From SAR202 cluster bacterium bin87 (lineage in GTDB: Bacteria > Chloroflexota > Dehalococcoidia > Lucifugimonadales > UBA3495): DNA of 64,000 nt. Under the pieces are notes generated by a model. It ran no database searches. It was not told the origin of the DNA and saw nothing but the letters and a program-made list of their open reading frames with translations. How positions within the stretch are numbered: position 1 is the first letter of the stretch; the number at the start of each line of letters is the position of its first letter. The translations under genes and the position numbers were made by a program. The stretch is taken from contig MPNC01000002.1 in the NCBI GenBank assembly GCA_002238825.1, forward strand, positions 425,180 through 489,179, written 5' to 3'. Positions 1-64,000 of this stretch are shown here, one piece after another.

Positions 1-848
1 ACGATTTCCTGGTGCGCTGCAAGGAGCAGGCGGCGCGGCACCAGACCGGCATCCACATGCACCTGGTCGAAAGCCCCTACCAGAAAGATTACGGCATCCG
101 CACCTGGGGCAAAACCCCGGTGGAGCACCTGCAGGACCTGGAGTTCCTCGGACCCGAGGTGTCCTTCGCCCACGCCGTCTGGCTCACCGAGCGGGACATC
201 GACCTGCTGGCGGACGCCGGCGCCACCGTGGCCCACAACGCCAGCTCCAACTTGCGCCTCAAGAACGGTATCGCGCCGGTCAATCCCATGCTGGCCCGGG
301 GCGTCAACGTTGCCATGGGCACCGACAGCACCGCCATCAACGACGACGACGACTTCCTGCAGGAGATGCGACTGGTCAGCAAGCTGCACCGACAGCCGGG
401 GCTGGATCAGCCGGCGATCACCATGGAGCAGGTCCTGACCATGGCCAGCGCCAACGCCGCCGCGCCCACCGGCTTCGGCGATGAAATCGGCGCGCTGGAA
501 GTGGGCCGCCGCGCCGACATGGTGCTGGTCCGCATGGATGCGCTCGAAGACCCGTACCTCGAGGCCGACACGCCGCCGATCGAGGTGGTGCTGGGCCGGG
601 CCAAGTCCAGGGACATCGCCACGGTCATAGTCGACGGTGAGGTACTGCTGCAGGACGGCGCTCACACCCGCGCCAACAAGGCCGACGTCGCCCGCGAACT
701 CCGCGAGCAACTGGCCCGCCCCTTGGATCCCGCGACGCTGGCCACCCGACGCATGGCGGTGCAATTGTCGCCCTACGTCGAGCAGTTCTACCGCAGCCAC
801 CCGCCGGCCATGGGCGAGCCTCACTACATTTACAACGGCCGAACCTAG
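1..848 (+). CDS. amidohydrolase family protein (SAH/MTA deaminase-like), 5' truncated
   Basis: Metal-dependent deaminase or hydrolase of the amidohydrolase superfamily. The reading frame is open to the window edge (frame begins at base 3), so the N-terminal half, with the first HxH metal motif, is missing. Visible motifs: HMHLVES (second histidine pair plus the conserved Glu), AHAVWLTERDI, VAHNASSNLRLKNGIAP and the metal-binding Asp in MGTDSTAINDDDD. These fit the 5-methylthioadenosine/S-adenosylhomocysteine deaminase and chlorohydrolase branch; a substrate cannot be assigned. The C-terminus returns to the small beta domain typical of the family (GRRADMVLV ... VIVDGEVLLQDG). The next gene follows after 21 bases on the same strand, so both are probably co-transcribed. 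Family confidence is high, substrate confidence low. Confidence 0.85.
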   Translation, partial: DFLVRCKEQAARHQTGIHMHLVESPYQKDYGIRTWGKTPVEHLQDLEFLGPEVSFAHAVWLTERDIDLLADAGATVAHNASSNLRLKNGIAPVNPMLARGVNVAMGTDSTAINDDDDFLQEMRLVSKLHRQPGLDQPAITMEQVLTMASANAAAPTGFGDEIGALEVGRRADMVLVRMDALEDPYLEADTPPIEVVLGRAKSRDIATVIVDGEVLLQDGAHTRANKADVARELREQLARPLDPATLATRRMAVQLSPYVEQFYRSHPPAMGEPHYIYNGRT

Positions 849-869
849 TCGCCGCAGTTGGAGAACCCC

Positions 870-2357
870 ATGGTACTGGAACTTGAAACCACCCACGGCG
901 CCATGACCGGCGCCCGCTACATCGAGAGCCTGCGCGACGGACGCGAGGTCTGGCTGGACGGCGAGAAGGTCGCCGACGTGACCACTCACCCGGCAACCGC
1001 CGGCATGGTCCACGAGCTGGCGCGCATCTACGACCTGCAGCATTCGGACAGGTACCGTGACGAGATGACCTTCGTCTCGCCGGACACGGGCAACCGGTGC
1101 AGCCTGTCCTGGCTGCTGCCTCGAAGTCACGAGGACCTGAAGCGGCAGCGACGCAACAGCGAAATCTGGAACGAGGAGTCCTGGGGTCAGCTGGGCCGCA
1201 GCCCCGACATCCTCGCCCCCTACATCAACGGCCTGGTGGCCATCAGCGACGCGCTGGGGCAGGTGAAGCATCCCAAGTGCGACTTCGCCGAAAACGTCAT
1301 CAACTACCACCGCTACTGCATGGAGAACGACCTGTTCCTCACCCACGCGCTGGGCGACCCACAGGTTGACCGCAGCTCGCAACCGCAGAACGAGACCCGC
1401 GCCGAGAGCGAGACCGAGGTCGCCCTGCACGTCGTCGAGGAGACCGCCGACGGCGTCATCGTCCACGGCGCGAAGCAGTTGGCCACCGCCGCGCCCGTCA
1501 GCAACGAGACCTACGTGTCCCTGTCGGCCACCTTCATGCGCCGCTCAGACCCGCGGTTCATCCTGTCGTTCTCAATCCCCACCGACACCCCAGGCATGAA
1601 GATGCTGTGTCGGGAACCGGTGTCCCAATGGGTGGGCAGTTACGGCCATCCCCTGGGCGCAGTGTACGACGAGCAGGACGCCATGCTGTTCTTCGACCAC
1701 GTACTGGTGCCCTGGGACCGCATCTTCATGCTCTACGACTCGGCCCCGTTGCTGCAGCGGTTGGGCTCGGATGCCAACTTCCGCGGATGGGGCAACCTGT
1801 GCCGCATCCACCAGCGCATGAAGGTCATGACCGCCGTCGCCACCCTCATCGCCGAGGCCATCGGGGTCATCGAGTACCGCGAGGTCTCCGCCAAGCTCGG
1901 CGAGATGGCGATGCACGTCGAGATGTGGGAACACGCCATGGACGGCGTGGAGCACAACGCCTACGTGGCCGACAACGGCTTCATGTCCCTGGGTTCGATT
2001 TCCGGCATGAACGTCTACTTCGCCCAGACCTCGCAGCGGATGGTCGAGTTGCTGCGGGAGATCTCCGGCTCCGGCATGATCATGCAGCCCAGCGAGGCCG
2101 ACCTGGCCAACCCCGAGTTTCGACCCTATCTCGACCGTTACATGCCGGGCAAGGGCGTGGGCGTCGAGTACAAGTCCCGCCTGTTCCGCCTCGCCCACGA
2201 CCTCGCCGCCTCGTCCTTCGGCATGCGCCAGGAGATCTACGAGTACTGGCACGGCGGCGACCCCAACCGCAACCGCATCAACCTCCTCCGCAACTACGAC
2301 CAGGCCGACACCACGGAGCGCATCCAGGCGCTGATAGCCGAACCGCTGCGTTCATAA
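870..2357 (+). CDS. 4-hydroxyphenylacetate 3-monooxygenase (HpaB) family flavin monooxygenase
   Basis: Large oxygenase subunit of the HpaB/PvcC family, which uses free reduced flavin supplied by a separate reductase to ortho-hydroxylate phenols. The 495 residues match the usual length and show both HpaB halves: an N-terminal domain beginning with TGARYIESLRDGREVWLDGE and an acyl-CoA-dehydrogenase-like core with KQLATAAPVSNETYVS and SYGHPLGAVYDEQDAMLFF. I start at ATG 870 because GGAG lies six bases upstream; a TTG at 858 overlaps that Shine-Dalgarno sequence. No flavin reductase is in the window. With the LigB-type dioxygenase just downstream on the opposite strand, a hydroxylation then ring-cleavage route is plausible, but the substrate is unknown. 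Confidence 0.88.
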   Translation: MVLELETTHGAMTGARYIESLRDGREVWLDGEKVADVTTHPATAGMVHELARIYDLQHSDRYRDEMTFVSPDTGNRCSLSWLLPRSHEDLKRQRRNSEIWNEESWGQLGRSPDILAPYINGLVAISDALGQVKHPKCDFAENVINYHRYCMENDLFLTHALGDPQVDRSSQPQNETRAESETEVALHVVEETADGVIVHGAKQLATAAPVSNETYVSLSATFMRRSDPRFILSFSIPTDTPGMKMLCREPVSQWVGSYGHPLGAVYDEQDAMLFFDHVLVPWDRIFMLYDSAPLLQRLGSDANFRGWGNLCRIHQRMKVMTAVATLIAEAIGVIEYREVSAKLGEMAMHVEMWEHAMDGVEHNAYVADNGFMSLGSISGMNVYFAQTSQRMVELLREISGSGMIMQPSEADLANPEFRPYLDRYMPGKGVGVEYKSRLFRLAHDLAASSFGMRQEIYEYWHGGDPNRNRINLLRNYDQADTTERIQALIAEPLRS

Positions 2358-2380
2358 CGCAGACAAACCTTGTCCAAATT

Positions 2381-2408
2381 GTAGGGGCGAATAATTATTC
2401 GCCCCTAC
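2381..2408. repeat. 28-bp perfect palindrome, copy 1
   Basis: Perfect inverted repeat: arm GTAGGGGCGAATAA followed directly by its complement. It lies between the convergent ends of the HpaB-like gene and the LigB-like gene. Related copies are at 5670-5697, 46376-46403 and 47505-47532. It could act as a bidirectional terminator or mRNA 3' stabiliser; no T-tract follows. Confidence 0.85.
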
Positions 2409-2451
2409 ACGATTCGGCGTTACGGCGACGGCCACGCCGCCAACCTGCGGT

Positions 2452-3447
2452 CTACCCCCAGGTGGCAAACCCCATGGCGCAGCCCGTCCCCGCCGGTGAG
2501 CGGTAGCATGGCACGTAGTCGACCACGTCCATGTCCAGGTGCTCGGTGGCGCCGGTGACGACGATCCAGTTGCGGATCTCGGAACTGCCAGAGTTGATCT
2601 TTTCGCGCGGCAGCGCCATGAGCTTGTCCACGCTCTTGGCCTGCATCCCGGCCAGCGCCTGCTGGTCCAGTTCTTCGTCCACCACGAAGTGGCTCAACCC
2701 ACCGGACGCGAGGATGCCCACCCGGATGTCCTGCGGCCACGACTCGATGGCCGAGCGCAGCGCCTGTCCCAGGTTGAAGCACCGCTTGGGCGTCGGCTGG
2801 TTGGGCGGATAGTAGGTGTTGAGCATGACCGGAACCGTCGGCAGTATCCCATCCGTCATCAGGCGGTTGTACACGTAGCCGAAAGCGTGCCCGATGCCGC
2901 CGCGCTCTCCCCGTCCACGGGTGGGGTCGAGGAACTTCGAGGAGCCCACGTCGAACTCGGCGTCCATCAGGCTGTCGATGATGTGCAGGCCCAGCGCTGA
3001 GTCGGTAGGCACCTGCGTGTCCTCCGTGCTGTAGCCGATAAGATTCATGCCGCCGGTGGACGGCCCGGCCTCATGGCCGGACACCTTCACCTCGTCGCCC
3101 CAGTAGACGCAAAAGGCCGGCATGTTGTCGTCCAGCAGGTACTCATGCTGGTCGTCGCCCACCATCACCAGCACGTCCAGCTTGGCGTCGTACAGTTTCT
3201 TTGACAGGTGAGCGATGGCCTTCTGGTTCTGCTCGTGCCGTTTCGCGAACTTTTCCGGCGTGATCTCTTTCGCGATGCGCTCGGTGTCGGTTCGGGCCAG
3301 CAGGTCCTCGAAGTTGGTGGTGATGCCGTCGGTTCCGATCAGCTCCAGATGCCCCTTGTCCCTTTCACCACGGCCAGCCCAGCCTTCCGGTGGAGTGCTC
3401 AGTTGCGGACTGTGGGAGGAGGCCAGGCCCAGTACCAGTTCTGCCAT
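2452..3447 (-). CDS. class III extradiol ring-cleavage dioxygenase, LigB-like subunit
   Basis: 331-residue member of the LigB superfamily of non-haem Fe(II) dioxygenases (protocatechuate 4,5-dioxygenase beta, gallate dioxygenase, DOPA dioxygenase relatives). The first metal histidine is at residue 12 in SSHSPQL, the position of the LigB ligand, and GDDQHE (about residues 97-102) resembles the second active-site segment. AAAGGAG sits six bases before ATG 3447. It is divergent from the GMC gene across 277 bases, so a shared regulatory region is likely. Two further paralogues occur at 46430-47476 and 47555-48589, but this copy has diverged strongly from both. The ring substrate is unknown. Confidence 0.85.
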   Translation of the reverse strand: MAELVLGLASSHSPQLSTPPEGWAGRGERDKGHLELIGTDGITTNFEDLLARTDTERIAKEITPEKFAKRHEQNQKAIAHLSKKLYDAKLDVLVMVGDDQHEYLLDDNMPAFCVYWGDEVKVSGHEAGPSTGGMNLIGYSTEDTQVPTDSALGLHIIDSLMDAEFDVGSSKFLDPTRGRGERGGIGHAFGYVYNRLMTDGILPTVPVMLNTYYPPNQPTPKRCFNLGQALRSAIESWPQDIRVGILASGGLSHFVVDEELDQQALAGMQAKSVDKLMALPREKINSGSSEIRNWIVVTGATEHLDMDVVDYVPCYRSPAGTGCAMGFATWG

Positions 3448-3724
3448 TGTGCGTCTCCTTTAATTGGTCGTTGCTTTCATCAGCAGTGCGCGTGTCCGGG
3501 GACGTAGGAACGCCGGCCGGAACCCGATTTTCGGCCTATTCTACCGTATCAGCGTCACGACCGGGCACGCGAGCAAACTGCAGCCGGCGCCTTCGTCTCG
3601 CTTGCGCCCCTCGTGGCCCGTGTATATCATTGCGGCAGTACGGAATCCACCGCCGCATCGCCGCCGTCGGCCAATTACCATCTGGCGGTGAGCCTACTAA
3701 CGTGACCAAAGGAGCGAGACTGGT

Positions 3725-5275
3725 ATGAAGTACGATTACATCGTTATTGGGGCGGGTTCCGCTGGCTCGATTATCGCCAGCCGCCTGACCGAGGACCACA
3801 GCACCAGCGTGCTGCTGATCGAGGCTGGCCCCGACTATCCCGAGTTTGAGCACCTGCCGGAAGAGGTCAAGTTCGGCTACAACACCGAGATCGACATCAT
3901 GGTCAGCGACCACAACTGGCAGTTCGTCGGCAAGGGCACCGACACCTCTCCGGAGATCATGGTACCCCGGGGCAAGGTGACCGGCGGTTCCAGCGCCATC
4001 AACGGCCAGGTGTTCCTGCGCGGCGTGCCCGAGGACTACGACGGCTGGGCCTCCGAAGGCAACGACGAGTGGGCCTACACCAAGCTGCTTCCCATCTTCC
4101 GCCGGATCGAAACCGACACCGACTACGGCAACGATGACTTCCACGGCGGCGACGGCCCCATCGTCATGCACCGCTTCGCCCGCGAGACCTGGCTGCCCGC
4201 TCAGAACGCCTTCAGCGCCGCCTGCGTCGCGGCCGGCTTCCCGGAGACTTGGGACCACAACCACCCCGATTCCTACGGCGTTGGCCCCACCCCCTTCAAC
4301 AACCCCAACGGCATCCGGATGAGCACCAACCTCGGCTACCTCTCCGAATCCCGCCACCGGCTGAACCTGACCATCAAGGCCAACTGCCACGTCCACCGCA
4401 TCCTCTTCGACGGCAACAAGGCTGTTGGCGTCCAGCTGGAATCTGGCGGCGAGACTTTCGTGGCCGAGGCCGACGAGATCGTCCTCAGCAGCGGCGCCAT
4501 CGGCTCGCCCCACATCCTGATGCTGTCGGGCATCGGTCCGGCCGAACACCTGCGCGAAATGGGCATTCCAGTGATCCAGGATGCGCCGGGCGTCGGCCAG
4601 AACCTCCGCGACCATCCCACCGTCTGGTGCACCTGGCGCACCAAACCCGAGGTTGAACTCGACGGCCTGGCTCCGCGCTCGCAGTTGTGCCTGCGTTACA
4701 CCGCCGACGGCTCGGAACTGCGCAACGACATGAAGATCAGCATGCAGTCCTTCGCCACCGAGCGCATCAACCGCGGCGGCGACCGCATGGTGCCGCTGGG
4801 CATTCGCATGACCGCCGGCATCCAGTTGGCCGCCGGCGCCGGCCATATGCGATTGCAGTCCACCGACCCGTACGAGCAGCCCTTCCTGGACTACAACTAT
4901 CTGAAAGAAGAGTCGGACCGGGTGCGCCTTCGCGATTCGGTAAAGCTGTGCATCCAACTGGCCGAGGACGAAAACTTCCGCGACCTGATCCAGGAGAGGA
5001 CCGAGCCGCCAGCGGACGCCACCGCAAGCGACGATGCGCTGGACGCCTGGATCGCCCGGGAGGTCACGACCTCACAGCACATCTCCGGCACCTGCAAGAT
5101 GGGGCCGGACAGCGACCCCATGGCCGTGGTTGATCAGTATGGCAAGGTCAAGGGCGTAACCAACCTGCGCGTCGCCGACGCCAGCGTCATGCCCGACTGC
5201 ATCCGCGCCAACACCAACGTCACCTCCATGACCATCGGCGAGCGCGTCGCCGAGTTCATCAAGGAAGGACGGTAA
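3725..5275 (+). CDS. GMC family FAD-dependent oxidoreductase (choline/alcohol dehydrogenase-like)
   Basis: Glucose-methanol-choline flavoprotein of 516 residues that oxidises an alcohol. The Rossmann motif GAGSAG is at residues 9-14, followed by the Glu of LIEAGPD that binds the FAD ribose. The GMC signature is seen in GKVTGGSSAINGQVFLRG, a second in SSGAIGSPHILMLSGIGPA, and the C-terminal catalytic region in HISGTCKMGP and IRANTNVTSMTIGERVA. AAAGGAG lies ten bases before ATG 3725. A paralogue of similar length is at 24471-26030. Substrate is not predictable; family members act on choline, polyethylene glycol, long-chain alcohols and lignin-derived alcohols. Confidence 0.9.
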   Translation: MKYDYIVIGAGSAGSIIASRLTEDHSTSVLLIEAGPDYPEFEHLPEEVKFGYNTEIDIMVSDHNWQFVGKGTDTSPEIMVPRGKVTGGSSAINGQVFLRGVPEDYDGWASEGNDEWAYTKLLPIFRRIETDTDYGNDDFHGGDGPIVMHRFARETWLPAQNAFSAACVAAGFPETWDHNHPDSYGVGPTPFNNPNGIRMSTNLGYLSESRHRLNLTIKANCHVHRILFDGNKAVGVQLESGGETFVAEADEIVLSSGAIGSPHILMLSGIGPAEHLREMGIPVIQDAPGVGQNLRDHPTVWCTWRTKPEVELDGLAPRSQLCLRYTADGSELRNDMKISMQSFATERINRGGDRMVPLGIRMTAGIQLAAGAGHMRLQSTDPYEQPFLDYNYLKEESDRVRLRDSVKLCIQLAEDENFRDLIQERTEPPADATASDDALDAWIAREVTTSQHISGTCKMGPDSDPMAVVDQYGKVKGVTNLRVADASVMPDCIRANTNVTSMTIGERVAEFIKEGR

Positions 5276-5284
5276 GAGACTATA

Positions 5285-5313
5285 CGCGGGGGCGGAGGGT
5301 CTTCGTCCCCGCG
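5285..5313 (+). terminator. GC-rich hairpin after GMC gene
   Basis: CGCGGGG (5285-5291) pairs with CCCCGCG (5307-5313) ten bases after the GMC stop codon. No T-tract follows, so it may act as a factor-dependent terminator or 3' stabiliser. Confidence 0.4.
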
Positions 5314-5326
5314 AACAGGCTTGATC

Positions 5327-5641
5327 ATGCCACCTGCTCGGAAATGGGAACGCATCGAGGACTTGGCGGTACTTCACCTGTATCGCGGCAAAGTGGCTTT
5401 CGACAGCCGCGAAGTCGCCGCCCTGGCCGCAGCACTGGAGCGCAGCCCCAAGTCCATCGGCACCCGAATCCAGGCCTTCGCCGGACTGGACCCGGCTAAC
5501 CCGTATTCCCCGTCCGGCAAGGCCACGGCCCTCACCCAATCGGTCTGGGCCGAATACCTCGCCGACCGCACCGCCATCGCGGTGGAAGGCCAGCGAGCCT
5601 ACCTGGGCATACTGAACCGGTATGCGATGGGCCGGCCGTAG
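5327..5641 (+). CDS. small protein with a domain like the N-terminal part of some HNH endonucleases
   Basis: About 104 residues. The segment LYRGKVAFDSREVAALAAALERSPKSIGTRIQAFAGLDP follows the pattern of a small helical module seen N-terminal to HNH nucleases, where the usual core reads LGRSPGSVAMKLVNFASLDP. Here the module stands alone: no HNH motif follows. ATG 5327 is preferred over TTG 5321, although neither has a good ribosome binding site. It stands alone between a forward GMC gene and a reverse VOC gene. Role unknown; DNA binding is inference from the module. Confidence 0.6.
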   Translation: MPPARKWERIEDLAVLHLYRGKVAFDSREVAALAAALERSPKSIGTRIQAFAGLDPANPYSPSGKATALTQSVWAEYLADRTAIAVEGQRAYLGILNRYAMGRP

Positions 5642-5669
5642 AGCCGACCCGACAAACACGGGCAAAAAC

Positions 5670-5697
5670 GTAGGGGCGAATGATTATTCGCCCCCAA
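5670..5697. repeat. 28-bp palindrome, copy 2 (imperfect)
   Basis: Same family as 2381-2408, with a few mismatches (GTAGGGGCGAATGATTATTC then CGCCCC). It lies in the convergent gap between the genes ending at 5641 and 5721. Confidence 0.8.
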
Positions 5698-5720
5698 TTG
5701 ATTCCGCGTGTCCTCGTGGG

Positions 5721-6116
5721 CTAGACGAGTACGCCAAACCCTGACCTGGTGCAGATTTCCAGCCGGTTGTGGTCCGGGTCGTGGAAGTAGAAGGCCTGCT
5801 GCCCGTCGTGGCGGGTCTGGATGTCGGTGCATTCCACGCCGATATTCTGCAACTCATCGCGCGCTGCGGAGATGTCGTCCACCTCGAACGCGGTGTGATG
5901 CGAAGGCGCGGACGGCGCGTCCGGGTTTTCGATGATGTGGACCATGGCCCCGCTCGGAAGCTGCAGCCAGTACAGGTTGTCGCTGTCCACCATCTTCGGG
6001 ATCTGCTTGACGCCCAGGACTTCCTGATACCACTTCAGGGCGATGTCCTTGTCCCGGACGTTGTAGGTGATGTGGTTGATCGCCTTCAGGCGGATGTTGT
6101 CGGCGTTGAGTCCCAT
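5721..6116 (-). CDS. VOC (glyoxalase/dioxygenase) family protein
   Basis: 131-residue vicinal-oxygen-chelate protein with two beta-alpha-beta-beta-beta units. Metal-ligand candidates are the His in INHITYNVRD (about residue 15), the His in HHTAFEVDD and the Glu in DPDHNRLEI near the C-terminus. TGGAGGG lies just before ATG 6116. The family includes glyoxalase I, extradiol dioxygenases, epimerases and resistance proteins; this length suits a single-domain lyase or dioxygenase-like enzyme. It is followed by the ACMSD-like gene on the same strand (upstream in transcription, gap 43 bases), so the two probably form one operon. Confidence 0.8.
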   Translation of the reverse strand: MGLNADNIRLKAINHITYNVRDKDIALKWYQEVLGVKQIPKMVDSDNLYWLQLPSGAMVHIIENPDAPSAPSHHTAFEVDDISAARDELQNIGVECTDIQTRHDGQQAFYFHDPDHNRLEICTRSGFGVLV

Positions 6117-6159
6117 AAGGTTTCCCTCCAGGTAGTCAGGGTTGTGCGGTTTGGTTTCG

Positions 6160-7131
6160 TCAGATTTCCAGCAGCCTCTCCAGGTTGCCGAAGAGGATGG
6201 CGTCTTTTTCGTCGCGGGTCAGGCTGTCCAGGCCGAGGAGCCAGGACACCGGCCAGTCGGCGGCCATGTCAAAGGGCCAGTCCGTCCCGAACACCACCTG
6301 CTCGATGCCCACCATGTCGATGAGCATGCGCAGGCCGTCTTCGCTGTGGGTCAGGCAGTCGTAGTAGAAACGACCGAGATACGCGCTGGGCGGCTGGTCA
6401 ATGTTGGCTCGAGCCTCCGGCCGCACCTGCCAGCCCCGGTCCATGCGTCCAATGCCGTAGCAGGCGTAGCCGCCGCCGTGACACAGGCATACCCGCAGAC
6501 CGGGGTAGCGGTCCATCACCCCGCCGAAAACGAAGGACGCGTAGGTGATCGCCCGGTCGGCCAGGTTGCCGATGGTGTTGGGCAGGTGGTAGCGGTTCAG
6601 CCGCTCGGAGACCACGGTATCGCCGCCCTGGTGGACCAGGAACATCGCTCCCAGGCGCTCCGCGGTCGCCCAAAGTGGCTGGAAGACCGGATCGTCGAAG
6701 GTGCGGCCGTTCACGTGGTCGCCGATCATGGCGCCCTTCAGCCCAAGTTCCTCGACCGCTCGCGTAAGTTCCTCGATTGCCGCGCCCACATCCTGCATCG
6801 GCAGGTGGGCCAGGCCCGCAAAACGATCCGGATACTCTTCGGTCAGTTGCGCGACATAGTCGTTGCACTCCCGGTGCATGGCCATGGTCTGGTCCACGGT
6901 CAGGTCGTAGAAGTACATGTTGGCGTTGGTCGACAGCACGTGAACATCCACGCCCAACGAGTTCATGTCGGCAATCCGCTGCTCCGGCGTCCAGAAGGTG
7001 CGCGGGTTGTACCGGTGCTGGTTATAAAGCTGGGGCGCGGTGACCCCAAACCAGTTTTCGCCGCTCTGCATTGCCCGCAGCGCGCTGGCTGGCGTTATGT
7101 GCGCATGGACATCGAGCACGCGTACTGCCAT
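6160..7131 (-). CDS. amidohydrolase-2 family protein (aminocarboxymuconate-semialdehyde decarboxylase-like)
   Basis: 323-residue TIM-barrel metalloenzyme of the ACMSD / amidohydrolase_2 family, which decarboxylates or hydrolyses ring-cleavage products. The metal HxH is DVHAH (residues 9 and 11), further ligands are the His in FLVHQGG, the His in CLCHGGG and the Asp in VFGTDWPFDM. In known pathways such enzymes act after extradiol cleavage, which fits its position beside LigB-, HpaB- and VOC-type genes. Substrate unknown. It is first in a two-gene reverse-strand operon with the VOC gene. Confidence 0.85.
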   Translation of the reverse strand: MAVRVLDVHAHITPASALRAMQSGENWFGVTAPQLYNQHRYNPRTFWTPEQRIADMNSLGVDVHVLSTNANMYFYDLTVDQTMAMHRECNDYVAQLTEEYPDRFAGLAHLPMQDVGAAIEELTRAVEELGLKGAMIGDHVNGRTFDDPVFQPLWATAERLGAMFLVHQGGDTVVSERLNRYHLPNTIGNLADRAITYASFVFGGVMDRYPGLRVCLCHGGGYACYGIGRMDRGWQVRPEARANIDQPPSAYLGRFYYDCLTHSEDGLRMLIDMVGIEQVVFGTDWPFDMAADWPVSWLLGLDSLTRDEKDAILFGNLERLLEI

Positions 7132-7252
7132 TGTCGGTTCGCTCCTGTATGGTCGCAGTCGCCTAAGCCAATGCGGCTATCAGGCAATGGACGTTGCGGT
7201 GAATTATAGCCGCTTTGGTTTCATCCGTCAGGACGCTGCTCAGCCCGCCCAT

Positions 7253-7417
7253 GGCCTTTCCAAAGTCATTGCGAGAAGCCATCACCCCTGTAATTGCGAG
7301 GAGCGAAAGCGACGTGGCAATCCCGTCGATGCAATAATGCTTTCCCGTATGAGTCATGCTCCCGAAGCGAGATTGCCGCGCCGCGCTCGCAATGACAAAA
7401 GCTGCTTTGGAAAGGCC
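7253..7417. repeat. long-hairpin dispersed repeat (GTCATTGCGAG family), copy 1
   Basis: Inner arms GTCATTGCGAG (7265-7275) and CTCGCAATGAC (7386-7396) are perfect complements, and the outer arms GGCCTTTCCAAAG (7253-7265) and CTTTGGAAAGGCC (7405-7417) pair again. It fills much of the 383-base gap between the divergent genes at 7131 and 7515; the rest of the gap shows nothing I can name. Confidence 0.8.
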
Positions 7418-7514
7418 CTGCAGCCCGGCGATTGGGACATCAAAACCAACGCCTGTTATTATATTTTCGCCACTGCGACTGCACTGGCAATTCGCCACTC
7501 CGGACCTTGTTTGC

Positions 7515-8588
7515 ATGACTACCCCTGCTCCACGCGACCAGCACCCGTACTTCATGTACGACGCCATCGCCGCCCAACCCGACGCCATCCACGCGGTCAT
7601 CACTACACAGAAAGAACTCTGTGCGGAGGTCGCCGAGGTTCTGGCGCAAAAACGCCGCATCTACGTGGTGGGCATCGGCACGTCCTGGCACGCCGCGCTG
7701 GTCGGCGCATCCATCCTGGACGCTGGACACGAGGCGTTCCCGTGCAATTCTTTCGAGTTCTGCGTTTCTCCACCTCGCGTCACGGCCGACGACGCGGTGA
7801 TCGTCATCAGCCATCGGGGCACTAAGCGGTCGTCGTACGACGCGCTGGACGTTGCCAACGGTCTCGGGGCTTACACGGTGGCCATCACCTCCACCGATCC
7901 GGGTCCGCGCATCCAGGCCGCCGACGCCGGTATTCGCACCGTGGAGCAGGAGAAATCGGCCGCTTTCACCATAAGCTACACCACCGCGCTCACGGCGCTG
8001 GCCATGCTCAACCTGGGCATTGCCGGTTACCTGGATGATTCAACAAACGGCCTCGGCGCGTTTCCACAACAGGTAGCCGATATCCTCGCTGACGAGGACG
8101 CAGTTCGCCAGGTGGTCGCCGGTCATCACGCGCGACGCAGGTTCATCTCCGCCGGCTGGGGAGCCAGCCGCGCCAACGCCTACGAGGTTGCGCTCAAGAT
8201 CAAGGAGACCAGCCGCGCTGACTGCGAGGGTTTTCAGACCGAGCAGTTGCTCCACGGGCCTTTCTGCTCACTGGATTCCGACTGCTTGCTGACGCTCATC
8301 GCTCCGGATGCAGAGGACCGCGGCCGCTCCGTGGACCTGGCGCTGGCTGCCCGGGAACTGGGCGCTCCGGTGTGGGCGCTCACCAACCGCGCTGACGGAA
8401 ATCTGGAGAATGCTGGTGCGCTCACCTTCCCTTTGCCCAATTGCCCCGAACACCTGATGCCGATTGCCAGCGTGGTGCCGCTGCAGCTTTTCACTTACCA
8501 CCTGGCCCTGGCTCGTGGAACACATCCCGACCTGTTCCAGCAGGACGACCCGCTCCAGGCCGCGGCCCGCACCCACTACGATCTCTAG
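7515..8588 (+). CDS. SIS domain protein (GlmS isomerase-domain-like, no glutaminase domain)
   Basis: 357 residues with two sugar-isomerase (SIS) domains in tandem: the first contains VVGIGTSWHAALVGASILD and VISHRGTKRSSYD, the second SAGWGASRANAYEVALKIKE and TEQLLHGPFCSL. This matches the isomerase half of glucosamine-6-phosphate synthase and related aldose/ketose deaminase-isomerases such as FrlB/AgaS; the N-terminal glutamine amidotransferase is absent. The start is ATG 7515. It precedes a CMD-family gene by 26 bases. Phosphosugar binding is likely; the exact sugar is unknown. Confidence 0.8.
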   Translation: MTTPAPRDQHPYFMYDAIAAQPDAIHAVITTQKELCAEVAEVLAQKRRIYVVGIGTSWHAALVGASILDAGHEAFPCNSFEFCVSPPRVTADDAVIVISHRGTKRSSYDALDVANGLGAYTVAITSTDPGPRIQAADAGIRTVEQEKSAAFTISYTTALTALAMLNLGIAGYLDDSTNGLGAFPQQVADILADEDAVRQVVAGHHARRRFISAGWGASRANAYEVALKIKETSRADCEGFQTEQLLHGPFCSLDSDCLLTLIAPDAEDRGRSVDLALAARELGAPVWALTNRADGNLENAGALTFPLPNCPEHLMPIASVVPLQLFTYHLALARGTHPDLFQQDDPLQAAARTHYDL

Positions 8589-8614
8589 AATCCAATCCGA
8601 CCCAGGAGGCCACC

Positions 8615-8989
8615 ATGCCGGACAACGCAGACGCCCAGCGATTGATCGAGGAAGCCGCCCAGACCCGGGGCTACACCCTGGAGATGCACCGCATCAACGC
8701 CCTGGCCGATCCAGAATGGACCCAGAAATACGGCGAGTTCATCGAGGCCACCTACACCGGCCAGCGCCTGCTGGATCGCAAGACCAAGGAACTCCTCCAG
8801 ATCTGCGTCGAAACTGCACTCCGCGCCGACCAGGAGCAGATCCAGGCCCACATCCGCGTCGCCCTCAACGAGGGAGCCACGCCCCGCGAAATCCTCGAAG
8901 CGATGCAGGCAGTCATCGCCCCCATGGGCGCACTGGCCTTCCGACGCGGCGTGCAGGCCTGGGCCGCGGAAACGGGTTTCGAGTACTGA
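8615..8989 (+). CDS. carboxymuconolactone decarboxylase (CMD) family protein
   Basis: 124 residues, all-helical AhpD/CMD fold. The helix TYTGQRLLDRKTKELLQICVETALRADQ is the usual family core, but the CxxC pair of AhpD-type peroxidases is absent: only one Cys is present in LQICVETAL, and a His follows in QIQAHIRVAL. That argues for a decarboxylase-like or structural member, not a peroxidase. AGGAGG lies seven bases upstream of ATG 8615. It is probably co-transcribed with the SIS gene and the AAA ATPase gene, which starts 35 bases later with its own GGAGG. Confidence 0.8.
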   Translation: MPDNADAQRLIEEAAQTRGYTLEMHRINALADPEWTQKYGEFIEATYTGQRLLDRKTKELLQICVETALRADQEQIQAHIRVALNEGATPREILEAMQAVIAPMGALAFRRGVQAWAAETGFEY

Positions 8990-9024
8990 CCCGCTGACGC
9001 CGCGCCTTCCAAACGGAGGCCGCC

Positions 9025-10254
9025 ATGCTGATCAAATCGCTGCACCTGAAAAACATCCTGTCGTTCAAGGATGCCAGGTTGGACCTGCAGCCGCTGAACG
9101 TGCTCATCGGCGCCAACGGCTCGGGCAAGTCGAACCTGATTGATGTGATCGCGCTACTGCAGTCGGTGCCAAGAGACCTCGGCGGATTCCTGCGTCAGAA
9201 CGGTCCGACAGGTGATTGGATATGGAATGGCGCAGGTCGCTCAGAAACGCCTTTGCAGATCGCAGAGATTTTGGCGATCATGAATCTTTCGGCAGCCGAC
9301 ATAGCGTACGCACTAGACGCTACGGTAGCACGCAACCAGTTAGTTTCCGTGTCCGAAAGGATCGACGTAGTGGATTTGGGCGAAGGTGAGGTCCGTTATT
9401 CAATCCCCGTACTGCAATCACAAAACGTCACCGCAAAAATGTGGCCGGCACAGGTTGACGGTGGCATCGCCATTGCTGCGAGATACTCTGACGAACCGGT
9501 TATTGCGGATTCGCATCCGCTGAGATCCGTGCTCAGCGAAATACGCGACCCGACGCGATATCCAGTGCTGACAGACTTGGCGTTCTTGCTCCACAACACG
9601 AAAATTTATCGTGATTGGACCGTAAGCAGGAAAAACGTCGTACGGTTTCCCCAGCCAACCGACGGTTCTCTCGACTTTCTCGAAGAGGATTTCAGCAACC
9701 TGGCGCTGGTGGTCAACGACCTGCTCAGCCGCCGGCTGGAACCGTCCCTGGATTCCTACCTCAAGCGGTTCTACGAGACATACGAAAGCCTGCACCCGCG
9801 CATCTTCGGGAACACCATTGAGCTGATCGTCAACGAAACCGGCATGGCCAGCACGCTGCCGGCCTCCCGATTGTCTGATGGAACCATCCGCTTCATCGCC
9901 CTCCTCGCCATTTTGTGTCGCCCGGAACCGCCGCCGCTCATCTGCATCGAGGAGCCGGAGATTGCCATGCACCCCGATTCTCTCGGCCTCATAGCGGAAC
10001 TATTGCGTAAAGCATCTGAGCGAACCCAGATCATCGTCACCACCCACTCGCCCGAGTTTGTCAGCCACTTTTCCGACGAACCCGAGTGCATCGTCGTGTG
10101 CGACCGCGATGCCGAGGAAGGTACACAGTTCCACCGCGTCTCTCGTCAGGAATTGACCGAATGGCAGGACATCTACCAACAAACTGGCAAGGAATTGGTC
10201 GTATATGGCTTGAGCGAGATGTGGATGAGCGGCTCAATCGGAGGCGTGAGGTAG
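9025..10254 (+). CDS. AAA family ATPase (RecF/OLD-like), partner of DUF4276 protein
   Basis: 409-residue SMC/RecF-type ATPase. Walker A is GANGSGKS (residues 29-36), the ABC signature is ASRLSDGTIRF, Walker B is PPLICIEEPEIAMHP and the switch His is in IIVTTHSPEFVSHF. GGAGG precedes ATG 9025. The next gene, eight bases on, encodes a DUF4276 protein; this ATPase/DUF4276 pairing is seen repeatedly in accessory and defence regions. Bases from about 9230 to 9620 look less GC-rich than the neighbouring genes, consistent with transfer. Function as an anti-phage or DNA-repair module is inference. Confidence 0.85.
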   Translation: MLIKSLHLKNILSFKDARLDLQPLNVLIGANGSGKSNLIDVIALLQSVPRDLGGFLRQNGPTGDWIWNGAGRSETPLQIAEILAIMNLSAADIAYALDATVARNQLVSVSERIDVVDLGEGEVRYSIPVLQSQNVTAKMWPAQVDGGIAIAARYSDEPVIADSHPLRSVLSEIRDPTRYPVLTDLAFLLHNTKIYRDWTVSRKNVVRFPQPTDGSLDFLEEDFSNLALVVNDLLSRRLEPSLDSYLKRFYETYESLHPRIFGNTIELIVNETGMASTLPASRLSDGTIRFIALLAILCRPEPPPLICIEEPEIAMHPDSLGLIAELLRKASERTQIIVTTHSPEFVSHFSDEPECIVVCDRDAEEGTQFHRVSRQELTEWQDIYQQTGKELVVYGLSEMWMSGSIGGVR

Positions 10255-10261
10255 CCGGCCG

Positions 10262-10807
10262 ATGGAAGTATATCTCGAAGGCCATCGACGCCTGCGCGTC
10301 CCAATGAAGTCTTTCCTTCGAAACGCCGTCCGTACCATTCACAACCAATCCGTAACTCTCAACGTCGAACCTTGCGGGTCTGGCGACGACGCGATCAAAC
10401 GGTGTGTCAAGAATACCGGATCGATTTTACTGATCGATTCCGAAGGAGAAGTTTCACCACAACTAATCGTGCGCGTGTCTGGCCAAATTGGCTCCACGAA
10501 CCGCGCCTTCTATATGGTCCAGCAGATGGAAGCATGGTTCATTGCCGACCGGGATGCTTTGGCCGACTACTTCGGTCCCGGATTCCGTGAAAGCGCGTTG
10601 CCACAGCGCAACAACATTGAAGATGCCCCAAAGCGCGAAATCGAAAACGGCCTCCGCAACGCCACCCGGGACTGTGCAAAACAACGTTACTCGAAAGGCC
10701 GCGACGACGTGGGGCTGTTGGAACGGCTCAACCCCACCACGGTCTACAACGCCTGCCCCAATTTCGCGCTCCTCATCAACCACCTCCGCGAACTTGCCGC
10801 AGCTTGA
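10262..10807 (+). CDS. DUF4276 family protein
   Basis: 181 residues. The N-terminus MEVYLEGHRRLRVPMKSFLR, the central ILLIDSEGEV acidic strand and MVQQMEAWFIADRDALADYFG match DUF4276, a family with a TOPRIM-like acidic core usually encoded beside an AAA ATPase. Its start lies eight bases after the ATPase stop, with GAGGT in the end of the upstream gene, so translation is likely coupled. The segment NIEDAPKREIENGL ... KGRDDVGLLERLNP is the typical C-terminal part. Enzymatic activity has not been assigned here; a nuclease effector is possible. Confidence 0.75.
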   Translation: MEVYLEGHRRLRVPMKSFLRNAVRTIHNQSVTLNVEPCGSGDDAIKRCVKNTGSILLIDSEGEVSPQLIVRVSGQIGSTNRAFYMVQQMEAWFIADRDALADYFGPGFRESALPQRNNIEDAPKREIENGLRNATRDCAKQRYSKGRDDVGLLERLNPTTVYNACPNFALLINHLRELAAA

Positions 10808-10829
10808 TCCGTCCCTGCTCCGACAGTCG

Positions 10830-10859
10830 TTGACGCTTTTCGCGGCCGTACCCTAAAAT
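10830..10859 (+). promoter_or_regulatory. sigma70-type promoter of alaS
   Basis: TTGACG (10830-10835), 18-base spacer, TAAAAT (10854-10859). It lies 60 bases before the alaS start, in the only non-coding gap upstream of it. Confidence 0.6.
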
Positions 10860-10918
10860 CGGTTACGTCCCCGCATAGACATTTTTCGTAATCCTTTTTA
10901 CGGGAGTCGTAGCCTCAT

Positions 10919-13660
10919 ATGAACACGGACGGCGACAGCATACGCAGATCCTTCGCGGAGTTCTTCGAAGAACGCGGGCACCAATACATGCCCTCCGCTT
11001 CTCTCATTCCCGCCGGCGACCCTACCCTGCTCTTCACATCCGCCGGCATGGTGCCCTTCAAGCCCTTCTTCATGGGCGAACAGACCCCGCCCCGTCGCCG
11101 CCTGACCAGCTGCCAGAAGTCCTTCCGCACTACCGATATCGACGAGGTTGGCGACCACAAGCACCTGACCTTCTTCGAGATGCTGGGCAACTTCAGCATC
11201 GGCGACTACTTCAAGAAGGACGCCGTCGCCTTCGCGTGGGACCTATGCACGGTACTCTTCGGCCTGGAACCGGAGCGCATGTACGTCACCGTCCACCTGG
11301 ACGACGACGAGGCCTACGATCTGTGGCTGAACGACATCGGAGTGCCACCGGAGCGCATCTACCGCTACGGCAACGCCGACAACTGGTGGGGTCCCGCCGG
11401 CCTGGAGGGACCCACCGGGCCCTGCTCGGAACTCCATTACGACGGCGGCGCCGAAAAAGGCCGGGGCCAGCATCCCGTCACCGATGAGATGATGACGCCC
11501 GACGAGCTCACCGCCATGCTCCGGGTCGAGGCCGAGGGCGGTCCCGCCGCCGAGCCCGGCGGCTGCCATCCCAACTGCGACTGCGAGCGGTTCGTGGAGC
11601 TGTGGAACCTGGTCTTCATGCAGTTCTACCAGGATCTCGAGGGCGTCCGCACCCCGTTGCCCGCACCCAGCGTCGACACCGGCATGGGCCTCGAGCGCGC
11701 CGCCGCCGTGCTGCAGGGTAAGCCCAACGTCTACGAGACCGACCTCTTCCGCCCAATCATCGATGCCGTCTGCAATCTCACCGGCCATGAATACGGAGAG
11801 AACGCCGAAACCGATTACGCCATCCGCGTGGTCGCCGAGCACGCCCGCGCCGCCTCGTTTCTCATAAGCGACGGCGTCGTCCCGTCCAACAGCGACCGTG
11901 GCTATGTGCTGCGCCGCATCATCCGGCGGGCCATCCGCTATGGGCGCCAGCTCGGGCTCGACCGCCCCTTCATGACCGAAGTGGCCGACGCCGTGATCGC
12001 GCGTTTCGCCGCCGCTTATCCCGCTCTGGGAGAAAACGAAGGCTTTATCCGCCGCGTCGTCGGTCTGGAAGAAACTCAGTTCCTCGAGAACATCCGCCAG
12101 GGCATGCCGTTGCTGGAAGATGTGCTGGCGTCATCGAAGTCCGAAGGCATTATCGCGGGCGCCGTGGTATTCGAACTCTACGACACCTACGGGTTCCCGC
12201 CGGAATTGGTCGACGAGATCGGTCGCCGCGAGTACGGCCTGGCCGTCGATATGGACGGGTTCAACGCCGAGATGGAGGAGAAGCGCGAACGCGACCGCGC
12301 CGGACACCAGGTCACCGGCAGCATGGAAATCGTCACCGCCTACGAAAACCTGGGAGCCGGGCGTACGTCTTTCGACGGTTATCAGCACACGACCATTGAA
12401 ACGCGCGTACTCGGCATCTTGCGCGAAGGGGAGGCGGTGGGACACGCCACCCGGGGCCAGCAGGTCGAGATTGTCCTCCCCGAAACCTGCTTCTACGCCG
12501 AGGGCGGCGGACAGGTGGGCGACCAGGGCACGATCGCCGGCCCAAACGGCTGCGTGCGTATCGAGGACACCCAGAGTCCGGTGGCCGGCCTCATCGTCCA
12601 CCGGGGACTGGTCTCCGAAGGCGACATCGCCCTGGGAGAAGCGGTGACCGCCCGGGTGGAAACCGAACGCCGCCTGGACGCGTCCCGCAACCACAGCGGC
12701 ACTCACCTGCTCCATGCCGCGCTGCGATCCGTGCTGGGCCCCCACGTTCGCCAGGCCGGTTCGCTGTGCGCGCCCGGGCGGCTGCGTTTCGACTTCAACC
12801 ACGTGGGCGCAATGTCCCCGGACGAGCAGTTGGATGTCCAAGGCTTGGCCAACCGCAAGATCCGAGAGAACCTGTCTATCACCGCCCGCGAAACCACCTA
12901 CACCGACGCGGTTCGCGACGGCGCGCTGGCTTTCTTCGGCGACCGTTATGGCGATGTCGTTCGAGTGGTGCGCATGGGCGATCACGATGACCACGACGAA
13001 CCGTTCAGCTTCGAGGTCTGCGGCGGCACCCATGTTCACGCCACCGGCGAGGTCGGCACGCTGGTCGTGCTGGGCGAGTCCAGCATCGGCGGCGGTATGC
13101 GTCGCATTGAGGCCATGACCGGCCGGGCCGCCGAGGAACTGTTTGTTCAGCAGAGTGCCACCCTGGAAGCCATTTCGCGAAAGCTGCAGGCTCCCGTGGC
13201 CGAACTGGAAGCCCGGCTGGACGCTTACATGGCGGACACCGACGTGCTACGCCGGAGGCTCGCCGATGCCGAACGGGTCAGCCTGCGGTCAGAAGCGGAA
13301 TCCCTGATAGGACGCGTCTACGTTACGAACGACGTGCATGTAGTGTCCTCAGTCACGTCAGCACATAACGTGGAGGCCATGCGCGAGATGGGTGACTATC
13401 TTAAGCAGAAATTAGGCAGTGTAGTGGTGGCCCTGGGCGCCGTCATCGACGGGTCCCCAATCATCGTCACCATGGTCACGCCGGATCTGGTGAGCCGGGG
13501 TCTGCACGCCGGCAACATCGCCCGGGACGCCGCCAAGCTCATGGGCGGCGGTGGCGGCGGCCGTCCGGAAACCGCCCAGGCCGGCGGGCGCCAACCGGAA
13601 CGCCTGGGCGCGGCCCTGGACAGCGTGGCCAACCTGGTCAGAGCTGGGCTGGGCAATTAG
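10919..13660 (+). CDS. alaS: alanine--tRNA ligase
   Basis: 913 residues, the full length of bacterial AlaRS. Order: class II catalytic core (FAEFFEERGHQ, LLFTSAGMVPFKPFF, FFEMLGNFSIGDYF), tRNA-recognition helices, the editing domain with the zinc-binding pair HSGTHLLHAAL and CGGTHVHATGEVG, and the C-Ala domain ending in the glycine-rich GGGGGGRPETAQAGG segment. An insert rich in Cys near residues 205-225 (GGCHPNCDCERF) is common in AlaRS. GGGAG precedes ATG 10919. It attaches alanine to tRNA-Ala in the cytoplasm. The neighbour ruvX follows after 26 bases, an alaS-ruvX order also known in other bacteria. Confidence 0.97.
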   Translation: MNTDGDSIRRSFAEFFEERGHQYMPSASLIPAGDPTLLFTSAGMVPFKPFFMGEQTPPRRRLTSCQKSFRTTDIDEVGDHKHLTFFEMLGNFSIGDYFKKDAVAFAWDLCTVLFGLEPERMYVTVHLDDDEAYDLWLNDIGVPPERIYRYGNADNWWGPAGLEGPTGPCSELHYDGGAEKGRGQHPVTDEMMTPDELTAMLRVEAEGGPAAEPGGCHPNCDCERFVELWNLVFMQFYQDLEGVRTPLPAPSVDTGMGLERAAAVLQGKPNVYETDLFRPIIDAVCNLTGHEYGENAETDYAIRVVAEHARAASFLISDGVVPSNSDRGYVLRRIIRRAIRYGRQLGLDRPFMTEVADAVIARFAAAYPALGENEGFIRRVVGLEETQFLENIRQGMPLLEDVLASSKSEGIIAGAVVFELYDTYGFPPELVDEIGRREYGLAVDMDGFNAEMEEKRERDRAGHQVTGSMEIVTAYENLGAGRTSFDGYQHTTIETRVLGILREGEAVGHATRGQQVEIVLPETCFYAEGGGQVGDQGTIAGPNGCVRIEDTQSPVAGLIVHRGLVSEGDIALGEAVTARVETERRLDASRNHSGTHLLHAALRSVLGPHVRQAGSLCAPGRLRFDFNHVGAMSPDEQLDVQGLANRKIRENLSITARETTYTDAVRDGALAFFGDRYGDVVRVVRMGDHDDHDEPFSFEVCGGTHVHATGEVGTLVVLGESSIGGGMRRIEAMTGRAAEELFVQQSATLEAISRKLQAPVAELEARLDAYMADTDVLRRRLADAERVSLRSEAESLIGRVYVTNDVHVVSSVTSAHNVEAMREMGDYLKQKLGSVVVALGAVIDGSPIIVTMVTPDLVSRGLHAGNIARDAAKLMGGGGGGRPETAQAGGRQPERLGAALDSVANLVRAGLGN

Positions 13661-13686
13661 CCGCACCGCCCCGCGGGGGTAACTGT

Positions 13687-14139
13687 TTGGGAACCCCGTC
13701 GCCTCGTCCTGACCCCGCGTACCTTGCCCGCGCCGGCCGCCTGCTGGCTCTGGACATCGGCGACCGGCGGATAGGGCTGGCGGTGAGCATACCGCCCGGG
13801 GAACTCATTCTGCCAGTCGGGCATCTCGAACGCCGCAATCGCCGGTCCGACATCGCCGCAATCCTGGAACAGGCCAGCCAACGCGAAGCAGTGGCAATCG
13901 TTGCCGGCATGCCCTATGACGCCGACGGCCGTTCCGGGGAACAGGCGCGCAAAACCGCTGCGCTGGTCCGCGCTCTTCAGCGGGCGACCGACATCCCAGT
14001 GCTGACCGTCGACGAGTCATTCAGCTCCAACGCTGCTGCCAACGACCTGCTGCAGTCCGGCCAGAGCCCCAGCCGCAACCCCGGCGCGATTGACGCTGCC
14101 GCCGCGGTCACCATCCTGCGCCGTTTCCTGACCGCGTAA
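13687..14139 (+). CDS. ruvX: Holliday junction resolvase-like / pre-16S rRNA nuclease (YqgF family)
   Basis: 150-residue RNase H-fold protein. The first acidic motif is LALDIGDRRIGLAVS, the second the Glu of TVDESFSSNAA, and the third the Asp of PGAIDAAAAVTIL. Start TTG 13687 is preferred because GGGGGT lies six bases before it and no ATG is available before the first conserved strand. Family members process the 5' end of 16S rRNA. It is probably co-transcribed with alaS. Confidence 0.88.
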   Translation: MGTPSPRPDPAYLARAGRLLALDIGDRRIGLAVSIPPGELILPVGHLERRNRRSDIAAILEQASQREAVAIVAGMPYDADGRSGEQARKTAALVRALQRATDIPVLTVDESFSSNAAANDLLQSGQSPSRNPGAIDAAAAVTILRRFLTA

Positions 14140-14202
14140 AGCCCAACCGCATCCCAATCGACCGATTTTCGGAGACCCTCCGAATTTCCGTTGCTGAGGC
14201 AC

Positions 14203-14232
14203 TTGACCTTCAGCGAACGGCCGTTCTATAAT
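14203..14232 (+). promoter_or_regulatory. sigma70-type promoter of the HTH gene
   Basis: TTGACC (14203-14208), 18-base spacer, consensus TATAAT (14227-14232). The expected start is near 14239, giving a 30-base leader before ATG 14269. Confidence 0.75.
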
Positions 14233-14268
14233 GCTGATCTGTTTAGAACGTACGTTTCGAGGTGGATT

Positions 14269-14610
14269 ATGTTCGCCATGAACGCCGTAGCACCCAAGCA
14301 GCGACAAATCGCCGAACCAAGAATCGATCACTACGAGGATACCGGTTGTGAGGTCTCCGCCACATGCTTCGACTGCCCGCTACCCCGCTGCAAGTTCGAC
14401 GACATGGAATGGTTCTACAAATACCGTCGCCTGGGGCGGTATCTGCACATGGCCTCTGTGATCCATAGCGAAGGCCTCTCCATCCCCGAAGCGGCAGAGC
14501 GATTCTCCGTTACCCAGCGTACCGTGTTTCGGGTCTTGAAGCGCTGCCGAGAGGCCATGCGGGAACTGACGCCAGTGGAAGCCGCCGTGTTCGCCAGCCT
14601 GGCAGCATAG
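14269..14610 (+). CDS. small helix-turn-helix protein with N-terminal cysteine cluster
   Basis: 113 residues. The N-terminal half carries four cysteines in GCEVSATCFDCPLPRC (spacing C-x5-C-x2-C-x4-C), a likely zinc or iron-sulphur site. The C-terminal half is a HTH: IHSEGLSIPEAAERFSVTQ then RTVFRVLKRCREAMRE. GAGGTGG precedes ATG 14269 and a strong promoter lies just upstream. It is followed after 26 bases by a gene for a small membrane protein, now interrupted. The arrangement suggests a transcriptional regulator, perhaps redox- or metal-responsive, controlling its own operon. That is inference. Confidence 0.75.
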   Translation: MFAMNAVAPKQRQIAEPRIDHYEDTGCEVSATCFDCPLPRCKFDDMEWFYKYRRLGRYLHMASVIHSEGLSIPEAAERFSVTQRTVFRVLKRCREAMRELTPVEAAVFASLAA

Positions 14611-14636
14611 GCGCCGCCAATGGAGCGAACCATCCA

Positions 14637-15196
14637 ATGCCCGACGACAGGCCAAACACCGCGCTGTGGCGGTTCTTTGACGGCGCGGCGTCAATCAGCG
14701 CCAGTATGTTGCTATCGATCGCTGTCAACGCCTGCGCCTTCTGCAACAAGGGTCTGTGCAAAGTAATGGGCTTCTTTGGTTTCCGCTCATCCTGAGCCTG
14801 TCGAAGGATGCTGCCGTTGCCGGAGCGTGGTTCGACAAGCTCACCATGAGCGGGAGGACGGGCTTTGCACAGACCCTGTTCTGCAACGGTCTGCCCGTGC
14901 TGGGCTATCTCAAGGACCTGACCAACCGGGATGATGGGATTATAATGACGGCAACGCTGTTGCTGTTCCCCACCACCGCCGCGCTCTATAGAGTTTTCAA
15001 AATGTTTTTTGCAGCCAAAGAAGCCGCCGAACGCAAAGCCCGGGAGCGCAGGCGCCAGGCCCGGGAGCGCGGTCTCCAAGAAGGTATCAAATCAGGTCAA
15101 CGGACCGAGCGTGAGCGCATCAGCGCGGCGCTCGAACAACACGGCGTGCAACTCTCCCCGGAACTCGTCAGTATCCTTGCCGGCGAGGACGAATAG
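14637..15196 (+). pseudogene. 139-residue membrane/coiled-coil protein interrupted by a miniature element
   Basis: Codons 1-37 (ATG 14637 to the AAC at 14745-14747) encode MPDDRPNTALWRFF ... NACAFCN. The frame is then broken by a 131-base element flanked by the 9-bp duplication TTCTGCAAC. If the element and one duplication copy (140 bases) are removed, codon 37 joins GGT at 14888 in frame and the protein continues GLPVLGYLKDLTN ... to the stop at 15194-15196: 139 residues. The restored protein has a hydrophobic segment (TATLLLFPTTAALYRVF), then a charged helix (AAKEAAERKARERRRQ) that looks coiled-coil. A shorter product could still start at ATG 14945 (83 residues). Function unknown; it follows the HTH gene. 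Confidence 0.75.
14748..14878 (+). mobile_element. ~131-bp miniature inverted-repeat element, copy A
   Basis: Termini AGGGTCTGTGCAAAG and CTTTGCACAGACCCT are perfect complements. It is flanked by identical 9-bp copies TTCTGCAAC at 14739-14747 and 14879-14887. It has no coding capacity, so movement would need a transposase from elsewhere. Other copies are at 19626-19757 and 37722-37853. Confidence 0.85.
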
Positions 15197-15202
15197 CGCC
15201 GT

Positions 15203-16378
<1,176 letters not shown>

Positions 16379-16430
16379 ACCATGCCTCCTGCGAGATCAG
16401 ATAGCCGTGTTGATCAACCCCGATCGGTCA

Positions 16431-16667
16431 TCAAGCATCCACGGCCACGCACGTCACGGTTCGCACTACGCCCACCACCGTGTGGATCTTTTCCGTGACC
16501 AGTCCTCCGACCACGGACATGTCCTCGCCGGATATCACTGCGATGATGTCGTAAGGACCCGTGACCACATCCACCGACTCGATGCCGTCCAGATCTCGCA
16601 AAGTGGTGGCTACGTCCCTGGTTCGCCCAACGGCGGTTTCAACCAGCAAAAAAGCTTTCGTTGCCAT
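16431..16667 (-). CDS. stand-alone Lrp/AsnC ligand-binding (RAM) domain protein
   Basis: 78 residues forming only the RAM/ACT-like ligand domain of Lrp/AsnC regulators: KAFLLVETAVGRTRDVATTL, IESVDVVTGPYDIIAVI, and VVGVVRTVTCVAV. The DNA-binding HTH is absent, so it cannot act alone as a repressor. Such proteins may modulate full-length Lrp proteins by hetero-oligomerising or may sense amino acids. It lies 52 bases upstream of the acyl-CoA dehydrogenase. Confidence 0.85.
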   Translation of the reverse strand: MATKAFLLVETAVGRTRDVATTLRDLDGIESVDVVTGPYDIIAVISGEDMSVVGGLVTEKIHTVVGVVRTVTCVAVDA

Positions 16668-16786
16668 GGTTCGGCATCTCCTGTTTCAAGCGTGAGGTGG
16701 GGCAACCCCGGCCGGACGAATCCCTGCCGACAGCGCCGGGCAATTCTACGGTGGCCCCATTGGAGTGTCAATTGAACCTGACCACG

Positions 16787-17659
16787 CTACAGATCGTCCG
16801 CCAACCGCCGAACCAGGTCCGCCGCCGCTTGCCGCGTGTCGTCGCGTTTCAGCGCGTACTCCAGCGAAGCTCTGAGCAGTCCCAGCGGGTTGCCGCCGTC
16901 ATAGCGTGTCCCTTCAAACTCGCAGGCGTACACGGCCACATCTTCCATCAGCAACGCCAGGCCGTCGGTCAGCTGGATCTCGCCCCGGGCTCCCGGCGGA
17001 GTACGCTCGAGGCAATCGAACACCTGCGGTGGCAGCAGGTAACGCCCCACGATGGACAGGTTGGACGGCGCCGTCCCCGGAGGCGGCTTTTCCACCATCC
17101 CTCGGACCCGGTGCCGGCCATCACCTGATGGTTCCGAGTCCACGACTCCGTAATTCTGCACCAGTTCCCACGGCACGCGCTCCACCGCCACCGCTGCGGC
17201 GCTGTCTTCGCCCGCGACGGAACCCATCATCTGGGACAGCACTCCCGGCGAGTTGTCGACTATGTCGTCCGGCAAAATCACAGCGAAGGGTTCGTTTCCA
17301 ACCGCCTCTCGCGCCGTGAGCACGGCATGACCCAAACCCAACGGTTCCTCCTGGATCACGAATGACACATTGGCCAGATCCGAACCGGACCGGACCTTCT
17401 CCAGGAGCTGTGCATCGTCGGCCAGTCGCGCTTCCAGATCCGGTCGCGGGCTGAAGTACTCGGCGATGCCCTCCTTGCCTGGAGACGTTACGACGATGAC
17501 GTCGGTAATTCCCGCTTCCGCCGCCTCCTCCACCACGTACTGCAGCATGGGCCGGTCGAGTATCGGCAGCAGTTCCTTGGGCACGGAACGGGTTACCGGC
17601 AGGAACCTGGTTCCCAAGCCGGCGGCCGGTATGACTGCTTTACGGATCGCGGCACACAT
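16787..17659 (-). CDS. galU: UTP--glucose-1-phosphate uridylyltransferase
   Basis: 290 residues. The nucleotidyltransferase signature is IPAAGLGTRFLPVTRSVPKE, followed by KELLPILDRPMLQYVVEEA; other motifs are VILPDDIVDN and the sugar-binding GRYLLPPQVFDCLE with EIQLTDGLALLMED. It makes UDP-glucose for cell envelope and glycan synthesis. I take ATG 17659; a TTG three codons earlier is also possible. A TATGAT box lies seven bases before that ATG, so the mRNA may have almost no leader. Confidence 0.93.
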   Translation of the reverse strand: MCAAIRKAVIPAAGLGTRFLPVTRSVPKELLPILDRPMLQYVVEEAAEAGITDVIVVTSPGKEGIAEYFSPRPDLEARLADDAQLLEKVRSGSDLANVSFVIQEEPLGLGHAVLTAREAVGNEPFAVILPDDIVDNSPGVLSQMMGSVAGEDSAAAVAVERVPWELVQNYGVVDSEPSGDGRHRVRGMVEKPPPGTAPSNLSIVGRYLLPPQVFDCLERTPPGARGEIQLTDGLALLMEDVAVYACEFEGTRYDGGNPLGLLRASLEYALKRDDTRQAAADLVRRLADDL

Positions 17660-17740
17660 CGTGAACAATCATAGCACGCAGCGACGGTATCGCCGGATGT
17701 GCCCGGGGCGGTGACGTGAACGCGAACCCGAACCGGCAGG

Positions 17741-18016
17741 CTACTCCGGATGGGTCAAGCGCTCGGCGCCTTCCACTGGTCGCGGCGAAGCGCGCCGGGT
17801 ACTGGCCAGGTAAGAGATCACGATCATGGCCGGCATCGCCAGGATAATGATCCCAATGATGATCACCACGGTGAGCTCGGTGAAGCCCAGCTTCCCCAGC
17901 AGGATGTGGCTGAGGGCGGCCATGATCCACTGCAGCAGGGTCGGATCCGCCTCCCCGTGGTGGCGTCCTAATGCCGCCAGTATGGCAACAAACGTCATTC
18001 CGCCCATAGCGACCAC
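17741..18016 (-). CDS. small membrane protein downstream of MFS transporter
   Basis: 91 residues with three hydrophobic stretches: GMTFVAILAALG, LQWIMAALSHILLGKLGF and a long one containing TVVIIIGIIILAMPAMIV. It begins 28 bases after the stop of the MFS gene on the same strand and so is probably its operon partner. I do not recognise a family. Confidence 0.55.
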   Translation of the reverse strand: MVAMGGMTFVAILAALGRHHGEADPTLLQWIMAALSHILLGKLGFTELTVVIIIGIIILAMPAMIVISYLASTRRASPRPVEGAERLTHPE

Positions 18017-18044
18017 CGCGGGCCGAACCGGTCAAACGGCGGCC

Positions 18045-19517
18045 CTAGTATCGTCCTCCCGCCCCGGCCGTGGCCAGCTGCGGGCTGCCCTCTGCCGGAC
18101 GCGAGTTGTACCGGCTGGAATAGTGGTACTCCTTGATGCTGTAGGCCATTATAGAAGCCGGGATCAGGGTAAGGCCTGCGATCAGGAACGGCCAGAAATA
18201 GCTGTTGCCAAACCATTCGTAGGCGTAACCGGCAAACTGGATGCTGAAAAACGACCCGATCTGATGGGAGAAAAACACCCAGCCGCTGATGGTTCCCAGC
18301 GCGCGGAACCCATAGACGTCGGCCGTCAGCGTCGACGTCAGCGGTACGCTGGCCACCCAGGACATGCCGGACAGCAGGGCGAATGCCACCAGACCCAGCA
18401 TCCCGTAGCCCATCAGTGGCAGGAACACCAGTGCCATGAACGCCACGCCTCTCGTCGCGTACACCAGCGCCAGCACGTTCTTGCGCCGCATCCGGTCACC
18501 CATGAACCCGGTAATGATCACCCCAGCGGCGTTGAGGCCGGTCATTACGCCGAACATCAACGCGGCGAACACCTTCTTGTCATCAAAGGTCATCCACAGG
18601 AAGTTGACCGTGTCCGGCAGGATGTCCTCCGCGTAGGGTATGAAGTGAATACTCAGCAGGCCGGTGGTGATACCGCAAACCACGTACGCCCCGGACAACT
18701 GCCACATGGGCGGCGACTTGAAGCACTGCCGCCAATTGTTCACTTCGTACAGGCCGGACTGGCGTCGCTGTGGCGCGCTTCCCGCCGGAGCGTCCTCGGG
18801 GTTGGGGTCGCCGTCCGGGTTCAGGCCCAATTCCGCCGGGCTGGGCCGGAGGAAGAACATCGCCAGCGGAGCCGACAGGAAAATGACCATTGCTCCCAGC
18901 AGGAACCACACCGTGCGCCAGCCGACCAGTTCCACCCCAGCTATGTTCAGGCTGGACCCGTCGATAACGCCCATCAGGTATGCGGCGAAGGGGATCATCA
19001 GCAGGCCGCCGATGGAAGTGCCGGCCGCAGCCAGGCCCGTCGCCTTGCTCCTCTTGCGCTGGAACCAGCGCACCACCAGGGCCAGCATGTTGGTTATCGA
19101 CGCCGCGCTCAGGCAGGTGTTGATCACGATGGAGAACACCACGATGAACCACAGCAGGTCCAATGGGATGCTGACCACGCCCAGGTTGAGCGAGTGGTCC
19201 AGGTCCTGGATGAACGCCAGGCTCATGATCGCCAGGCCCATTATGGACAGCCCGATCCCGAAGACCCGGCGCGGGCCGTACTTGTCGAACAGCGCGCCCA
19301 TGATGGGCTGCATCGCTCCGTTTATGAGAAAGCCAACGGAACCCACCCAGGAAATATCAGAGCGGTCCCACCCGAACGTGGGCTCCATCTCGGTAACAAA
19401 AAGGCCGAACCCCTGGCGGCCCGGCATCGAAAGGAAGGAAACGAAGAAGCAGGTGGCAACGATATACCAGCCGAAATACATCGGCGCGGCAACCGGCGCT
19501 GCGGATTTGGATGTCAT
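18045..19517 (-). CDS. major facilitator superfamily transporter
   Basis: 490 residues with about 12 predicted membrane helices and a central cytoplasmic loop (FFLRPSPAELGLNPDGDPNPEDAP) between helices 6 and 7. The N-terminus FGWYIVATCFFVSFLS and the motif GALFDKYGPRRVFGIGL (the MFS motif A region) resemble the monocarboxylate/oxalate-formate antiporter branch. ATG 19517 is chosen because AAGGGG precedes it by six bases; the upstream extension lacks membrane character. A second MFS gene of the same type lies just upstream (19849-21177). Substrate unknown, perhaps an organic acid. Confidence 0.88.
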   Translation of the reverse strand: MTSKSAAPVAAPMYFGWYIVATCFFVSFLSMPGRQGFGLFVTEMEPTFGWDRSDISWVGSVGFLINGAMQPIMGALFDKYGPRRVFGIGLSIMGLAIMSLAFIQDLDHSLNLGVVSIPLDLLWFIVVFSIVINTCLSAASITNMLALVVRWFQRKRSKATGLAAAGTSIGGLLMIPFAAYLMGVIDGSSLNIAGVELVGWRTVWFLLGAMVIFLSAPLAMFFLRPSPAELGLNPDGDPNPEDAPAGSAPQRRQSGLYEVNNWRQCFKSPPMWQLSGAYVVCGITTGLLSIHFIPYAEDILPDTVNFLWMTFDDKKVFAALMFGVMTGLNAAGVIITGFMGDRMRRKNVLALVYATRGVAFMALVFLPLMGYGMLGLVAFALLSGMSWVASVPLTSTLTADVYGFRALGTISGWVFFSHQIGSFFSIQFAGYAYEWFGNSYFWPFLIAGLTLIPASIMAYSIKEYHYSSRYNSRPAEGSPQLATAGAGGRY

Positions 19518-19625
19518 ACGACCCCTTGTCAGGCGCGTTCCGTGATCTGATGCACGGGCATCGCCACGTATCGTGCCATCATAGCAGGCGCACAAATGGG
19601 GCGCCAGTACACATCACCCACCAGA

Positions 19626-19757
19626 CAGGGCCTGTGCAAAGTAATGGGCTTCTTTGGTTTCCGCTCATCTTGAGCCTGTCGAAGGATGCTGCCGTTGCCG
19701 GAGTCGTGGTTCGACAAGCTCACCATGAGCGGGAGGACGGACTTTACACAGGCCCTG
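19626..19757 (+). mobile_element. ~131-bp miniature inverted-repeat element, copy B
   Basis: Termini CAGGGCCTGTGCAAAG and CTTTACACAGGCCCTG differ by one base. Flanks ACCCACCAGA (19616-19625) and ACCCAGCAGA (19758-19767) match at 9 of 10 positions, consistent with an aged target duplication. It lies between the two MFS genes; the remaining gap holds nothing else visible. Confidence 0.8.
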
Positions 19758-19848
19758 ACCCAGCAGAGCTCGGGATATCACCAGGCACGACGCAGGGACG
19801 GCCCGTCAGCGCAGCCGTCGGCGGCCGCAGTAAGCGCGACTACTCCGG

Positions 19849-21177
19849 CTAATCGGCGGCTCCTGCTACAGCCGGAGCAGTCTGATAACGCACCGAGTAC
19901 CTGCGCTCCCGGATGGAGAAGGCGCTGATCGCCGCCGGATACAGCATCACCGCGGCGATGGTGAACGCGATCACGTAGTCGCCGGTGATCTCGCGCAGGT
20001 AGCCGGCCATCAGTACGCTGGTGAACCCGCCCAACTGGTGGAACAGGAAGGCCACCCCCGAGATGGTCGCCAGGGACTTCAGCCCGTAAACCTCCGCTGT
20101 CAGCGAGGTTGTCAACGGCGCCGTGGCGATCCAGGACAGGCCCGCAACCACGGAGAAGATCAGCAACCCGGCTATCACCGGTATGCCCGGTACGACCAAC
20201 GAGGCCACCAGAATCACATAGCCGGTTCCCCGACAGAAGTACACCAGCGCGAGCCAGTTCTTGCGCCGGCCGATGCGGTCTGAAATCCAGCCGGCGCCGG
20301 TTGCACCGAGCGCGTTGAGGCCGGACATCAACCCGAAAATCAACGCCGCGGTCTGAGGGTTGATCCCCTCTTCCACCGCCATCGGCACGAAGTGCACGGC
20401 CAGCATGAAGGTCGTCGACCCACAGATGAAATACGAAAAGCTCATCTGCCAGATCGGGAGCGAACGGAATGCCTGACGCCAGTTCTCGGCGAACAGCGGC
20501 TGAGCCGGTGGTTGGGAGGCTCCCGGAGACCCGGCCGGTCCGTCGTCTGGCAGCGGGTCGCCGTCGGGTGTCAAACCCTTCTTCGCCGGGTCGTCGTGCA
20601 GGAACATGAAAGCCAGGGGGATGCCCAGCACCAGGATCATCACACCCAGCACTATCCACGACAGCCGCCAGTCGATCAGGCTGATCATGTACGCCGCAAA
20701 GGGAACCAGGATCAAACCGCCCAGGGACATGCCGGAGGCGTTCAGGCCGATTACCAAGCCCCGCCGGCGGCGGAACCATTTGCTGAGCATTGCCCCGGTG
20801 TTGGTCAGCGACGTGCCGCTCTGGCCCACTGCCGCTACCACGCCAAAAATCGAGATCAGGTACCAAATGCTGCCCGTGGCCGCCATCAGCAGCGTGGACA
20901 CACCCACCACCACAATTCCCGCCATCACCACGATCCGCACGCCCACCCGGTCGAACAGGTACCCCATGAAAGGCTGCGACACCCCGTTCAGCAAGGCTCC
21001 CAGCGCGGCCGCCCACGAGACGACGGTCCGGTTCCACTCGAATTCCGCCTCCATGGGAACAACAAAGGCGCCGAACGCGTTCCGCGTGCCCATGGTGAGG
21101 AACGCGATGAACATGCAGGTGGCCACAACAAACCACCCGTAAAACATGCCGGACCGCGCCGGATTACTCACCGCCAT
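19849..21177 (-). CDS. major facilitator superfamily transporter
   Basis: 442 residues, about 12 membrane helices, similar in layout to the MFS gene at 18045-19517: N-terminus MFYGWFVVATCMFIAFLT, motif A region GYLFDRVGVRIVVMAG, and a central loop FLHDDPAKKGLTPDGDPLP that closely parallels the other copy. Both look like oxalate-formate/monocarboxylate antiporter relatives. A run of G (GGGGG) precedes ATG 21177. The two genes are probable ancient duplicates separated by a miniature element. Confidence 0.88.
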   Translation of the reverse strand: MAVSNPARSGMFYGWFVVATCMFIAFLTMGTRNAFGAFVVPMEAEFEWNRTVVSWAAALGALLNGVSQPFMGYLFDRVGVRIVVMAGIVVVGVSTLLMAATGSIWYLISIFGVVAAVGQSGTSLTNTGAMLSKWFRRRRGLVIGLNASGMSLGGLILVPFAAYMISLIDWRLSWIVLGVMILVLGIPLAFMFLHDDPAKKGLTPDGDPLPDDGPAGSPGASQPPAQPLFAENWRQAFRSLPIWQMSFSYFICGSTTFMLAVHFVPMAVEEGINPQTAALIFGLMSGLNALGATGAGWISDRIGRRKNWLALVYFCRGTGYVILVASLVVPGIPVIAGLLIFSVVAGLSWIATAPLTTSLTAEVYGLKSLATISGVAFLFHQLGGFTSVLMAGYLREITGDYVIAFTIAAVMLYPAAISAFSIRERRYSVRYQTAPAVAGAAD

Positions 21178-21379
21178 GACGCCCCCAAGCCCCTTCGCTA
21201 CGTTGCCCGTGGATTGAGGCGGATTGTATGCCTACAACGGTGGGTGCGCAAGGAAAGTCATGGTTATTGTTCAGACTTGAAGGGGCAGTTTCACGCGGCG
21301 ATAGTTGCAAATCACCGCAATCCGCCTGCTGCTCGTGATCCTCCGAACCCCACTCCCCAACAAGTCACGGACCAGTCCG

Positions 21380-21964
21380 TTACGCTTCAATCGGAGGCAA
21401 AAACTCTTGTAGTTGCAGCACGACGTCCGGGAAAGATCCGGGGCTGATCCTTCCACCAGCCCTGACGATGCGTACAGTGTCATACCCTGACCCGGATGGT
21501 TGCGTGCGAATTTCCACCTCTCCTGTCCGCAGGTTGGCTATCCACATTTCAGGGATGCCGGCGGCGGCATAAGCGGCGGCCTTTGGCCCGCTGTCATATT
21601 CCAAAGACGTCTCGGCAACCTCAATCACCAGGAGAACATCTTCGGGTTTTGCCGGATCCGTGTGATAACCCTCTCGAAGGCGGAGCAAAGCAAGATCAGG
21701 CTGCGGCGCACTGAATTCGTCAAGTCGAATCGAACCCTGCACTCTAACTACGGCGCGACCCACCAACGCCGGCGCCAACAGCATGTTGAGGGCATCCGTG
21801 CAAAAGAGGTGGGGGTCACCAATTGGCGCCATGCGGATAACCTCCCCGTCCAGCAGTTCGATCCGTTCGTCCTGTAGCAGAATTCCGAACTTGCCCATTG
21901 CGATGAACTCTGCCACGGTGAACAGCCGCCGCTGCGATTCGGTTTGGGTTGCGGTGGTGGTCAT
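21380..21964 (-). CDS. Uma2 family (DUF820) putative endonuclease
   Basis: 194 residues with the PD-(D/E)XK core of Uma2: LLDGEVIRMAPIGDPH, then QPDLALLR, then VLLVIEVAETSLEYD with the E-x-E/K segment, and EMWIANLRTGEVEI. Uma2 genes are abundant in Chloroflexota and cyanobacteria and often drift between genomes; a physiological role is not established. A second copy is at 27261-27866. Confidence 0.85.
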   Translation of the reverse strand: MTTTATQTESQRRLFTVAEFIAMGKFGILLQDERIELLDGEVIRMAPIGDPHLFCTDALNMLLAPALVGRAVVRVQGSIRLDEFSAPQPDLALLRLREGYHTDPAKPEDVLLVIEVAETSLEYDSGPKAAAYAAAGIPEMWIANLRTGEVEIRTQPSGSGYDTVRIVRAGGRISPGSFPDVVLQLQEFLPPIEA

Positions 21965-22018
21965 TTGAGTGCCTCGCGTGTATGGCTCCGGTACGCCGCC
22001 ATTTACCAGATCTCTCTT

Positions 22019-22285
22019 CTACGCTTCCCGGTTTCCTGCCTTGATGAAAATCTTGGTGTCTCGATTTTGAACTACCGCGCCACGAGCCATCAGCCCACCA
22101 AGGACCGAGTAGGTCAAGTAATTCCGCTGCCCGTCACGGATGGATGACCGCAGTCCAAGCAAAGCCGCAATTTGCGAGTTGCGGAGTCCATCGGGATGCG
22201 ATTCCAGCAACATCAGAATCGCGGATTCGATATGCCGCAAACCTTCCTGCGCAAGTACTTGGGCTGCCGGGTGGTCGTTCGTCAC
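22019..22285 (-). CDS. small winged-helix protein
   Basis: 88 residues. The segment IESAILMLLESHPDGLRNSQIAALLGLRSS is a winged-helix recognition unit, followed by QRNYLTYSVLGGLMARGAVV and the wing NRDTKIFIKAG. This resembles the DNA-binding modules next to some restriction-type nucleases. GTG 22285 has GAAGGCGG upstream; a longer start at 22303 lacks this. It lies three genes from a Uma2 gene and just downstream of a Cys-rich small gene. Confidence 0.6.
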   Translation of the reverse strand: MTNDHPAAQVLAQEGLRHIESAILMLLESHPDGLRNSQIAALLGLRSSIRDGQRNYLTYSVLGGLMARGAVVQNRDTKIFIKAGNREA

Positions 22286-22306
22286 AGGACCGCCTTCCCT
22301 CACTCT

Positions 22307-22726
22307 CTATCCACAGATGGAGGCACTGGGCCGCAAATCACCGTAGTGCAATGAGTTGCAGGCATTTGCATGTTGGTCCAAACAGCCGTAACACGCAACG
22401 GTGTCGCAGCCTTGATTCTGGCACGCTTGGCAACAGCGGTCGCAAAATTCGCGTGCGCAAGCAACACACGAATGGTCTACCTCCGGGCACAACGGGCGAT
22501 CGCAAGAGTGACACCCAACCATTGGGCCGGCATCTTCATCGTAGTGCAATCTGCGGCACACGTCACAGAAGCTGGGGAGGATCGCCATATCGCTGCAAAC
22601 GATTTCGCAGTTGTTCATCGTAAGCGACAAATTCCCCGGAGCCCGAGAAAGGTTGAGGGCACCGTCAGAAGACAACACCCTCGCTGATACTCCTAACCAA
22701 ACGGCAACGCCTAAGATTGAAATCAC
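22307..22726 (-). CDS. cysteine-rich small protein (zinc-finger-like)
   Basis: Up to 139 residues; a shorter form begins at ATG 22618 (103 residues). The C-terminal part holds 17 cysteines in CxxC-type pairs: FCDVCRRLHYDEDAG, GCHSCDRPLCPE, SCVACAREFCDRCCQAC, CDTVACYGC. This looks like several treble-clef or B-box zinc sites. Neither start has a convincing ribosome binding site. The gene lies 28 bases after the flavoprotein gene on the same strand. Function unknown. Confidence 0.45.
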   Translation of the reverse strand: MISILGVAVWLGVSARVLSSDGALNLSRAPGNLSLTMNNCEIVCSDMAILPSFCDVCRRLHYDEDAGPMVGCHSCDRPLCPEVDHSCVACAREFCDRCCQACQNQGCDTVACYGCLDQHANACNSLHYGDLRPSASICG

Positions 22727-22754
22727 TCGGCAGAGGCAGCCTGTCTGGTCAAAA

Positions 22755-24260
22755 CTACACGTCCTTCAACGCCAGCGCGTCCTCGCCGGCGCTGTTGCCG
22801 GCCAGGCGGCCGAACACCATGCCGGCGCTCAGGCCGCTGCCGCCGGGGTAGTTGTGGTAGAACAGGCCGCCGACCATCTCGCCGGCGGCGTAGAGGCCCG
22901 GTATGGGATCCTGGGCGTTGGTCACCACCTGGCCCCGGTTGTTCACCTTGACGCCGCCGAAGGTGAAGGTGATGCCGGTGGTCACGGCCCACCCGCGATA
23001 GGGAGGCGTGTCCAGGGTCTGCGCCCAGTTGGTCTTGTTGACCGCCAGGCCCTCGGTGCAGCGTCCGTCCTTGACCGTCGGGTTGTACTCGATGTCCTGG
23101 CGCACGGCGGCGTTGTATGCCTCCACCTCGCGCACCAACCCCTCGGGATCGATGTCCAGCATCCGCGCCAGTTCCTCGATGGAGTTGGCCTCGGCGGTGG
23201 TTGCCTGGGGAATCCAGTACTCGTCGCGGAGCAGGTGTTTCACCTTCTCGTCGAAAATCTGGAAGCACAGGCCCTGGGGCTGATCCATCAACGCCCGTCC
23301 GTAGGTGACGTAGGTGTAGTTGCGGAAGTCCGCGCCTTCGTCCAGGAACCGTTCGCCGTTGATGTTGACCATCAGGCCGAAGGGGTAGGAGTGCTTCTGG
23401 AATAGCTCGGTGACCGTGCGGTCGCCGAAGGTGGGCGCGTTCATGTCCCAGGCCACGGCGTGGCACGACGACCAGTGCCCGTAGGACTGCCCGCCCACGT
23501 CCAGAGCCATCTTGATGCCGTCGCCGGTGTTGTAGGGGATGCCGCGAACCTTCACGGTCTCCCAACCGGGGCCCAGGTACCGGCAGCGCATTTCGGCGTT
23601 CGCCTCGAATCCGCCAGCGGCCAGCACCACCGCGCGCGCCGACAAATCCTCGAAGCCGTCCGGTCCCTTGACCCGCAGGCCGGCCACGTTGCCCTTCTGG
23701 TCCTGGATCAGCGACACGCCCTCGGTGGAGTACCGCACCTCGACGCCGAGCCGCTGGCAGACATCGAACTGCTGGTCCGACAGGCCCTTGCCCGCGCCCA
23801 CGGCCTCGACCACGAGACCGCCCCAGAACCGGAACTTGTCGCCGTCACGGAAGGCCTGGCGGCCGAAGGAAAGCACGAACCGCACGCCGTGTTCCTGCAG
23901 CCACTTCATCGTGGGGTAGGAATGGCTCACCAGGATCTCGGCCAGCTCCGGGTCCGACAATCCGTGGGTGACCCGCATCATGTCGTCGTAGAACTGGTTC
24001 TCGGTGTACTGCCCCACCTCGACGGAGTTCGCCTCGGTCTCGGACATATCGGGAATGAGACCCTTGATGTCGTCCAGCCCGTTGTAGGCGAAACGGATGA
24101 TGCCGCCGGTAAAGTAGGTGTTGCCGCCGCGGAAATACTCCGGTGCCTTTTCGACGACCAGCACCGACTGGGTCTGCTCGCGGGCGGCGATGGCGGCGGA
24201 CAGAGCGGCGTTGCCGGCTCCCACCACGATTACGTCATAAACAGTGTCATTAGCAGGCAA
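22755..24260 (-). CDS. FAD-dependent fumarate reductase/TcuA-like flavoprotein
   Basis: 501 residues of the succinate dehydrogenase/fumarate reductase flavoprotein superfamily, closest by pattern to FAD-dependent tricarballylate dehydrogenase (TcuA). The Rossmann motif is VIVVGAGNAALSAAIAARE near residue 10, the capping domain spans the middle, and the C-terminus has GLYAAGEMVGGLFYHNYPGG with the FAD-contacting SGLSAGMVFGRLAG. The start is TTG 24260 with GAGGTG upstream. It is divergent from GMC gene 2 over 210 bases. Substrate unknown: a carboxylic acid or ketosteroid-like compound are options. Confidence 0.82.
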   Translation of the reverse strand: MPANDTVYDVIVVGAGNAALSAAIAAREQTQSVLVVEKAPEYFRGGNTYFTGGIIRFAYNGLDDIKGLIPDMSETEANSVEVGQYTENQFYDDMMRVTHGLSDPELAEILVSHSYPTMKWLQEHGVRFVLSFGRQAFRDGDKFRFWGGLVVEAVGAGKGLSDQQFDVCQRLGVEVRYSTEGVSLIQDQKGNVAGLRVKGPDGFEDLSARAVVLAAGGFEANAEMRCRYLGPGWETVKVRGIPYNTGDGIKMALDVGGQSYGHWSSCHAVAWDMNAPTFGDRTVTELFQKHSYPFGLMVNINGERFLDEGADFRNYTYVTYGRALMDQPQGLCFQIFDEKVKHLLRDEYWIPQATTAEANSIEELARMLDIDPEGLVREVEAYNAAVRQDIEYNPTVKDGRCTEGLAVNKTNWAQTLDTPPYRGWAVTTGITFTFGGVKVNNRGQVVTNAQDPIPGLYAAGEMVGGLFYHNYPGGSGLSAGMVFGRLAGNSAGEDALALKDV

Positions 24261-24470
24261 AACCGCACCTCAAAGGCCCGCCGGGTACGTTCCGGCAGGC
24301 AAATTTCCGTACCCGATGATACCACAGCGCCCCTTTTCATCCGGTCGATGCATGGTGCCGCGAGCCCGGCTGATGTACCCTTGCAGCGCATCGGCGGCCC
24401 CGAAATTCAAGCTCTGGCAAGTCCCGACGGGCAACCGGGGGTGGGGCGTAGATACCCATTTGGTGGTGAC

Positions 24471-26030
24471 ATGCAATACGACGTAATCATTGTGGGTGGC
24501 GGATCCGCCGGCTCAACCCTCGCCGCCCGTATCTCCGAAGACCCGGCCCGCTCGGTCCTCCTGCTGGAGGCCGGCCCCGATTATGCCGACTTTGAACACT
24601 GGCCCGCCGAACTCCGCGACGGAACCAGCCAGGAGGCCTCCACGCCGGGCGCGGCCTTCAACTGGTCCTACCAGGCCACCGCCACCGACCGCCAGACCGA
24701 CCCGATACAGATCGCCCGGGGTCGGGTGATGGGTGGGTCCGGCGCCGTCAACGGGCAGGTGTTCCTGCGCGGCCTTCCCGAGGATTACGACGGCTGGGCC
24801 GCCCGGGGCAATGACCAGTGGGCCTATGGTCACGTCCTCCCTTACTTCCGCAAGCTGGAATCCGACGCCGACGTGCAGGACGACTTCCACGGAAGTGACG
24901 GCCCGGTGCCGGTGGTCCGCGCCCCGCGCGACGCCTGGCATCCCTTCCAGCACGCCTTCGTGCAGGCCTGCGTGGGTCTCGGCTATCCCGAAGATACGGA
25001 CATGAACCATCCTTCGTCTGCCGGTGTTGGTCCGGCGCCCATGAACAACCCGGCCGGCATCCGAATGAGCTGTGCCCTGGCCTATCTCTCTTCGGCACGT
25101 CATCGCCTGAACCTGACGATCCGGGGAAACGTGTCCGTCCGGCGCGTACTGTTCGACGGACGAAAGGCGCTGGGAGTCGAGGCCGAGAGCGGCGGCGAGG
25201 TATTCACGGCATTCGGCAGTGAGATCGTCGTCTGCGCCAGCGGCATCGCGTCGCCGCAACTGCTGATGCTGTCCGGCATCGGCCCGGCCGATCATCTGAC
25301 TGAGCTGGGCATCCCCGTGGTGCAGGACCTCCCCGGCGTTGGCCAGAACCTGCGCGATCACCCGCTGGTGTACGTCGACACCGCGCTGCATCCCGACTAC
25401 ATCTCCGCCGACTTCAGCGGGTCGCGGATTCAGACCCTGCTGCGCTATACCACCGCCAACTCCGACTCCCGCAACGACATGCACGTTTACGTCAACAACG
25501 TGGCTTCGGGGCCAAGCCCATTGGGTAGCGGGCCAGGTGCGGATCAACCCACCCTGCGCATGACCTGCATCCTGCAGTCCGCGGAGAGCGCCGGCGAGTT
25601 GCGCCTGGCCTCCTCAAACCCCAACGACAAGCCTCTCATCGACTATCGCTACCTGCGCAGCGACCGGGACCGGCAGCGGTTGCGCGAAGCCGTTCGCCTC
25701 TGCCGGCGCATCCTGGACCAACCCACATTCGCGTCCATCGCCGGCGACCCGGTGTCACCCACGGCTGAGGAAATCGCCTCCGACACCGCTCTGGACGACT
25801 GGCTCCTGCGCAACGTGTTCACCACCTTCCACACGTCAGGCTCGTGCCGCATGGGGCCGGCCGACGACCCCATAGCCGTGGTGGACCAGTACTGCCGCGT
25901 CCACGGCGTCGACAACCTGCGCGTCGTCGACCTGTCAATCTGCCCCAACGTGGTGCGGGCCAACACCAACGCCACCGCCATCATGATCGGTGAGCGCGCC
26001 GCCGGGTGGATCGCCAACGATCAGCCGTAG
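24471..26030 (+). CDS. GMC family FAD-dependent oxidoreductase (second copy)
   Basis: 519 residues. The FAD motif is VGGGSAGSTLAARIS, the GMC signature RGRVMGGSGAVNGQVFLRG, and the C-terminus has HTSGSCRMGPADDP and VRANTNATAIMIGERAA. It parallels the GMC protein at 3725-5275 throughout, including EDYDGWA and NHPSSAGVGPAPMNNPAGIR. ATG 24471 was selected because the frame upstream is antisense to the flavoprotein gene and carries no GMC sequence. An aminotransferase gene follows after 49 bases. Alcohol substrate unknown. Confidence 0.9.
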   Translation: MQYDVIIVGGGSAGSTLAARISEDPARSVLLLEAGPDYADFEHWPAELRDGTSQEASTPGAAFNWSYQATATDRQTDPIQIARGRVMGGSGAVNGQVFLRGLPEDYDGWAARGNDQWAYGHVLPYFRKLESDADVQDDFHGSDGPVPVVRAPRDAWHPFQHAFVQACVGLGYPEDTDMNHPSSAGVGPAPMNNPAGIRMSCALAYLSSARHRLNLTIRGNVSVRRVLFDGRKALGVEAESGGEVFTAFGSEIVVCASGIASPQLLMLSGIGPADHLTELGIPVVQDLPGVGQNLRDHPLVYVDTALHPDYISADFSGSRIQTLLRYTTANSDSRNDMHVYVNNVASGPSPLGSGPGADQPTLRMTCILQSAESAGELRLASSNPNDKPLIDYRYLRSDRDRQRLREAVRLCRRILDQPTFASIAGDPVSPTAEEIASDTALDDWLLRNVFTTFHTSGSCRMGPADDPIAVVDQYCRVHGVDNLRVVDLSICPNVVRANTNATAIMIGERAAGWIANDQP

Positions 26031-26079
26031 CTGCTCGCTATAATTGCCCTCATCCCGACACCCCTGCACGGAGTTTCCC

Positions 26080-27264
26080 ATGCCCATTTCTGAATACGTC
26101 AGCCGTTCCATGGAAGAGGGCGGCTGGATTCGCCGCATGTTCGAGGTGGGCATCGCCCTCAAGGCGCAGTACGGCGAGGACAACGTTTTCGACCTCTCCC
26201 TGGGCAACCCGATCATGGAACCGCCGGCGGAGTTCCACGCCGAGCTGCTCCGCATCGCGCAGTCTCCGACCGCCGGGATGCACCGCTACATGCCCAACGC
26301 CGGCTATCCGGAGACCCGGCAGGCCGTCGCCGACACGCTGGCTGCCGAAACCGGCCTGCCCTTCGGCGTCGGCGACATCGTCATGACTTGCGGTGCGGCC
26401 GGCGCGGCCAACGTGGTCCTTCGCGCCATACTGAACCCCGGCGACGAGGTGGTAATCCTCTCACCCTTCTTTGGCGAGTACGTCTACTACATCCAGAACC
26501 ACAACGGCGTCCCCATCATCGTGCCCACCGATGCGGAGTTTGGGCTGGATGTCGCTGCCATTGAAGCGGCCATCACGCCGCGCACCCGGGCCGTGATGCT
26601 GAACTCCCCCAACAACCCATCCGGCGTCGTGTATCCCGCTGAGGACATAGCAGCGCTGGCAGATGCGATCACGCAGGCCGAGAACCGGTACGGTTCCGAA
26701 ATCTTCATCATCAGCGACGAGCCCTACCGCCGCATCATCTACGACGACCTGACCTACCCGCAGGTCTTTCCCCATTACGAACGGACCATCGTAGTGAACT
26801 CGCACGCCAAGGACCTGGGCCTGCCCGGCGAGCGCATCGGCCATATCGCCATCCACCCCGACTACTCCGGGAAAGCTGAGTTGTTCGACGGGTTGGTCTT
26901 CTGCAACCGTGTCCTGGGCTTCGTCAACGCGCCGGCCCTCATGCAGCACGTCGTCCGCGCGGTGCAGGACGCGTCGGTGGACGTCGGCGAGTACCAGCGC
27001 AAGCGGGACTTCCTCTACGAGCGGCTAACTGGCATGGGCTACTCGGTGGTCAAGCCCCAGGGCGCGTTCTACCTGTTCCCCCGTTCGCCCCTGGCCGACG
27101 ACGAGGCATTCGTCGCGGCTCTGCAGGAATACAACGTCCTCGTGGTGCCGGGCAAGGGCTTCGGCACGCCCGGCCACTTCCGCATCTCCTACTGCCTGGA
27201 AGACCGCGTCCTGGAAGGTTCCATGGACGGCTTCGCCCGCGCCGCCGAGCAGTACCTGCGCTAG
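26080..27264 (+). CDS. pyridoxal-phosphate-dependent aminotransferase, class I/II
   Basis: 394 residues of the fold-type I aminotransferase family. Motifs in order: MTCGAAGAANVVLRAIL, PFFGEYVYYIQNH, LNSPNNPSGVVYPAE, the cofactor Asp/Tyr in IISDEPYRRIIYDD and the Schiff-base lysine in VNSHAKDLGLPGERIGH. GGAG precedes ATG 26080, and a TATAAT at 26039-26044 may serve as a -10 box. It follows a GMC gene on the same strand. Aspartate- or aromatic-type aminotransferase is likely, but specificity is open. Its TAG stop overlaps the TAG of the converging Uma2 gene (shared CTAG). Confidence 0.88.
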   Translation: MPISEYVSRSMEEGGWIRRMFEVGIALKAQYGEDNVFDLSLGNPIMEPPAEFHAELLRIAQSPTAGMHRYMPNAGYPETRQAVADTLAAETGLPFGVGDIVMTCGAAGAANVVLRAILNPGDEVVILSPFFGEYVYYIQNHNGVPIIVPTDAEFGLDVAAIEAAITPRTRAVMLNSPNNPSGVVYPAEDIAALADAITQAENRYGSEIFIISDEPYRRIIYDDLTYPQVFPHYERTIVVNSHAKDLGLPGERIGHIAIHPDYSGKAELFDGLVFCNRVLGFVNAPALMQHVVRAVQDASVDVGEYQRKRDFLYERLTGMGYSVVKPQGAFYLFPRSPLADDEAFVAALQEYNVLVVPGKGFGTPGHFRISYCLEDRVLEGSMDGFARAAEQYLR

Positions 27265-27866
27265 CCGTTTCGCTGGATCGCGCCCCGTATCCGAGCGAAT
27301 ATCGGTCCCAGGTCGATAGCAACTCCGGGCATGGCCTCAGAAGACAAAATGTCATCAGGGCCGTAAACCCTGGAAAGCCTCATGGAACGCCCGTCGCCGA
27401 TGTAATGAGCGATCGATTCGGCATCCAGATCGACCGCGAGCATTTCGCTGACGCCGTTGCGAGCGTATACGGGCAGCTTGACTTCCAAATCGCGGCGGCG
27501 AGTGGAATCGGAAAGGACTTCGACCACTACGTCAGGCGCACCGTGGATGCCGTGATTGTCATCATCAAAGATATGAAGCCGATCTTTGGATACGAACAAT
27601 ACATCAGGTTGAAAAGTGTTGTGCTCGTCGATGGCCACATCGTAGGGCGAGACTCGCGTCTCGCCGATGTCCAGCGCATCTGTTTGCAAAGTGAGCTGAA
27701 TGTAAAATCGTCCCGTGAACACTTGATGCGGGTCATTGGGCCCGGCCATTTTGACGAGTTCTCCCTCGATAAGTTGGTAGCGCACGCCCCGGTGTGACGG
27801 CGGCGTCAGCCTCATGTAGTCCGCCCCGGTCAATTTGGCCCGTGGTTTCGCTTTGGGCTGCGTCAT
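27261..27866 (-). CDS. Uma2 family (DUF820) putative endonuclease (second copy)
   Basis: 201 residues. PD-(D/E)XK segments: YQLIEGELVKMAGPNDPHQ, FQPDVLFVSKDRLHIF, APDVVVEVLSDSTRRRDLEVK and EMLAVDLDAESIA. ATG 27866 with GGAGGCGAGG directly upstream is preferred; the open frame extends far upstream only as antisense to other genes. It lies 20 bases downstream of the MaoC-type gene, on the same strand, so it may be carried in that transcript. Confidence 0.82.
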   Translation of the reverse strand: MTQPKAKPRAKLTGADYMRLTPPSHRGVRYQLIEGELVKMAGPNDPHQVFTGRFYIQLTLQTDALDIGETRVSPYDVAIDEHNTFQPDVLFVSKDRLHIFDDDNHGIHGAPDVVVEVLSDSTRRRDLEVKLPVYARNGVSEMLAVDLDAESIAHYIGDGRSMRLSRVYGPDDILSSEAMPGVAIDLGPIFARIRGAIQRNG

Positions 27867-27886
27867 AGCCTCGCCTCCGTGCCCGC

Positions 27887-29020
27887 CTACGGCCAGCCGC
27901 CGTTGGCATCCCGCGAGGGCAGGCGGACCGTGGCGTTGCCCCGCGTCGTCACCTGCTGGCGTTGGTTCTCGCCCCAGATGTCCATGTCCACCAGGTACTC
28001 GCCGTCCTCGACCCGCTTGCCCGTGACCTTGCCCTTGCACCAGGTGGTGTCGCCAACCACGTTGAACCGACGCAGTTCCACGTGCATCCGCTTCAGGAAC
28101 CCGTCGTCCCCCATCCAGTTGGTCAGCAGGTTGCCCATCCAACAGCAGCGCTGGCACCCGTAGTCGTAGGCCCCGGGCAGTCCCGCCGACTCCGCCGCCT
28201 CCTGGATGTCGTGGACGCGGATGATGGCCTCCTGCGCTCCCGTGTTGGGGTCGGTGAATCCCCACGAGGGATGCCGCAGCATCTCGCGGAGCTGGATGCC
28301 GTGGCTGATGCCGCCGATGCAGCCCGACACGAACGCGGTGATATCGCCGTGGCTGAGCGGCCCTTTCACCACCGGCGTGAGCTCGTCGCCGATCTGAACG
28401 TCCTCGAACCAGCGGGGGTTGTTGCCCCGGATCTCCTCGTTGAGCACCGCGTTGTGGATGGTCTCCAGCTCTTCCCGTGAGTACTGGTAAGGCTCGAAGC
28501 TGTACTTCTGCCGCTCCCGGGCCGCGCTTCGCTCCGCGCGCACCTGCCAGCCCTTGGTCTTGGCGATGATCTCCCCGCGCTGGTTGTAATAGTCCGTGAC
28601 GCTGGACTGGATCACGATGCGCCCGGCGAATTCGCTTTCCTTCTCTTCCAGCCCGGTGAACTGCTCCTGAACGCTGATCTCGTCGCCCAGGTAGATCGGC
28701 CGGAACCATTCCCAGTCGTTGCCGGCGTGGAACCCGTGGACGCCGGGCAGTCCACCCGTTCGGCCCGAGCACCAGTAGACGCTGTACAGGAAGCACGGCG
28801 GCGCGATGATGGTTCCATACTTGCTGGTCTGGGCGTAGGAACGGTCCCAGTACAGGGGGTTGGTGTCCCCGATGCCCTGGCAAAAATGCCGGATTGCGCT
28901 GCGGGAAGCATCCTCGTTGAACAGGCCCACGCCGTACTGACGCGGCCGGTTGAACGTGCCCAGCCGTCCGCGCAATCGTTCCAACCCTTCTTCCGTTATC
29001 CGTCCCGATTCCAGAACCAT
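27887..29020 (-). CDS. MaoC-type hydratase/dehydratase with N-terminal FAS1-like dehydratase domain
   Basis: 377 residues with two hotdog domains: an N-terminal MaoC_dehydrat_N-like half (HFCQGIGDTNPLYWD, IIAPPCFLYSVYW) and a second half (VQIGDELTPVVKGPLSHGDITAFV, WCKGKVTGKRVEDGEYLVD). These catalyse hydration or dehydration of acyl-CoA thioesters. GGAGG precedes ATG 29020. It sits near an enoyl-CoA hydratase gene and an acyl-CoA dehydrogenase-rich region, consistent with acyl-CoA catabolism. Confidence 0.82.
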   Translation of the reverse strand: MVLESGRITEEGLERLRGRLGTFNRPRQYGVGLFNEDASRSAIRHFCQGIGDTNPLYWDRSYAQTSKYGTIIAPPCFLYSVYWCSGRTGGLPGVHGFHAGNDWEWFRPIYLGDEISVQEQFTGLEEKESEFAGRIVIQSSVTDYYNQRGEIIAKTKGWQVRAERSAARERQKYSFEPYQYSREELETIHNAVLNEEIRGNNPRWFEDVQIGDELTPVVKGPLSHGDITAFVSGCIGGISHGIQLREMLRHPSWGFTDPNTGAQEAIIRVHDIQEAAESAGLPGAYDYGCQRCCWMGNLLTNWMGDDGFLKRMHVELRRFNVVGDTTWCKGKVTGKRVEDGEYLVDMDIWGENQRQQVTTRGNATVRLPSRDANGGWP

Positions 29021-29071
29021 GTTGGGATGTCCTCCAGGTGTTGTTTGCGGCGCCGCGGGTTGTTCGGACGC

Positions 29072-30313
29072 CTACGGGGCCTCCGGCACCGTGAGCACCG
29101 GCGTTCGCTGGCTCAGGTACTGCTCCGTGACGAACGGCGACCCGAACCCGTATTGCTCGGCGCACTCGCGTACGACCTCCAGCGTCTCCGCCCGCAGCGT
29201 CTGCGGCGCCGGCTCCGTGCCTCCGGAGATGATACTGCGGATCAGCCGTCCGGCCAGGTCCTGCTTCGTGTCCGGGTGCCCGCAGATGCCCTCGTAGGCG
29301 ACGCCCCCGCAGGAGGGACAGTACCACCACTCCAGGGTGAGCACCGAGCGAATGCCCAGGTCGGGCAGTTCGTCAAAGATCTCGTGGGCGGCGTAACGCC
29401 CGTAGTAGTCACCGACCCCGGCATGGTCCCGGCCGAACATGTGGTGCGTGCAGCCCAGGTTCTTGCGCACCAGGGCGTGGAACACCGCCTCGCGCGGCCC
29501 GGCGTAGCGCATGTCCCACAGCAGCGCGGTGGTGCGATGTATCTCGTCACGGAAAAACCCGTGGGCGCGCAGGTTCTCGTGGGCCAGCACGATGGCCTCG
29601 TCGATGTAGTCGCCCGCTTTCTTCTCGCCGATGACCGCGCTGACCAGCACGCCGTCGGCCTGGGCCTCCATGAAAGCTCCCTTCATCAGGTACTCGTGGC
29701 CCGAGTGGGGAACGTTTCGGGTCTGGTGAGCCACGGCACGCTGCCATCCCACGGTTCCCAGTTCAGCGCGCAGCTGCGCCGGCGTCCGCCAGAAGCGGTC
29801 GAAGGGCGGATTGATCACGGGCTCGCACACCAGCGTGATGTCCCCGGCCACGAAACGGTCCGCGTATCCCAGCGTGCGCTGCACTCCCGGGTGCTCCGGG
29901 TCGGTGGTCGTGTAGACCTGTTCCGCCATCTCCGCCAGGTCGACCGCGAATATCTCCGATACGTCCAGCGTGGCCAGCGGATTGCCGCCGTGGGTCAGCA
30001 GGACGGTATCTCCGATGGACACACCAGCGTTTTCGAGCTCAGCCAGGCTGACGTCCAGCACGATGGGAATCGGCCACACGTACCCGCTGCTCAGGCGCAT
30101 TTTCTGAGATACCGACGCCACGTCGGCGCTTCCCATGAACCCCGCCAGCGGCGAGAAGAAGCCGTGCGCTATGTTTACACACTCGTGGACGATCTGCTCC
30201 CGCACTTCGATGGTCGGCATACCGGCGACCTCGCTGACGCTGCTCAACGGATGTACCCGCTGTATCAGGACACCACCGTGCGGGGAGAGGCTGTTGTCAA
30301 CGTTCATAGTCAT
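29072..30313 (-). CDS. sat: sulfate adenylyltransferase (ATP sulfurylase)
   Basis: 413 residues, the single-domain Sat. SPHGGVLIQRV opens the protein, the nucleotide-binding QTRN motif appears as HQTRNVPHSGHEYLMKGA (usually QTRNPxHRAHE, so the Pro is displaced), GRDHAGVGDYYGRYAAHEIF follows, and a zinc-ribbon-like CPSCGG ... CGHP precedes SGGTEPAP near the end. I start at ATG 30313; an ATG two codons later is equally possible. No aprAB, dsr, cysC or sulfate transporter lies near, so its role (assimilation or sulfite oxidation in reverse) cannot be set. Confidence 0.9.
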   Translation of the reverse strand: MTMNVDNSLSPHGGVLIQRVHPLSSVSEVAGMPTIEVREQIVHECVNIAHGFFSPLAGFMGSADVASVSQKMRLSSGYVWPIPIVLDVSLAELENAGVSIGDTVLLTHGGNPLATLDVSEIFAVDLAEMAEQVYTTTDPEHPGVQRTLGYADRFVAGDITLVCEPVINPPFDRFWRTPAQLRAELGTVGWQRAVAHQTRNVPHSGHEYLMKGAFMEAQADGVLVSAVIGEKKAGDYIDEAIVLAHENLRAHGFFRDEIHRTTALLWDMRYAGPREAVFHALVRKNLGCTHHMFGRDHAGVGDYYGRYAAHEIFDELPDLGIRSVLTLEWWYCPSCGGVAYEGICGHPDTKQDLAGRLIRSIISGGTEPAPQTLRAETLEVVRECAEQYGFGSPFVTEQYLSQRTPVLTVPEAP

Positions 30314-30431
30314 AGTGCCCGCAATTCTATCATTGCCCTTGGCGGCGCAGCGGCTTGCCGTCGCTGCAAACCTGGACGAGCGATCGGCGATGCCTGAACC
30401 GACGAGCCTCGCCGGACGGCGCGTAAATGTT

Positions 30432-30454
30432 TGGGGCGCCACTTGGACGCCCCA
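30432..30454 (-). terminator. hairpin after enoyl-CoA hydratase gene
   Basis: TGGGGCG (30432-30438) pairs with CGCCCCA (30448-30454) just beyond the stop at 30457 of the reverse-strand gene. No clear T-tract follows. Confidence 0.4.
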
Positions 30455-30456
30455 GT

Positions 30457-31281
30457 CTAGCTGTCGCGATATTCGGCGGACCGCTTTTGCCGGAACGCCG
30501 CCACGCCTTCCACGTGGTCCTGCGATGTGAGCGTGATCGTCTCGCCTGCGGCCGCCATCTTCATCGCGGTTTCCAGGTCGAATTCCAGCCCCTTGTACAA
30601 CATGAGCTTGGACAGCCGGATTGCGATGGGCGGGCCGGCGGCGATCTTCCGGGCCAGTTCCATCGTGGTTTCTTCCAGATCATCCTCGTCAACCAGGCGA
30701 TTCAAGAAACCCAGGCGATACGCTTCCTCAGCCTCCAGGAAGTCCCCGGTGAACAGCATCTCCGCCGCTCGACCCAGGCTGCCCAGAGTGCGCGGGTACA
30801 GCCAGGTCCCACCAAATCCGGGGAACAGTCCGATCCGAACGTACGCGGACATGAACCTCGACCGCTGCGTGCCGGTCCGGATGTCGCAGGCGCACGCCAA
30901 ATCCAGCCCCGCCCCGGTGGCGACACCATTCACCATGGCGATCACCGGCTTTTCGCACCGCTGCACTCCCAGGATCATGTCCTGCGCCAGCTTGAAGCTC
31001 CGCCGCACCTGGTCCGCGTTGCCGGATGTCCACCCGCTGCCTTCACCATTGGTCGAACCGCCCAACTGGTTCATGTCGCCACCGGCGCAAAACGCCCGGC
31101 CGGCGCCGGTGATAATCACCACTCGCGTATCGGGGTCAGCGTCGGCCTTCGCCACAGCGTCGGCGATCTCCACCTGCATCTGATCGTTCAGGGCGTTCAG
31201 GCGGTCCGGGCGGTTCAACGTGATCCGCGTGATGCAACTGTCGGGGTCAGCTTCGTAGAGAATGAGTTCGTAGTCGGGCAT
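30457..31281 (-). CDS. enoyl-CoA hydratase/isomerase family protein
   Basis: 274-residue crotonase-fold protein. Oxyanion-hole motifs are GAGRAFCAGGDMNQLGG and MVNGVATGAGLDLACACDIR; a catalytic Glu candidate lies in GLFPGFGGTWLYPRTLG, where the usual second Glu is replaced by the GFGGT pattern seen in many degradative crotonases. GGAGG lies upstream of ATG 31281. It hydrates or isomerises an acyl-CoA; the exact substrate is unknown. Confidence 0.9.
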   Translation of the reverse strand: MPDYELILYEADPDSCITRITLNRPDRLNALNDQMQVEIADAVAKADADPDTRVVIITGAGRAFCAGGDMNQLGGSTNGEGSGWTSGNADQVRRSFKLAQDMILGVQRCEKPVIAMVNGVATGAGLDLACACDIRTGTQRSRFMSAYVRIGLFPGFGGTWLYPRTLGSLGRAAEMLFTGDFLEAEEAYRLGFLNRLVDEDDLEETTMELARKIAAGPPIAIRLSKLMLYKGLEFDLETAMKMAAAGETITLTSQDHVEGVAAFRQKRSAEYRDS

Positions 31282-31722
31282 AAAATCGTTTCCTCCAATG
31301 TCAAACGATTAATTTTAGCACGGGAAGCCGCTGAATCCGTCCGTGCCCGATTCCGTTATAATGCCGCCAAATTTCGATGGTACGAACCGACTTCAACGTC
31401 GATGTTAGCCAATGAAGGATCGTTATTCGTCTCATCGCCGCATGTCCACGCGGCCCCGGCCCACCGCAGGCTGTGTCAAAGTTTCGGGAAGCGTCGACCA
31501 GGACCGGTGACGGTGAAAACCGTACAGTCCAGCAAAACGTACATCCTCCGCTGGAGCGACCGGAAACCTTAAACGAACAGTCGTCAACTGAATGCCGTCA
31601 AGCCCCACAACTGTCTGCTGGTCCGTCAAACCATTACGGCCGCATAGGCCAATCAGTCAACACTGGCACACACGCGAGTGATATGTATAATCCGACCAAT
31701 GACTTCACATGGAGGCGCTCAG
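31282..31722. other. intergenic region with promoter for the NYN gene
   Basis: A 441-base gap between divergent genes. An extended -10, TG then TATAAT (31686-31691), lies ahead of the NYN gene; TATAAT also occurs at 31357-31362 but lacks a partner -35. CCGC (31438-31441) and GCGG (31450-31453) could form a small hairpin. I see no gene, RNA or repeat family here. Confidence 0.4.
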
Positions 31723-32598
31723 TTGGAAGACTCGTCTAATGGAGTATTAATCGCCATCGATTGGGAAAACATACGCCGCGGGGCTCAACTCTATCAGAAA
31801 AGCATATCCCCTCAAGCATTGTACGAAGCCATGACTAAAGTGGGGCAAGTATTTGGCGAAGTGTTGGGCGGCAAAGCATTTGGCGACTGGAGTCTTCGAC
31901 CCGACGACGGTACCGCGTTCACACAAGCCGGCATGACTCTTTATCACGCTCCCCGGACCATGGCCGGCAAGGACCGCAGCGACCCTTCCATACTGCTCGA
32001 AGTGTACGACTGGCTGCGCGATCGTGACGACTGTAGCGTGGTTATTCTTGGCTCTGGCGATTCCGACTACCAGGTGCTGGTCGACCGCGCCCGCGGCATG
32101 GGTCGTCGCGTTATCCTGTGTGCCTTCAGCCAATCCGTCGCCCGCGATATGCTCGCCGTAGCGCCGCTGTTCCCGCTGGAAGCCGAACTGGGATTCCAGT
32201 TAGCCGAACACGGTGATATCAATATCCAACTGCCAACTCCGGAGGAGCAGGCGGAAGCATCCCAGGATGTGCTCCAAGTCTTTGTTCGCGAAATGGGCAA
32301 GCTGGAATCCCGCATGAACTTCGTGGGATACAGTATGCTGTGCAACCAGTGGATGCTCGACTGGGGAATCGCGTGGAACGAGTACGAATGCCGCCGGCTG
32401 GTGGATGATTGGCTATACGAAGGTATCATTGAACGGCACGATGTCCCCAATCCCAACAATCCTCAGTACCCCACCTCGGCGGTGAGGCTGGTGCGAACCA
32501 GCGAACTGGTTCGCGACACATTGGGATTGAACCGGCCCGCCATCTCCAACCCGGTGATCTCCTCCATCGACGACCAGCACTATCACAACCCGGAGTAA
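31723..32598 (+). CDS. NYN domain ribonuclease (LabA/DUF88-like)
   Basis: 291 residues. The PIN-like NYN fold shows its acidic residues in LIAIDWENIRRG, the Asp of SILLEVYDWLRDRDD and VILGSGDSDYQVLVDRARGMGRRV. The C-terminal part (VLQVFVREMGKLE, FVGYSMLCNQWMLDWG, LVDDWLYEGIIERHD) is a winged-helix module typical of NYN/OST-HTH proteins. TTG 31723 is taken because GGAGG lies seven bases upstream; ATG 31699 would lie right at the predicted transcription start. It probably cleaves RNA. Threonine synthase follows after four bases. Confidence 0.8.
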   Translation: MEDSSNGVLIAIDWENIRRGAQLYQKSISPQALYEAMTKVGQVFGEVLGGKAFGDWSLRPDDGTAFTQAGMTLYHAPRTMAGKDRSDPSILLEVYDWLRDRDDCSVVILGSGDSDYQVLVDRARGMGRRVILCAFSQSVARDMLAVAPLFPLEAELGFQLAEHGDINIQLPTPEEQAEASQDVLQVFVREMGKLESRMNFVGYSMLCNQWMLDWGIAWNEYECRRLVDDWLYEGIIERHDVPNPNNPQYPTSAVRLVRTSELVRDTLGLNRPAISNPVISSIDDQHYHNPE

Positions 32599-32602
32599 AC
32601 GG

Positions 32603-33790
32603 ATGACCTCCTTCAGTTACATCGACCATCTCGAGTGCACCATCTGCGGCAAAACGTATCCGTATGACGGGCTCGCTACCATCAGCGTTTGCTGCGGCAA
32701 AGTCCTGTTCGTCCGGTACGACCTGCCCCGCCTGCGACGCGAGGTGCAGCGCTCGGTTTTCGACAGCCGTCCGGCCAATATGTGGCGATACAACGAACTG
32801 CTGCCGGTCACCGACCCCGATGAAATCATCACCCTCGGCGAAGGCGGCACTCCGCTCCTGAATGCCACCACGCTGGCCCGTCAGGTCGGCATCCGGCGGC
32901 TCCTCATCAAGGAGGAAGGCCTCAATCCCACCGGCACCTTCAAGGCCCGCGGCATCTCCGCTGCGGTGTCCAAGGCCGTCGAAGTCGGAGCCCGCGGGTT
33001 CACCATGCCTTCGGCGGGCAACGCCGCCGGGGCCGCCGCCGCCTACTGTGCCCGCGCCGGCACCCCCGTCAAGGTATTCATGCCCCAGGACGCGCCATCG
33101 TCCAACAAGAAGGAATCCATCGTCGCCGGCTCCGAGCTCAACCTGGTTGACGGCCTGATCAGCGACGCCGGCCGCATCGCCGTTTCCGTCGCCGCCGAGC
33201 AGGGCCTGTTCGACCTGTCCACTCTGAAGGAACCGTGCCGCGCCGAGGGCAAAAAGACCATGGGCCTGGAGATCGCCCATCAACTGGGCTGGCGCATGCC
33301 CGACGCCATCGTGTACCCCACCGGGGGCGGAACCGGGATCATCGGCATGCACAAGGGGTTCCAGGAACTACTGGAGTTGGGCTGGATCGAGGGCAAGCTG
33401 CCCCGGTTCTATGCCATCCAGGCCGACGGTTGCCAACCCATCGTCAAGGCGTGGAACGATGGAACCGACACCGCCGACCCGTGGCCCAACGCCACCACCA
33501 AGGCCGACGGCCTCCGCGTGCCCGGGCCCTTCGCCGACTACCTGATACTGCAGGCGCTCCGGGAAACCGGCGGCGGTGCCTTAGCGGTCAGTGACGATGA
33601 CATGATCGAGGCCATGTACACTCTGGCCTCCACGGAGGGAGTCATCGCCTGTCCCGAGGGCGCGGCAACGTTGGTCGGCCTTCAGCGGCTCATGGCCGAC
33701 GGCAGCATCGGCGCCGACGAGGAGGTGGTGCTGCTGAACACCGGTTCCGGCTACAAGTACCTCGACCTCTTGCGTGGTCCGGGCGAGTAA
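32603..33790 (+). CDS. thrC: threonine synthase
   Basis: 395-residue PLP enzyme converting O-phosphohomoserine to threonine. An N-terminal zinc-ribbon-like pair LECTICGKTYPYDG ... VCCGKVLFVRYD precedes the catalytic core, as in many bacterial and archaeal ThrC. The cofactor lysine is in GLNPTGTFKARGISAAV, the phosphate loop in PTGGGTGIIGMHKG, and the serine motif in MPSAGNAAGAAAAYCARAG. It starts four bases after the NYN gene. No hom or thrB is in the window. Confidence 0.92.
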   Translation: MTSFSYIDHLECTICGKTYPYDGLATISVCCGKVLFVRYDLPRLRREVQRSVFDSRPANMWRYNELLPVTDPDEIITLGEGGTPLLNATTLARQVGIRRLLIKEEGLNPTGTFKARGISAAVSKAVEVGARGFTMPSAGNAAGAAAAYCARAGTPVKVFMPQDAPSSNKKESIVAGSELNLVDGLISDAGRIAVSVAAEQGLFDLSTLKEPCRAEGKKTMGLEIAHQLGWRMPDAIVYPTGGGTGIIGMHKGFQELLELGWIEGKLPRFYAIQADGCQPIVKAWNDGTDTADPWPNATTKADGLRVPGPFADYLILQALRETGGGALAVSDDDMIEAMYTLASTEGVIACPEGAATLVGLQRLMADGSIGADEEVVLLNTGSGYKYLDLLRGPGE

Positions 33791-33812
33791 GCCCGTCCAC
33801 TGGGGTGACGAC

Positions 33813-33842
33813 GCCCCTGCGTAAACCGGTTAGAGCAGGGGC
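33813..33842. terminator. convergent hairpin between thrC and MBL gene
   Basis: GCCCCTG (33813-33819) pairs with CAGGGGC (33836-33842). It lies 22 bases after thrC and overlaps the last codons of the converging MBL gene. Confidence 0.45.
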
Positions 33843-34843
33843 ATCTGGAACGCGCGGTCCGCTTCCGTCGCGTTCTTTCCCAGGTGGATTGCGGAGTAGC
33901 CCTTGCGGCGCAGGTGGTCCGCCAGGTCCGGGAACCCGAACACGGTGTACACCTGCCTGGGGGCCACCGCTTCCACGTACGCGACCAGGTCGTTGAAGTC
34001 GGCGTGATCGCTGTACGGCAGGCTGGCGTCGCCCGGCCGGCCTCGACCCCACGGCTTGACCCCGGCTCCTGCCGCCCAGCCCGTGAGCTCCAGGTACCGG
34101 ACGGGCCGGCGTTCCGGCGTTATTGTGTGGACCGCTTCCCGTGATTTCTTGCCCGGCGGGAAGAGCAGCGCCTCGCCCTCCCGGAACTGCCCGTCACAGG
34201 CGCGGTATTCGCCCGGGAAGTCGACCCCGGCCTCCTCGTACCTCTGCGCTATCTCGTAGACGCCCTCCTCACACGCTACGCGGAACCCCGCCCTCAGCAG
34301 GTGATACAGGGCCTCCTGCGCTTTGCCCAATCGCCAGCCCATGACCACGGGCACTGCCCCCTGATCGAGCCATTGCGCCACCACGCGGATCGCCGTGCCG
34401 ACGGCATCTTCCTGCGGCGGGAAAACGTAGTCCGGACGACCGTAGGTGCTTTCAATCACCAGCACGTCGCAGGGCACCTGCTGATGCGCCTCATTGATCG
34501 GCGACGGCTGCACCCTCAGGTCGCCCGTGTACAGCAGGCGTTCCCCGGTTACCTTGCTCTCGACCAGGGTTTGCGCGGATCCGAGGCAGTGCCCGGCGGG
34601 ATAGAGGGTGATGGCGCAACCCGGCAAATCCAGCGTCTCGCCGAATTCAAGCTCCACCGGCTCCGACCGCTTCAGGTAATCGCCCAACAGCAACCTGGTT
34701 CCGGGTGTGAGCACGGGACGGCGGTGCCGCGCCGTGTGGTCCGAGTGGGCGTGGGAGATGACCGAGGTGTCCTGCTTGCGCAGGGCATCAAGCCACAGTC
34801 CCATCTCCGGGAGGTGTATCCCCCTGTCGAATACCACGTCCAA
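33830..34843 (-). CDS. metallo-beta-lactamase fold nuclease (mRNA 3'-end processing / ligase-associated exonuclease-like)
   Basis: 337 residues with the beta-CASP-type MBL motifs: SHAHSDHTARH (motif 2), PAGHCLGSAQ (motif 3), YTGDLRVQPSP (motif 4), VIESTYGRPDYVFPP, and DASLPYSDHADFNDLVAYV at the C-terminus. This pattern matches the family that includes bacterial DNA-ligase-associated exonucleases and CPSF/SNM1 relatives. The start is TTG 34843 and lacks a good ribosome binding site. No ligD or DNA ligase is nearby. It likely cleaves RNA or single-stranded DNA with two zinc ions. Confidence 0.82.
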   Translation of the reverse strand: MDVVFDRGIHLPEMGLWLDALRKQDTSVISHAHSDHTARHRRPVLTPGTRLLLGDYLKRSEPVELEFGETLDLPGCAITLYPAGHCLGSAQTLVESKVTGERLLYTGDLRVQPSPINEAHQQVPCDVLVIESTYGRPDYVFPPQEDAVGTAIRVVAQWLDQGAVPVVMGWRLGKAQEALYHLLRAGFRVACEEGVYEIAQRYEEAGVDFPGEYRACDGQFREGEALLFPPGKKSREAVHTITPERRPVRYLELTGWAAGAGVKPWGRGRPGDASLPYSDHADFNDLVAYVEAVAPRQVYTVFGFPDLADHLRRKGYSAIHLGKNATEADRAFQMPLL

Positions 34844-34925
34844 TCGGGCGACCCGGCCGCCGGCTGCGGCGTCGCGGAGTATAGCACGCTACCCTCACCG
34901 GTACCGGATGCACCGCTGCCCGCCC

Positions 34926-35071
34926 CAGGGTTTTTCGATTGCGGACATCTGTCATTGCGAGCGAAGCGCGGCAATCTCGTGCAGAATGGAGCGATCCTCG
35001 CGAGAGGTGGTCCCGGACCCAACGAGATTGCCACGGCGCAAGCGCCTCGCTATGACAATCGAAACGCCCTG
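34926..35071. repeat. long-hairpin dispersed repeat (GTCATTGCGAG family), copy 2
   Basis: Inner arms start GTCATTGCGAG (34951-34961) and end CTCGCTATGAC (35046-35056). Outer arms CAGGG...TTTCGATTG and CAATCGAAA...CCCTG pair with one internal 9-base bulge on the left. It occupies the gap before the peroxiredoxin gene. Confidence 0.8.
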
Positions 35072-35120
35072 CTGCCCGCCCCGGAGCATTGGTCCTGGTG
35101 CCAGTGATTCCAGCGTGCGG

Positions 35121-35126
35121 TATAAT
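35121..35126 (+). promoter_or_regulatory. putative -10 box of the peroxiredoxin gene
   Basis: TATAAT 69 bases before ATG 35195. I see no matching -35 hexamer at normal spacing. Confidence 0.4.
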
Positions 35127-35194
35127 CCCTGCCAACCCCGCCGGAGGGCCAGCCGTTGCATCCCGCCCGCCCGGCATAATCGAGGAGAATCTAG

Positions 35195-35662
35195 ATGCCA
35201 GGTCAAATCGGCGACACCGCGCCGGACTTCACTCTCCCGTCTCCCAACGACGGAGACATCTCTCTGAACACCTACCGCGGCACCCACACCGTGGTTCTGT
35301 CGTTCCACGTACTGGATTTCACCAGCGGTTGAACGGATCAGGCCACCTCCTTCCGCCGTTACAACGCGCGGTTCCAGGAGTTGAATGCCCAGGTGCTGGG
35401 TATCAGTTGTGACCACGTAGCCGCTCACCGGGCCTGGACCACCACCATGGGCGGGCTCCCCTATCCCGAACTGTCTGACTGGCATCCCAAGGGCCAGGTG
35501 ACCACCGCCTACGACCTCTGGAACGACGAGCGAGGTGCCGGAACCCGCGCCGTGATCGTCGTCGATCCGCAGGGCGTTATCCGGTATCGCGAGACCTACC
35601 AACCGGGCACGCTTCCGGACCCGGAGACAATCCTGCAGGCCGTCTCTGACATCAACGGCTGA
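35195..35662 (+). CDS. peroxiredoxin (AhpC/TSA family) with in-frame TGA at the catalytic position; candidate selenoprotein
   Basis: The frame from ATG 35195 (GAGGAG seven bases upstream) gives MPGQIGDTAPDFTLPSPNDG, a typical peroxiredoxin start. Codon 46 is TGA (35330-35332), exactly where the peroxidatic cysteine is expected: the usual pattern FTxxC-T-x-E/Q reads VLDFTSG-TGA-TDQATSF here. The frame stays open beyond it and encodes the rest of the fold (NAQVLGISCDHVAAHRAW, PYPELSDWHPKGQV, RAVIVVDPQGVIRYRETY) to the stop at 35660-35662, 155 residues. Reading TGA as selenocysteine gives a complete enzyme that would reduce peroxides. Alternatives are a nonsense mutation (one base from TGC or TGT) or a sequence error. 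A downstream hairpin can form, but it is not a convincing bacterial SECIS. Confidence 0.75.
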
Positions 35663-35700
35663 CCGGACATCAACGGCTAGTCGAAAATCAGCGGCTAAAA
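35649..35700 (+). repeat. 18-bp triplicate repeat carrying three in-frame stops
   Basis: Three consecutive 18-base units, the first two beginning GACATCAACGGCT and the third AAAATCAGCGGCT, place TGA (35660-35662), TAG (35678-35680) and TAA (35696-35698) in the peroxiredoxin frame. Confidence 0.8.
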
Positions 35701-35706
35701 CGAAAA

Positions 35707-35730
35707 GGGGCGGGTTGCAAGACCCGCCCC
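35707..35730. terminator. bidirectional terminator between peroxiredoxin and GreA genes
   Basis: GGGGCGGGT (35707-35715) pairs with ACCCGCCCC (35722-35730). On the reverse strand it is followed by TTTTCGTTTT, so it fits best as the terminator of the GreA-like gene; on the forward strand it is 45 bases after the peroxiredoxin stop. Confidence 0.75.
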
Positions 35731-35761
35731 AATCTTTGGCCGCCTCAGAAATTGATGGGCG

Positions 35762-36580
35762 TTACCCGCCGATTCCCTCGATCCGGTACTCGACCGCGCC
35801 CCGGGGCGTCGCGATCGTCACTTCCTCGCCGGCGCTCCGTCCCATCAGGGCCTGCCCGATGGGCGACACCGTCGATATTTTCCCTGCGGAGACGTCGGCC
35901 TCTCGCACGTCCACCAACGTGAACACGCGCTGTTGCCTCGATGACATTTCGTGCAGCGTCACCCGGGAACCAATGCTCACCTTTTCCGTGTCGGCGTTGG
36001 CCGCGTCCACGATTTCCACGTTGGCCAGGTCGTTCTCCAGCTGCCGGATGCGTCGTTCCGTGAGTTGCTGCTGTTCCCGGGCCGCGTCCAGCGGGGCGTT
36101 TTCCCGCACGTCGCCGTCGCTCCGGGCCAGCCGGATTGCTTCACGTATCTGTGGAACCTCTTCTCGCAGGCGCTGCAATTCAGCCTGCAACTCGGTATGC
36201 CTCTCCTGGCTCAGGCGCGCGCTGGGAGTGCCCGCCGCCCGCGATCCTGCCGCTCCCGCTGCGAACCGACGCCGGTTGCGCCGGGGCGCCGCGGCGTACC
36301 GGGCCAGGCTGATTTCCGTCCAGCCGCGCTTGTTGGCAAAAGTCAGGAATTTCTTCACCGGGTCCAGCCTCAGGGAGGCGTCTTCCACGTTCTCCGTGGT
36401 CCACTTGGCGTATTCGCCAACCTCGATAGCATGGAGGGTCGCCATCGTTTTTTCCTTGCCTATCCTGGCCTGGAAACGCAACAATTCCTGCTGACCCTGC
36501 AATGCCTGTTTGCTATCTTTTAGGTGTTCTACAAACCTACTGATGGCTTCCGAAATCGAGAGGTGCTGGTCGTTGGTCAA
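35762..36580 (-). CDS. GreA/GreB-family elongation factor with an N-terminal recombinase-like SAM domain
   Basis: 272 residues. The C-terminal ~155 are a Gre factor: coiled coil (LSQERHTELQAELQRLREEV) with the acidic tip SDGDVRENAPLDAAREQQQ, then the FKBP-like domain (VSIGSRVTLHEM, ISTVSPIGQALMGRSAGEEV, GAVEYRIEGIG). Gre factors normally have about 158 residues. The extra ~95 residues (SISEAISRFVEHLKDSKQAL ... LRLDPVKKFLTFANKRGW) resemble the SAM-like core-binding domain of tyrosine recombinases, joined by a basic Ala/Arg-rich linker. Gre rescues backtracked RNA polymerase. The fusion is unusual, and what the N-terminus binds is unknown. Confidence 0.8.
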   Translation of the reverse strand: MTNDQHLSISEAISRFVEHLKDSKQALQGQQELLRFQARIGKEKTMATLHAIEVGEYAKWTTENVEDASLRLDPVKKFLTFANKRGWTEISLARYAAAPRRNRRRFAAGAAGSRAAGTPSARLSQERHTELQAELQRLREEVPQIREAIRLARSDGDVRENAPLDAAREQQQLTERRIRQLENDLANVEIVDAANADTEKVSIGSRVTLHEMSSRQQRVFTLVDVREADVSAGKISTVSPIGQALMGRSAGEEVTIATPRGAVEYRIEGIGG

Positions 36581-37052
36581 CTGTTTATCCCTCCGGTTTT
36601 CGCGTAGGTTGATGCGTTAAACCTGGATCAATATAGCATTTTGGCCGGCGGTAGGGCAAACGGACGCGGTGCCCTGGCGCCGGGCTGACCGCACGAGCGA
36701 GCGTTGGCTGCGACGTCCCTCTTTGCATGGGATTCAGGTTCCTGATACCCGGCCGGATGGATCGGCTCCAATGGACCAGAGGCCACTAGGTCAGACGGCT
36801 GTATCGTGTTCCCACAGGAACGGAGCGCGTCCCTTCGGCGGATGCAATCCAGGCATTGGCCGCATCATCACAGCCGGAGACAATGCCCGGAACGGGCACG
36901 TTCGCTCCCGAGACGGCGGCCTTGGAAATCGAGCGGCCCGCAGGAGCATGCGCCCAATTGTCGGCAAGCCGTAGCGGACATATCATGACGCCACCTTGCG
37001 CTGTACGGTTTTTCGCCGTGAAGCCTCCGACTCTCCATGGCAGGTGTTCCGC
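36581..37052. other. intergenic region without recognised content
   Basis: A 472-base gap between the divergent GreA-like and DUF1989 genes. Several short open frames overlap on both strands, but none has a good start signal or familiar sequence. I find no hairpin repeat, tRNA or named element; promoters for both genes must be here. Confidence 0.3.
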
Positions 37053-37655
37053 ATGACAACGGCATCCTTGATCACCATCCCGGCGAGGCGCGGCAAGGCC
37101 GCCTTCGTGGCCCGGGGTCAAAACGTGAGGGTAATCAACACCCACGGTCAGCAGGTCGTCGACACCTGGGCATTCTCCCGACATGACCTGACCGAGTTCA
37201 TGTCAATGGAGCACTCCCGCACCGCGCTGGCCCGCGTCATGCCGGAGGTCGGTCAGTCCTTGGTCACCAACCGGCGCCGGCCGATCCTGACCTTGATGGC
37301 AGACACCTCGGGTGGGATCCACGACACGTTGCTGGCAGCGTGCGATCGCTATCGCTATGAACTGCTGGGCTGCGAAGACTACCACGACAACTGCACCGAC
37401 AACCTCGCCGCAGCCCTGGCGGAGCTCGGCCTGGCTCCTCCGGAAACTCCCAGCCCGTGGAACCTGTTCATGAACATCCCGGTGGGGGTCGACGGCTCGG
37501 TCCGGTTCGAACCGCCCGTCTCCGGCGCGGGTGACCACCTGACCCTGCGCGCCGAAATGGACTGCGTCGTTGCGTTCTCGGCGTGCCCCCAGGACATGGT
37601 TCCCATCAACGGCGTCGACTGCGTCCCCACGGAAGCGCATTTCCAGATCCTGTGA
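37053..37655 (+). CDS. DUF1989 (urea carboxylase-associated) family protein
   Basis: 200 residues. Characteristic parts are VINTHGQQVVDTWAFSRHD, EFMSMEHSRTAL, the cysteine-bearing LLAACDRYRYELLGCEDYHDNC with TDNLAAAL, and the closing DMVPINGVDCVPTEAHFQI. DUF1989 proteins often accompany urea carboxylase and amino-acid or aminomethyl metabolism genes; none of those is adjacent here. CAGGTG precedes ATG 37053. Catalytic role unproven. Confidence 0.8.
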   Translation: MTTASLITIPARRGKAAFVARGQNVRVINTHGQQVVDTWAFSRHDLTEFMSMEHSRTALARVMPEVGQSLVTNRRRPILTLMADTSGGIHDTLLAACDRYRYELLGCEDYHDNCTDNLAAALAELGLAPPETPSPWNLFMNIPVGVDGSVRFEPPVSGAGDHLTLRAEMDCVVAFSACPQDMVPINGVDCVPTEAHFQIL

Positions 37656-37694
37656 CCGCGCGCCAACCACCTGCGACCGCGCGCCGACCAATGG
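37653..37694 (+). repeat. 21-bp imperfect tandem repeat
   Basis: GTGACCGCGCGCC... and GCGACCGCGCGCC... recur at a 21-base spacing at and after the DUF1989 stop codon. Confidence 0.5.
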
Positions 37695-37721
37695 ACGCAA
37701 CTGCTCCGGTCGGCGAAGCGG

Positions 37722-37853
37722 CAGGGCCTGTGCAAAGTCCCTCCTCCCACTCATGGTGAGCTTGTCGAACCACGACTCCGGCAACGGCGGCATCCTTCGA
37801 CGGGCTCAGGATGAGCGGAAACTAAAGAAGTCGATTACTTTGCACCGGCCCTG
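37722..37853 (-). mobile_element. ~131-bp miniature inverted-repeat element, copy C
   Basis: Inverted relative to copies A and B. Termini start CAGGGCCTGTGCAAAG and end CCGGCCCTG. Flanks GGCGAAGCGG (37712-37721) and GTCGAAGCGG (37854-37863) match at 9 of 10 bases. It fills much of the 385-base gap before the quinone reductase gene; nothing else is recognised there. Confidence 0.8.
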
Positions 37854-38040
37854 GTCGAAGCGGGCGGGTTGGTTTGTAAGCGATCCATGGACAGGTCACG
37901 CCGCGCTGATTTGGCGATTGCCACCCACACCCGGCCGCTCCCGTCGATCCGTGATTGCTGACAACGTCGCGTTGCGGCCGCCCGTCGGCCCTATGCTATC
38001 CTACCGAAACTGAACCCCGGCAAACACGGAGGCTGCTGCC

Positions 38041-39006
38041 ATGAAAGCCATCCAGATCACTGAATACGGCGGACCCGAGGTGATGAAATACGTCGATCTG
38101 CCGGACCCGAGCCCGGGCCCGGACCAGGCCGTCGTCGACATCCAGGCCGTCGGCGTGAACTTCACCGACATCTACAGCCGCATGGGCGCCAACCCGCCCG
38201 GCCTGCCCTGGGTGGCCGGCGTTGAGGGAGCCGGCGTCGTGCGAGCGGTGGGATCCGGCGTGACCAACGTTGCCGTCGGCGATACCGTCGCCTATTGCAG
38301 TCACCCCGGATCATACGCTGAGCAGGCCCTGGTCCCGGCGTGGCGCTTGATCAAGATGCCCGACGGATTGTCGGCCCGGGACGGTGCGGCCGCCATGCTC
38401 CAGGGCATGACCGCCCACTACCTGTGCTACGACACCTACCGCGTCCAGGCCGGAGACCGGGTGCTCGTCCACTCCGGGGCCGGCGGGGTCGGCCTGCTCC
38501 TGATCCAGATGTGCAAGGCTCTCGGTGCGTACGTCTACTCCACCGTCTCCACCGAGGCCAAGGCGGAGTTGGCCCGCGGAGCCGGCGCGGACCACGTGAT
38601 CCTGTACACCCAGCAAGACTTCGCCGCGGAAATCGCGAACGCCACCAACGGCGCCGGGCTCCAGGTCGTATACGACGCAGTGGGCAAGGACACCTTCGAT
38701 CGCAGCATCGCCTGCCTCGCCCCTCGTGGTTACATGGTGCTCTACGGCCAGGCCAGCGGCCCCGTCGAATCTATGGACCCCCGCGTCCTGGGCAACGGGT
38801 CCAAGTTCCTCACCCGTCCGGGGTTGGGCGACTACACCGCCAACCGCGAAGAACTGCAAAACCGGGCCGGCGCGGTGCTCGGTTGGGTCCAATCCGGCGA
38901 GCTCAACCTGCGGGTGGAGCATCTGTTCCCGCTGTCCGACGCCCCGGAAGCGCACCGACAACTCGCCGGCCGCGCCACGACCGGGAAGATCATTCTCACC
39001 CCTTAG
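38041..39006 (+). CDS. quinone oxidoreductase / zinc-type alcohol dehydrogenase family (QOR-like)
   Basis: 321 residues of the medium-chain dehydrogenase superfamily, NADPH:quinone reductase branch. The GroES-like half begins MKAIQITEYGGPEVMKYVDL; NADPH binding is at VLVHSGAGGVGLLLIQMCKA with GGVG at the dinucleotide turn; YMVLYGQASGPVE and FPLSDAPEAHRQLAGRATTGKIIL complete it. Zinc-binding cysteines of true alcohol dehydrogenases are absent, as expected for QOR. GGAGG precedes ATG 38041. It reduces quinones or enones. Confidence 0.9.
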   Translation: MKAIQITEYGGPEVMKYVDLPDPSPGPDQAVVDIQAVGVNFTDIYSRMGANPPGLPWVAGVEGAGVVRAVGSGVTNVAVGDTVAYCSHPGSYAEQALVPAWRLIKMPDGLSARDGAAAMLQGMTAHYLCYDTYRVQAGDRVLVHSGAGGVGLLLIQMCKALGAYVYSTVSTEAKAELARGAGADHVILYTQQDFAAEIANATNGAGLQVVYDAVGKDTFDRSIACLAPRGYMVLYGQASGPVESMDPRVLGNGSKFLTRPGLGDYTANREELQNRAGAVLGWVQSGELNLRVEHLFPLSDAPEAHRQLAGRATTGKIILTP

Positions 39007-39045
39007 CGATTGCGCCCTGCCGTCGCGGGCGCAGCAAGTCCAAAG

Positions 39046-39489
39046 ATGCTCCAAACGCCATCACCGTCGTCGTGGCCCGCTCCCCGGGGCGTTCTGCTCA
39101 ACGACCTGGAGTGGGTCCATGACGTCGCGCAAAAGTATCAACTGGACGGGTTGGAAATCCCGTCCGGCTCGGTGGTGCTGGAACGCATTTCCGCCACCGG
39201 GGGAAGGTGCTTCTGCTACCCGGACGGCTCCTGGCTGATCGGCCTGTCTCATCCCCGGTTGCAACGCTCCGGGCGCTTGGGTATCGAAGGCATCCTGGCC
39301 CACGAACTGCTGCACGCCTGGCTCTGGTCCCGGCATCGTTACCAGGGCCACGGCCCGGTGTTCGAGGGTCACGCCTCCGCGCGCGGCATCCCGCGGTGGT
39401 GTTCCGCGTTCGGCGAGGTTCGCCGCCTGGGACCGCAACAGTTGGCTCTCTTTGACACCTGGCCCCCGGCGCCGGCTGCGGGGCTATGA
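39046..39489 (+). CDS. SprT-like zinc metallopeptidase domain protein
   Basis: About 147 residues from ATG 39046; a TTG at 39010 is the alternative start. The zinc site HELLHAWLWSRHRYQGHGPVFEGHA contains HExxH and a third His downstream, the SprT arrangement. FCYPDGSWLIGLSHPRLQ precedes it, and a few cysteines (CFCYP, RWCS) are present though no full C-terminal zinc ribbon. SprT-like proteases act on DNA-protein adducts in eukaryotes; the bacterial role is unclear. It lies 39 bases after the quinone reductase gene. Confidence 0.72.
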   Translation: MLQTPSPSSWPAPRGVLLNDLEWVHDVAQKYQLDGLEIPSGSVVLERISATGGRCFCYPDGSWLIGLSHPRLQRSGRLGIEGILAHELLHAWLWSRHRYQGHGPVFEGHASARGIPRWCSAFGEVRRLGPQQLALFDTWPPAPAAGL

Positions 39490-39634
39490 CACCGTTCCCG
39501 GTTCTTGACGGTTCCCGGTTTTCGGCGCGCTTTCATTTCGGCACAACCCGGTAATGATAGATCAAGCGTCCCCACGACCCAAAACGTATTTTTTTGCGAG
39601 TTTTTGCGAAATTTGCTCAAAATTAGCCTCTGAT

Positions 39635-39663
39635 TTGACATCGGCAACCGGTGCGGCTAAACT
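39635..39663 (+). promoter_or_regulatory. strong sigma70-type promoter of the panD leader
   Basis: Consensus TTGACA (39635-39640), 17-base spacer, TAAACT (39658-39663). The predicted start near 39670 leaves a leader of about 450 bases before panD. Confidence 0.75.
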
Positions 39664-39669
39664 GCGGGC

Positions 39670-39960
39670 ACTCAAACGCAGGTCTGCACACCCATCAACC
39701 TGCCCTTAAACAAGGAGGCCATATGAGTGCAGCCGCGCTTTTAGCGCGCCGACAATTGTCGGAACCGGACTCTAGGCGGTCTCGCACGATGCGGGACCAG
39801 TGCGACCATTCTCCGCTATCTGGGAGCGGCCGTCCCACCGGGGTTGACACCATCCGCGGGCGTGCCAAGCACCAGCTGCCCTGCGAGCCTTAGCTGCTCG
39901 TAGCCTAAATGGGCGGCGGAAGTAGCGTTCCGCCATAAGCCCTCCCCCCCTTCGGGTTTT
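39670..39960 (+). ncRNA. candidate structured RNA/attenuator in the panD leader
   Basis: Serial hairpins follow the promoter: GCGCT/AGCGC (39735-39747), palindrome CCGACAATTGTCGG (39749-39762), GGTCTCGCA/TGCGGGACC with a three-base loop (39778-39798), CCGCT/AGCGG near 39815, GCGAGC/GCTCGT (39882-39900), GGCGGAA/TTCCGCC (39915-39934), then AAGCCC/GGGTTT (39937-39959) ending in a run of T, which looks like a terminator. No known RNA family recognised; tmRNA, RNase P and SRP signatures are absent. Confidence 0.4.
39723..39893 (+). CDS. possible 56-residue leader ORF
   Basis: AAGGAGG (39713-39719) lies three bases before ATG 39723, a near-ideal signal though with tight spacing. The frame encodes MSAAALLARRQLSEPDSRRS and ends at TAG 39891-39893; the product is Arg-rich with no recognised domain. 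Because the same stretch forms strong hairpins, it may instead be a structured RNA or a leader peptide controlling read-through into panD. Confidence 0.3.
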   Translation: MSAAALLARRQLSEPDSRRSRTMRDQCDHSPLSGSGRPTGVDTIRGRAKHQLPCEP

Positions 39961-40119
39961 CGCCGCAACGCCGACCACAGGCTGGCGCCTGTTCAAACAT
40001 GCCTGCTTGTACCTGAGGCTCCCGAGCCCCACCGCGGCCGCGACGGCAAACAAGGCCTGAACCTGGCCGAAAATCCATCATTGCCAACCGAGCTTGGCCG
40101 TTAAAAACGAGGAGCAAAT

Positions 40120-40509
40120 ATGAGAGAAGTTCTGAGGTCCAAAATCCATCGCTGTTGGGTAACCAGTGCCAATCTGGGGTACGTCGGCAGCATCCTCATC
40201 GACCGCGATCTCATGGAACAGACCGACATCATCGCGTTCGAGAAGGTCCAGGTGCTGAATATCAACAACGGCGCCCGCTGGGAAACCTACGCCTTGCCCG
40301 CCGAGCGCGGCAGCGGCACCATCGCCGTCCAGGGCGCGGCCGCCCGGCTCTGCCAGGAGCGCGACTGTCTCATCATCCTCGCTTTTGAGGTCACCGACGA
40401 GCCCGTGGATCCCCGCATGATGTTGGTCGACGAGAACAACAAATTCCTGGAGTGGATCGAAGGCTCGATGTATGCCGAACCTCAGCCCGAACCCGTCGCG
40501 CTTTTCTGA
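40120..40509 (+). CDS. panD: aspartate 1-decarboxylase
   Basis: 129 residues. The self-cleavage site that creates the pyruvoyl cofactor is the Gly-Ser in NLGYVGSILIDRDLM (about residues 24-25), and VLNINNGARWETYALPAERGSG is the active-site strand. IAVQGAAARLCQERDCLIIL follows. GAGGAG precedes ATG 40120. It makes beta-alanine from aspartate for pantothenate/CoA. The C-terminal tail (EWIEGSMYAEPQPEPVALF) is a little longer than usual. It lies behind a long leader with a strong promoter; other pan genes are not in the window. Confidence 0.93.
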   Translation: MREVLRSKIHRCWVTSANLGYVGSILIDRDLMEQTDIIAFEKVQVLNINNGARWETYALPAERGSGTIAVQGAAARLCQERDCLIILAFEVTDEPVDPRMMLVDENNKFLEWIEGSMYAEPQPEPVALF

Positions 40510-40516
40510 GCGCTAA

Positions 40517-40789
40517 ACCGAAGCATACTGCGACGCCGAGGACGCCCTCTACCGTTCCGTTTGGGACGCAGAGGGCTCCCTGCTCTGGGGCGTGTTCGAC
40601 GGCCCCGACGCTCCGGGTTCCGGTTCGCCGAATCCCGGTTCCAACCGTCGCGACGCCTACCCGGCCGCAGGTTACCGGCTGAACGCCATCACCCCGGAGA
40701 ACTCCGGCGCCGCTGAACCCGCTCGCGTGCTTGACCGGGGTTGCGGCAACGATGAGTTGGGCTCGGCGCAATTCCTCTGCATCAAGTAG
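40517..40789 (+). pseudogene. internally deleted relic of the adjacent methyltransferase
   Basis: Seven bases after panD, in a frame opened directly by a TAA and lacking a start codon, 90 codons read TEAYCDAEDALYRSVWDAEG, LLWGVFDGPD, RLNAITPENSG, ARVLDRGCGND then jump to ELGSAQFLCIK and a stop at 40787-40789. The intact gene downstream has YYDAEDVIYRSVWDADGS, HWGVFDSEP, RVLDVGCGNGTN and, about 180 residues later, SELGWAQYLCVKPA. So the relic keeps the N-terminus through the SAM motif and the last 11 residues, with the middle deleted. CAAC occurs at both edges of the break in the intact gene. Confidence 0.82.
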
Positions 40790-40841
40790 ACGCATCATAA
40801 TCCAGGCTACAACAAGATCCAGGCTACGAAAGGAGCTATAT

Positions 40842-41693
40842 ATGGTAACGGGCCACCGGTTTTCGGAACAGGAGACCGAGGAGTACTACGACGCCGAAGA
40901 CGTCATCTACCGTTCCGTGTGGGATGCCGACGGCAGCGTGCACTGGGGGGTATTCGACAGTGAACCCGCCGGGGACGACAACATCCGCCACGAGTTCCGC
41001 AGCGCGGGCATCCGCCTCAACGAACTGATGGTGGAATACTCGGGCATCGGCGCCGACAGCCGCGTCCTCGACGTCGGCTGTGGCAACGGCACCAATGTGG
41101 TCTGGGTGCACCGGAACACTGGCGCTCACGCCACCGGCATCGACCTCAGCGGAGTGCGCATCGCCAACGCCGTCGCTTCTTTGGAAAACATGCCGGACCT
41201 CGCCGGGAAAGTGGCATTCGAGAAGGCCTCGGCCACCGAACTCCCCTACGCGGAGGGCACGTTCACCCACGTCTGGAGCCAGGCCACCGTCTACCATGTG
41301 CCCGACAAGGTGAAGGTGCTCGAGGAGGCCTTCCGCGTCCTCGAACCCGGTGGGCAGTTCATCTTCGATGATCTCATCAAGCCCCGTACCAATATCAGCG
41401 AATCGGCGCGAAAGTTTGTCTACGACCGGCTGCTCTTCGACACCGACTTCAGCTTCTACTCCTACATGGATGCGTTGGTCAACGTGGGTTTCCGCGTGCT
41501 GCAGGCCCGCGACCTGTCGTCTCACCTCGCTCGCAGCTACACCTACCTGTCCCGATTGGCGTCCATCGCGGAAGGTCCCGAGGGATACCAGGACCGGTTT
41601 GACTACCTGACCGATGCCTACATGAAGACGGTAGATGCCATCAACAACAGCGAGCTGGGATGGGCGCAGTACCTCTGCGTCAAGCCGGCCTAG
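40842..41693 (+). CDS. class I SAM-dependent methyltransferase
   Basis: 283 residues. Motif I is SRVLDVGCGNGTNVVW, the acidic loop ATGIDLSGVRIANA, motif II region HVWSQATVYHVPDK and motif III FRVLEPGGQFIFDDLI. The C-terminal part (LLFDTDFSFYSYMDALVNVG) resembles sarcosine/dimethylglycine and related small-molecule N-methyltransferases, though acceptor cannot be fixed. AAAGGAG precedes ATG 40842. A deleted paralogue lies immediately upstream and a second, different methyltransferase follows after 28 bases. Confidence 0.85.
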   Translation: MVTGHRFSEQETEEYYDAEDVIYRSVWDADGSVHWGVFDSEPAGDDNIRHEFRSAGIRLNELMVEYSGIGADSRVLDVGCGNGTNVVWVHRNTGAHATGIDLSGVRIANAVASLENMPDLAGKVAFEKASATELPYAEGTFTHVWSQATVYHVPDKVKVLEEAFRVLEPGGQFIFDDLIKPRTNISESARKFVYDRLLFDTDFSFYSYMDALVNVGFRVLQARDLSSHLARSYTYLSRLASIAEGPEGYQDRFDYLTDAYMKTVDAINNSELGWAQYLCVKPA

Positions 41694-41721
41694 TCCGATA
41701 CCTATCGCGGAGTTATTACCC

Positions 41722-42366
41722 ATGCCTGAATCGGGAAGCATAAATCCGGACGAGAGAGTCCAATGGGTCTACTCGTCCACCACCAACGACGAGTTGGCCG
41801 AGCGTTACGACCAGTGGGCCCAGGAGTACGACGACGACCTGGAAAACACCTTCGTCTGGCTTGCGCCCCGTCGCGGAGCAGAGACCCTCGCGGAGCACGT
41901 CTCTAAGGAGGCGAAGATCCTGGACGCCGGCGCCGGCACCGGCCTGGTCGGCGTTGAACTCCAGCGCCTGGGCTACGGCGACATCTGCGCCATGGACCTT
42001 TCCCAGGGGATGCTGGACGAGGCTCGTTCCAAGGGTTGCTACAACGACTTCCAACAGATGGCGCTGGGCGATCACCTCGGCTTTGAGTCCGACGCCTACG
42101 ACGCGGTCATCAGCATCGGCGTCTTCACGCCGGGCCACGCGCCGCCCAATTCCTTCGTGGAACTTTGTCGCGTCACCAGGCCCGGAGGCCACATTGTCTT
42201 CAGCATGCGGCCCGACACCCACGTCGAGCTCGGCTTCAAGGATCAGCAGGACGCCCTGGTCGCCAGCGGCGCCTGGTCCCTGGTCGGCGTCACCGATCCG
42301 TTCCAGCCCCTACCCAAGGGCGAGCCCGAGGTGACACACCAGATCTGGGTTTACCAGGTGAACTGA
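41722..42366 (+). CDS. class I SAM-dependent methyltransferase (WBSCR27/UbiE-like)
   Basis: 214 residues. AKILDAGAGTGLVGVELQRLG is motif I, CAMDLSQGMLDEAR the acidic loop, AYDAVISIGVFTPGHAPP the active-site strand and LCRVTRPGGHIVFSMR motif III. The N-terminus ERYDQWAQEYDDDLE is typical of the Williams-Beuren region 27-like group. It is unrelated in detail to the preceding methyltransferase. GGAG lies nine bases before ATG 41722. Acceptor unknown. A strong intrinsic terminator follows. Confidence 0.85.
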   Translation: MPESGSINPDERVQWVYSSTTNDELAERYDQWAQEYDDDLENTFVWLAPRRGAETLAEHVSKEAKILDAGAGTGLVGVELQRLGYGDICAMDLSQGMLDEARSKGCYNDFQQMALGDHLGFESDAYDAVISIGVFTPGHAPPNSFVELCRVTRPGGHIVFSMRPDTHVELGFKDQQDALVASGAWSLVGVTDPFQPLPKGEPEVTHQIWVYQVN

Positions 42367-42400
42367 GCCAACCCGACAGCGTTGCGATTACGGCATTGTG

Positions 42401-42429
42401 GAGGGGCGACCGAACGGACGCCCCTCTTT
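42401..42429 (+). terminator. rho-independent terminator after methyltransferase operon
   Basis: GAGGGGCG (42401-42408) pairs with CGCCCCTC (42419-42426), followed by TTT, 34 bases after the stop. Confidence 0.75.
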
Positions 42430-42467
42430 GGTGTCACCACATCGTGACGCGTCGCGCGCCCACGGAA

Positions 42468-42627
42468 GTAATTGTTCAGAATTCAGGAGGTTGTCATTGC
42501 GAGGCGCTTGCGCCGTGGCAATCTCGACGCCGTAGCAGCCACGCCTGTCCCGAAGGAATCTATTGCCCCAACGGGATCGCCGCGCTGTGCTCGCGATGAC
42601 ACCTCCCCCGCAACCCTGAACAGTTAC
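42468..42627. repeat. long-hairpin dispersed repeat (GTCATTGCGAG family), copy 3
   Basis: Inner arms GTCATTGCGAG (from 42493) and CTCGCGATGAC (to 42600). Outer arms GTAATTGTTCAG (42468-42479) and CTGAACAGTTAC (42616-42627) pair with one mismatch, and GGAGGTT/ACCTCC pair between them. Confidence 0.8.
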
Positions 42628-42642
42628 CCACGGAACCCCGGC

Positions 42643-42671
42643 TTGACCGCCCATACCCACCGTGATATTCT
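42643..42671 (+). promoter_or_regulatory. sigma70-type promoter of the thiamine operon
   Basis: TTGACC (42643-42648), 17-base spacer, TATTCT (42666-42671), just ahead of the TPP riboswitch. Confidence 0.7.
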
Positions 42672-42691
42672 CGCGCCACAAAATCGAATAG

Positions 42692-42786
42692 TTTCTGGCG
42701 GGAGCTTGGTTATGCCAGGCTGAGAGGGCGGCCGAAATGCCGCCGACCGTAGCACCTGATCCGGGTAATGCCGGCGTAGGAATTTG
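42692..42786 (+). promoter_or_regulatory. TPP riboswitch (THI element)
   Basis: Conserved blocks in order: CGGGAGC, GGCTGAGAGGGCGG, CACCTGATCCGGGTAATGCC and GGCGTAGGAA. These form the pyrimidine- and pyrophosphate-sensing helices of the THI-box. It lies between a good promoter and an intrinsic terminator (42804-42832), upstream of a transporter and thiC. Binding of thiamine pyrophosphate should favour the terminator and shut the operon. Confidence 0.93.
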
Positions 42787-42803
42787 GAATCGCATTTCAT
42801 ATA

Positions 42804-42832
42804 CCGCCAGAATTTGAAGCCTGGCGGTTTTT
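42804..42832 (+). terminator. riboswitch expression-platform terminator
   Basis: CCGCCAG (42804-42810) pairs with CTGGCGG (42821-42827), followed by TTTTT. The sequence CTGGCGG also occurs at the 5' edge of the aptamer (42695-42701), so it could act as an antiterminator partner. Confidence 0.85.
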
Positions 42833-42886
42833 CATTTCCTGGTCGCCGCCGGGGTTCAGCCATTCGAAGCAACCGGGAGGTTGGTT

Positions 42887-44386
42887 ATGCTGGATACCAC
42901 CGTGGGGATCGCAACGCTGGTCATAGCGTGCGCCGTTTTCCTCGTCCTCGGCCTGACCTATGCCTGGCGGCGACGGCGCCAGAGCGTCGAGGACTACACC
43001 ACCTCGCGCAACCACGCTCCGTTCAACGTCGGTATCGCCACGTTGGTCGCCTCGATGTTCGGCACCTGGGTTCTCCTGAGCCCGGGTGAGTCCGGCGCCA
43101 ACTTCGGCATCATCTCCCTGGTCGGTTACGCCCTCGGGATGGCCGGAATCCCGGTCATGTTCATGTTCGTGGGCCCGAGAATCCGCCAGCTTATGCCCAA
43201 CGGCCACTCGGTCACCGAGTACGTTCGCCATCGGTTTGGCCTGGTTCCCTTCGTCGCCATCTTCGTCGTCATCATCTTTGTCATCGGCATCTTCATCACC
43301 GCCGAGATGACCGCGATCACCGCCGCGGTGAGCATCCTCACCGGTTCCCCGGCCTGGGCCACCGCCGTCGCCGTCGGAATCGTCGTCATCGCCTACACGG
43401 CCTACGGTGGCCTGCGCGTTTCCATCTATACCGACCGGATCCAGTTCTGGATCCTGATCCCGGTGCTCCTCCTCCTGGTCATCGTGGCCGCCGTTCTGGT
43501 CGGCGGCTCTGGAGCCTGGGGCGCTGCGAAGCAGGCCGGCCTGCTGTCCGTAACCTCATCCGGCAGTTACTTCTTCGGCATCGTGCTGATCATCGGCATC
43601 ATCGCCTCCAACGCCTTCCACCCCGGAATGTGGCAGCGGGTATACACCGTGGAGAGCCAGGCCGCCCTCAACCGCTCCCTCTGGGGCGCAGCGGCCATCG
43701 CCATTCCGTTGACCTTCCTCATGGGTATGGCCGGCATCGCCGCCGTTGGCAACGGCTCCGTCGGTCCTTTTGAATATCCTGCCGTGGCCGCTGCCCTGTT
43801 CGCCCTGGCCTCCGACGTGTTTCCTCTGTGGATGCACTTCCTGATCCTCATCTGCGCCCTGATGCTGGCCATGAGCACCCTGGACACCCTGATGAACGGC
43901 CTGGCCAGCGGCATGGCCGCCGACCTCGCCGGGATCGGACTGGAACGGGGAATGCTCTTGCGTTTGGCCCGCGCCGTCACGGTGATCGTGGCCATACCCG
44001 CCATCATCGTGGCGTCCCAGGGACACAGCGTGCTCTACGTCTTCCTCATCGCTGACCTGCTCGGCGCAGCCATCGCGGTTCCCATGCTGACCGGCCTGTA
44101 CTCAAGCCGGATGCCCGGCTGGGGCGTGCTGCTGGCTGGGGGCGTCGGCATCATCATCGGCGCACTGTTCTATCCCAAGCCCGACCTGCTCTCTCCGTGG
44201 GCGCTGACCGCACCCGCTGGCGGGCAGATGTTCTGGGCCTTCGCGTCGGCCCTGGTCGTTTCGTCCGTCATCTCCGCGGTGGTGGTATTCGGACAGCGCC
44301 TCGTGGCTCCGGACAGCGAGTACGACTTCGCCATCCTCAACGCGGACGTCCAGCTTATTGACGAACCTTCCGTAGCGGACGACTAA
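42887..44386 (+). CDS. sodium:solute symporter family protein (riboswitch-controlled)
   Basis: 499 residues with about 13 membrane helices of the SSS family (pantothenate/proline/urea symporter fold). The N-terminal helix begins TTVGIATLVIACAVFLVLGL; MFGTWVLLSPGESGANFGI, TAYGGLRVSIYTDRIQFWI and NAFHPGMWQRVYTVES are typical SSS segments. GGGAGG lies six bases before ATG 42887, right after a TPP riboswitch and ahead of thiC. It is therefore likely to import thiamine, its pyrimidine moiety or a precursor; that role rests on regulation and position, not on sequence. Confidence 0.85.
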   Translation: MLDTTVGIATLVIACAVFLVLGLTYAWRRRRQSVEDYTTSRNHAPFNVGIATLVASMFGTWVLLSPGESGANFGIISLVGYALGMAGIPVMFMFVGPRIRQLMPNGHSVTEYVRHRFGLVPFVAIFVVIIFVIGIFITAEMTAITAAVSILTGSPAWATAVAVGIVVIAYTAYGGLRVSIYTDRIQFWILIPVLLLLVIVAAVLVGGSGAWGAAKQAGLLSVTSSGSYFFGIVLIIGIIASNAFHPGMWQRVYTVESQAALNRSLWGAAAIAIPLTFLMGMAGIAAVGNGSVGPFEYPAVAAALFALASDVFPLWMHFLILICALMLAMSTLDTLMNGLASGMAADLAGIGLERGMLLRLARAVTVIVAIPAIIVASQGHSVLYVFLIADLLGAAIAVPMLTGLYSSRMPGWGVLLAGGVGIIIGALFYPKPDLLSPWALTAPAGGQMFWAFASALVVSSVISAVVVFGQRLVAPDSEYDFAILNADVQLIDEPSVADD

Positions 44387-46351
<1,965 letters not shown>

Positions 46352-46375
46352 CGCGCGTCGTCAATCTGCCAAAAC

Positions 46376-46403
46376 GTAGGGGCGAATAATCATTCGCCCC
46401 TAC
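46376..46403. repeat. 28-bp palindrome, copy 3
   Basis: GTAGGGGCGAATAA followed by TCATTCGCCCCTAC: one mismatch from a perfect palindrome. It lies between the convergent ends of thiC and a LigB-like gene. Confidence 0.85.
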
Positions 46404-46429
46404 CTCTTTAACGGTGTCGCGGAGAGCCT

Positions 46430-47476
46430 TTACCTGAACACCGCCAGGCACTTGGTGGAGTTGAAGATGTACGTCTCGTACCAGTCGACGATCTCCGCCT
46501 TGTAGCCCAGTTCTTCCACCGCTCCCACCAGGCACGCCCAGTTGAGCAGTTCCTGCTGGCCGGCGTCTTCGATCTGCGCCGTTGAGATGCCCGCCCACGC
46601 CTGGTACTCGCCCGCCTTCATTTCCTCAAACCGTGCTCGGTCCGATTCGATGTCGGGGTAGAGCCACCAGTTCTTCTCCGTCAGGAAGGCGTGGGACCAG
46701 GACGACGACGCGATCAGGGCGACCCGATACGGCGATTCCTTCAGCGCCTGCGCCGCCGCCGCGCCGATCTGCATGCACCGCTTGGGCGAAGGGCCGGGCG
46801 GGTCCGGGTCCGGCGAACGTTGCTCGCTGCCGCCCTGGTTGCGGATCACCCGGCTGCCGTAGCAGTTCACCAGCATCGGCACCACCGGATAGTCGAACCC
46901 CGTGCGGTCGTAATCAAGGTACAGAATGGTGTTCAGGATGGCGTGGCCCAGCCCCGGCTCATGCAGCGGCTGGTACGCGTAGGACATGTCAACGCCCCGG
47001 TCGATCATGCCGGACACCAGCGCCCGCGCGCCATGCTTGTGTCCCTTGAACTTGAAGACCGTGTCCGCACCCTCGTCCCAGACGTTCCGGCGCGCCGATC
47101 CGTTGCCGTTGTCGAAGGGCTGGCAGTTGAACTCGTCGTAGGCCAGCACGCAGAAAGGCGGGATGATGTCCTCTTTGAAGTTCTCGTACTGGTCGTCGCC
47201 CCAGATCACCACGAAGTCGGGGTTGAACGCGTCCAGTTCCTTCCGAAGTTCGCGGAAGCCGGCCACCATGCGCTCCCGCAGTCGCACCGCCGACGCGTAC
47301 CCCTCGTCCTCCCCGAATTCCACCCGCATGGGCTCCGGCCAGTTCAGCGGGTTCTTCATCTCGGCGGGTATCCGGTCATTGGTCCTCAGCGTCCGCTTCA
47401 GCGAAGACTCCCCGTCCTCGTCAGGCCGGATGAACGACGGCGAATGTGTCAGTCCCAGCCCCAGTATTTCAGCCAT
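46430..47476 (-). CDS. class III extradiol dioxygenase LigB-like protein
   Basis: 348 residues. MAEILGLGLTHSPSFI carries the first His at residue 11 by the LigB pattern; VVIWGDDQYENFKEDIIPPF, SGMIDRGVDMSYAYQPLHEPGLGHA and VALIASSSWSHAFL are family segments. AAGGAGGG precedes ATG 47476. It is a tandem paralogue of the gene at 47555-48589, with long identical stretches such as IDRGVDM and DPDPPGPSPKRC. Ring-cleavage substrate unknown. Confidence 0.85.
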   Translation of the reverse strand: MAEILGLGLTHSPSFIRPDEDGESSLKRTLRTNDRIPAEMKNPLNWPEPMRVEFGEDEGYASAVRLRERMVAGFRELRKELDAFNPDFVVIWGDDQYENFKEDIIPPFCVLAYDEFNCQPFDNGNGSARRNVWDEGADTVFKFKGHKHGARALVSGMIDRGVDMSYAYQPLHEPGLGHAILNTILYLDYDRTGFDYPVVPMLVNCYGSRVIRNQGGSEQRSPDPDPPGPSPKRCMQIGAAAAQALKESPYRVALIASSSWSHAFLTEKNWWLYPDIESDRARFEEMKAGEYQAWAGISTAQIEDAGQQELLNWACLVGAVEELGYKAEIVDWYETYIFNSTKCLAVFR

Positions 47477-47504
47477 GATTGCCCTCCTTAACCTCGATAT
47501 CGTC

Positions 47505-47532
47505 GTAGGGGCGATTAGTAATTCGCCCCCAC
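47505..47532. repeat. 28-bp palindrome, copy 4 (imperfect)
   Basis: GTAGGGGCGATTAGTAATTC then GCCCCCAC. It sits in the 78-base gap between the two tandem LigB-like genes. Confidence 0.8.
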
Positions 47533-47554
47533 ACCCCCGGTCAGGATCGTTCTG

Positions 47555-48589
47555 CTACTTGAAAATCGCCAGGCATTTGTTGGAGTTGAAGACGTACGTC
47601 TCCACGTAGTCCAGGATTTCCGGCTTGTAGTCCAGCGTGTCCATGGCGCCGGCCAGGCACATCCAGTTCAGCATCTCCTGCTGGCCGGCGTCCTCAACCT
47701 GGTCGGTGGAGATGCGCGCCCAGGCCTGGTAGTCGCCGGCTTTCAGCTCCTCAAACCGTGCCCGGTCCGACTCGATGTCGGGCCACAGCCAGTGGTTCTT
47801 CTCCACCAGGAACGCATGGGACCACGACGACGACGCGATCAGCGCCACCCGGTAGGGCGAGTCCTTCAGCGTCTCGGCGGCCGCCGCGCCAACCTGCAAA
47901 CACCGCTTCGGCGAGGGTCCGGGCGGGTCCGGATCGGGCAGGTACTCCACGGCGCCGCCGCGGTTGCGGATCACCTTGCTGCCGTAGCAGTTCACCAGCA
48001 TCGGAACCACGGGATAGTCAAACCCCTTCCGATCATAGTCCAGGTAGAGCAGCGTGTTCAGGATGGCGTGACCCAACCCCGACTCGTGCAGTCCCTGGTA
48101 GGCATAGGCCATGTCGACGCCGCGGTCGATCATTCCCGAGACCAGCGTGCGCGCGGCCTCTTTGTTCCCCTTGTACTTGAACACCTTGTCCTGGGGCTCG
48201 CCCCAGAAGTTCCGCTGGCGGTGCGCGAAGGGCTGGCACTCGAAGTCGTCATAGGCCAGAACGCAGAATGGAGGGATGATGTCCTCGCGGAAGTTCTCGT
48301 ACTGGTCATCGCCCCAGATCACCACGAAGTCGGGATTGAAGGCGTCCAGCTCCTCGCGGATGCGCCGGAAGCCAGCCACCAGGCGAGCCCGGTGTTCCAG
48401 CGACGAGGCGTACCCTTCGTCCTCGCCGTACTCGATCCGCATCGGCTCGGGCCAACTGCTGGGGTTCTTCATCTCCTCCGGGATCCGCTGGTTCCCGCGC
48501 AGCGTCCTCTTGAGGGGGATCGCCTTGTCTTCATCGGGAGAAATCAGGGGTGGGTAATGCGTGAGGCCAAGCCCCAGGATCTCTGCCAT
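47555..48589 (-). CDS. class III extradiol dioxygenase LigB-like protein (tandem paralogue)
   Basis: 344 residues from ATG 48589, which has GGAAGG just upstream; the open frame continues 65 residues further but that part is unlike the family. MAEILGLGLTHYPPLI, VVIWGDDQYENFREDIIPPF, SGMIDRGVDMAYAYQGLHESGLGHA and LIASSSWSHAFLVEKNHW align directly with the neighbour. THYPP replaces THSPS at the first metal motif; the histidine is kept. It is the promoter-proximal gene of the reverse-strand pair and may differ in substrate from its twin. Confidence 0.85.
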   Translation of the reverse strand: MAEILGLGLTHYPPLISPDEDKAIPLKRTLRGNQRIPEEMKNPSSWPEPMRIEYGEDEGYASSLEHRARLVAGFRRIREELDAFNPDFVVIWGDDQYENFREDIIPPFCVLAYDDFECQPFAHRQRNFWGEPQDKVFKYKGNKEAARTLVSGMIDRGVDMAYAYQGLHESGLGHAILNTLLYLDYDRKGFDYPVVPMLVNCYGSKVIRNRGGAVEYLPDPDPPGPSPKRCLQVGAAAAETLKDSPYRVALIASSSWSHAFLVEKNHWLWPDIESDRARFEELKAGDYQAWARISTDQVEDAGQQEMLNWMCLAGAMDTLDYKPEILDYVETYVFNSNKCLAIFK

Positions 48590-48773
48590 TTGGTCACCTT
48601 CCTTAAATAACGCGGAGTTGGTGGTAATGATGGCGCCATTTTCTGTATCCCGCCGGGATGTGTCAACCGAGCGCGTGCGGCGTCCGAATTCCTTCGCGCC
48701 CAGTCCACGCTTCCCCGGGGTTGAACAGAGCGCGCGTTCAGCATCACGGGGACGTGCCAGGCAGCCGTCGTCC

Positions 48774-48920
48774 CTCACGCGCACCCAGTTTATTCAGAAC
48801 CGTCATTGCGAGCGCAGCGTGGCAATCTGGCTAGGGCCGGGGCCGTCGCTATGCCAACGAGATTGCCGCGTCGCTTCGCTCCTGGCAATGACGGGTTTGC
48901 GGAAACTGGATCCGCGTGAG
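48774..48920. repeat. long-hairpin dispersed repeat (GTCATTGCGAG family), copy 4
   Basis: Inner arm GTCATTGCGAG starts at 48802 and the partner ends at 48892. Outer arms CTCACGCG (48774-48781) with CGCGTGAG (48913-48920), and CCAGTTT (48784-48790) with AAACTGG (48903-48909), pair perfectly. It occupies the gap between the divergent LigB-like and thioredoxin-reductase genes; a TACAAT at 48963-48968 may be a -10 box. Confidence 0.8.
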
Positions 48921-49076
48921 GCCGTCGCTCACCCGCCCATCCAACGTAGAATCGTCGGATGGTACAATCGGAAATCATCCATCGGGTTTGAAACTCAGGC
49001 GCCTCGCATCCACGCAACAAACTCTCCGCGTCGGTATCAAATCCTGTATCCAATTGAACATTAGAGAGGTAATCCT

Positions 49077-50003
49077 GTGCCCGACCAGAACTTCGACGTC
49101 ATCATCATCGGCGGCGGCATGGCCGGCCTGACCGCCGGAATCTACGCCGCTCGCCAGGGCCTCAGCACCGCCGTCGTCGAGCAGATGATGGCAGGAGCGC
49201 AGATCATCAACCTGGAGCGCATTGAGAACTTCCCCGGGTTCCCCCAGGGCATCGCCGGCTACGAGCTCGGTCCGTCCACCCAGGAGCAGGCGATGAACGC
49301 CGGCGTCGAAATCCTGATGGATACCGTCGCCAGCGTTTCCTCTGACGGCGACTTCCTCCGCGTCGCCGGCGAGGGCGGGGGTTCCTATCTCGGCAAAGCG
49401 GTCATCATGGCCACCGGATCGACGCTGCGCACCCTGGGCATACCGGGCGAGGAGGAGTTCTTCGGCCGCGGCGTCTCCCACTGCGCCTCCTGCGACGGCC
49501 CGCTGTACATGGGACAAACCGTTGCCGTGGTCGGCGGCGGCGACTCGGCGGCCGACGAGGCCCTGACCCTGACCGAGTACACCGAGCGCGTTATCCTGTT
49601 CCACCGCGGCGACGGTCTCGATGCCCAGCAGGTACTCCAGGAACGCCTCGCTGCCAACCCGAAGATCGAGGTTCGTTACAACTCCGAGGTGGTGGAGGTC
49701 GTGGGCGAGGACACCGTCACCGGTGTGCGCGTCCGCAGCGCCGACGGCGAAAACGTCGAGCCCGTGGGCGGCCTCTTCGTTTACGTGGGCCTGGAACCCA
49801 ACTCGTCCCCGGTTTCCGACCTGGTTCCGCTGGACAACGCCGGCCACATCCCGGTGGGTCTTTCCATGGACACGCCCCAACCGGGCCTGTTCGCCGCCGG
49901 CGACATCCGCCAGCAGTCCGCGGCCCAGTTGGTCGCCTCCGCCGGCGACGGCGCCACCGCCGCCATCGCCGCGCACCGCTACATTCGCTCCCGTGAGTGG
50001 TGA
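49077..50003 (+). CDS. thioredoxin reductase-like NAD(P)/FAD oxidoreductase
   Basis: 308 residues. FAD binding is at VIIIGGGMAGLTAGIYAARQ, the redox pair is in SHCASCDGPLYMGQ (CxxC), the NADPH site is VAVVGGGDSAADEALTL, and GLFAAGDIRQQSAAQLVASAGDG closes the FAD domain. This matches the low-molecular-weight TrxB group. Start GTG 49077 follows GAGAGG. The MBL gene begins nine bases later, so they are co-transcribed. It may reduce thioredoxin or another disulphide protein; no trxA is in the window. Confidence 0.9.
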   Translation: MPDQNFDVIIIGGGMAGLTAGIYAARQGLSTAVVEQMMAGAQIINLERIENFPGFPQGIAGYELGPSTQEQAMNAGVEILMDTVASVSSDGDFLRVAGEGGGSYLGKAVIMATGSTLRTLGIPGEEEFFGRGVSHCASCDGPLYMGQTVAVVGGGDSAADEALTLTEYTERVILFHRGDGLDAQQVLQERLAANPKIEVRYNSEVVEVVGEDTVTGVRVRSADGENVEPVGGLFVYVGLEPNSSPVSDLVPLDNAGHIPVGLSMDTPQPGLFAAGDIRQQSAAQLVASAGDGATAAIAAHRYIRSREW

Positions 50004-50012
50004 GGTTTCCCC

Positions 50013-50843
50013 ATGCAGATCACCGACCACGTTTACAGCACCCACATCCAGGAAGACCCCAGCACCTTTGGGGCGATGCACCCCGGCGGCACCCAGATCT
50101 ACTTCGTGGGCGACCCCTCGGCAAGCATGGTCATGATCGACTCTGGCGAGCCCTACCGATTCTGGACCCGGCAGATCATCGACTACTGGCGCGAACTGGG
50201 CAGTCCGCGCATCGACGCCATCCTGATCACCCACGGCCACGGCGACCACACCGGCGGCCTCGACCGTCTGCAGGAAGAATTCGACTGCCCGGTGCGGTGC
50301 CATCCTAAGCTCGCGCCGCGCCTGCAGCATTCCCTGGGCGGCGATTCGGTCCATGCCCTGCGGGCCAACGAGACCATAGCCACCGGCGGCGGCGTCACCC
50401 TGCGACCCCTGTTCACGCCGGGCCACGAGGACGACCATGTCTGCTACTTCCTGCGCCCCGACCGGGTTCTGTTCAGCGGAGACAACCTGCTGGGCAACTC
50501 CTCGTCCAGCGTGCGCAACCTGAAGGAGTACATGACCTCCCTGGAACGCATGGCCCGCACCCGGCCGTTGGTGGTGTGCCCCGGCCACGGCAACACCATC
50601 ATCCGGGGTCAGCAGCGCATCCAGCAGCAGATCGCCCACCGCCTCAGCCGGGAGGACCAGGTGCTGGCCGCGCTGGACTCCGGCGCAACCACCGTGGATG
50701 AAATCGTCACCGCCGTGTACCCGCGCAACCTGCGCAGATCCCTGCGCGCCGCCGCGGGACGCAACGTGCGTACCCACCTGGAGAAACTGCGCCAGGAAAA
50801 CCGCGTCATCGAGCGCGAAGCCACCTACGTCCTGCCGGATTAG
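50013..50843 (+). CDS. metallo-beta-lactamase fold hydrolase with C-terminal winged helix
   Basis: 276 residues. The zinc motif is ILITHGHGDHTGGLDRL, later ligands lie in LFTPGHEDDHVCYFL and VLFSGDNLLGNSSS, and VVCPGHGNTI is the last. The C-terminal ~70 residues (LAALDSGATTVDEIVTAVYP ... NVRTHLEKLRQENRVIERE) form a winged-helix tail as in the LACTB2/beta-lactamase-like group. It sits in an operon with a thioredoxin reductase-like gene. Thioester or RNA hydrolysis are both known in this group. Confidence 0.85.
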   Translation: MQITDHVYSTHIQEDPSTFGAMHPGGTQIYFVGDPSASMVMIDSGEPYRFWTRQIIDYWRELGSPRIDAILITHGHGDHTGGLDRLQEEFDCPVRCHPKLAPRLQHSLGGDSVHALRANETIATGGGVTLRPLFTPGHEDDHVCYFLRPDRVLFSGDNLLGNSSSSVRNLKEYMTSLERMARTRPLVVCPGHGNTIIRGQQRIQQQIAHRLSREDQVLAALDSGATTVDEIVTAVYPRNLRRSLRAAAGRNVRTHLEKLRQENRVIEREATYVLPD

Positions 50844-50935
50844 GCGGCCTCCCGGATCCGCCGTCCCGTCGGGTTAGGCAGTTCCCCCGATCAGCCGTCC
50901 TGCCAGATTAGAAGTCGCGGGAGCGTCCCTCCACT

Positions 50936-51118
50936 ATGATTTACCGGGCAACCGGCGCTGCCGGGGCGATAGGTTGCGGACTGGCGATTTTGTGCCTGGG
51001 CCTGTTCCTGCTCACGCCGGTGGCGGTTCTCTTGTTAAAAGGGGTAGGGTGGACCCTCATGGCCGTGGGCGTCCTGCTGGCAGCGGTCGGAGCATGGGCC
51101 TGGTGGAAGCGCCGATAG
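50936..51118 (+). CDS. small hydrophobic protein, two membrane segments
   Basis: 60 residues with two likely membrane helices: GCGLAILCLGLFLLTPVAVL and GWTLMAVGVLLAAVGAWAW, ending in a positive tail WKRR. ATG 50936 has GGGAG about ten bases upstream. No family recognised. It lies in the gap between the MBL gene and the RdhA-like gene. Confidence 0.45.
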   Translation: MIYRATGAAGAIGCGLAILCLGLFLLTPVAVLLLKGVGWTLMAVGVLLAAVGAWAWWKRR

Positions 51119-51270
51119 CGGCGATTCCGGGAACTACGGCAGCCCGCGACGCATTCCGGGGAGCGTGTCGGATTGGTGTATACGCCTCGCCGCAAATCGC
51201 CGTCGAAACCCTGCTCTGCGCCGCTATTCGCCATCGCACACGATTTCCAGTGGGAACTTGACGCTGGTTG

Positions 51271-51299
51271 TTGACAAAGGGGTAACTAGGGTATAAATT
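51271..51299 (+). promoter_or_regulatory. promoter of the RdhA-like gene
   Basis: Consensus TTGACA (51271-51276) is followed after 15 bases by TATAAA (51292-51297), or after 17 bases by TAAATT (51294-51299). GAGGAGG precedes the ATG. Confidence 0.7.
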
Positions 51300-51352
51300 G
51301 CCCCAAATGCCGCCGCAATCCTGCGGCCAAGCCAACCAGCGAGGAGGCTAAT

Positions 51353-52630
51353 ATGCTTAACATTGGGCACGAGGTAGTCCGTCCCGGAAGGCACTGGGGG
51401 GACGCTGATGTCACCATTCCGGTTCCGGAAGAACTGGAAACCACCCCTGGTATCCCCATGACCGGCCGTGAAATTGACTGGTACGCCCGCGAATATCCGC
51501 TGGAAACCATGAACATCACCGAGCGGGCTTCCCGCGACTGGTCCAACACCCTGCGCGACCTCCACGCCGAGATGCGTGAGATCCGCAAAGAGCACGACAA
51601 GCTCAACAGCAACCTCATCATGGCCGCCCGCTCCACCATGGAAATGGACGCCACTGCTGAGGCCTCCGGCGACGACATCTCGCAGCTGGTTAAGGACAAG
51701 GCCCGCCAGCTCGGTTACCTCGAAGTCGGTATCACCTCCTACGACCCGCGCTACGACTACAAGAGCAAGCGCGGCTTCACCGTTCTGCCCCACGCCATTT
51801 GCTTGGCCTATGAGCAGGACTTCGAGCCCACGCAGACCATCCCCAGCGTTGACGCCGAGATCGTGCACTCCAGCACCTATCGGACGCAGGCTGCGGCCGG
51901 CCTCGAGCTCGGTAACTTCATCCGCTCCCTGGGCTACAAGGCCCACGTCATCCACTCCAGCGACGCCACCGGCCCGGTGATCCCCATGTTCGTGGCCGCC
52001 GGCCTCGGCCAGCTGGGTGCCTGCGGATACCTGCTGTCCCCGCACACCGGCAACCGCATGCGGCTGATGATGATCACCACCGACGCCAATGTCACCTACG
52101 ACTCGCCCGTCGACTACGGCATCCATGCCTTCTGTCAGGTGTGTCAGGTCTGCGTGAACCGCTGCCCCGGCCGCGCGCTCATGCGTGACAAGATCTGGTG
52201 GCGCGGAATTGAGAAGAACAAGCTCTACTTCAAGCGCTGTCGCCCGGTCATGGCTCGCTACCTCGGCTGTGGCGTGTGCATGAAGGTTTGCCCCATCCAG
52301 AAGTATGGCCTCAAGAACACGATGGAGCACTATGCCGCCACCGGTCAGGTCCTCGGCAAGGGCACCCACGACCTCGAAGGTTACAACCTGGAAGGCAAGG
52401 GCTACTTCGGCCCCGGCGAACTCCCCGTCTTCGAGCGCGGCTTCTTCGAAATGCCGCACGGCAACTCCGACGAGTGGGCTTTCGAGTCCATGAAGGACGC
52501 CGCTCGTGACAACGACGGTGAGATCCCCGACGAGATGCTGGAGGACCTCAAGCTCCAGATCCAGCGCGCCATCCAGCTGCAGTCCGGCGACGTCCTGCAG
52601 ATGATGGCCGAGGACCAGGACTACATCTAG
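51353..52630 (+). CDS. reductive dehalogenase-like protein without Tat signal (RdhA/QueG-type cobalamin-Fe-S fold)
   Basis: 425 residues. The cobalamin-binding core has MFVAAGLGQLGACGYLLSPH and GNRMRLMMITTDANV, patterned on RdhA and epoxyqueuosine reductase. Two [4Fe-4S] clusters are supplied by CQVCQVCVNRCPG and by CGVCMKVCPI with an upstream KRC. A twin-arginine signal and an RdhB membrane anchor are absent, so a cytoplasmic enzyme is expected, unlike respiratory dehalogenases. The N-terminal ~110 residues (ITERASRDWSNTLRDLHAEM) look helical. GAGGAGG, a near-consensus promoter and a strong terminator suggest high monocistronic expression. Dehalogenation is inference. Confidence 0.75.
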   Translation: MLNIGHEVVRPGRHWGDADVTIPVPEELETTPGIPMTGREIDWYAREYPLETMNITERASRDWSNTLRDLHAEMREIRKEHDKLNSNLIMAARSTMEMDATAEASGDDISQLVKDKARQLGYLEVGITSYDPRYDYKSKRGFTVLPHAICLAYEQDFEPTQTIPSVDAEIVHSSTYRTQAAAGLELGNFIRSLGYKAHVIHSSDATGPVIPMFVAAGLGQLGACGYLLSPHTGNRMRLMMITTDANVTYDSPVDYGIHAFCQVCQVCVNRCPGRALMRDKIWWRGIEKNKLYFKRCRPVMARYLGCGVCMKVCPIQKYGLKNTMEHYAATGQVLGKGTHDLEGYNLEGKGYFGPGELPVFERGFFEMPHGNSDEWAFESMKDAARDNDGEIPDEMLEDLKLQIQRAIQLQSGDVLQMMAEDQDYI

Positions 52631-52664
52631 TAGCCCAGTCCCACATCTCGCCATATCGGCAATC

Positions 52665-52696
52665 GGCCGGCGGGTATCGCACCCGCCGGCCTTTTT
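52665..52696 (+). terminator. strong rho-independent terminator after RdhA-like gene
   Basis: GGCCGGCGGGT (52665-52675) pairs with ACCCGCCGGCC (52681-52691), followed by TTTTT. Confidence 0.95.
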
Positions 52697-52762
52697 ATGC
52701 CCTTCCTCGCAAGATAGATAGTCGGCGCAACACGCGCCTGTTCGTCAACCTTTCCAGTTGCC

Positions 52763-53923
52763 ATGACCACCACTCTCCCTTCCCTCCTCATCTCCATCCC
52801 CGACGGCGTACTCGACCTCGGCTGGGGCCACCCGTCCGCGCACCTGCACCCGACAGAAGCCCTTCAAATCGCCAGCGAGCGAGTGCTCAGCCAACAGTCC
52901 GCCGTACCATTGCAGTACGGAGCCGTCCAGGGATTCGGACCATTACTCGAAGGGTTGGCCGACTTCCTGTCTTCCCAGGACGCCTATGGAAACCAGCCCG
53001 TGGACCCGACGTCGCTCTTCCTCACCGCCGGCGCCTCCCAGGGCATCGACCTGGCCACCACGGTCTTCGCTCAATCCGGCGACACCGTCTTTGTGGAAGA
53101 GCCGACCTACTACCTCATCGGCCGCATCTTCGTCGATCACGGTCTCAAGGTCGTGGGCATACCCACGGACAGCGATGGCCTCGACATCAACGCGTTGGAG
53201 TTGATGCTCCTGGATGGACACCGACCCCGTTTGCTCTACGTCATACCGGCGTATCAGAACCCCACCGGGGCCACGTTGTCGCCGGAGCGCCGCCACCGAC
53301 TGATCCGCTTGGCCCAGCGTTATGGTTTCACCATCCTGGCCGACGAGGTCTACCAACTGCTTCACTACGGCCCGCCGCCGCCACCGCCCCTGGTCACCAT
53401 GGACGACACCGATGACGGGTGCGTGGTTTCGTTGGGTTCCTTTTCCAAGATCCTGGCTCCGGGCCTGCGCCTGGGATGGGCCCACGCCTCTCCCGGCATC
53501 ATCCAACGCTTCGTGGACTCCGGGGTCGCGGCCTCCGGCGGAGGCCTGAGCCACTTTGCGGCAGCCATGGCCCAGGCAACCCTGGACCTGGGCCTCTTGC
53601 AGGAAAACCTCGCGAACCTCCGGCGAATCTACGCCATGAGGCGCGACGCTGTTGCCCGAATCCTCTCCACCGACCTGGCCGGGCTGGTCAATTTCGATCA
53701 GCCGGAAGGCGGCTACTTTTTCTGGCTCAACCTTGCGGATGGAGTCGACGCCCACGAATTGCTGCCGGACGCCCAGAAGGCTGGCGTTTCATACCGCCCC
53801 GGCACTGCGTTTTCGTCCGTTGGCGGGCTTCGCGACAGCCTCCGGATCAGCTTCTCCCTTTATGACGTCGGCGACCTGGCCGAAGCGTTAACCCGGCTGG
53901 GTCAGGCGATCCGATCCGCCTGA
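52763..53923 (+). CDS. PLP-dependent aminotransferase (2-aminoadipate/MocR-fold class I type)
   Basis: 386 residues of the aminotransferase class I/II family. LFLTAGASQGIDLATTVFAQ, PTYYLIGRIFVDHG, YVIPAYQNPTGATLSPERRH, ILADEVYQLL and the cofactor lysine in VVSLGSFSKILAPGLRLGW are all present. It resembles the stand-alone 2-aminoadipate aminotransferase (LysN-like) group, without the MocR DNA-binding domain. A run of seven prolines (GPPPPPPPLV) in a loop is a quirk. ATG 52763 has no strong ribosome binding site. Specificity unknown. Confidence 0.87.
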   Translation: MTTTLPSLLISIPDGVLDLGWGHPSAHLHPTEALQIASERVLSQQSAVPLQYGAVQGFGPLLEGLADFLSSQDAYGNQPVDPTSLFLTAGASQGIDLATTVFAQSGDTVFVEEPTYYLIGRIFVDHGLKVVGIPTDSDGLDINALELMLLDGHRPRLLYVIPAYQNPTGATLSPERRHRLIRLAQRYGFTILADEVYQLLHYGPPPPPPLVTMDDTDDGCVVSLGSFSKILAPGLRLGWAHASPGIIQRFVDSGVAASGGGLSHFAAAMAQATLDLGLLQENLANLRRIYAMRRDAVARILSTDLAGLVNFDQPEGGYFFWLNLADGVDAHELLPDAQKAGVSYRPGTAFSSVGGLRDSLRISFSLYDVGDLAEALTRLGQAIRSA

Positions 53924-54026
53924 GCCGGCATCCCCGGCCCGGATCCCGTTCCTCAATGGAGGCGGGTGGAAGAGGGTCCTCGGCAACCCGGTTCTACCCG
54001 GCGCTCGGGGCCCGGTCCGGCTGCCG

Positions 54027-54758
54027 CTAGCGATTCCGGACTGCCGGTATGCCCAACCTGCGTTCCGTGCCGTTGGCGATGCGCCGGATGTTGTCCCGGT
54101 GCTGCCAGATGATTACCGCGCCACCCACGCAGGCGTACAGCGTGTACAGTTGACTGTGTCCGGTCAGCAGCATGAGCGCCAGGCTCAGGACCGCCACGGT
54201 TAACGTGCCGACAATGCTCCCCAATGACAATATGCGGCTGGACAGGGTGATCACCAGGAACAGCGCCCCGCCAGCCAGGGCCACCCAGGGAGCCATCACC
54301 GACAGCGCGCCCAACCCCGGCAGGATGCCACGCCCTCCGCGGAACCGTAGGAAGATGGGCCAATTGTGCCCGCACAACGCCAGGAGCGCGGCCGCTACCT
54401 CTGCTTCGCCCACCCCGATGGCCATCTTCGCCAGGACCACGCACAGCACACCTTTGCCGGCGTCCAGCAGGAACACCACTGCCGCCGCTTTTCCGCCGGA
54501 AGTCCGCAGTATGTTCGACATGCCGGTCCGGCCGCTGCCGAAATCCCGGATGTCTTCCCCCATGGTCAGGTTTACGAATATATAGCCCCACGAGATCGAA
54601 CCGATCAGATAGGCGACCACGCACACGGCGATATACGATAGCGGCTGGGGCTCCACTTGGCGGCCGAAGCCGGCCAGGGCCACGCCGGCCACCGCCAGAA
54701 CGGGCAGGGCGACCAGCATCGCGATCGTGGCGTACGATGCCTGCCGTAACTGCGTCAT
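54027..54758 (-). CDS. plsY: glycerol-3-phosphate acyltransferase PlsY
   Basis: 243 residues, multi-pass membrane protein that acylates glycerol-3-phosphate with acyl-phosphate. The three PlsY motifs are visible: SYIAVCVVAYLIGSISWGY, FGSGRTGMSNILRTSGGKAA with the glycine/serine-asparagine loop, and CGHNWPIFLRFRGGRGIL. N-terminal extra helix (TIAMLVALPVLAVAGVALAG) makes it slightly longer than most PlsY. It starts ten bases after the der stop on the same strand, the common der-plsY order. Confidence 0.92.
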   Translation of the reverse strand: MTQLRQASYATIAMLVALPVLAVAGVALAGFGRQVEPQPLSYIAVCVVAYLIGSISWGYIFVNLTMGEDIRDFGSGRTGMSNILRTSGGKAAAVVFLLDAGKGVLCVVLAKMAIGVGEAEVAAALLALCGHNWPIFLRFRGGRGILPGLGALSVMAPWVALAGGALFLVITLSSRILSLGSIVGTLTVAVLSLALMLLTGHSQLYTLYACVGGAVIIWQHRDNIRRIANGTERRLGIPAVRNR

Positions 54759-54768
54759 GGACAACCGT

Positions 54769-56493
54769 CTACCTGGCGCGGTTGCGTATACCGGACTGGG
54801 AGGTTCTTTCCGCGCGCTCGGGCCGGAAAATCAGTCTCAAATGCGTTCGGTCAAAGCCGAACCGGGCGCGGATCTGATTTTCCAGATACCGCTGATACGA
54901 GAAGTGCAGCAACTTGGGATCATTGACCGAGAACACGAAGGTCGGCGGGTTCACGCCCACTTGCCTGACCCGACGAATCCGCAGGCGGTTGCGGATGTTG
55001 CCCCTCTGGGACGGCGGCGTGTGAGCGGAAACCGCGTCGGCCAACAGGTACTGCAGATCACGGAACGGTACCCGTTTCTGCCGCTCTTGCCATAGCGAAA
55101 GGGAGGTGTCCAGCAGGTCGTCAATCCCTTCACCCGTGAGCGCCGACGTGAAGCACACCGGCACGTACGGCATGAAATGCAGCCGCTCCTGGATGCGGTG
55201 CAGGCACCGTTCCATGCGGAAGCGGTTGGGGTTCACCAGGTCCCACTTGTTCACCACCACGATCAGGCCGCGATTGGTGTCCCACGCCAAACCGGCGATG
55301 TGCGCGTCCTGCGCCGTCGCCAACTCGGTTGCATCGGTGATCAACAGCGTGATGTCGCTGCGATGCACCGCGTTCACCGCACGGAGCACACTGTATCTCT
55401 CGATCCCGCGCTGCACCTGACCCGGCCGGCGCATTCCGGCGGTGTCCACCAGCGTGATCTCATGCTCCTTATACGATATGGTCGTGTCCAGCGCGTCTCG
55501 TGTGGTGCCGGCTACCGGACTGACGATGCTGCGCTCCTCGCCGATGATGGCGTTGGTGAGCATCGACTTGCCCACGTTGGTGCGGCCAACAATCGACAGG
55601 CTCAGCTCGGTGGGTGGGGTCCATCCTTCTTCCGCCACCGTATCTTCTGCCGCTTCGTCGTCCCACCAGTCATCGTCGACCGCAAGCCCTCCTTCCGGGC
55701 CATCCTCCCAGATATCGGCGAACTCGGGCTTTGGCAACAGCTCAACAACCCGCTCCAATAAATCGTACACGCCGTAATTGTGATACGCGGAAATGAACGC
55801 CGTTTCGTTTAGGCCCAAGCCATAAAACTCCGCTGCCGCAAGTTCCCGGTTGTCGTTGTCCACCTTGTTGACAGCCAGCAGTATCGGCTTGTCGGTACGT
55901 CGCAGGCGCTGCGCCACGGCCTCGTCTGTCGCCGTAACACCCTCGACCGCGTCGGTCAGGAACACGATCACGTCGGCGGCGCCCATCGCCATATCGGCCT
56001 GCTGCTGGACCCGTTGCGGAATGTGCCCATCCGGGTCGTCTTCCAGCCCTCCGGTGTCGATCAGCAGGAACGGTCGCCCTTTCCAGGTCGCCCGGGCGAT
56101 CAGGCGGTCGCGGGTTGTCCCGGCGACCTCTGACACGATGGCGTGCCGCCGCGAAAGGATCCGGTTGAACAGCGAAGACTTGCCCACGTTGGGGCGGCCA
56201 ATAATGGCCACCATCGGGTCTACGGTAGAGGTCGGAGCGCGTGGCGCCGGCGTTTCCTCCACCTCCTCGCTGTCAACTGGCATTTCGTCGGGGTGGCCTA
56301 TGCTTCCCACCATCAGGTCATCGGCGGTGGTCGGAGCGCCTGGCGCCGGCGTTTCCTCCACCTCCTCGCTGTCAACTGGCATTTCGTCGGGGTGGCCTAT
56401 GCTTCCCACCATCAGGTCATCGGCGGTGGTCGGAGCGCCTGGCGCCGGCGTTTCCGGGAGGATTGGATCGGTGTTTTCGTCGAGAGTGGTCAT
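54769..56493 (-). CDS. der: ribosome biogenesis GTPase Der (EngA) with repeated N-terminal extension
   Basis: 574 residues; Der usually has 435-490. Two GTPase domains are clear: VAIIGRPNVGKSSLFNRIL with LIDTGG and AVNKVD, then LSIVGRTNVGKSMLTNAIIG with LVDTAGMRR and VVNKWD; the C-terminal KH-like domain ends with ENQIRARFGFDRTHLRLIFR. The first ~90 residues hold a 33-residue unit twice plus a partial third (ETPAPGAPTTADDLMVGSIG then HPDEMPVDSEEVE), encoded by a 99-bp tandem repeat at 56231-56455. Der assembles the 50S subunit. The extension is acidic and probably disordered. Confidence 0.95.
   Translation of the reverse strand: MTTLDENTDPILPETPAPGAPTTADDLMVGSIGHPDEMPVDSEEVEETPAPGAPTTADDLMVGSIGHPDEMPVDSEEVEETPAPRAPTSTVDPMVAIIGRPNVGKSSLFNRILSRRHAIVSEVAGTTRDRLIARATWKGRPFLLIDTGGLEDDPDGHIPQRVQQQADMAMGAADVIVFLTDAVEGVTATDEAVAQRLRRTDKPILLAVNKVDNDNRELAAAEFYGLGLNETAFISAYHNYGVYDLLERVVELLPKPEFADIWEDGPEGGLAVDDDWWDDEAAEDTVAEEGWTPPTELSLSIVGRTNVGKSMLTNAIIGEERSIVSPVAGTTRDALDTTISYKEHEITLVDTAGMRRPGQVQRGIERYSVLRAVNAVHRSDITLLITDATELATAQDAHIAGLAWDTNRGLIVVVNKWDLVNPNRFRMERCLHRIQERLHFMPYVPVCFTSALTGEGIDDLLDTSLSLWQERQKRVPFRDLQYLLADAVSAHTPPSQRGNIRNRLRIRRVRQVGVNPPTFVFSVNDPKLLHFSYQRYLENQIRARFGFDRTHLRLIFRPERAERTSQSGIRNRAR
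56231..56455 (-). repeat. 99-bp tandem repeat inside der
   Basis: Units begin at 56231, 56330 and 56429 (third partial); the first two full units are nearly identical over 99 bases. It encodes the 33-residue N-terminal repeat of Der. Confidence 0.92.
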
Positions 56494-56528
56494 AAATATT
56501 CCGTTGGTTCTGCGTGTCAGGCTGCCGG

Positions 56529-57119
56529 CTATTCGTTGACCGAGCCGTGTTTCAACGAGAATCCCACGGCAGAGGCGTCACCAAGTTGCAAGCTTTCATT
56601 GCCCGTGAGCGATCGCAGCCGTCGCAATTGGGCGTTGCTGGCAATCGTGAACGGGCGCGGCGGGGCCTCCGGCATAGATTCCAGGATGGGCATTACGTCC
56701 TCAACCTTGTCCAGCATCTCGGCCAATTCTTCAGGGTGGCGGTGGTTCTCGTAAAAATTCTCGTGGCCAACACGGTACGCCTCCGAAATGGCATCCTGCA
56801 GGTCAACGTTCGGGCTTTCAGCCAGTATCTGAAGCCCGACGTAGTGAATGTCCCGGTGGCTCTGATGTCGCCAGCCCCGCTGCTCCGCGATGGCCTTCAG
56901 CGGCTGCACCACGGCGCCCCAAGCCTTTTCGCCGGCTTGCAGCCGGTGTCCTTTTTCCAGTTCTTCGCGGGCATGGATGATAAACCGACGGCTGATCTGG
57001 CGACGGTCATCCAGGCTTTGTTCGCCCGGTTCGGGCAAATCAGGAACGGCAAGCATATCGGCCTCTAGTTTTGCCTCGTTATCGAATCGACTGCTGGCGG
57101 GAATGTTCCGCTGATCCAT
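56529..57119 (-). CDS. PaREP1/HEPN-like helical protein
   Basis: 196 residues, rich in helices. The block IHAREELEKGHRLQAGEKAWGAV followed by VQPLKAIAEQRGWRHQSHRD and AYRVGHENFYENHRHPEELAEML matches the PaREP1/HEPN pattern in which small helical bundles pair with nucleotidyltransferases or act alone as RNA-binding proteins. The catalytic RxxxxH of HEPN RNases is not clear. It lies between der and the carbamoyltransferase on the same strand. Function unknown. Confidence 0.7.
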   Translation of the reverse strand: MDQRNIPASSRFDNEAKLEADMLAVPDLPEPGEQSLDDRRQISRRFIIHAREELEKGHRLQAGEKAWGAVVQPLKAIAEQRGWRHQSHRDIHYVGLQILAESPNVDLQDAISEAYRVGHENFYENHRHPEELAEMLDKVEDVMPILESMPEAPPRPFTIASNAQLRRLRSLTGNESLQLGDASAVGFSLKHGSVNE

Positions 57120-57131
57120 GGCAGCGAGTTG

Positions 57132-58064
57132 TCACCCCAACAGAAATTCCAGAACCGCCTTCTGCGCGTGCAATCGGTTGTGCGCCTGCTGGTAGGCGAC
57201 CGACTGCGGGTGCTCCAGCATCCCGGGGGGCACTTCTTCGCCGTAATGCGCCGGCATGTCGTGCATGAAACACGCCCCTGCCGCCGCCTGGGCCATCAGC
57301 GCGCCGTCCACGGTATAGCCCTGGAAAGCCTTGAGCCGTTGCTCGGACTCCGCCTCGTCCCCCATGCTGGTCCAGACGTCGGTGTATACCACGTTGGCGT
57401 CAACCACCGCGTCGGCGGGACGCACCAGCGGATGCACCGTGGGGCGAGGTCCGCCATCCCCACGCGCTCCCCGCTCACTGGCCTCGTCGAATAACTGCTC
57501 CTCCAGTTGATAGCCGTGCGGCGCCGCGATGGCAAAGTTCATGCCCACCGCCGTGGCGCCCAGGCACAGGCTGCGCGCCACGTTGTTTCCGTCGCCGATG
57601 TAGGCCAGGTTCAATCCGTCAGTCTTGCCGTGGGTTTCCGCGATGGTCAGCAGATCGGCCATGGTCTGACACGGATGCTCCAGGTCGGAAAGCGCGTTTA
57701 TCACCGGCACGTCGCCGTATTCCGCCAGTCCAACCAGCGAGTCGTGCGAATTGACCCGGGCCACGATGCAATCGACGTACCCGCTCAACACGCGTGCCAC
57801 GTCCGACACCGGTTCGCGTCGCCCCAGGCCGACCTCGTCCTGCCCCATGTACAGGCTGAACCCGCCCAGCTCCGCGATTCCAATCTGAAAACTGACTCGC
57901 GTCCGCAGCGAGGGCTTTTCGAACAGCAGCGCCACCCGTTTGCCGGCCAGAGGCTTGGCGCTTCCCGGGGGAGCCGATTTCAACTCCTGGGCTCGGTCGA
58001 TCAGCCGGCGCGTCTCGTCAGGCGATATGTCAGTTATGGAAAGGAAATCCCGCTTGCGGCTCAT
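57132..58064 (-). CDS. argF: ornithine carbamoyltransferase
   Basis: 310 residues. The carbamoyl-phosphate loop is FEKPSLRTRVSFQIG (SxRT motif), HPCQTMADLLTI carries HPxQ, and DVWTSMGDEAE matches the SMG loop of ornithine transcarbamylase. The usual HCLP motif reads HDMP (FMHDMPAHYGEEV), replacing the cysteine that contacts ornithine, so specificity deserves checking against other transcarbamylases. Start ATG 58064 lacks a strong ribosome binding site. It makes citrulline for arginine synthesis. No other arg gene is nearby. Confidence 0.85.
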   Translation of the reverse strand: MSRKRDFLSITDISPDETRRLIDRAQELKSAPPGSAKPLAGKRVALLFEKPSLRTRVSFQIGIAELGGFSLYMGQDEVGLGRREPVSDVARVLSGYVDCIVARVNSHDSLVGLAEYGDVPVINALSDLEHPCQTMADLLTIAETHGKTDGLNLAYIGDGNNVARSLCLGATAVGMNFAIAAPHGYQLEEQLFDEASERGARGDGGPRPTVHPLVRPADAVVDANVVYTDVWTSMGDEAESEQRLKAFQGYTVDGALMAQAAAGACFMHDMPAHYGEEVPPGMLEHPQSVAYQQAHNRLHAQKAVLEFLLG

Positions 58065-58243
58065 CTTGTGGGTCCCATGCAACCTGGCCCAGGGGCCAGG
58101 TTCTGCGCTGTCATTGACGATGCATCCGGGACCGCGGCCCCGCACAGCGCGGCCAGATTTGCCGCCCCGTTGATGAACATCGGCGATATGATAGCATACG
58201 GCCCGCCAACATCGAGAGCGGAAGACGCGTCACAGGAGTAACG

Positions 58244-58663
58244 ATGACTGAACAAACCGGCATCCGGGAAACAGAACTGTCGCCGGGCTTGATCGGCCGG
58301 CGGGAAGTGTTGGTGTGCGAGCACAACGTCGCGCCTCACGTATCCAAGCTCAGCACGCCGTCCATGATCCGGGCCATGGAGCAGGCCTCGCAGCGGGCCA
58401 TCCTGGATCACCTCCCTCCGGAACAATCCACCGTGGGGTTCGAGGTAAACATCCGCCACGTGGCCGGAGCGGATATCGGAGCCACCGTGGTGGCCGTGGC
58501 CGAATTGGAACGTGTCGACGGCCGCTGGCTCTATTTCAAGGTGGAAGCCTTGGACGGTGACCGCACCATCGGCGTCGGCACCCACCGCCGGGCCATCATC
58601 ACTCTGCCGCCCGAAGCCACCAACCGCGGAGGCGGCAACGACAGCCACACCCACGAGCTGTAA
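58244..58663 (+). CDS. hotdog-fold thioesterase, fluoroacetyl-CoA thioesterase (FlK)-like
   Basis: 139 residues. The pattern LSTPSMIRAMEQASQRAILD, STVGFEVNIRHVAGADIGAT and IGVGTHRRAIITLP follows the FlK family: Thr/Ser and Glu of TPSMI..ME and the His of RHVAGA are in the catalytic positions. FlK hydrolyses fluoroacetyl-CoA; most relatives act on other short acyl-CoAs. A terminator follows closely. A halogen-related role is tempting with the RdhA-like gene 6 kb away but is speculation. Confidence 0.8.
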   Translation: MTEQTGIRETELSPGLIGRREVLVCEHNVAPHVSKLSTPSMIRAMEQASQRAILDHLPPEQSTVGFEVNIRHVAGADIGATVVAVAELERVDGRWLYFKVEALDGDRTIGVGTHRRAIITLPPEATNRGGGNDSHTHEL

Positions 58664-58688
58664 CCGTCTGCTCCGGTCCCCAACGCCA

Positions 58689-58720
58689 GAGGGGCGGGGT
58701 TTGTACCCGCCCCTCTCATT
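58689..58720 (+). terminator. terminator after FlK-like gene
   Basis: GAGGGGCGGG (58689-58698) pairs with CCCGCCCCTC (58706-58715), followed by TCATTTTC on the forward strand. Confidence 0.75.
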
Positions 58721-58731
58721 TTCGTACCGAC

Positions 58732-58765
58732 AAAAAGAACCGGCGCTGGGTTGACCCAGCGCCGG
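58732..58765 (-). terminator. rho-independent terminator of the NHL/DUF1501/DUF1800 operon
   Basis: CCGGCGCTGGGT (58740-58751) pairs with ACCCAGCGCCGG (58754-58765). On the reverse strand TTCTTTTTG follows the stem, 46 bases beyond the NHL gene stop. Confidence 0.85.
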
Positions 58766-58810
58766 TCATTTCGAAAAGGCGTCTAACCTTTTACCGGATC
58801 GACCGCACGG

Positions 58811-59860
58811 TTACAGGTTGAACTGCGGGTCCAGGTAAGAATCGTCCTTTTCGTAGACCTGAAGGCGCGATCGCAGGGTGTCGCACACCAGCAACCGGTT
58901 GTTCGCCCGGTCGAAGTTGACGCCCATGGGCATCCGGAAGGTGCGCTGCTGCTGCTCCAGGTCAGGAACCCGGCGCCGGGCCTTCACCATGTCGGGGTTG
59001 GCGTTCAGGGACAGGTCGCCCCATTCCGAAACCTCGGTGGCATCCCCTTCCAGGTAGGCCAAAGGACGGGCGTCCGCATCGTAGATCACGACGCGCTCGT
59101 TCATCCAGTCCGCCACGTAGACATCGCCGTCGTTGTCGATGGTGACGTCCAGCGGGTGGTTCAACTCGCCGGAGCGGGTGCCCTGGCTGCCGAAGGTGCG
59201 CAGGTGGGTCCCACCCGCGGTGTACTTCTGCACCCGGTGGTTGCCCCAGTCAGCGATGTAAAGGTCGCCGGCGTCGTCGATGGCGATGCCAGAGGGCATC
59301 TCCAGGTCCTCGGCGCCGTTGCCCTTGGTGCCGAAGCCTCCCAGGTACTCGCCGTCCTTGCTGAACTTCTGGACGCGGCTGCTCTTGGCCGAGACCACCC
59401 AGAGGTTGTCGTCGGCGTCGAAAACCAGTCCGGCGGCGCCGCTGAGCTGGCCTTCGCCATCCCCGGCCTCGCCCCAGTGCTTCATCAGGTTTCCGTCGGC
59501 GTCGAACACGGCAACCATGTTCTTCCACTCGTCGGAAGCGTAAACGTTACCGGCGGAGTCGAGAGCGATCCCAGTGATCCACTCGAACAGGCCCCTCGAG
59601 CTGGCCTGGTAGGCGATGCCTTCGCGGCCGAACTCGCCCAGGAACTCCTCGCCGCCCTTGCCCTCAGTGCTGCCGATGGTGCACTTGGTGATCCGGGCGC
59701 TGGGGTTCTGCTCACCGCCGCGGTTGGCGACGTACATGGTGCCGTCATCAAGGGTGGCTACGCCAACAGGCTGGCTGAAGCCCATGCCCACCTGACCCTG
59801 ACGGCCAACGTTCTTGACGTACAGCCATGCCCGACCGCTTGCTACGGTATTCTGAGGCAT
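58811..59860 (-). CDS. NHL-repeat six-bladed beta-propeller protein
   Basis: 349 residues with at least five NHL units: FSQPVGVATLDDGTMYVANR, EWITGIALDSAGNVYASDEW, LSGAAGLVFDADDNLWVVSA, EMPSGIAIDDAGDLYIADWG and LNHPLDVTIDNDGDVYVADW, each followed by a R/V-Q-K/F-like strand. There is no signal peptide, although propellers of this type are often exported. GGAGG precedes ATG 59860. It is the last gene of an operon with DUF1501 and DUF1800 proteins. It may bind protein or glycan partners of that system. Confidence 0.85.
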   Translation of the reverse strand: MPQNTVASGRAWLYVKNVGRQGQVGMGFSQPVGVATLDDGTMYVANRGGEQNPSARITKCTIGSTEGKGGEEFLGEFGREGIAYQASSRGLFEWITGIALDSAGNVYASDEWKNMVAVFDADGNLMKHWGEAGDGEGQLSGAAGLVFDADDNLWVVSAKSSRVQKFSKDGEYLGGFGTKGNGAEDLEMPSGIAIDDAGDLYIADWGNHRVQKYTAGGTHLRTFGSQGTRSGELNHPLDVTIDNDGDVYVADWMNERVVIYDADARPLAYLEGDATEVSEWGDLSLNANPDMVKARRRVPDLEQQQRTFRMPMGVNFDRANNRLLVCDTLRSRLQVYEKDDSYLDPQFNL

Positions 59861-59944
59861 AGTTTTTCCTCCAGTTGAATTGCGTTGGGCCGACCGCGGC
59901 GCAGCTTGGTAGCCGCGCCGCCGCCATTTTCTGGGCCAACCGGT

Positions 59945-61078
59945 TTACTTCTTGATGATGTCCATCTTCGGGAAGGTCCCGTTGACGATGGGGTTGGCGT
60001 CCATGTGGAGCCAGTCCTCAACGATGGTGCTGTACGCGCCGCGGAAGTCGTAGTTGGGAACCAGGTCGCCCTGTTCCAGGTCCTCGTTCTTCCGGGACGG
60101 GTACTCGCCGTAGAAGCCACCCTGGATCGGATCGCCAATGAGGAAGGCAGCGCCGGCTGCGCCGTGATCGGTGCCGGAGCCGTTGTCGCGGACGCGGCGG
60201 CCGAACTCGGAGAACATGTACATGACGATGTTCTCGCCGGTGTTGTGCTCCTTCATGTCCTGGAAGAAGGCGCTGACGCCCTCAGAGATTTCCTTCCACA
60301 GCTGCGGGTGGGCAGCAGCCTCACCAGCGTGGGTGTCGAAGCTGGCGTGCTGGGTGTAGAAAATCTTGGTGCCCAGATCGGCCATGTACACCTGGGCGAT
60401 GTCGCGCAGGTGGCTGGCGATGGGACTGTTGGGGTACTCAACGTTGCTGGAGTACTGCTCCGGCGCAACCTTCACGATATCGGCGCCAATCATGGCGTCG
60501 GTGCCGGTGGAGCGCAGGTAATCGTTCACGAAGCTGCCGCCCACGGTGGGGGAGTACATCTTCGAGAAGAGATCCAGCGCCTTGGCACGCTGGTCGGCGT
60601 TTTCGATGCCGGTCAACAGGCCGTAGGTCTCCAGATCGGCGATGGCCGCGACGGGGACGCCAGGGACGGCCAGCGCACGGGGCAGGCCGTGGCCAAAGTT
60701 GATGGCCGTCAGCACGTTCTCTTTGTTCGGGTCCATCTCGCGAGCGACACGGCCGGCCCAGCCTTCGGTGCCAACCTTGTCCGGCTCACAGGTGTGCCAG
60801 ATGTCCATGCTGCGGAAGTGGGAGCGGGGGCTGTCGGCGTAGCCGATGCCGTGGATCACCGCAACCTTGCCCGCGTCAAACATTTCCTTGAGAGGGCCCA
60901 TGGTGGGCGCGAAACCCAACTCGTCGTTGACGGAGATGATGCTGTCGCGTTCGTAGCGAACCGCCGGGCGGTTGTCATAGTACGACGAATCGTTGTAGGG
61001 GATCACCGTGTTGAAATAGTCGTTGCCGCCGGTGAGCTGCAAGACCACGATGACCGGGTCTTTCTTTGTGGAGGTCAT
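59945..61078 (-). CDS. DUF1501 domain-containing protein
   Basis: 377 residues of the DUF1501 (sulfatase-like/alkaline-phosphatase-fold) family. VIVVLQLTGGNDYFNTVIPY opens the core, LKEMFDAGKVAVIHGIGYAD, YTQHASFDTHAGEAA and MYMFSEFGRRVRDNGSGTDHG are typical; the last holds the metal-site pattern. Many members have a Tat signal; none is visible here. It lies 81 bases downstream of the DUF1800 gene, the usual DUF1800-DUF1501 order. Function unknown, likely at the cell surface in relatives. Confidence 0.88.
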   Translation of the reverse strand: MTSTKKDPVIVVLQLTGGNDYFNTVIPYNDSSYYDNRPAVRYERDSIISVNDELGFAPTMGPLKEMFDAGKVAVIHGIGYADSPRSHFRSMDIWHTCEPDKVGTEGWAGRVAREMDPNKENVLTAINFGHGLPRALAVPGVPVAAIADLETYGLLTGIENADQRAKALDLFSKMYSPTVGGSFVNDYLRSTGTDAMIGADIVKVAPEQYSSNVEYPNSPIASHLRDIAQVYMADLGTKIFYTQHASFDTHAGEAAAHPQLWKEISEGVSAFFQDMKEHNTGENIVMYMFSEFGRRVRDNGSGTDHGAAGAAFLIGDPIQGGFYGEYPSRKNEDLEQGDLVPNYDFRGAYSTIVEDWLHMDANPIVNGTFPKMDIIKK

Positions 61079-61159
61079 TGCCTATGCTCCTTGTTGTTGT
61101 GGGCGAGACAGTCGGATCGATATGATCGCCGGGCCGGAGGCGGCCCGGCGAGTTTTCGA

Positions 61160-62560
61160 TTAGCCGAACTGGTACTCAGTGGTGGCGCTGATGAGCGACA
61201 TCGTCTCGCCGATCCGGGTGGCGGTGCCAGAGCGGTCGTCCCAGTTGACGTTGCCGCCGGCGCGGACGTGCTCGGCCAGCTGGCCGCGGGTCTCTTCGCT
61301 CAGCTCGACGAAGCCCATGTAATCGGTGCAGGCGTTCAGCAGATGGTCAGGCGTTTCCACGCCTTCTTCCTGCATCCGGTCAATAATGTCCCGCATTCCG
61401 GGCAGTTCCGAGTTCGAGACCCGGTCGGCCACGAAGTTGATGCGAGCCAGCAGGGCGCCGGAGTTGATCCATTCGAGACCGGTGTGCCAGCCTTCGACCG
61501 ACGGCGGGTCCAGGATGGACTGGCCCATGTAGGTGGGTTCCTTGCCGATGTTGAGAACGCCGGGATCGGGGTTCTCGAAGAGGCCCACCATCCGCAGCGT
61601 GCCGGCGACCACCTCGGTCGGGCTCTTGATCTTCTGGAACCGGGCGTCCTTGAACCACTGCGAGTTGAACATGTGGCGGAGCACGGGCTTCATCTCGAAG
61701 CCGGAGTCCTCGAACACCTGGCACATCTCGTCCAGGGCGTCCTCGTCGCGGGCCGGCTCAATGGTCCAGGCCGGAACCTGCGGCTCGTCGGCGACGAAGA
61801 AGTTGTAGAGGTGGCGACAGATGAAGCGGGAGGTCGCCGGCTCACCGAGGATGATGTCGATGATGTCCTCACCGTTGAAGTTGCCGGTCTGACCCAGGAA
61901 GGTCTTTTCGCCGTAGTCGTGGTCCTCGTCGCGGTAGGCGAACTTCCAGGGATAGCGGCCGTACGGAGCGCGCGGCAGCTTGGCCTGGATGGTCCAGCCA
62001 GTGAAGGCCCGCGAACACTCGCGAACGTCGACTTCGGTGTAGTTGGAAACGCCCAAGGAGAACAGCTCGAGGAGCTCGCGGCCCCAGTTCTCGTTGACGG
62101 CGTCCCGGTGGTTTTCGTTGTTGTCCAGCCAGAAAATCATGGCGGGGTTCTTGGACAGTTCAATCAGAATGTCCCGATAGTTGCCCATGCCATATTCCCG
62201 GAGCATGTCGATCTGCTCGAGCAGCTGGTCGCAGTTGTCAACCTTGGAGTTGCCGGTCGCGAAAACGTGGTGCCAGAACAGCGTAATCTTCTCTTCGAGG
62301 GGCTTGTTGCTGGATACCATGTTGTACATCCAGTTCGCCTGGCCCGAGAAGGGAACGCCGCCGGGGAGCAAGAAGCTGGGGTGGTACCGCAGCAGCAGCG
62401 CCATCTTCCCGCCTTCGCGGTCCGTGGGCGGATCGATCAGCTCTTCCACAGTGGCTTCGTAACCCTGCGCAACGCATCGCTCCAGCTCTGCGCGGTTGGC
62501 GCCAAAGCCGGCGCGCCGCATCAGGTGGGCCATCAATGCCAGGTCATCCTTGTGTGACAT
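61160..62560 (-). CDS. DUF1800 domain-containing protein
   Basis: 466 residues. ALMAHLMRRAGFGANRAELE at the N-terminus, ITLFWHHVFATGNSKV, VNENWGRELLELFSLGVSNYTEVDV with RAFTGWT, and VAGTLRMVGLF mark the family. AAGGAGG precedes ATG 62560. It is the first gene of a three-gene operon and its promoter is at 62642-62670. Biochemical function is unknown for the family; the pair with DUF1501 is conserved in Planctomycetes, Chloroflexota and others. Confidence 0.88.
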   Translation of the reverse strand: MSHKDDLALMAHLMRRAGFGANRAELERCVAQGYEATVEELIDPPTDREGGKMALLLRYHPSFLLPGGVPFSGQANWMYNMVSSNKPLEEKITLFWHHVFATGNSKVDNCDQLLEQIDMLREYGMGNYRDILIELSKNPAMIFWLDNNENHRDAVNENWGRELLELFSLGVSNYTEVDVRECSRAFTGWTIQAKLPRAPYGRYPWKFAYRDEDHDYGEKTFLGQTGNFNGEDIIDIILGEPATSRFICRHLYNFFVADEPQVPAWTIEPARDEDALDEMCQVFEDSGFEMKPVLRHMFNSQWFKDARFQKIKSPTEVVAGTLRMVGLFENPDPGVLNIGKEPTYMGQSILDPPSVEGWHTGLEWINSGALLARINFVADRVSNSELPGMRDIIDRMQEEGVETPDHLLNACTDYMGFVELSEETRGQLAEHVRAGGNVNWDDRSGTATRIGETMSLISATTEYQFG

Positions 62561-62641
62561 CCTGTGCCTCCTTTCCTGTGATTTGATGCCGTTTTTGCCG
62601 GGATTCCATGCGCCGTTCCCGGCCTTACGACGGTTGGCGGT

Positions 62642-62670
62642 AGTTTAATTTAGTTGTTACACGCTGTCAA
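62642..62670 (-). promoter_or_regulatory. sigma70-type promoter of the DUF1800 operon
   Basis: On the reverse strand, TTGACA (62670-62665), 17-base spacer, TAAACT (62647-62642). The start would be near 62635, about 75 bases before ATG 62560. Confidence 0.75.
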
Positions 62671-62695
62671 TAAAAATCGGCGTCTGGATCAAAAT

Positions 62696-62710
62696 TGATA
62701 ATCATTATAA
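62696..62710. promoter_or_regulatory. possible Fur-type operator
   Basis: TGATAATCATTATAA matches the 7-1-7 Fur-box pattern TGATAATnATTATCA at 13 of 15 positions. It lies 26 bases upstream of the -35 of the DUF1800 promoter. Confidence 0.35.
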
Positions 62711-62729
62711 TCTGGTAACCAACCCGCGA

Positions 62730-62763
62730 CTGGGATGCCACCCGGGACGGGTTGGCATCCCAG
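62730..62763 (-). terminator. hairpin after the leucine-rich-repeat gene
   Basis: CTGGGATGCCA (62730-62740) pairs with TGGCATCCCAG (62753-62763), eight bases beyond the stop codon. No T-tract follows, and an alternative stem CCAACCCG/CGGGTTGG overlaps. Confidence 0.5.
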
Positions 62764-62771
62764 CCCACGGC

Positions 62772-64000
62772 TCAGTTCGACGTGGTCGGCGTCGCCGTGC
62801 AGGTGACCAGGCCGAGCTCGTCCAGGTCATTGTCCGCGATGTCTTCCAGTCCGATCGGTATGCAGTCGGTCAAGGAGTTCCCGCTGAGGAACAAAAGCAC
62901 CAGCTTGGTCAGGTTGGCCAATTCGTCCGGGATCGCGCCGGTCAACTGGTTCCCATCCAGGTGCAGTTGCTCCAGTTCGGCCAGGTTGCCCAGCTCGGCA
63001 GGTATGGAGCCACTGAACTGGTTGTTGTCCAGGCGCAGTTGCTCTAGTTCGGACAGGCCGCCCAGCTCAGTGGGTATCGTACCGCTCAACTCGTTGCGGT
63101 TCACGCTCAGATAAGTCAGCTCTTCCAGGTTGCCGAATGTCGACGGGAGCGCTCCGCTGAGATCATTTGCGTCCAGGATCAGAACTTCCAGGTTGGCGAG
63201 GTTGCCCAGTTCCGACGGTATGGCGCCACTCAACTCGTTCCTGTGGAGCTGCAGGCCTTCCAGTTCAGACAGGCTGCCCAACTCGGCCGGTATCGCCCCG
63301 GTCAGTCGGTTTCCGTACAGGCGCAGAATCTTCAGATCGGTCAGGTTGCCCAACTGCGTCGGTATCCCACCCGTCAGCTTGTTGTCCTGGAGGTACAAAT
63401 ATTCCAGTTTGGCGAAACTGCCATACGCGGGGGGTATGTTGCCGGTCAACTGGTTGCCGCTCAGTGACAACAACTTGAGATTAGACAGGTTGTTCAGCTC
63501 AGCCGGTATCGCACCGCTGAGTTCGTTGTTGGGCAACCACAGGAATTTCAAACTGGTCAGATTGCCTATTTCGGGTGGTATCGCCCCGGTCAACTCGTTG
63601 TCATCAAGGTCCAGGTTCCTGAGGTTGACCAGGTTGCCCAACCCGGACGGGATCACGCCGGTCAGTTCGTTCGCCCACAGGACAAGACTGGTCAGGTTAG
63701 TCATGGTACCCAATTCAGGGGGTATATCACCTCTCAGCATGTTGTTGCTGACTGACAGCACTCGCAACTCTGTCAGTTGCGTCAACTCAACGGGTATTTG
63801 CCCTTCGAGTTCGTTGTAGTCCAGGTTCAGAGTGCTCAATTTGGTCAACGTGCCCAATTCCGGCGGTATCTCGCCGCTTAGTTCGTTGCCACGAAAATGG
63901 AGCACACGCAAGTCGCTGAGATTGGCCAACTCCGACGGAATCTCGCCGGTCAATTCGTTGCCGCCCAGGAACAATGAGCGCAATCTGGGCATATTCGCTA
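62772..64000 (-). CDS. leucine-rich-repeat protein (plant-type LRR), truncated at window edge
   Basis: Visible part is 408 residues; the frame remains open at base 64000, with LAN before the first visible Met, so more repeats lie upstream. It consists of about 16 repeats of 24 residues with the consensus LxxNxLTGxIPxELGNLxxL, the PS/plant-type LRR best known from plant receptor kinases. The C-terminus ends with a capping segment SLTDCIPIGLEDIADNDL and two cysteines (DCIP, LVTC). Solenoid proteins of this type bind proteins or glycans, usually outside the cell; the missing N-terminus should show whether a signal peptide exists. Confidence 0.9.
   Translation of the reverse strand, partial: ANMPRLRSLFLGGNELTGEIPSELANLSDLRVLHFRGNELSGEIPPELGTLTKLSTLNLDYNELEGQIPVELTQLTELRVLSVSNNMLRGDIPPELGTMTNLTSLVLWANELTGVIPSGLGNLVNLRNLDLDDNELTGAIPPEIGNLTSLKFLWLPNNELSGAIPAELNNLSNLKLLSLSGNQLTGNIPPAYGSFAKLEYLYLQDNKLTGGIPTQLGNLTDLKILRLYGNRLTGAIPAELGSLSELEGLQLHRNELSGAIPSELGNLANLEVLILDANDLSGALPSTFGNLEELTYLSVNRNELSGTIPTELGGLSELEQLRLDNNQFSGSIPAELGNLAELEQLHLDGNQLTGAIPDELANLTKLVLLFLSGNSLTDCIPIGLEDIADNDLDELGLVTCTATPTTSN

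Follow-up and report, generated by a model that had tools for sequence, protein, structure and literature searches.

Gene order and the interrupted reading frame

The window, a stretch of 64,000 nucleotides from the genome of SAR202 cluster bacterium bin87 (G000), contains a pair of genes in which an HTH gene precedes a gene for a small membrane protein. The pair is followed by a convergent gene for an acyl-CoA dehydrogenase, which served as a marker of the locus (Table 1). The membrane-protein gene is split by a miniature element (MITE) whose inverted ends match almost perfectly; positions 14749-14763 and 14863-14877 form a perfect 15-bp inverted pair.

Table 1. Features of the interrupted locus, in coordinates of the window.
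Feature	Position	Strand	Basis
Promoter-like TTGAC ... TATAAT before the HTH gene; spacer holds GAACggccGTTC (14215-14226)	14203-14232	+	Kept in 6 of 6 orthologous loci
HTH gene, 113 aa, first of the gene pair, conserved neighbour	14269-14610	+	Weak matches to HTH_23 and sigma-70 region 4
Disrupted membrane-protein gene before the insertion (codons 1-37), with the first predicted membrane helix	14637-14747	+	Reading and homologues
Left copy of the 9-bp target duplication, TTCTGCAAC	14739-14747	+	Direct reading, flank comparison
MITE, 131 bp, ends AAGGGTCTGTGCAAAGT / GCTTTGCACAGACCCTG; family consensus ends CAGGGCCTGTGCAAAGT	14748-14878	+	Window sequence read directly
Right copy of the 9-bp target duplication, TTCTGCAAC	14879-14887	+	Direct reading, flank comparison
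Disrupted membrane-protein gene after the insertion (codons 38-139 and stop codon), with the second membrane helix and the charged, helical tail	14888-15196	+	Reading, homologues; helices from a low-confidence homologue model
Acyl-CoA dehydrogenase, convergent syntenic downstream neighbour	15203-16378	-

When 140 bases are taken out and position 14747 is joined to 14888, an open frame of 420 nt (139 aa plus stop) returns, which has its stop codon at 15194-15196. This agrees with the coordinates and the frame arithmetic of an earlier sequence-only reading of this DNA. In the present sequence of the window, the 3' half of the gene lies in a different frame from the 5' half. The 5' frame ends within the element at 14795 and leaves an ORF of 52 aa, and the interrupted gene can encode only its first 37 residues followed by 15 from the element. 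Because the element itself supplies an in-frame stop (a TGA in the frame of the membrane-protein gene), the gene is broken regardless of the frame shift. A copy of the 132-bp consensus length inserted in the same phase would likewise have stopped it.

The native product is predicted to have two membrane-type helices and a long, charged helical tail, based on its sequence and on a low-confidence structure model of a homologue (pLDDT 68). No family in Pfam or PHROGs was found for it, and a match to HemY_N remained below the cut-off. With translation predicted to terminate in the element at the end of codon 52, the product would lack both the second membrane helix and the tail of the native protein, and the disrupted gene has probably lost its function. 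In the annotation, its remnants should be labelled a pseudogene.

Uninterrupted genes in related genomes

The joined, reconstructed protein was used as a query against 99 related genomes. Full-length matches were found within the genus, and the uninterrupted gene is located at the same locus in six congeneric genomes (G010/L033, G012/L034, G003/L035, G013/L036, G005/L040, and G006/L049). The relatives are uncultured Dehalococcoidia/Chloroflexota. At all six orthologous loci, the gene is placed after the same HTH gene (66-94% identity in tblastn) and before the same acyl-CoA dehydrogenase gene (92-97% identity in five loci; in the sixth, 91% across 297 residues). RuvX is found upstream in five of them, and the upstream stretch examined for L040 gave no RuvX match. 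The DNA alignment of the six loci is continuous across the insertion junction, and the relatives thus provide empty sites for the element. The sequence-only reading had proposed an exact disruption of a small membrane-protein gene and had named an uninterrupted homologue across the junction as its proof. Boundaries, 9-bp duplication, and intact orthologues agree with this proposal, and the six genomes carry the predicted N-terminal 37 codons. Homologues that begin at Met 14945, which the same reading had named as grounds for rejecting its proposal, are not represented among the orthologues.

The gene arrangement might alternatively be explained by a 3' part that is a natural, separate gene starting at Met 14945 or GTG 14756, in which case nothing would be disrupted. 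GTG 14756, which lies in the element, does open an uninterrupted frame of 146 aa that extends into the 3' half, and a private change from ATA to ATG at codon 57 creates the ATG at 14945. However, all of the more than 20 aligned full-length homologues include the N-terminal part, in frame with the rest. Six of them are located at the same locus, and none of these six orthologues has an ATG at codon 57. Hence, a separate gene is barely credible. Nor is the insertion a product of chance, given that about 20 copies of the element are present in the genome, eleven of them with exact or one-mismatch 9-bp flanking repeats, and that six orthologous loci are uninterrupted. We assign a probability of roughly nine in ten to the reading that a non-autonomous, 131-bp MITE of the ISAs1 type jumped into the conserved membrane-protein gene after codon 37 and duplicated 9 bp of its target.

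The MITE family and its putative parent

About 20 near-full-length copies of the element are present in the genome in addition to fragments, and G008 and G003 are rich in related copies. The family consensus has a length of 132 bp. The window copy represents a 131-bp form with a one-base deletion that it has in common with L002. Exact 9-bp repeats flank five copies (L001, L002, L003, L008, and L016), and repeats with one mismatch flank six (L009, L013, L015, L020, L023, and L025). Short, non-coding, and multi-copy, with terminal inverted repeats, a target duplication of fixed length, and no transposase, the element resembles the bacterial MITEs derived from insertion sequences, which likewise reach dozens of copies. 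Unlike these, its core contains dispersed short palindromic repeats (TCATCCTGAGC..GAAGGATG, GGTTCGACAAGCTCACCATGAGC), which also stand alone in relatives. No paper was found in a literature search for the core repeats, entered as text. The Rickettsia palindromic elements offer a second comparison because the element described here also has a strong hairpin. Consensus and duplication together amount to 141 bp, which is divisible by three, and two of the frames are free of stops, so that some insertions could be in-frame. In contrast to the Rickettsia elements, the 131-bp copy in the window reads a stop in the frame of the gene and truncates the protein.

The window contains additional miniature elements, whose ends are of the same or the sister type, at 7250-7420, 19626-19757, and 37722-37853. 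Other MITE copies were considered as gene disruptors and rejected: the luciferase-like, SMP-30, and DUF503 domains next to them are each confined to one side of the junction, and these insertions therefore look intergenic. One other copy is found near a PaREP1-like gene, towards the end of that gene.

ISAs1-family insertion sequences (transpos_ISAs1; Pfam DDE_Tnp_1_assoc) duplicate 8-10 bp of their target, and the 9-bp duplication of the MITE falls within this range. Transposases with the ISAs1-associated domain are encoded in 11 of the 14 genomes of the genus, and the complete ISAs1 elements of the genus exhibit CAGGG- or CAGGA-type ends and exact duplications of 9-10 bp. One subgroup of elements, about 1.2 kb long in the relatives, includes L163/L175 in G005, L164/L174 in G012, and L176 in G035, which belongs to another genus of the same family. 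Their ends (CAGGGCCTTTTCAAAGT or CAGGGCCTTTCCAAAGT) show two mismatches to the MITE consensus and hence match at 15 of 17 positions, with one additional change in the left end of L163; the flanks of L164 and L176 agree at 8 of 9 positions. The subgroup transposase scores 74.9 bits against NCBIfam transpos_ISAs1 (cut-off 70). The MITE shares with the ISAs1 insertion sequences the CAGGG start, the 15 of 17 end positions, and the length of the duplication, and differs from them in that its 131 bp encode no transposase. Moreover, G000 contains another family of miniature elements, whose ends (CAGGGCCTTTCCAAAGT) are identical to the ends of the ISAs1 element of G035.

Among the ends examined in the genus, no full-length autonomous element with exact CAGGGCCTGTGCAAAGT ends was found. 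The solitary ends examined in relatives were miniature elements or unpaired, with no autonomous partner, and a search of the PF01609 transposases of this genome for MITE ends found none. An intact ISAs1 transposase was not found in G000, where the ISAs1 matches are short and fragmentary or carry stops. Thus, the ISAs1 assignment rests on the ends and the length of the duplication. As both match ISAs1, the most suitable label for the element is ISAs1-type MITE with a putative partner, and mobilisation of the element in trans by an ISAs1-family transposase is suggested by the type of inverted repeat and the 9-10 bp duplication. It is unlikely that a transposase of another family mobilised the element and that the resemblance of the ends is due to convergence. 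Such an origin would fit the 2 of 17 end positions that differ from the nearest ISAs1 element and the missing exact autonomous parent, but the CAGGG-type ends, the 9-bp duplication, and the sister family with the ends of the G035 element agree on ISAs1. The disruption had also been described as reversible. This description is not supported, as the empty sites of the relatives never contained the element, no excision was observed, and the genome yielded no intact ISAs1 transposase.

In the relatives, ISAs1 transposase genes of several subgroups (L174, L175, L176, L167, and L172) consist of two overlapping frames that switch at A-rich sites, e.g., AAAAAA(A). Programmed frameshifting, slippage, or decay are possible explanations.

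Age of the insertion and regulation of the gene pair

Relative-rate arithmetic on the distances among G000, L034, and L033 gives dN of ~0.052 and dS of ~0.25 for the G000 branch. The resulting dN/dS of ~0.21 is no higher than the ratios of the intact relatives (0.31 for L034 and 0.23 for L033), and the disrupted gene exhibits no sign of long relaxation. The window copy of the element differs from the family consensus by 4 substitutions. Matching changes in the two ends (GGGTCT/AGACCC) account for two of them, which may thus have been present in the donor already. Two to four private changes in 131 bases correspond to 0.015-0.03 per site, compared with a synonymous divergence of 0.25. As a rough estimate, which assumes that the element evolves at the synonymous rate, this suggests an insertion in roughly the last tenth of the species' branch. 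The branch ratio and the few substitutions support the recent insertion that had been proposed before. The accompanying statement that both halves are undamaged is nearly right; however, I57M and G72R, the latter at a nearly invariant glycine, are private to this genome.

The 3' half might still be made as a functional protein with a replaced N-terminus, starting from the element or from the new ATG. The frame that starts at GTG 14756 continues without interruption across the element and the 3' half, and the dN/dS of the branch is not raised. Yet a low ratio carries little weight if the insertion is young. Furthermore, such a protein would lack the first membrane helix together with the conserved WRFFDG start, and G72R places a charge in the second helix, so that we regard this possibility as very improbable.

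With a young MITE insertion as the preferred reading, the locus is a clean but ordinary case of an event type that is already known, and the understanding of how such elements work is unchanged. The recent disruption, in an uncultured lineage of the Chloroflexota, is well documented, with empty sites at orthologous loci and a plausible family of parent transposases, and the MITE family gains a parent assignment (ISAs1-type).

The operon promoter (14203-14260) contains a GAACN4GTTC box in the TTGAC/TATAAT spacer and a second box, GAACN4GTTT, downstream. Both boxes are conserved in all six orthologous loci, with variable middle bases. In this genome and several relatives, lexA is preceded by GAACATTAGTTTG-like sites, and the recA promoters have only GAACNNNNGTGC-like sites, which are weaker than those before lexA. 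The conserved LexA-like box suggests that the operon of the HTH and membrane-protein genes might be under LexA (SOS) control. Binding of the HTH protein to its own promoter would explain the conservation of the boxes equally well. That the 3' half is expressed as a re-started, membrane-anchored protein (from GTG 14756 or ATG 14945) in an operon that is possibly induced by DNA damage is very improbable, and an altered regulatory circuit through loss of the gene is speculation. The GAACN4 boxes are missing upstream of nearly all paralogous loci. In the genus, the membrane-protein family is multi-copy, sometimes in tandem (e.g., G006:C1:3046833-3047757), and has a variable, repeat-rich tail with GRQEG repeats.

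Follow-up and report, generated by a model that had tools for sequence, protein, structure and literature searches.

A very probable selenocysteine-containing, AhpE-like peroxiredoxin gene in a SAR202 genome

Peroxiredoxins carrying selenocysteine (Sec, U) constitute an established selenoprotein family (Prx, PF00578, TxxU motif; PMC13188914, PMC2398784, PMC1794560), and the first such enzyme came from Eubacterium acidaminophilum (Sohling 2001, cited in PMC13188914). In the bacterial SECIS (bSECIS) model, the hairpin carries a G in the first two positions of an apical loop of 3–9 nt, although some genes do not fit (PMC13188914). Among peroxiredoxins, a histidine located eight positions ahead of the peroxidatic residue is specific to Prx6 and required for rapid HS- reduction, while AhpE has Phe or Tyr at this position (PMC12697902). 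SelA and SelB are found in most sponge-symbiont bins, and the source of SAR202 bin87 is the sponge Aplysina aerophoba (PMC5649159).

Here we describe, by computation, the frame of a peroxiredoxin gene from bin87, the conservation of its in-frame TGA, the Sec machinery of the genome, a hairpin under selection and the predicted fold of the protein. The gene lies in a 64,000-nucleotide stretch of DNA analysed as a whole (the window). It belongs to an already catalogued selenoprotein class, since TxxU Sec-peroxiredoxins are established; any novelty would lie in its active-site variant. A non-exhaustive literature search found no published account of SAR202 Sec-peroxiredoxins.

The reading frame and codon 46

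The region from the ATG at 35195 to the TGA at 35660–35662 is one frame with a single interruption, a TGA at 35330–35332. The main features are as follows.

35183–35187, plus strand: Shine-Dalgarno-like AGGAG, 7 nt upstream of the ATG, recognized from the sequence
35195–35662, plus strand: probable Sec-peroxiredoxin gene (AhpC/TSA, AhpE-like), 155 residues long with Sec as residue 46, ending at TGA 35660–35662
35330–35332, plus strand: in-frame TGA, codon 46, probable Sec at the peroxidatic position, from frame reading and homologue comparison

The read-through protein matches Pfam AhpC-TSA with 119 bits (cut-off 26), and the match spans the TGA. This codon falls in the context FTSG-U-TDQ, the position of the peroxidatic Cys, and completes a TxxU motif (T43-S44-G45-U46). 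Compared with the syntenic genome G010, substitutions at codon positions 1/2/3 number 1/2/8 upstream of the TGA and 0/1/6 downstream, third positions holding most of the differences on both flanks.

Using the read-through protein as query against 147 related genomes, we found that nearly all close matches have the identical single internal TGA. In 70 loci read codon by codon, giving 73 homologous frames, the codon-46 column is TGA in 64 and Cys (TGC/TGT) in nine; no residue other than Sec or Cys was seen there in the rows read. A wider scan of a GTDB-based collection yielded further members in SAR202/Dehalococcoidia and, combined with the related genomes, 139 TGA rows and 16 Cys rows, copies of one genome being kept. 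Relatives outside SAR202 that bear the TGA come from Bacilli-named records (Fictibacillus, Mesobacillus, Neobacillus), Deltaproteobacteria, Zixibacteria, Thermomicrobiales and others. The TGA is conserved at codon 46 across the order and in other phyla, with Cys as the alternative, and is found in single-contig genomes such as G002, G006 and G010. Within the genus of the window's genome, codon 46 never departs from TGA, although the frame may close with TAA, TAG or TGA. Plasmid records contain only distant homologues (<60% identity).

TGA is also the normal stop of the neighbouring panD, DUF1989, SprT and thiC frames. A previous sequence-only reading of this DNA had reported a ribosome binding site, a peroxiredoxin frame intact save for one TGA at codon 46, and the location of this TGA at the peroxidatic-Cys site. 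The AGGAG element, the frame with its Pfam match, and the TGA or Cys of the homologues in that column, with no unrelated residue, bear these points out. The same reading had cited three nearby genes ending in TGA, which holds for panD and the DUF1989 gene; the methyltransferase frame that was checked (40731–41693) ends in TAG.

To look for further selenoprotein genes, we compared the window with the syntenic genome, for which 45 of the 64 kb could be mapped; codon 46 was the only TGA that was both shared by the two and set in a convincing coding frame. The other shared cases examined, for example at 45543 on the minus strand inside thiC, were rejected because they lie antisense to real genes or in un-gene-like frames.

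Several further observations concern the surroundings of the gene and its distribution. At 35648–35698, the last codons of the gene are nearly copied downstream, as GACATCAACGGC-TGA, then GACATCAACGGC-TAG, then ATCAGCGGC-TAA. Judged from the sequence, these copies are an apparent short tandem duplication, absent from the relatives compared. Upstream of the gene, the stretch at 34950–35070 is inverted repeat-like (ATTGCGAGCGAAGCGCGGCAATCTCG ... CAACGAGATTGCCACGGCGCAAGCGCCTCGC), resembling a dispersed intergenic repeat. SAR202-like Sec-peroxiredoxins, 55–67% identical, occur in Proteobacteria-, Entotheonella- and Armatimonadetes-named records (L107, L110, L120), which may reflect horizontal transfer or mis-binned contigs.

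Decoding machinery and a hairpin downstream of the TGA

The window's genome contains selA (443 bits), selB (353 bits), selD (373 bits) and a tRNA-Sec (66 bits) with anticodon TCA (UCA), and a search for this machinery, proposed along with the sequence-only reading, thus turned up every component. The selD gene is located on the window's own 727,922-base contig but outside the window (G000:C42:681408-682328). It has an in-frame TGA itself, in ...ELSHCAG-TGA-AAKL..., a position at which SelD is known to carry Sec, and is a selenoprotein candidate in its own right. SelB scores above the cut-off in 130 of the 147 relatives. Three near-complete genomes (G077, G080, G106) are without SelB, a full-score SelA and a close Prx homologue (best E 5e-17 or worse). 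One genome (G069) has the TGA gene, selA and tRNA-Sec, with no selB over the cut-off.

A potential SECIS element is found within the coding sequence directly after the TGA.

35344–35383, plus strand: SECIS-like RNA hairpin, upper stem 35353–35356/35368–35371, lower stem 35347–35351/35376–35380

The pairs tested have predicted probabilities of 0.92–0.97. We folded the 42 nt starting at UGA+12 and compared them with synonymous shuffles. The 64 Sec genes have a mean z of -2.82 and the nine Cys homologues one of +0.34; elsewhere in these genes, ten windows gave mean values between -0.83 and +0.09. A variant of the test using mostly the codon usage of each gene itself gave -2.76 for 83 genes of the order, -1.84 for 22 others and +0.16 for the nine Cys genes. 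Selection on synonymous sites to form an RNA hairpin is confined, within the gene, to the stretch immediately following the TGA.

The alignment of 43 family sequences points to the same element. In the helix formed by columns 17–28 with 38–49, 83% of the cells are paired, versus 74.8% in shuffles and at most 53% when slid, and 34 cells show double changes, versus 13.2 ± 2.4 in shuffles. Six pairs vary on both sides, and one third-position pair is G-C in 21 sequences and C-G in 11. RNAalifold reported no consensus structure for this 43-sequence alignment. The window's lower stem adopts a slipped register relative to the family helix, and the window's hairpin alone is unexceptional against dinucleotide shuffles (z -0.65).

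A hairpin at this place had been noticed from the letters alone. The region then given (35333–35380) was correct and its structure proves conserved and covarying, but the best pairing is the one listed above rather than the stems first drawn. The accompanying doubt over a G in the apical loop is partly resolved: under a simple pairing model, such a G occurs in 23 of the 43 distinct family members and in 37 of 62 others, and the outcome depends on which inner pairs form. The minimum-energy loop of the window's hairpin is UACA. Like the bSECIS model (PMC13188914), the hairpin lies directly 3' of the UGA, with its loop starting ~25 nt after it (model 16–37) and an energy of about -15.6 kcal/mol (limit -7.5). 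Unlike the model, the apical-loop G is inconsistent across the family, and in the window the loop above the 4-bp upper stem measures 11 nt (model 3–9) unless an inner 3-bp stem forms.

Selenocysteine as the reading of codon 46

A natural control is provided by family f24, in which Sec appears to have gone back to Cys with the hairpin lost and SelB kept. Five members of one genus (g40; L051–L055) have Cys at codon 46 and no hairpin (z +0.5 to +1.5). Full SelB is present in all five, and tRNA-Sec and SelA in four, the fifth (G143) being 79% complete. A maximum-likelihood tree built from 115 proteins nests the f24 Cys clade (100/100) within a Sec clade (98/85), and Sec was therefore most likely replaced by Cys in this family. 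This direction has good support, although the length of the branch and the shortness of the alignment leave some doubt. No Sec-to-Cys change is listed for Prx in Table 1 of a 2006 survey (PMC1794560).

The window gene almost certainly encodes a selenoprotein, an AhpE-like peroxiredoxin with Sec46 decoded through the standard bacterial SelB/SECIS route, because the genome holds the machinery, the TGA is kept in 64 of 73 frames, the true stops vary, the hairpin is under selection and f24 shows the reversion. The candidate put forward from sequence alone is thus supported by the machinery, by TGA/Cys homologues and by a selected, covarying hairpin.

Three other explanations were considered. An unusual tRNA might read UGA as another amino acid, such as Cys or Trp, and Cys does occupy the codon-46 column in some homologues. 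This is highly improbable in a genome that has a bona fide tRNA-Sec with SelA, SelB and SelD, whose selD carries a TGA at the known Sec site of that protein, and in which neighbouring genes use TGA as a stop; moreover, a general reassignment would need no hairpin. Harder still to credit is a pseudogene or a sequencing or assembly error, that is, a nonsense change at the Cys codon of a formerly normal peroxiredoxin. A one-base change from TGC or TGT to TGA would look alike in one genome, but here many independently assembled genomes share the TGA, the single-contig ones among them, both of its flanks are under purifying selection, and synonymous selection for the hairpin acts at that place only. 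Such a lesion is effectively excluded because the TGA is conserved, the terminal stop varies and substitutions fall at third positions on both flanks. Least credible is a true stop separating a short peptide from a 93-residue product (35381–35662) begun at the in-frame TTG at 35381, given that the codons between the TGA and this TTG, including the helix after residue 46, are conserved across the order and that the frame is continuous in Cys homologues.

For Sec46 in this protein, we infer insertion, peroxidase activity and reductant along the following lines. SelD would make selenophosphate, with which SelA would turn seryl-tRNA into Sec-tRNA. SelB and Sec-tRNA (Sec, UCA) would then bind the hairpin just downstream of the UGA, and Sec would be inserted at position 46. 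The Sec46 selenolate would attack hydroperoxides to give a selenenic acid, with Thr43 and Arg118 stabilizing the transition state. Reduction of the selenenic acid may be carried out by Cys72, by a thioredoxin- or glutaredoxin-like protein, or by a small thiol or sulfide.

Most sampled members of this order of uncultured SAR202/Dehalococcoidia bacteria possess Sec-decoding machinery and, on this reading, use Sec in a peroxide-defence enzyme. Standard annotation, in which TGA is a stop, would split or truncate the gene.

Active site and comparison with known systems

An AlphaFold model built with 21 sequences has a pLDDT of 94.5 and places residue 46 close to where a helix (44–62) begins. The best match in the PDB is M. 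tuberculosis AhpE (TM 0.93, 35% identity; profile 144 bits). The codons of interest near the predicted active site are listed below.

35306–35311, plus strand: codons 38–39 (CAC GTA), encoding a His placed as in Prx6-type enzymes and a Val replacing the canonical Pro of PxxxTxxC, by alignment (PMC12697902, PMC13188914)
35408–35410, plus strand: codon 72 (TGT), Cys72, conserved in the family and not across all Sec homologues
35546–35548, plus strand: codon 118 (CGC), an invariant Arg interpreted as the peroxiredoxin active-site Arg

Thr43 is invariant in the 139 Sec rows, and Arg118 is present in all 138 that reach that position. The canonical Pro, four residues before the Thr, is absent, with V39 in its place. 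In the 139 Sec rows, which are not one per genome, residue 39 is Val, Ile or Leu in 116 and Pro in 17; at residue 38, 116 rows have His, 19 have Tyr and four have Phe. By analogy, H38 possibly acts as in Prx6. The Cys-reverted f24 clade keeps the His at position 38 and has no Pro at position 39, and these features are therefore not dependent on Sec itself. Cys72 is a possible resolving residue; since it is common but not universal in the family, it may be a lineage-specific one at best. In two f10 genomes (L060 396–1439, L061 356–1360), a Cys peroxiredoxin with the canonical Pro (FFPGAFTGVC) adjoins the Sec-peroxiredoxin gene. The His-for-Phe and Val-for-Pro changes offer a testable lead as to how the requirements of a peroxiredoxin change when Sec is used.

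A more far-reaching proposal would make the SAR202 Sec-peroxiredoxins a distinct catalytic subtype, with an AhpE-like fold, Sec, a Prx6-type His, no canonical Pro and a SECIS class without a required apical G, and possibly reduced by sulfide/selenide or Cys72 rather than thioredoxin. We regard this as tentative and, on balance, unlikely.

The window protein resembles the known Sec-Prx family (PF00578, TxxU) in its AhpC/TSA domain, the peroxidatic Sec, the TxxU motif, the bacterial Sec machinery and the existence of Cys homologues. It differs in that its clade mostly has Val or Ile for the Pro of PxxxTxxU and in its host, a SAR202 Chloroflexota. The protein is not a member of the PrxU subfamily (NCBIfam NF040737), because it scores 64 bits against a cut-off of 270. 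M. tuberculosis AhpE (Rv2238c, 1-Cys) is the nearest solved structure by both profile and fold, and the active-site Thr and Arg are common to the two. However, AhpE uses Cys and Phe37-Pro38, where the window protein has Sec and His38-Val39; PDB entry 5c04 is an AhpE mutant, F37H, altered in the same column as His38. The spacing H38/U46 corresponds to H39/C47 of the Prx6-type 1-Cys enzymes, such as human PrxVI and PfPrx6 (PMC12697902). Prx6, however, has Cys and retains the Pro that follows the His, and in sequence and fold the window protein is closer to AhpE.
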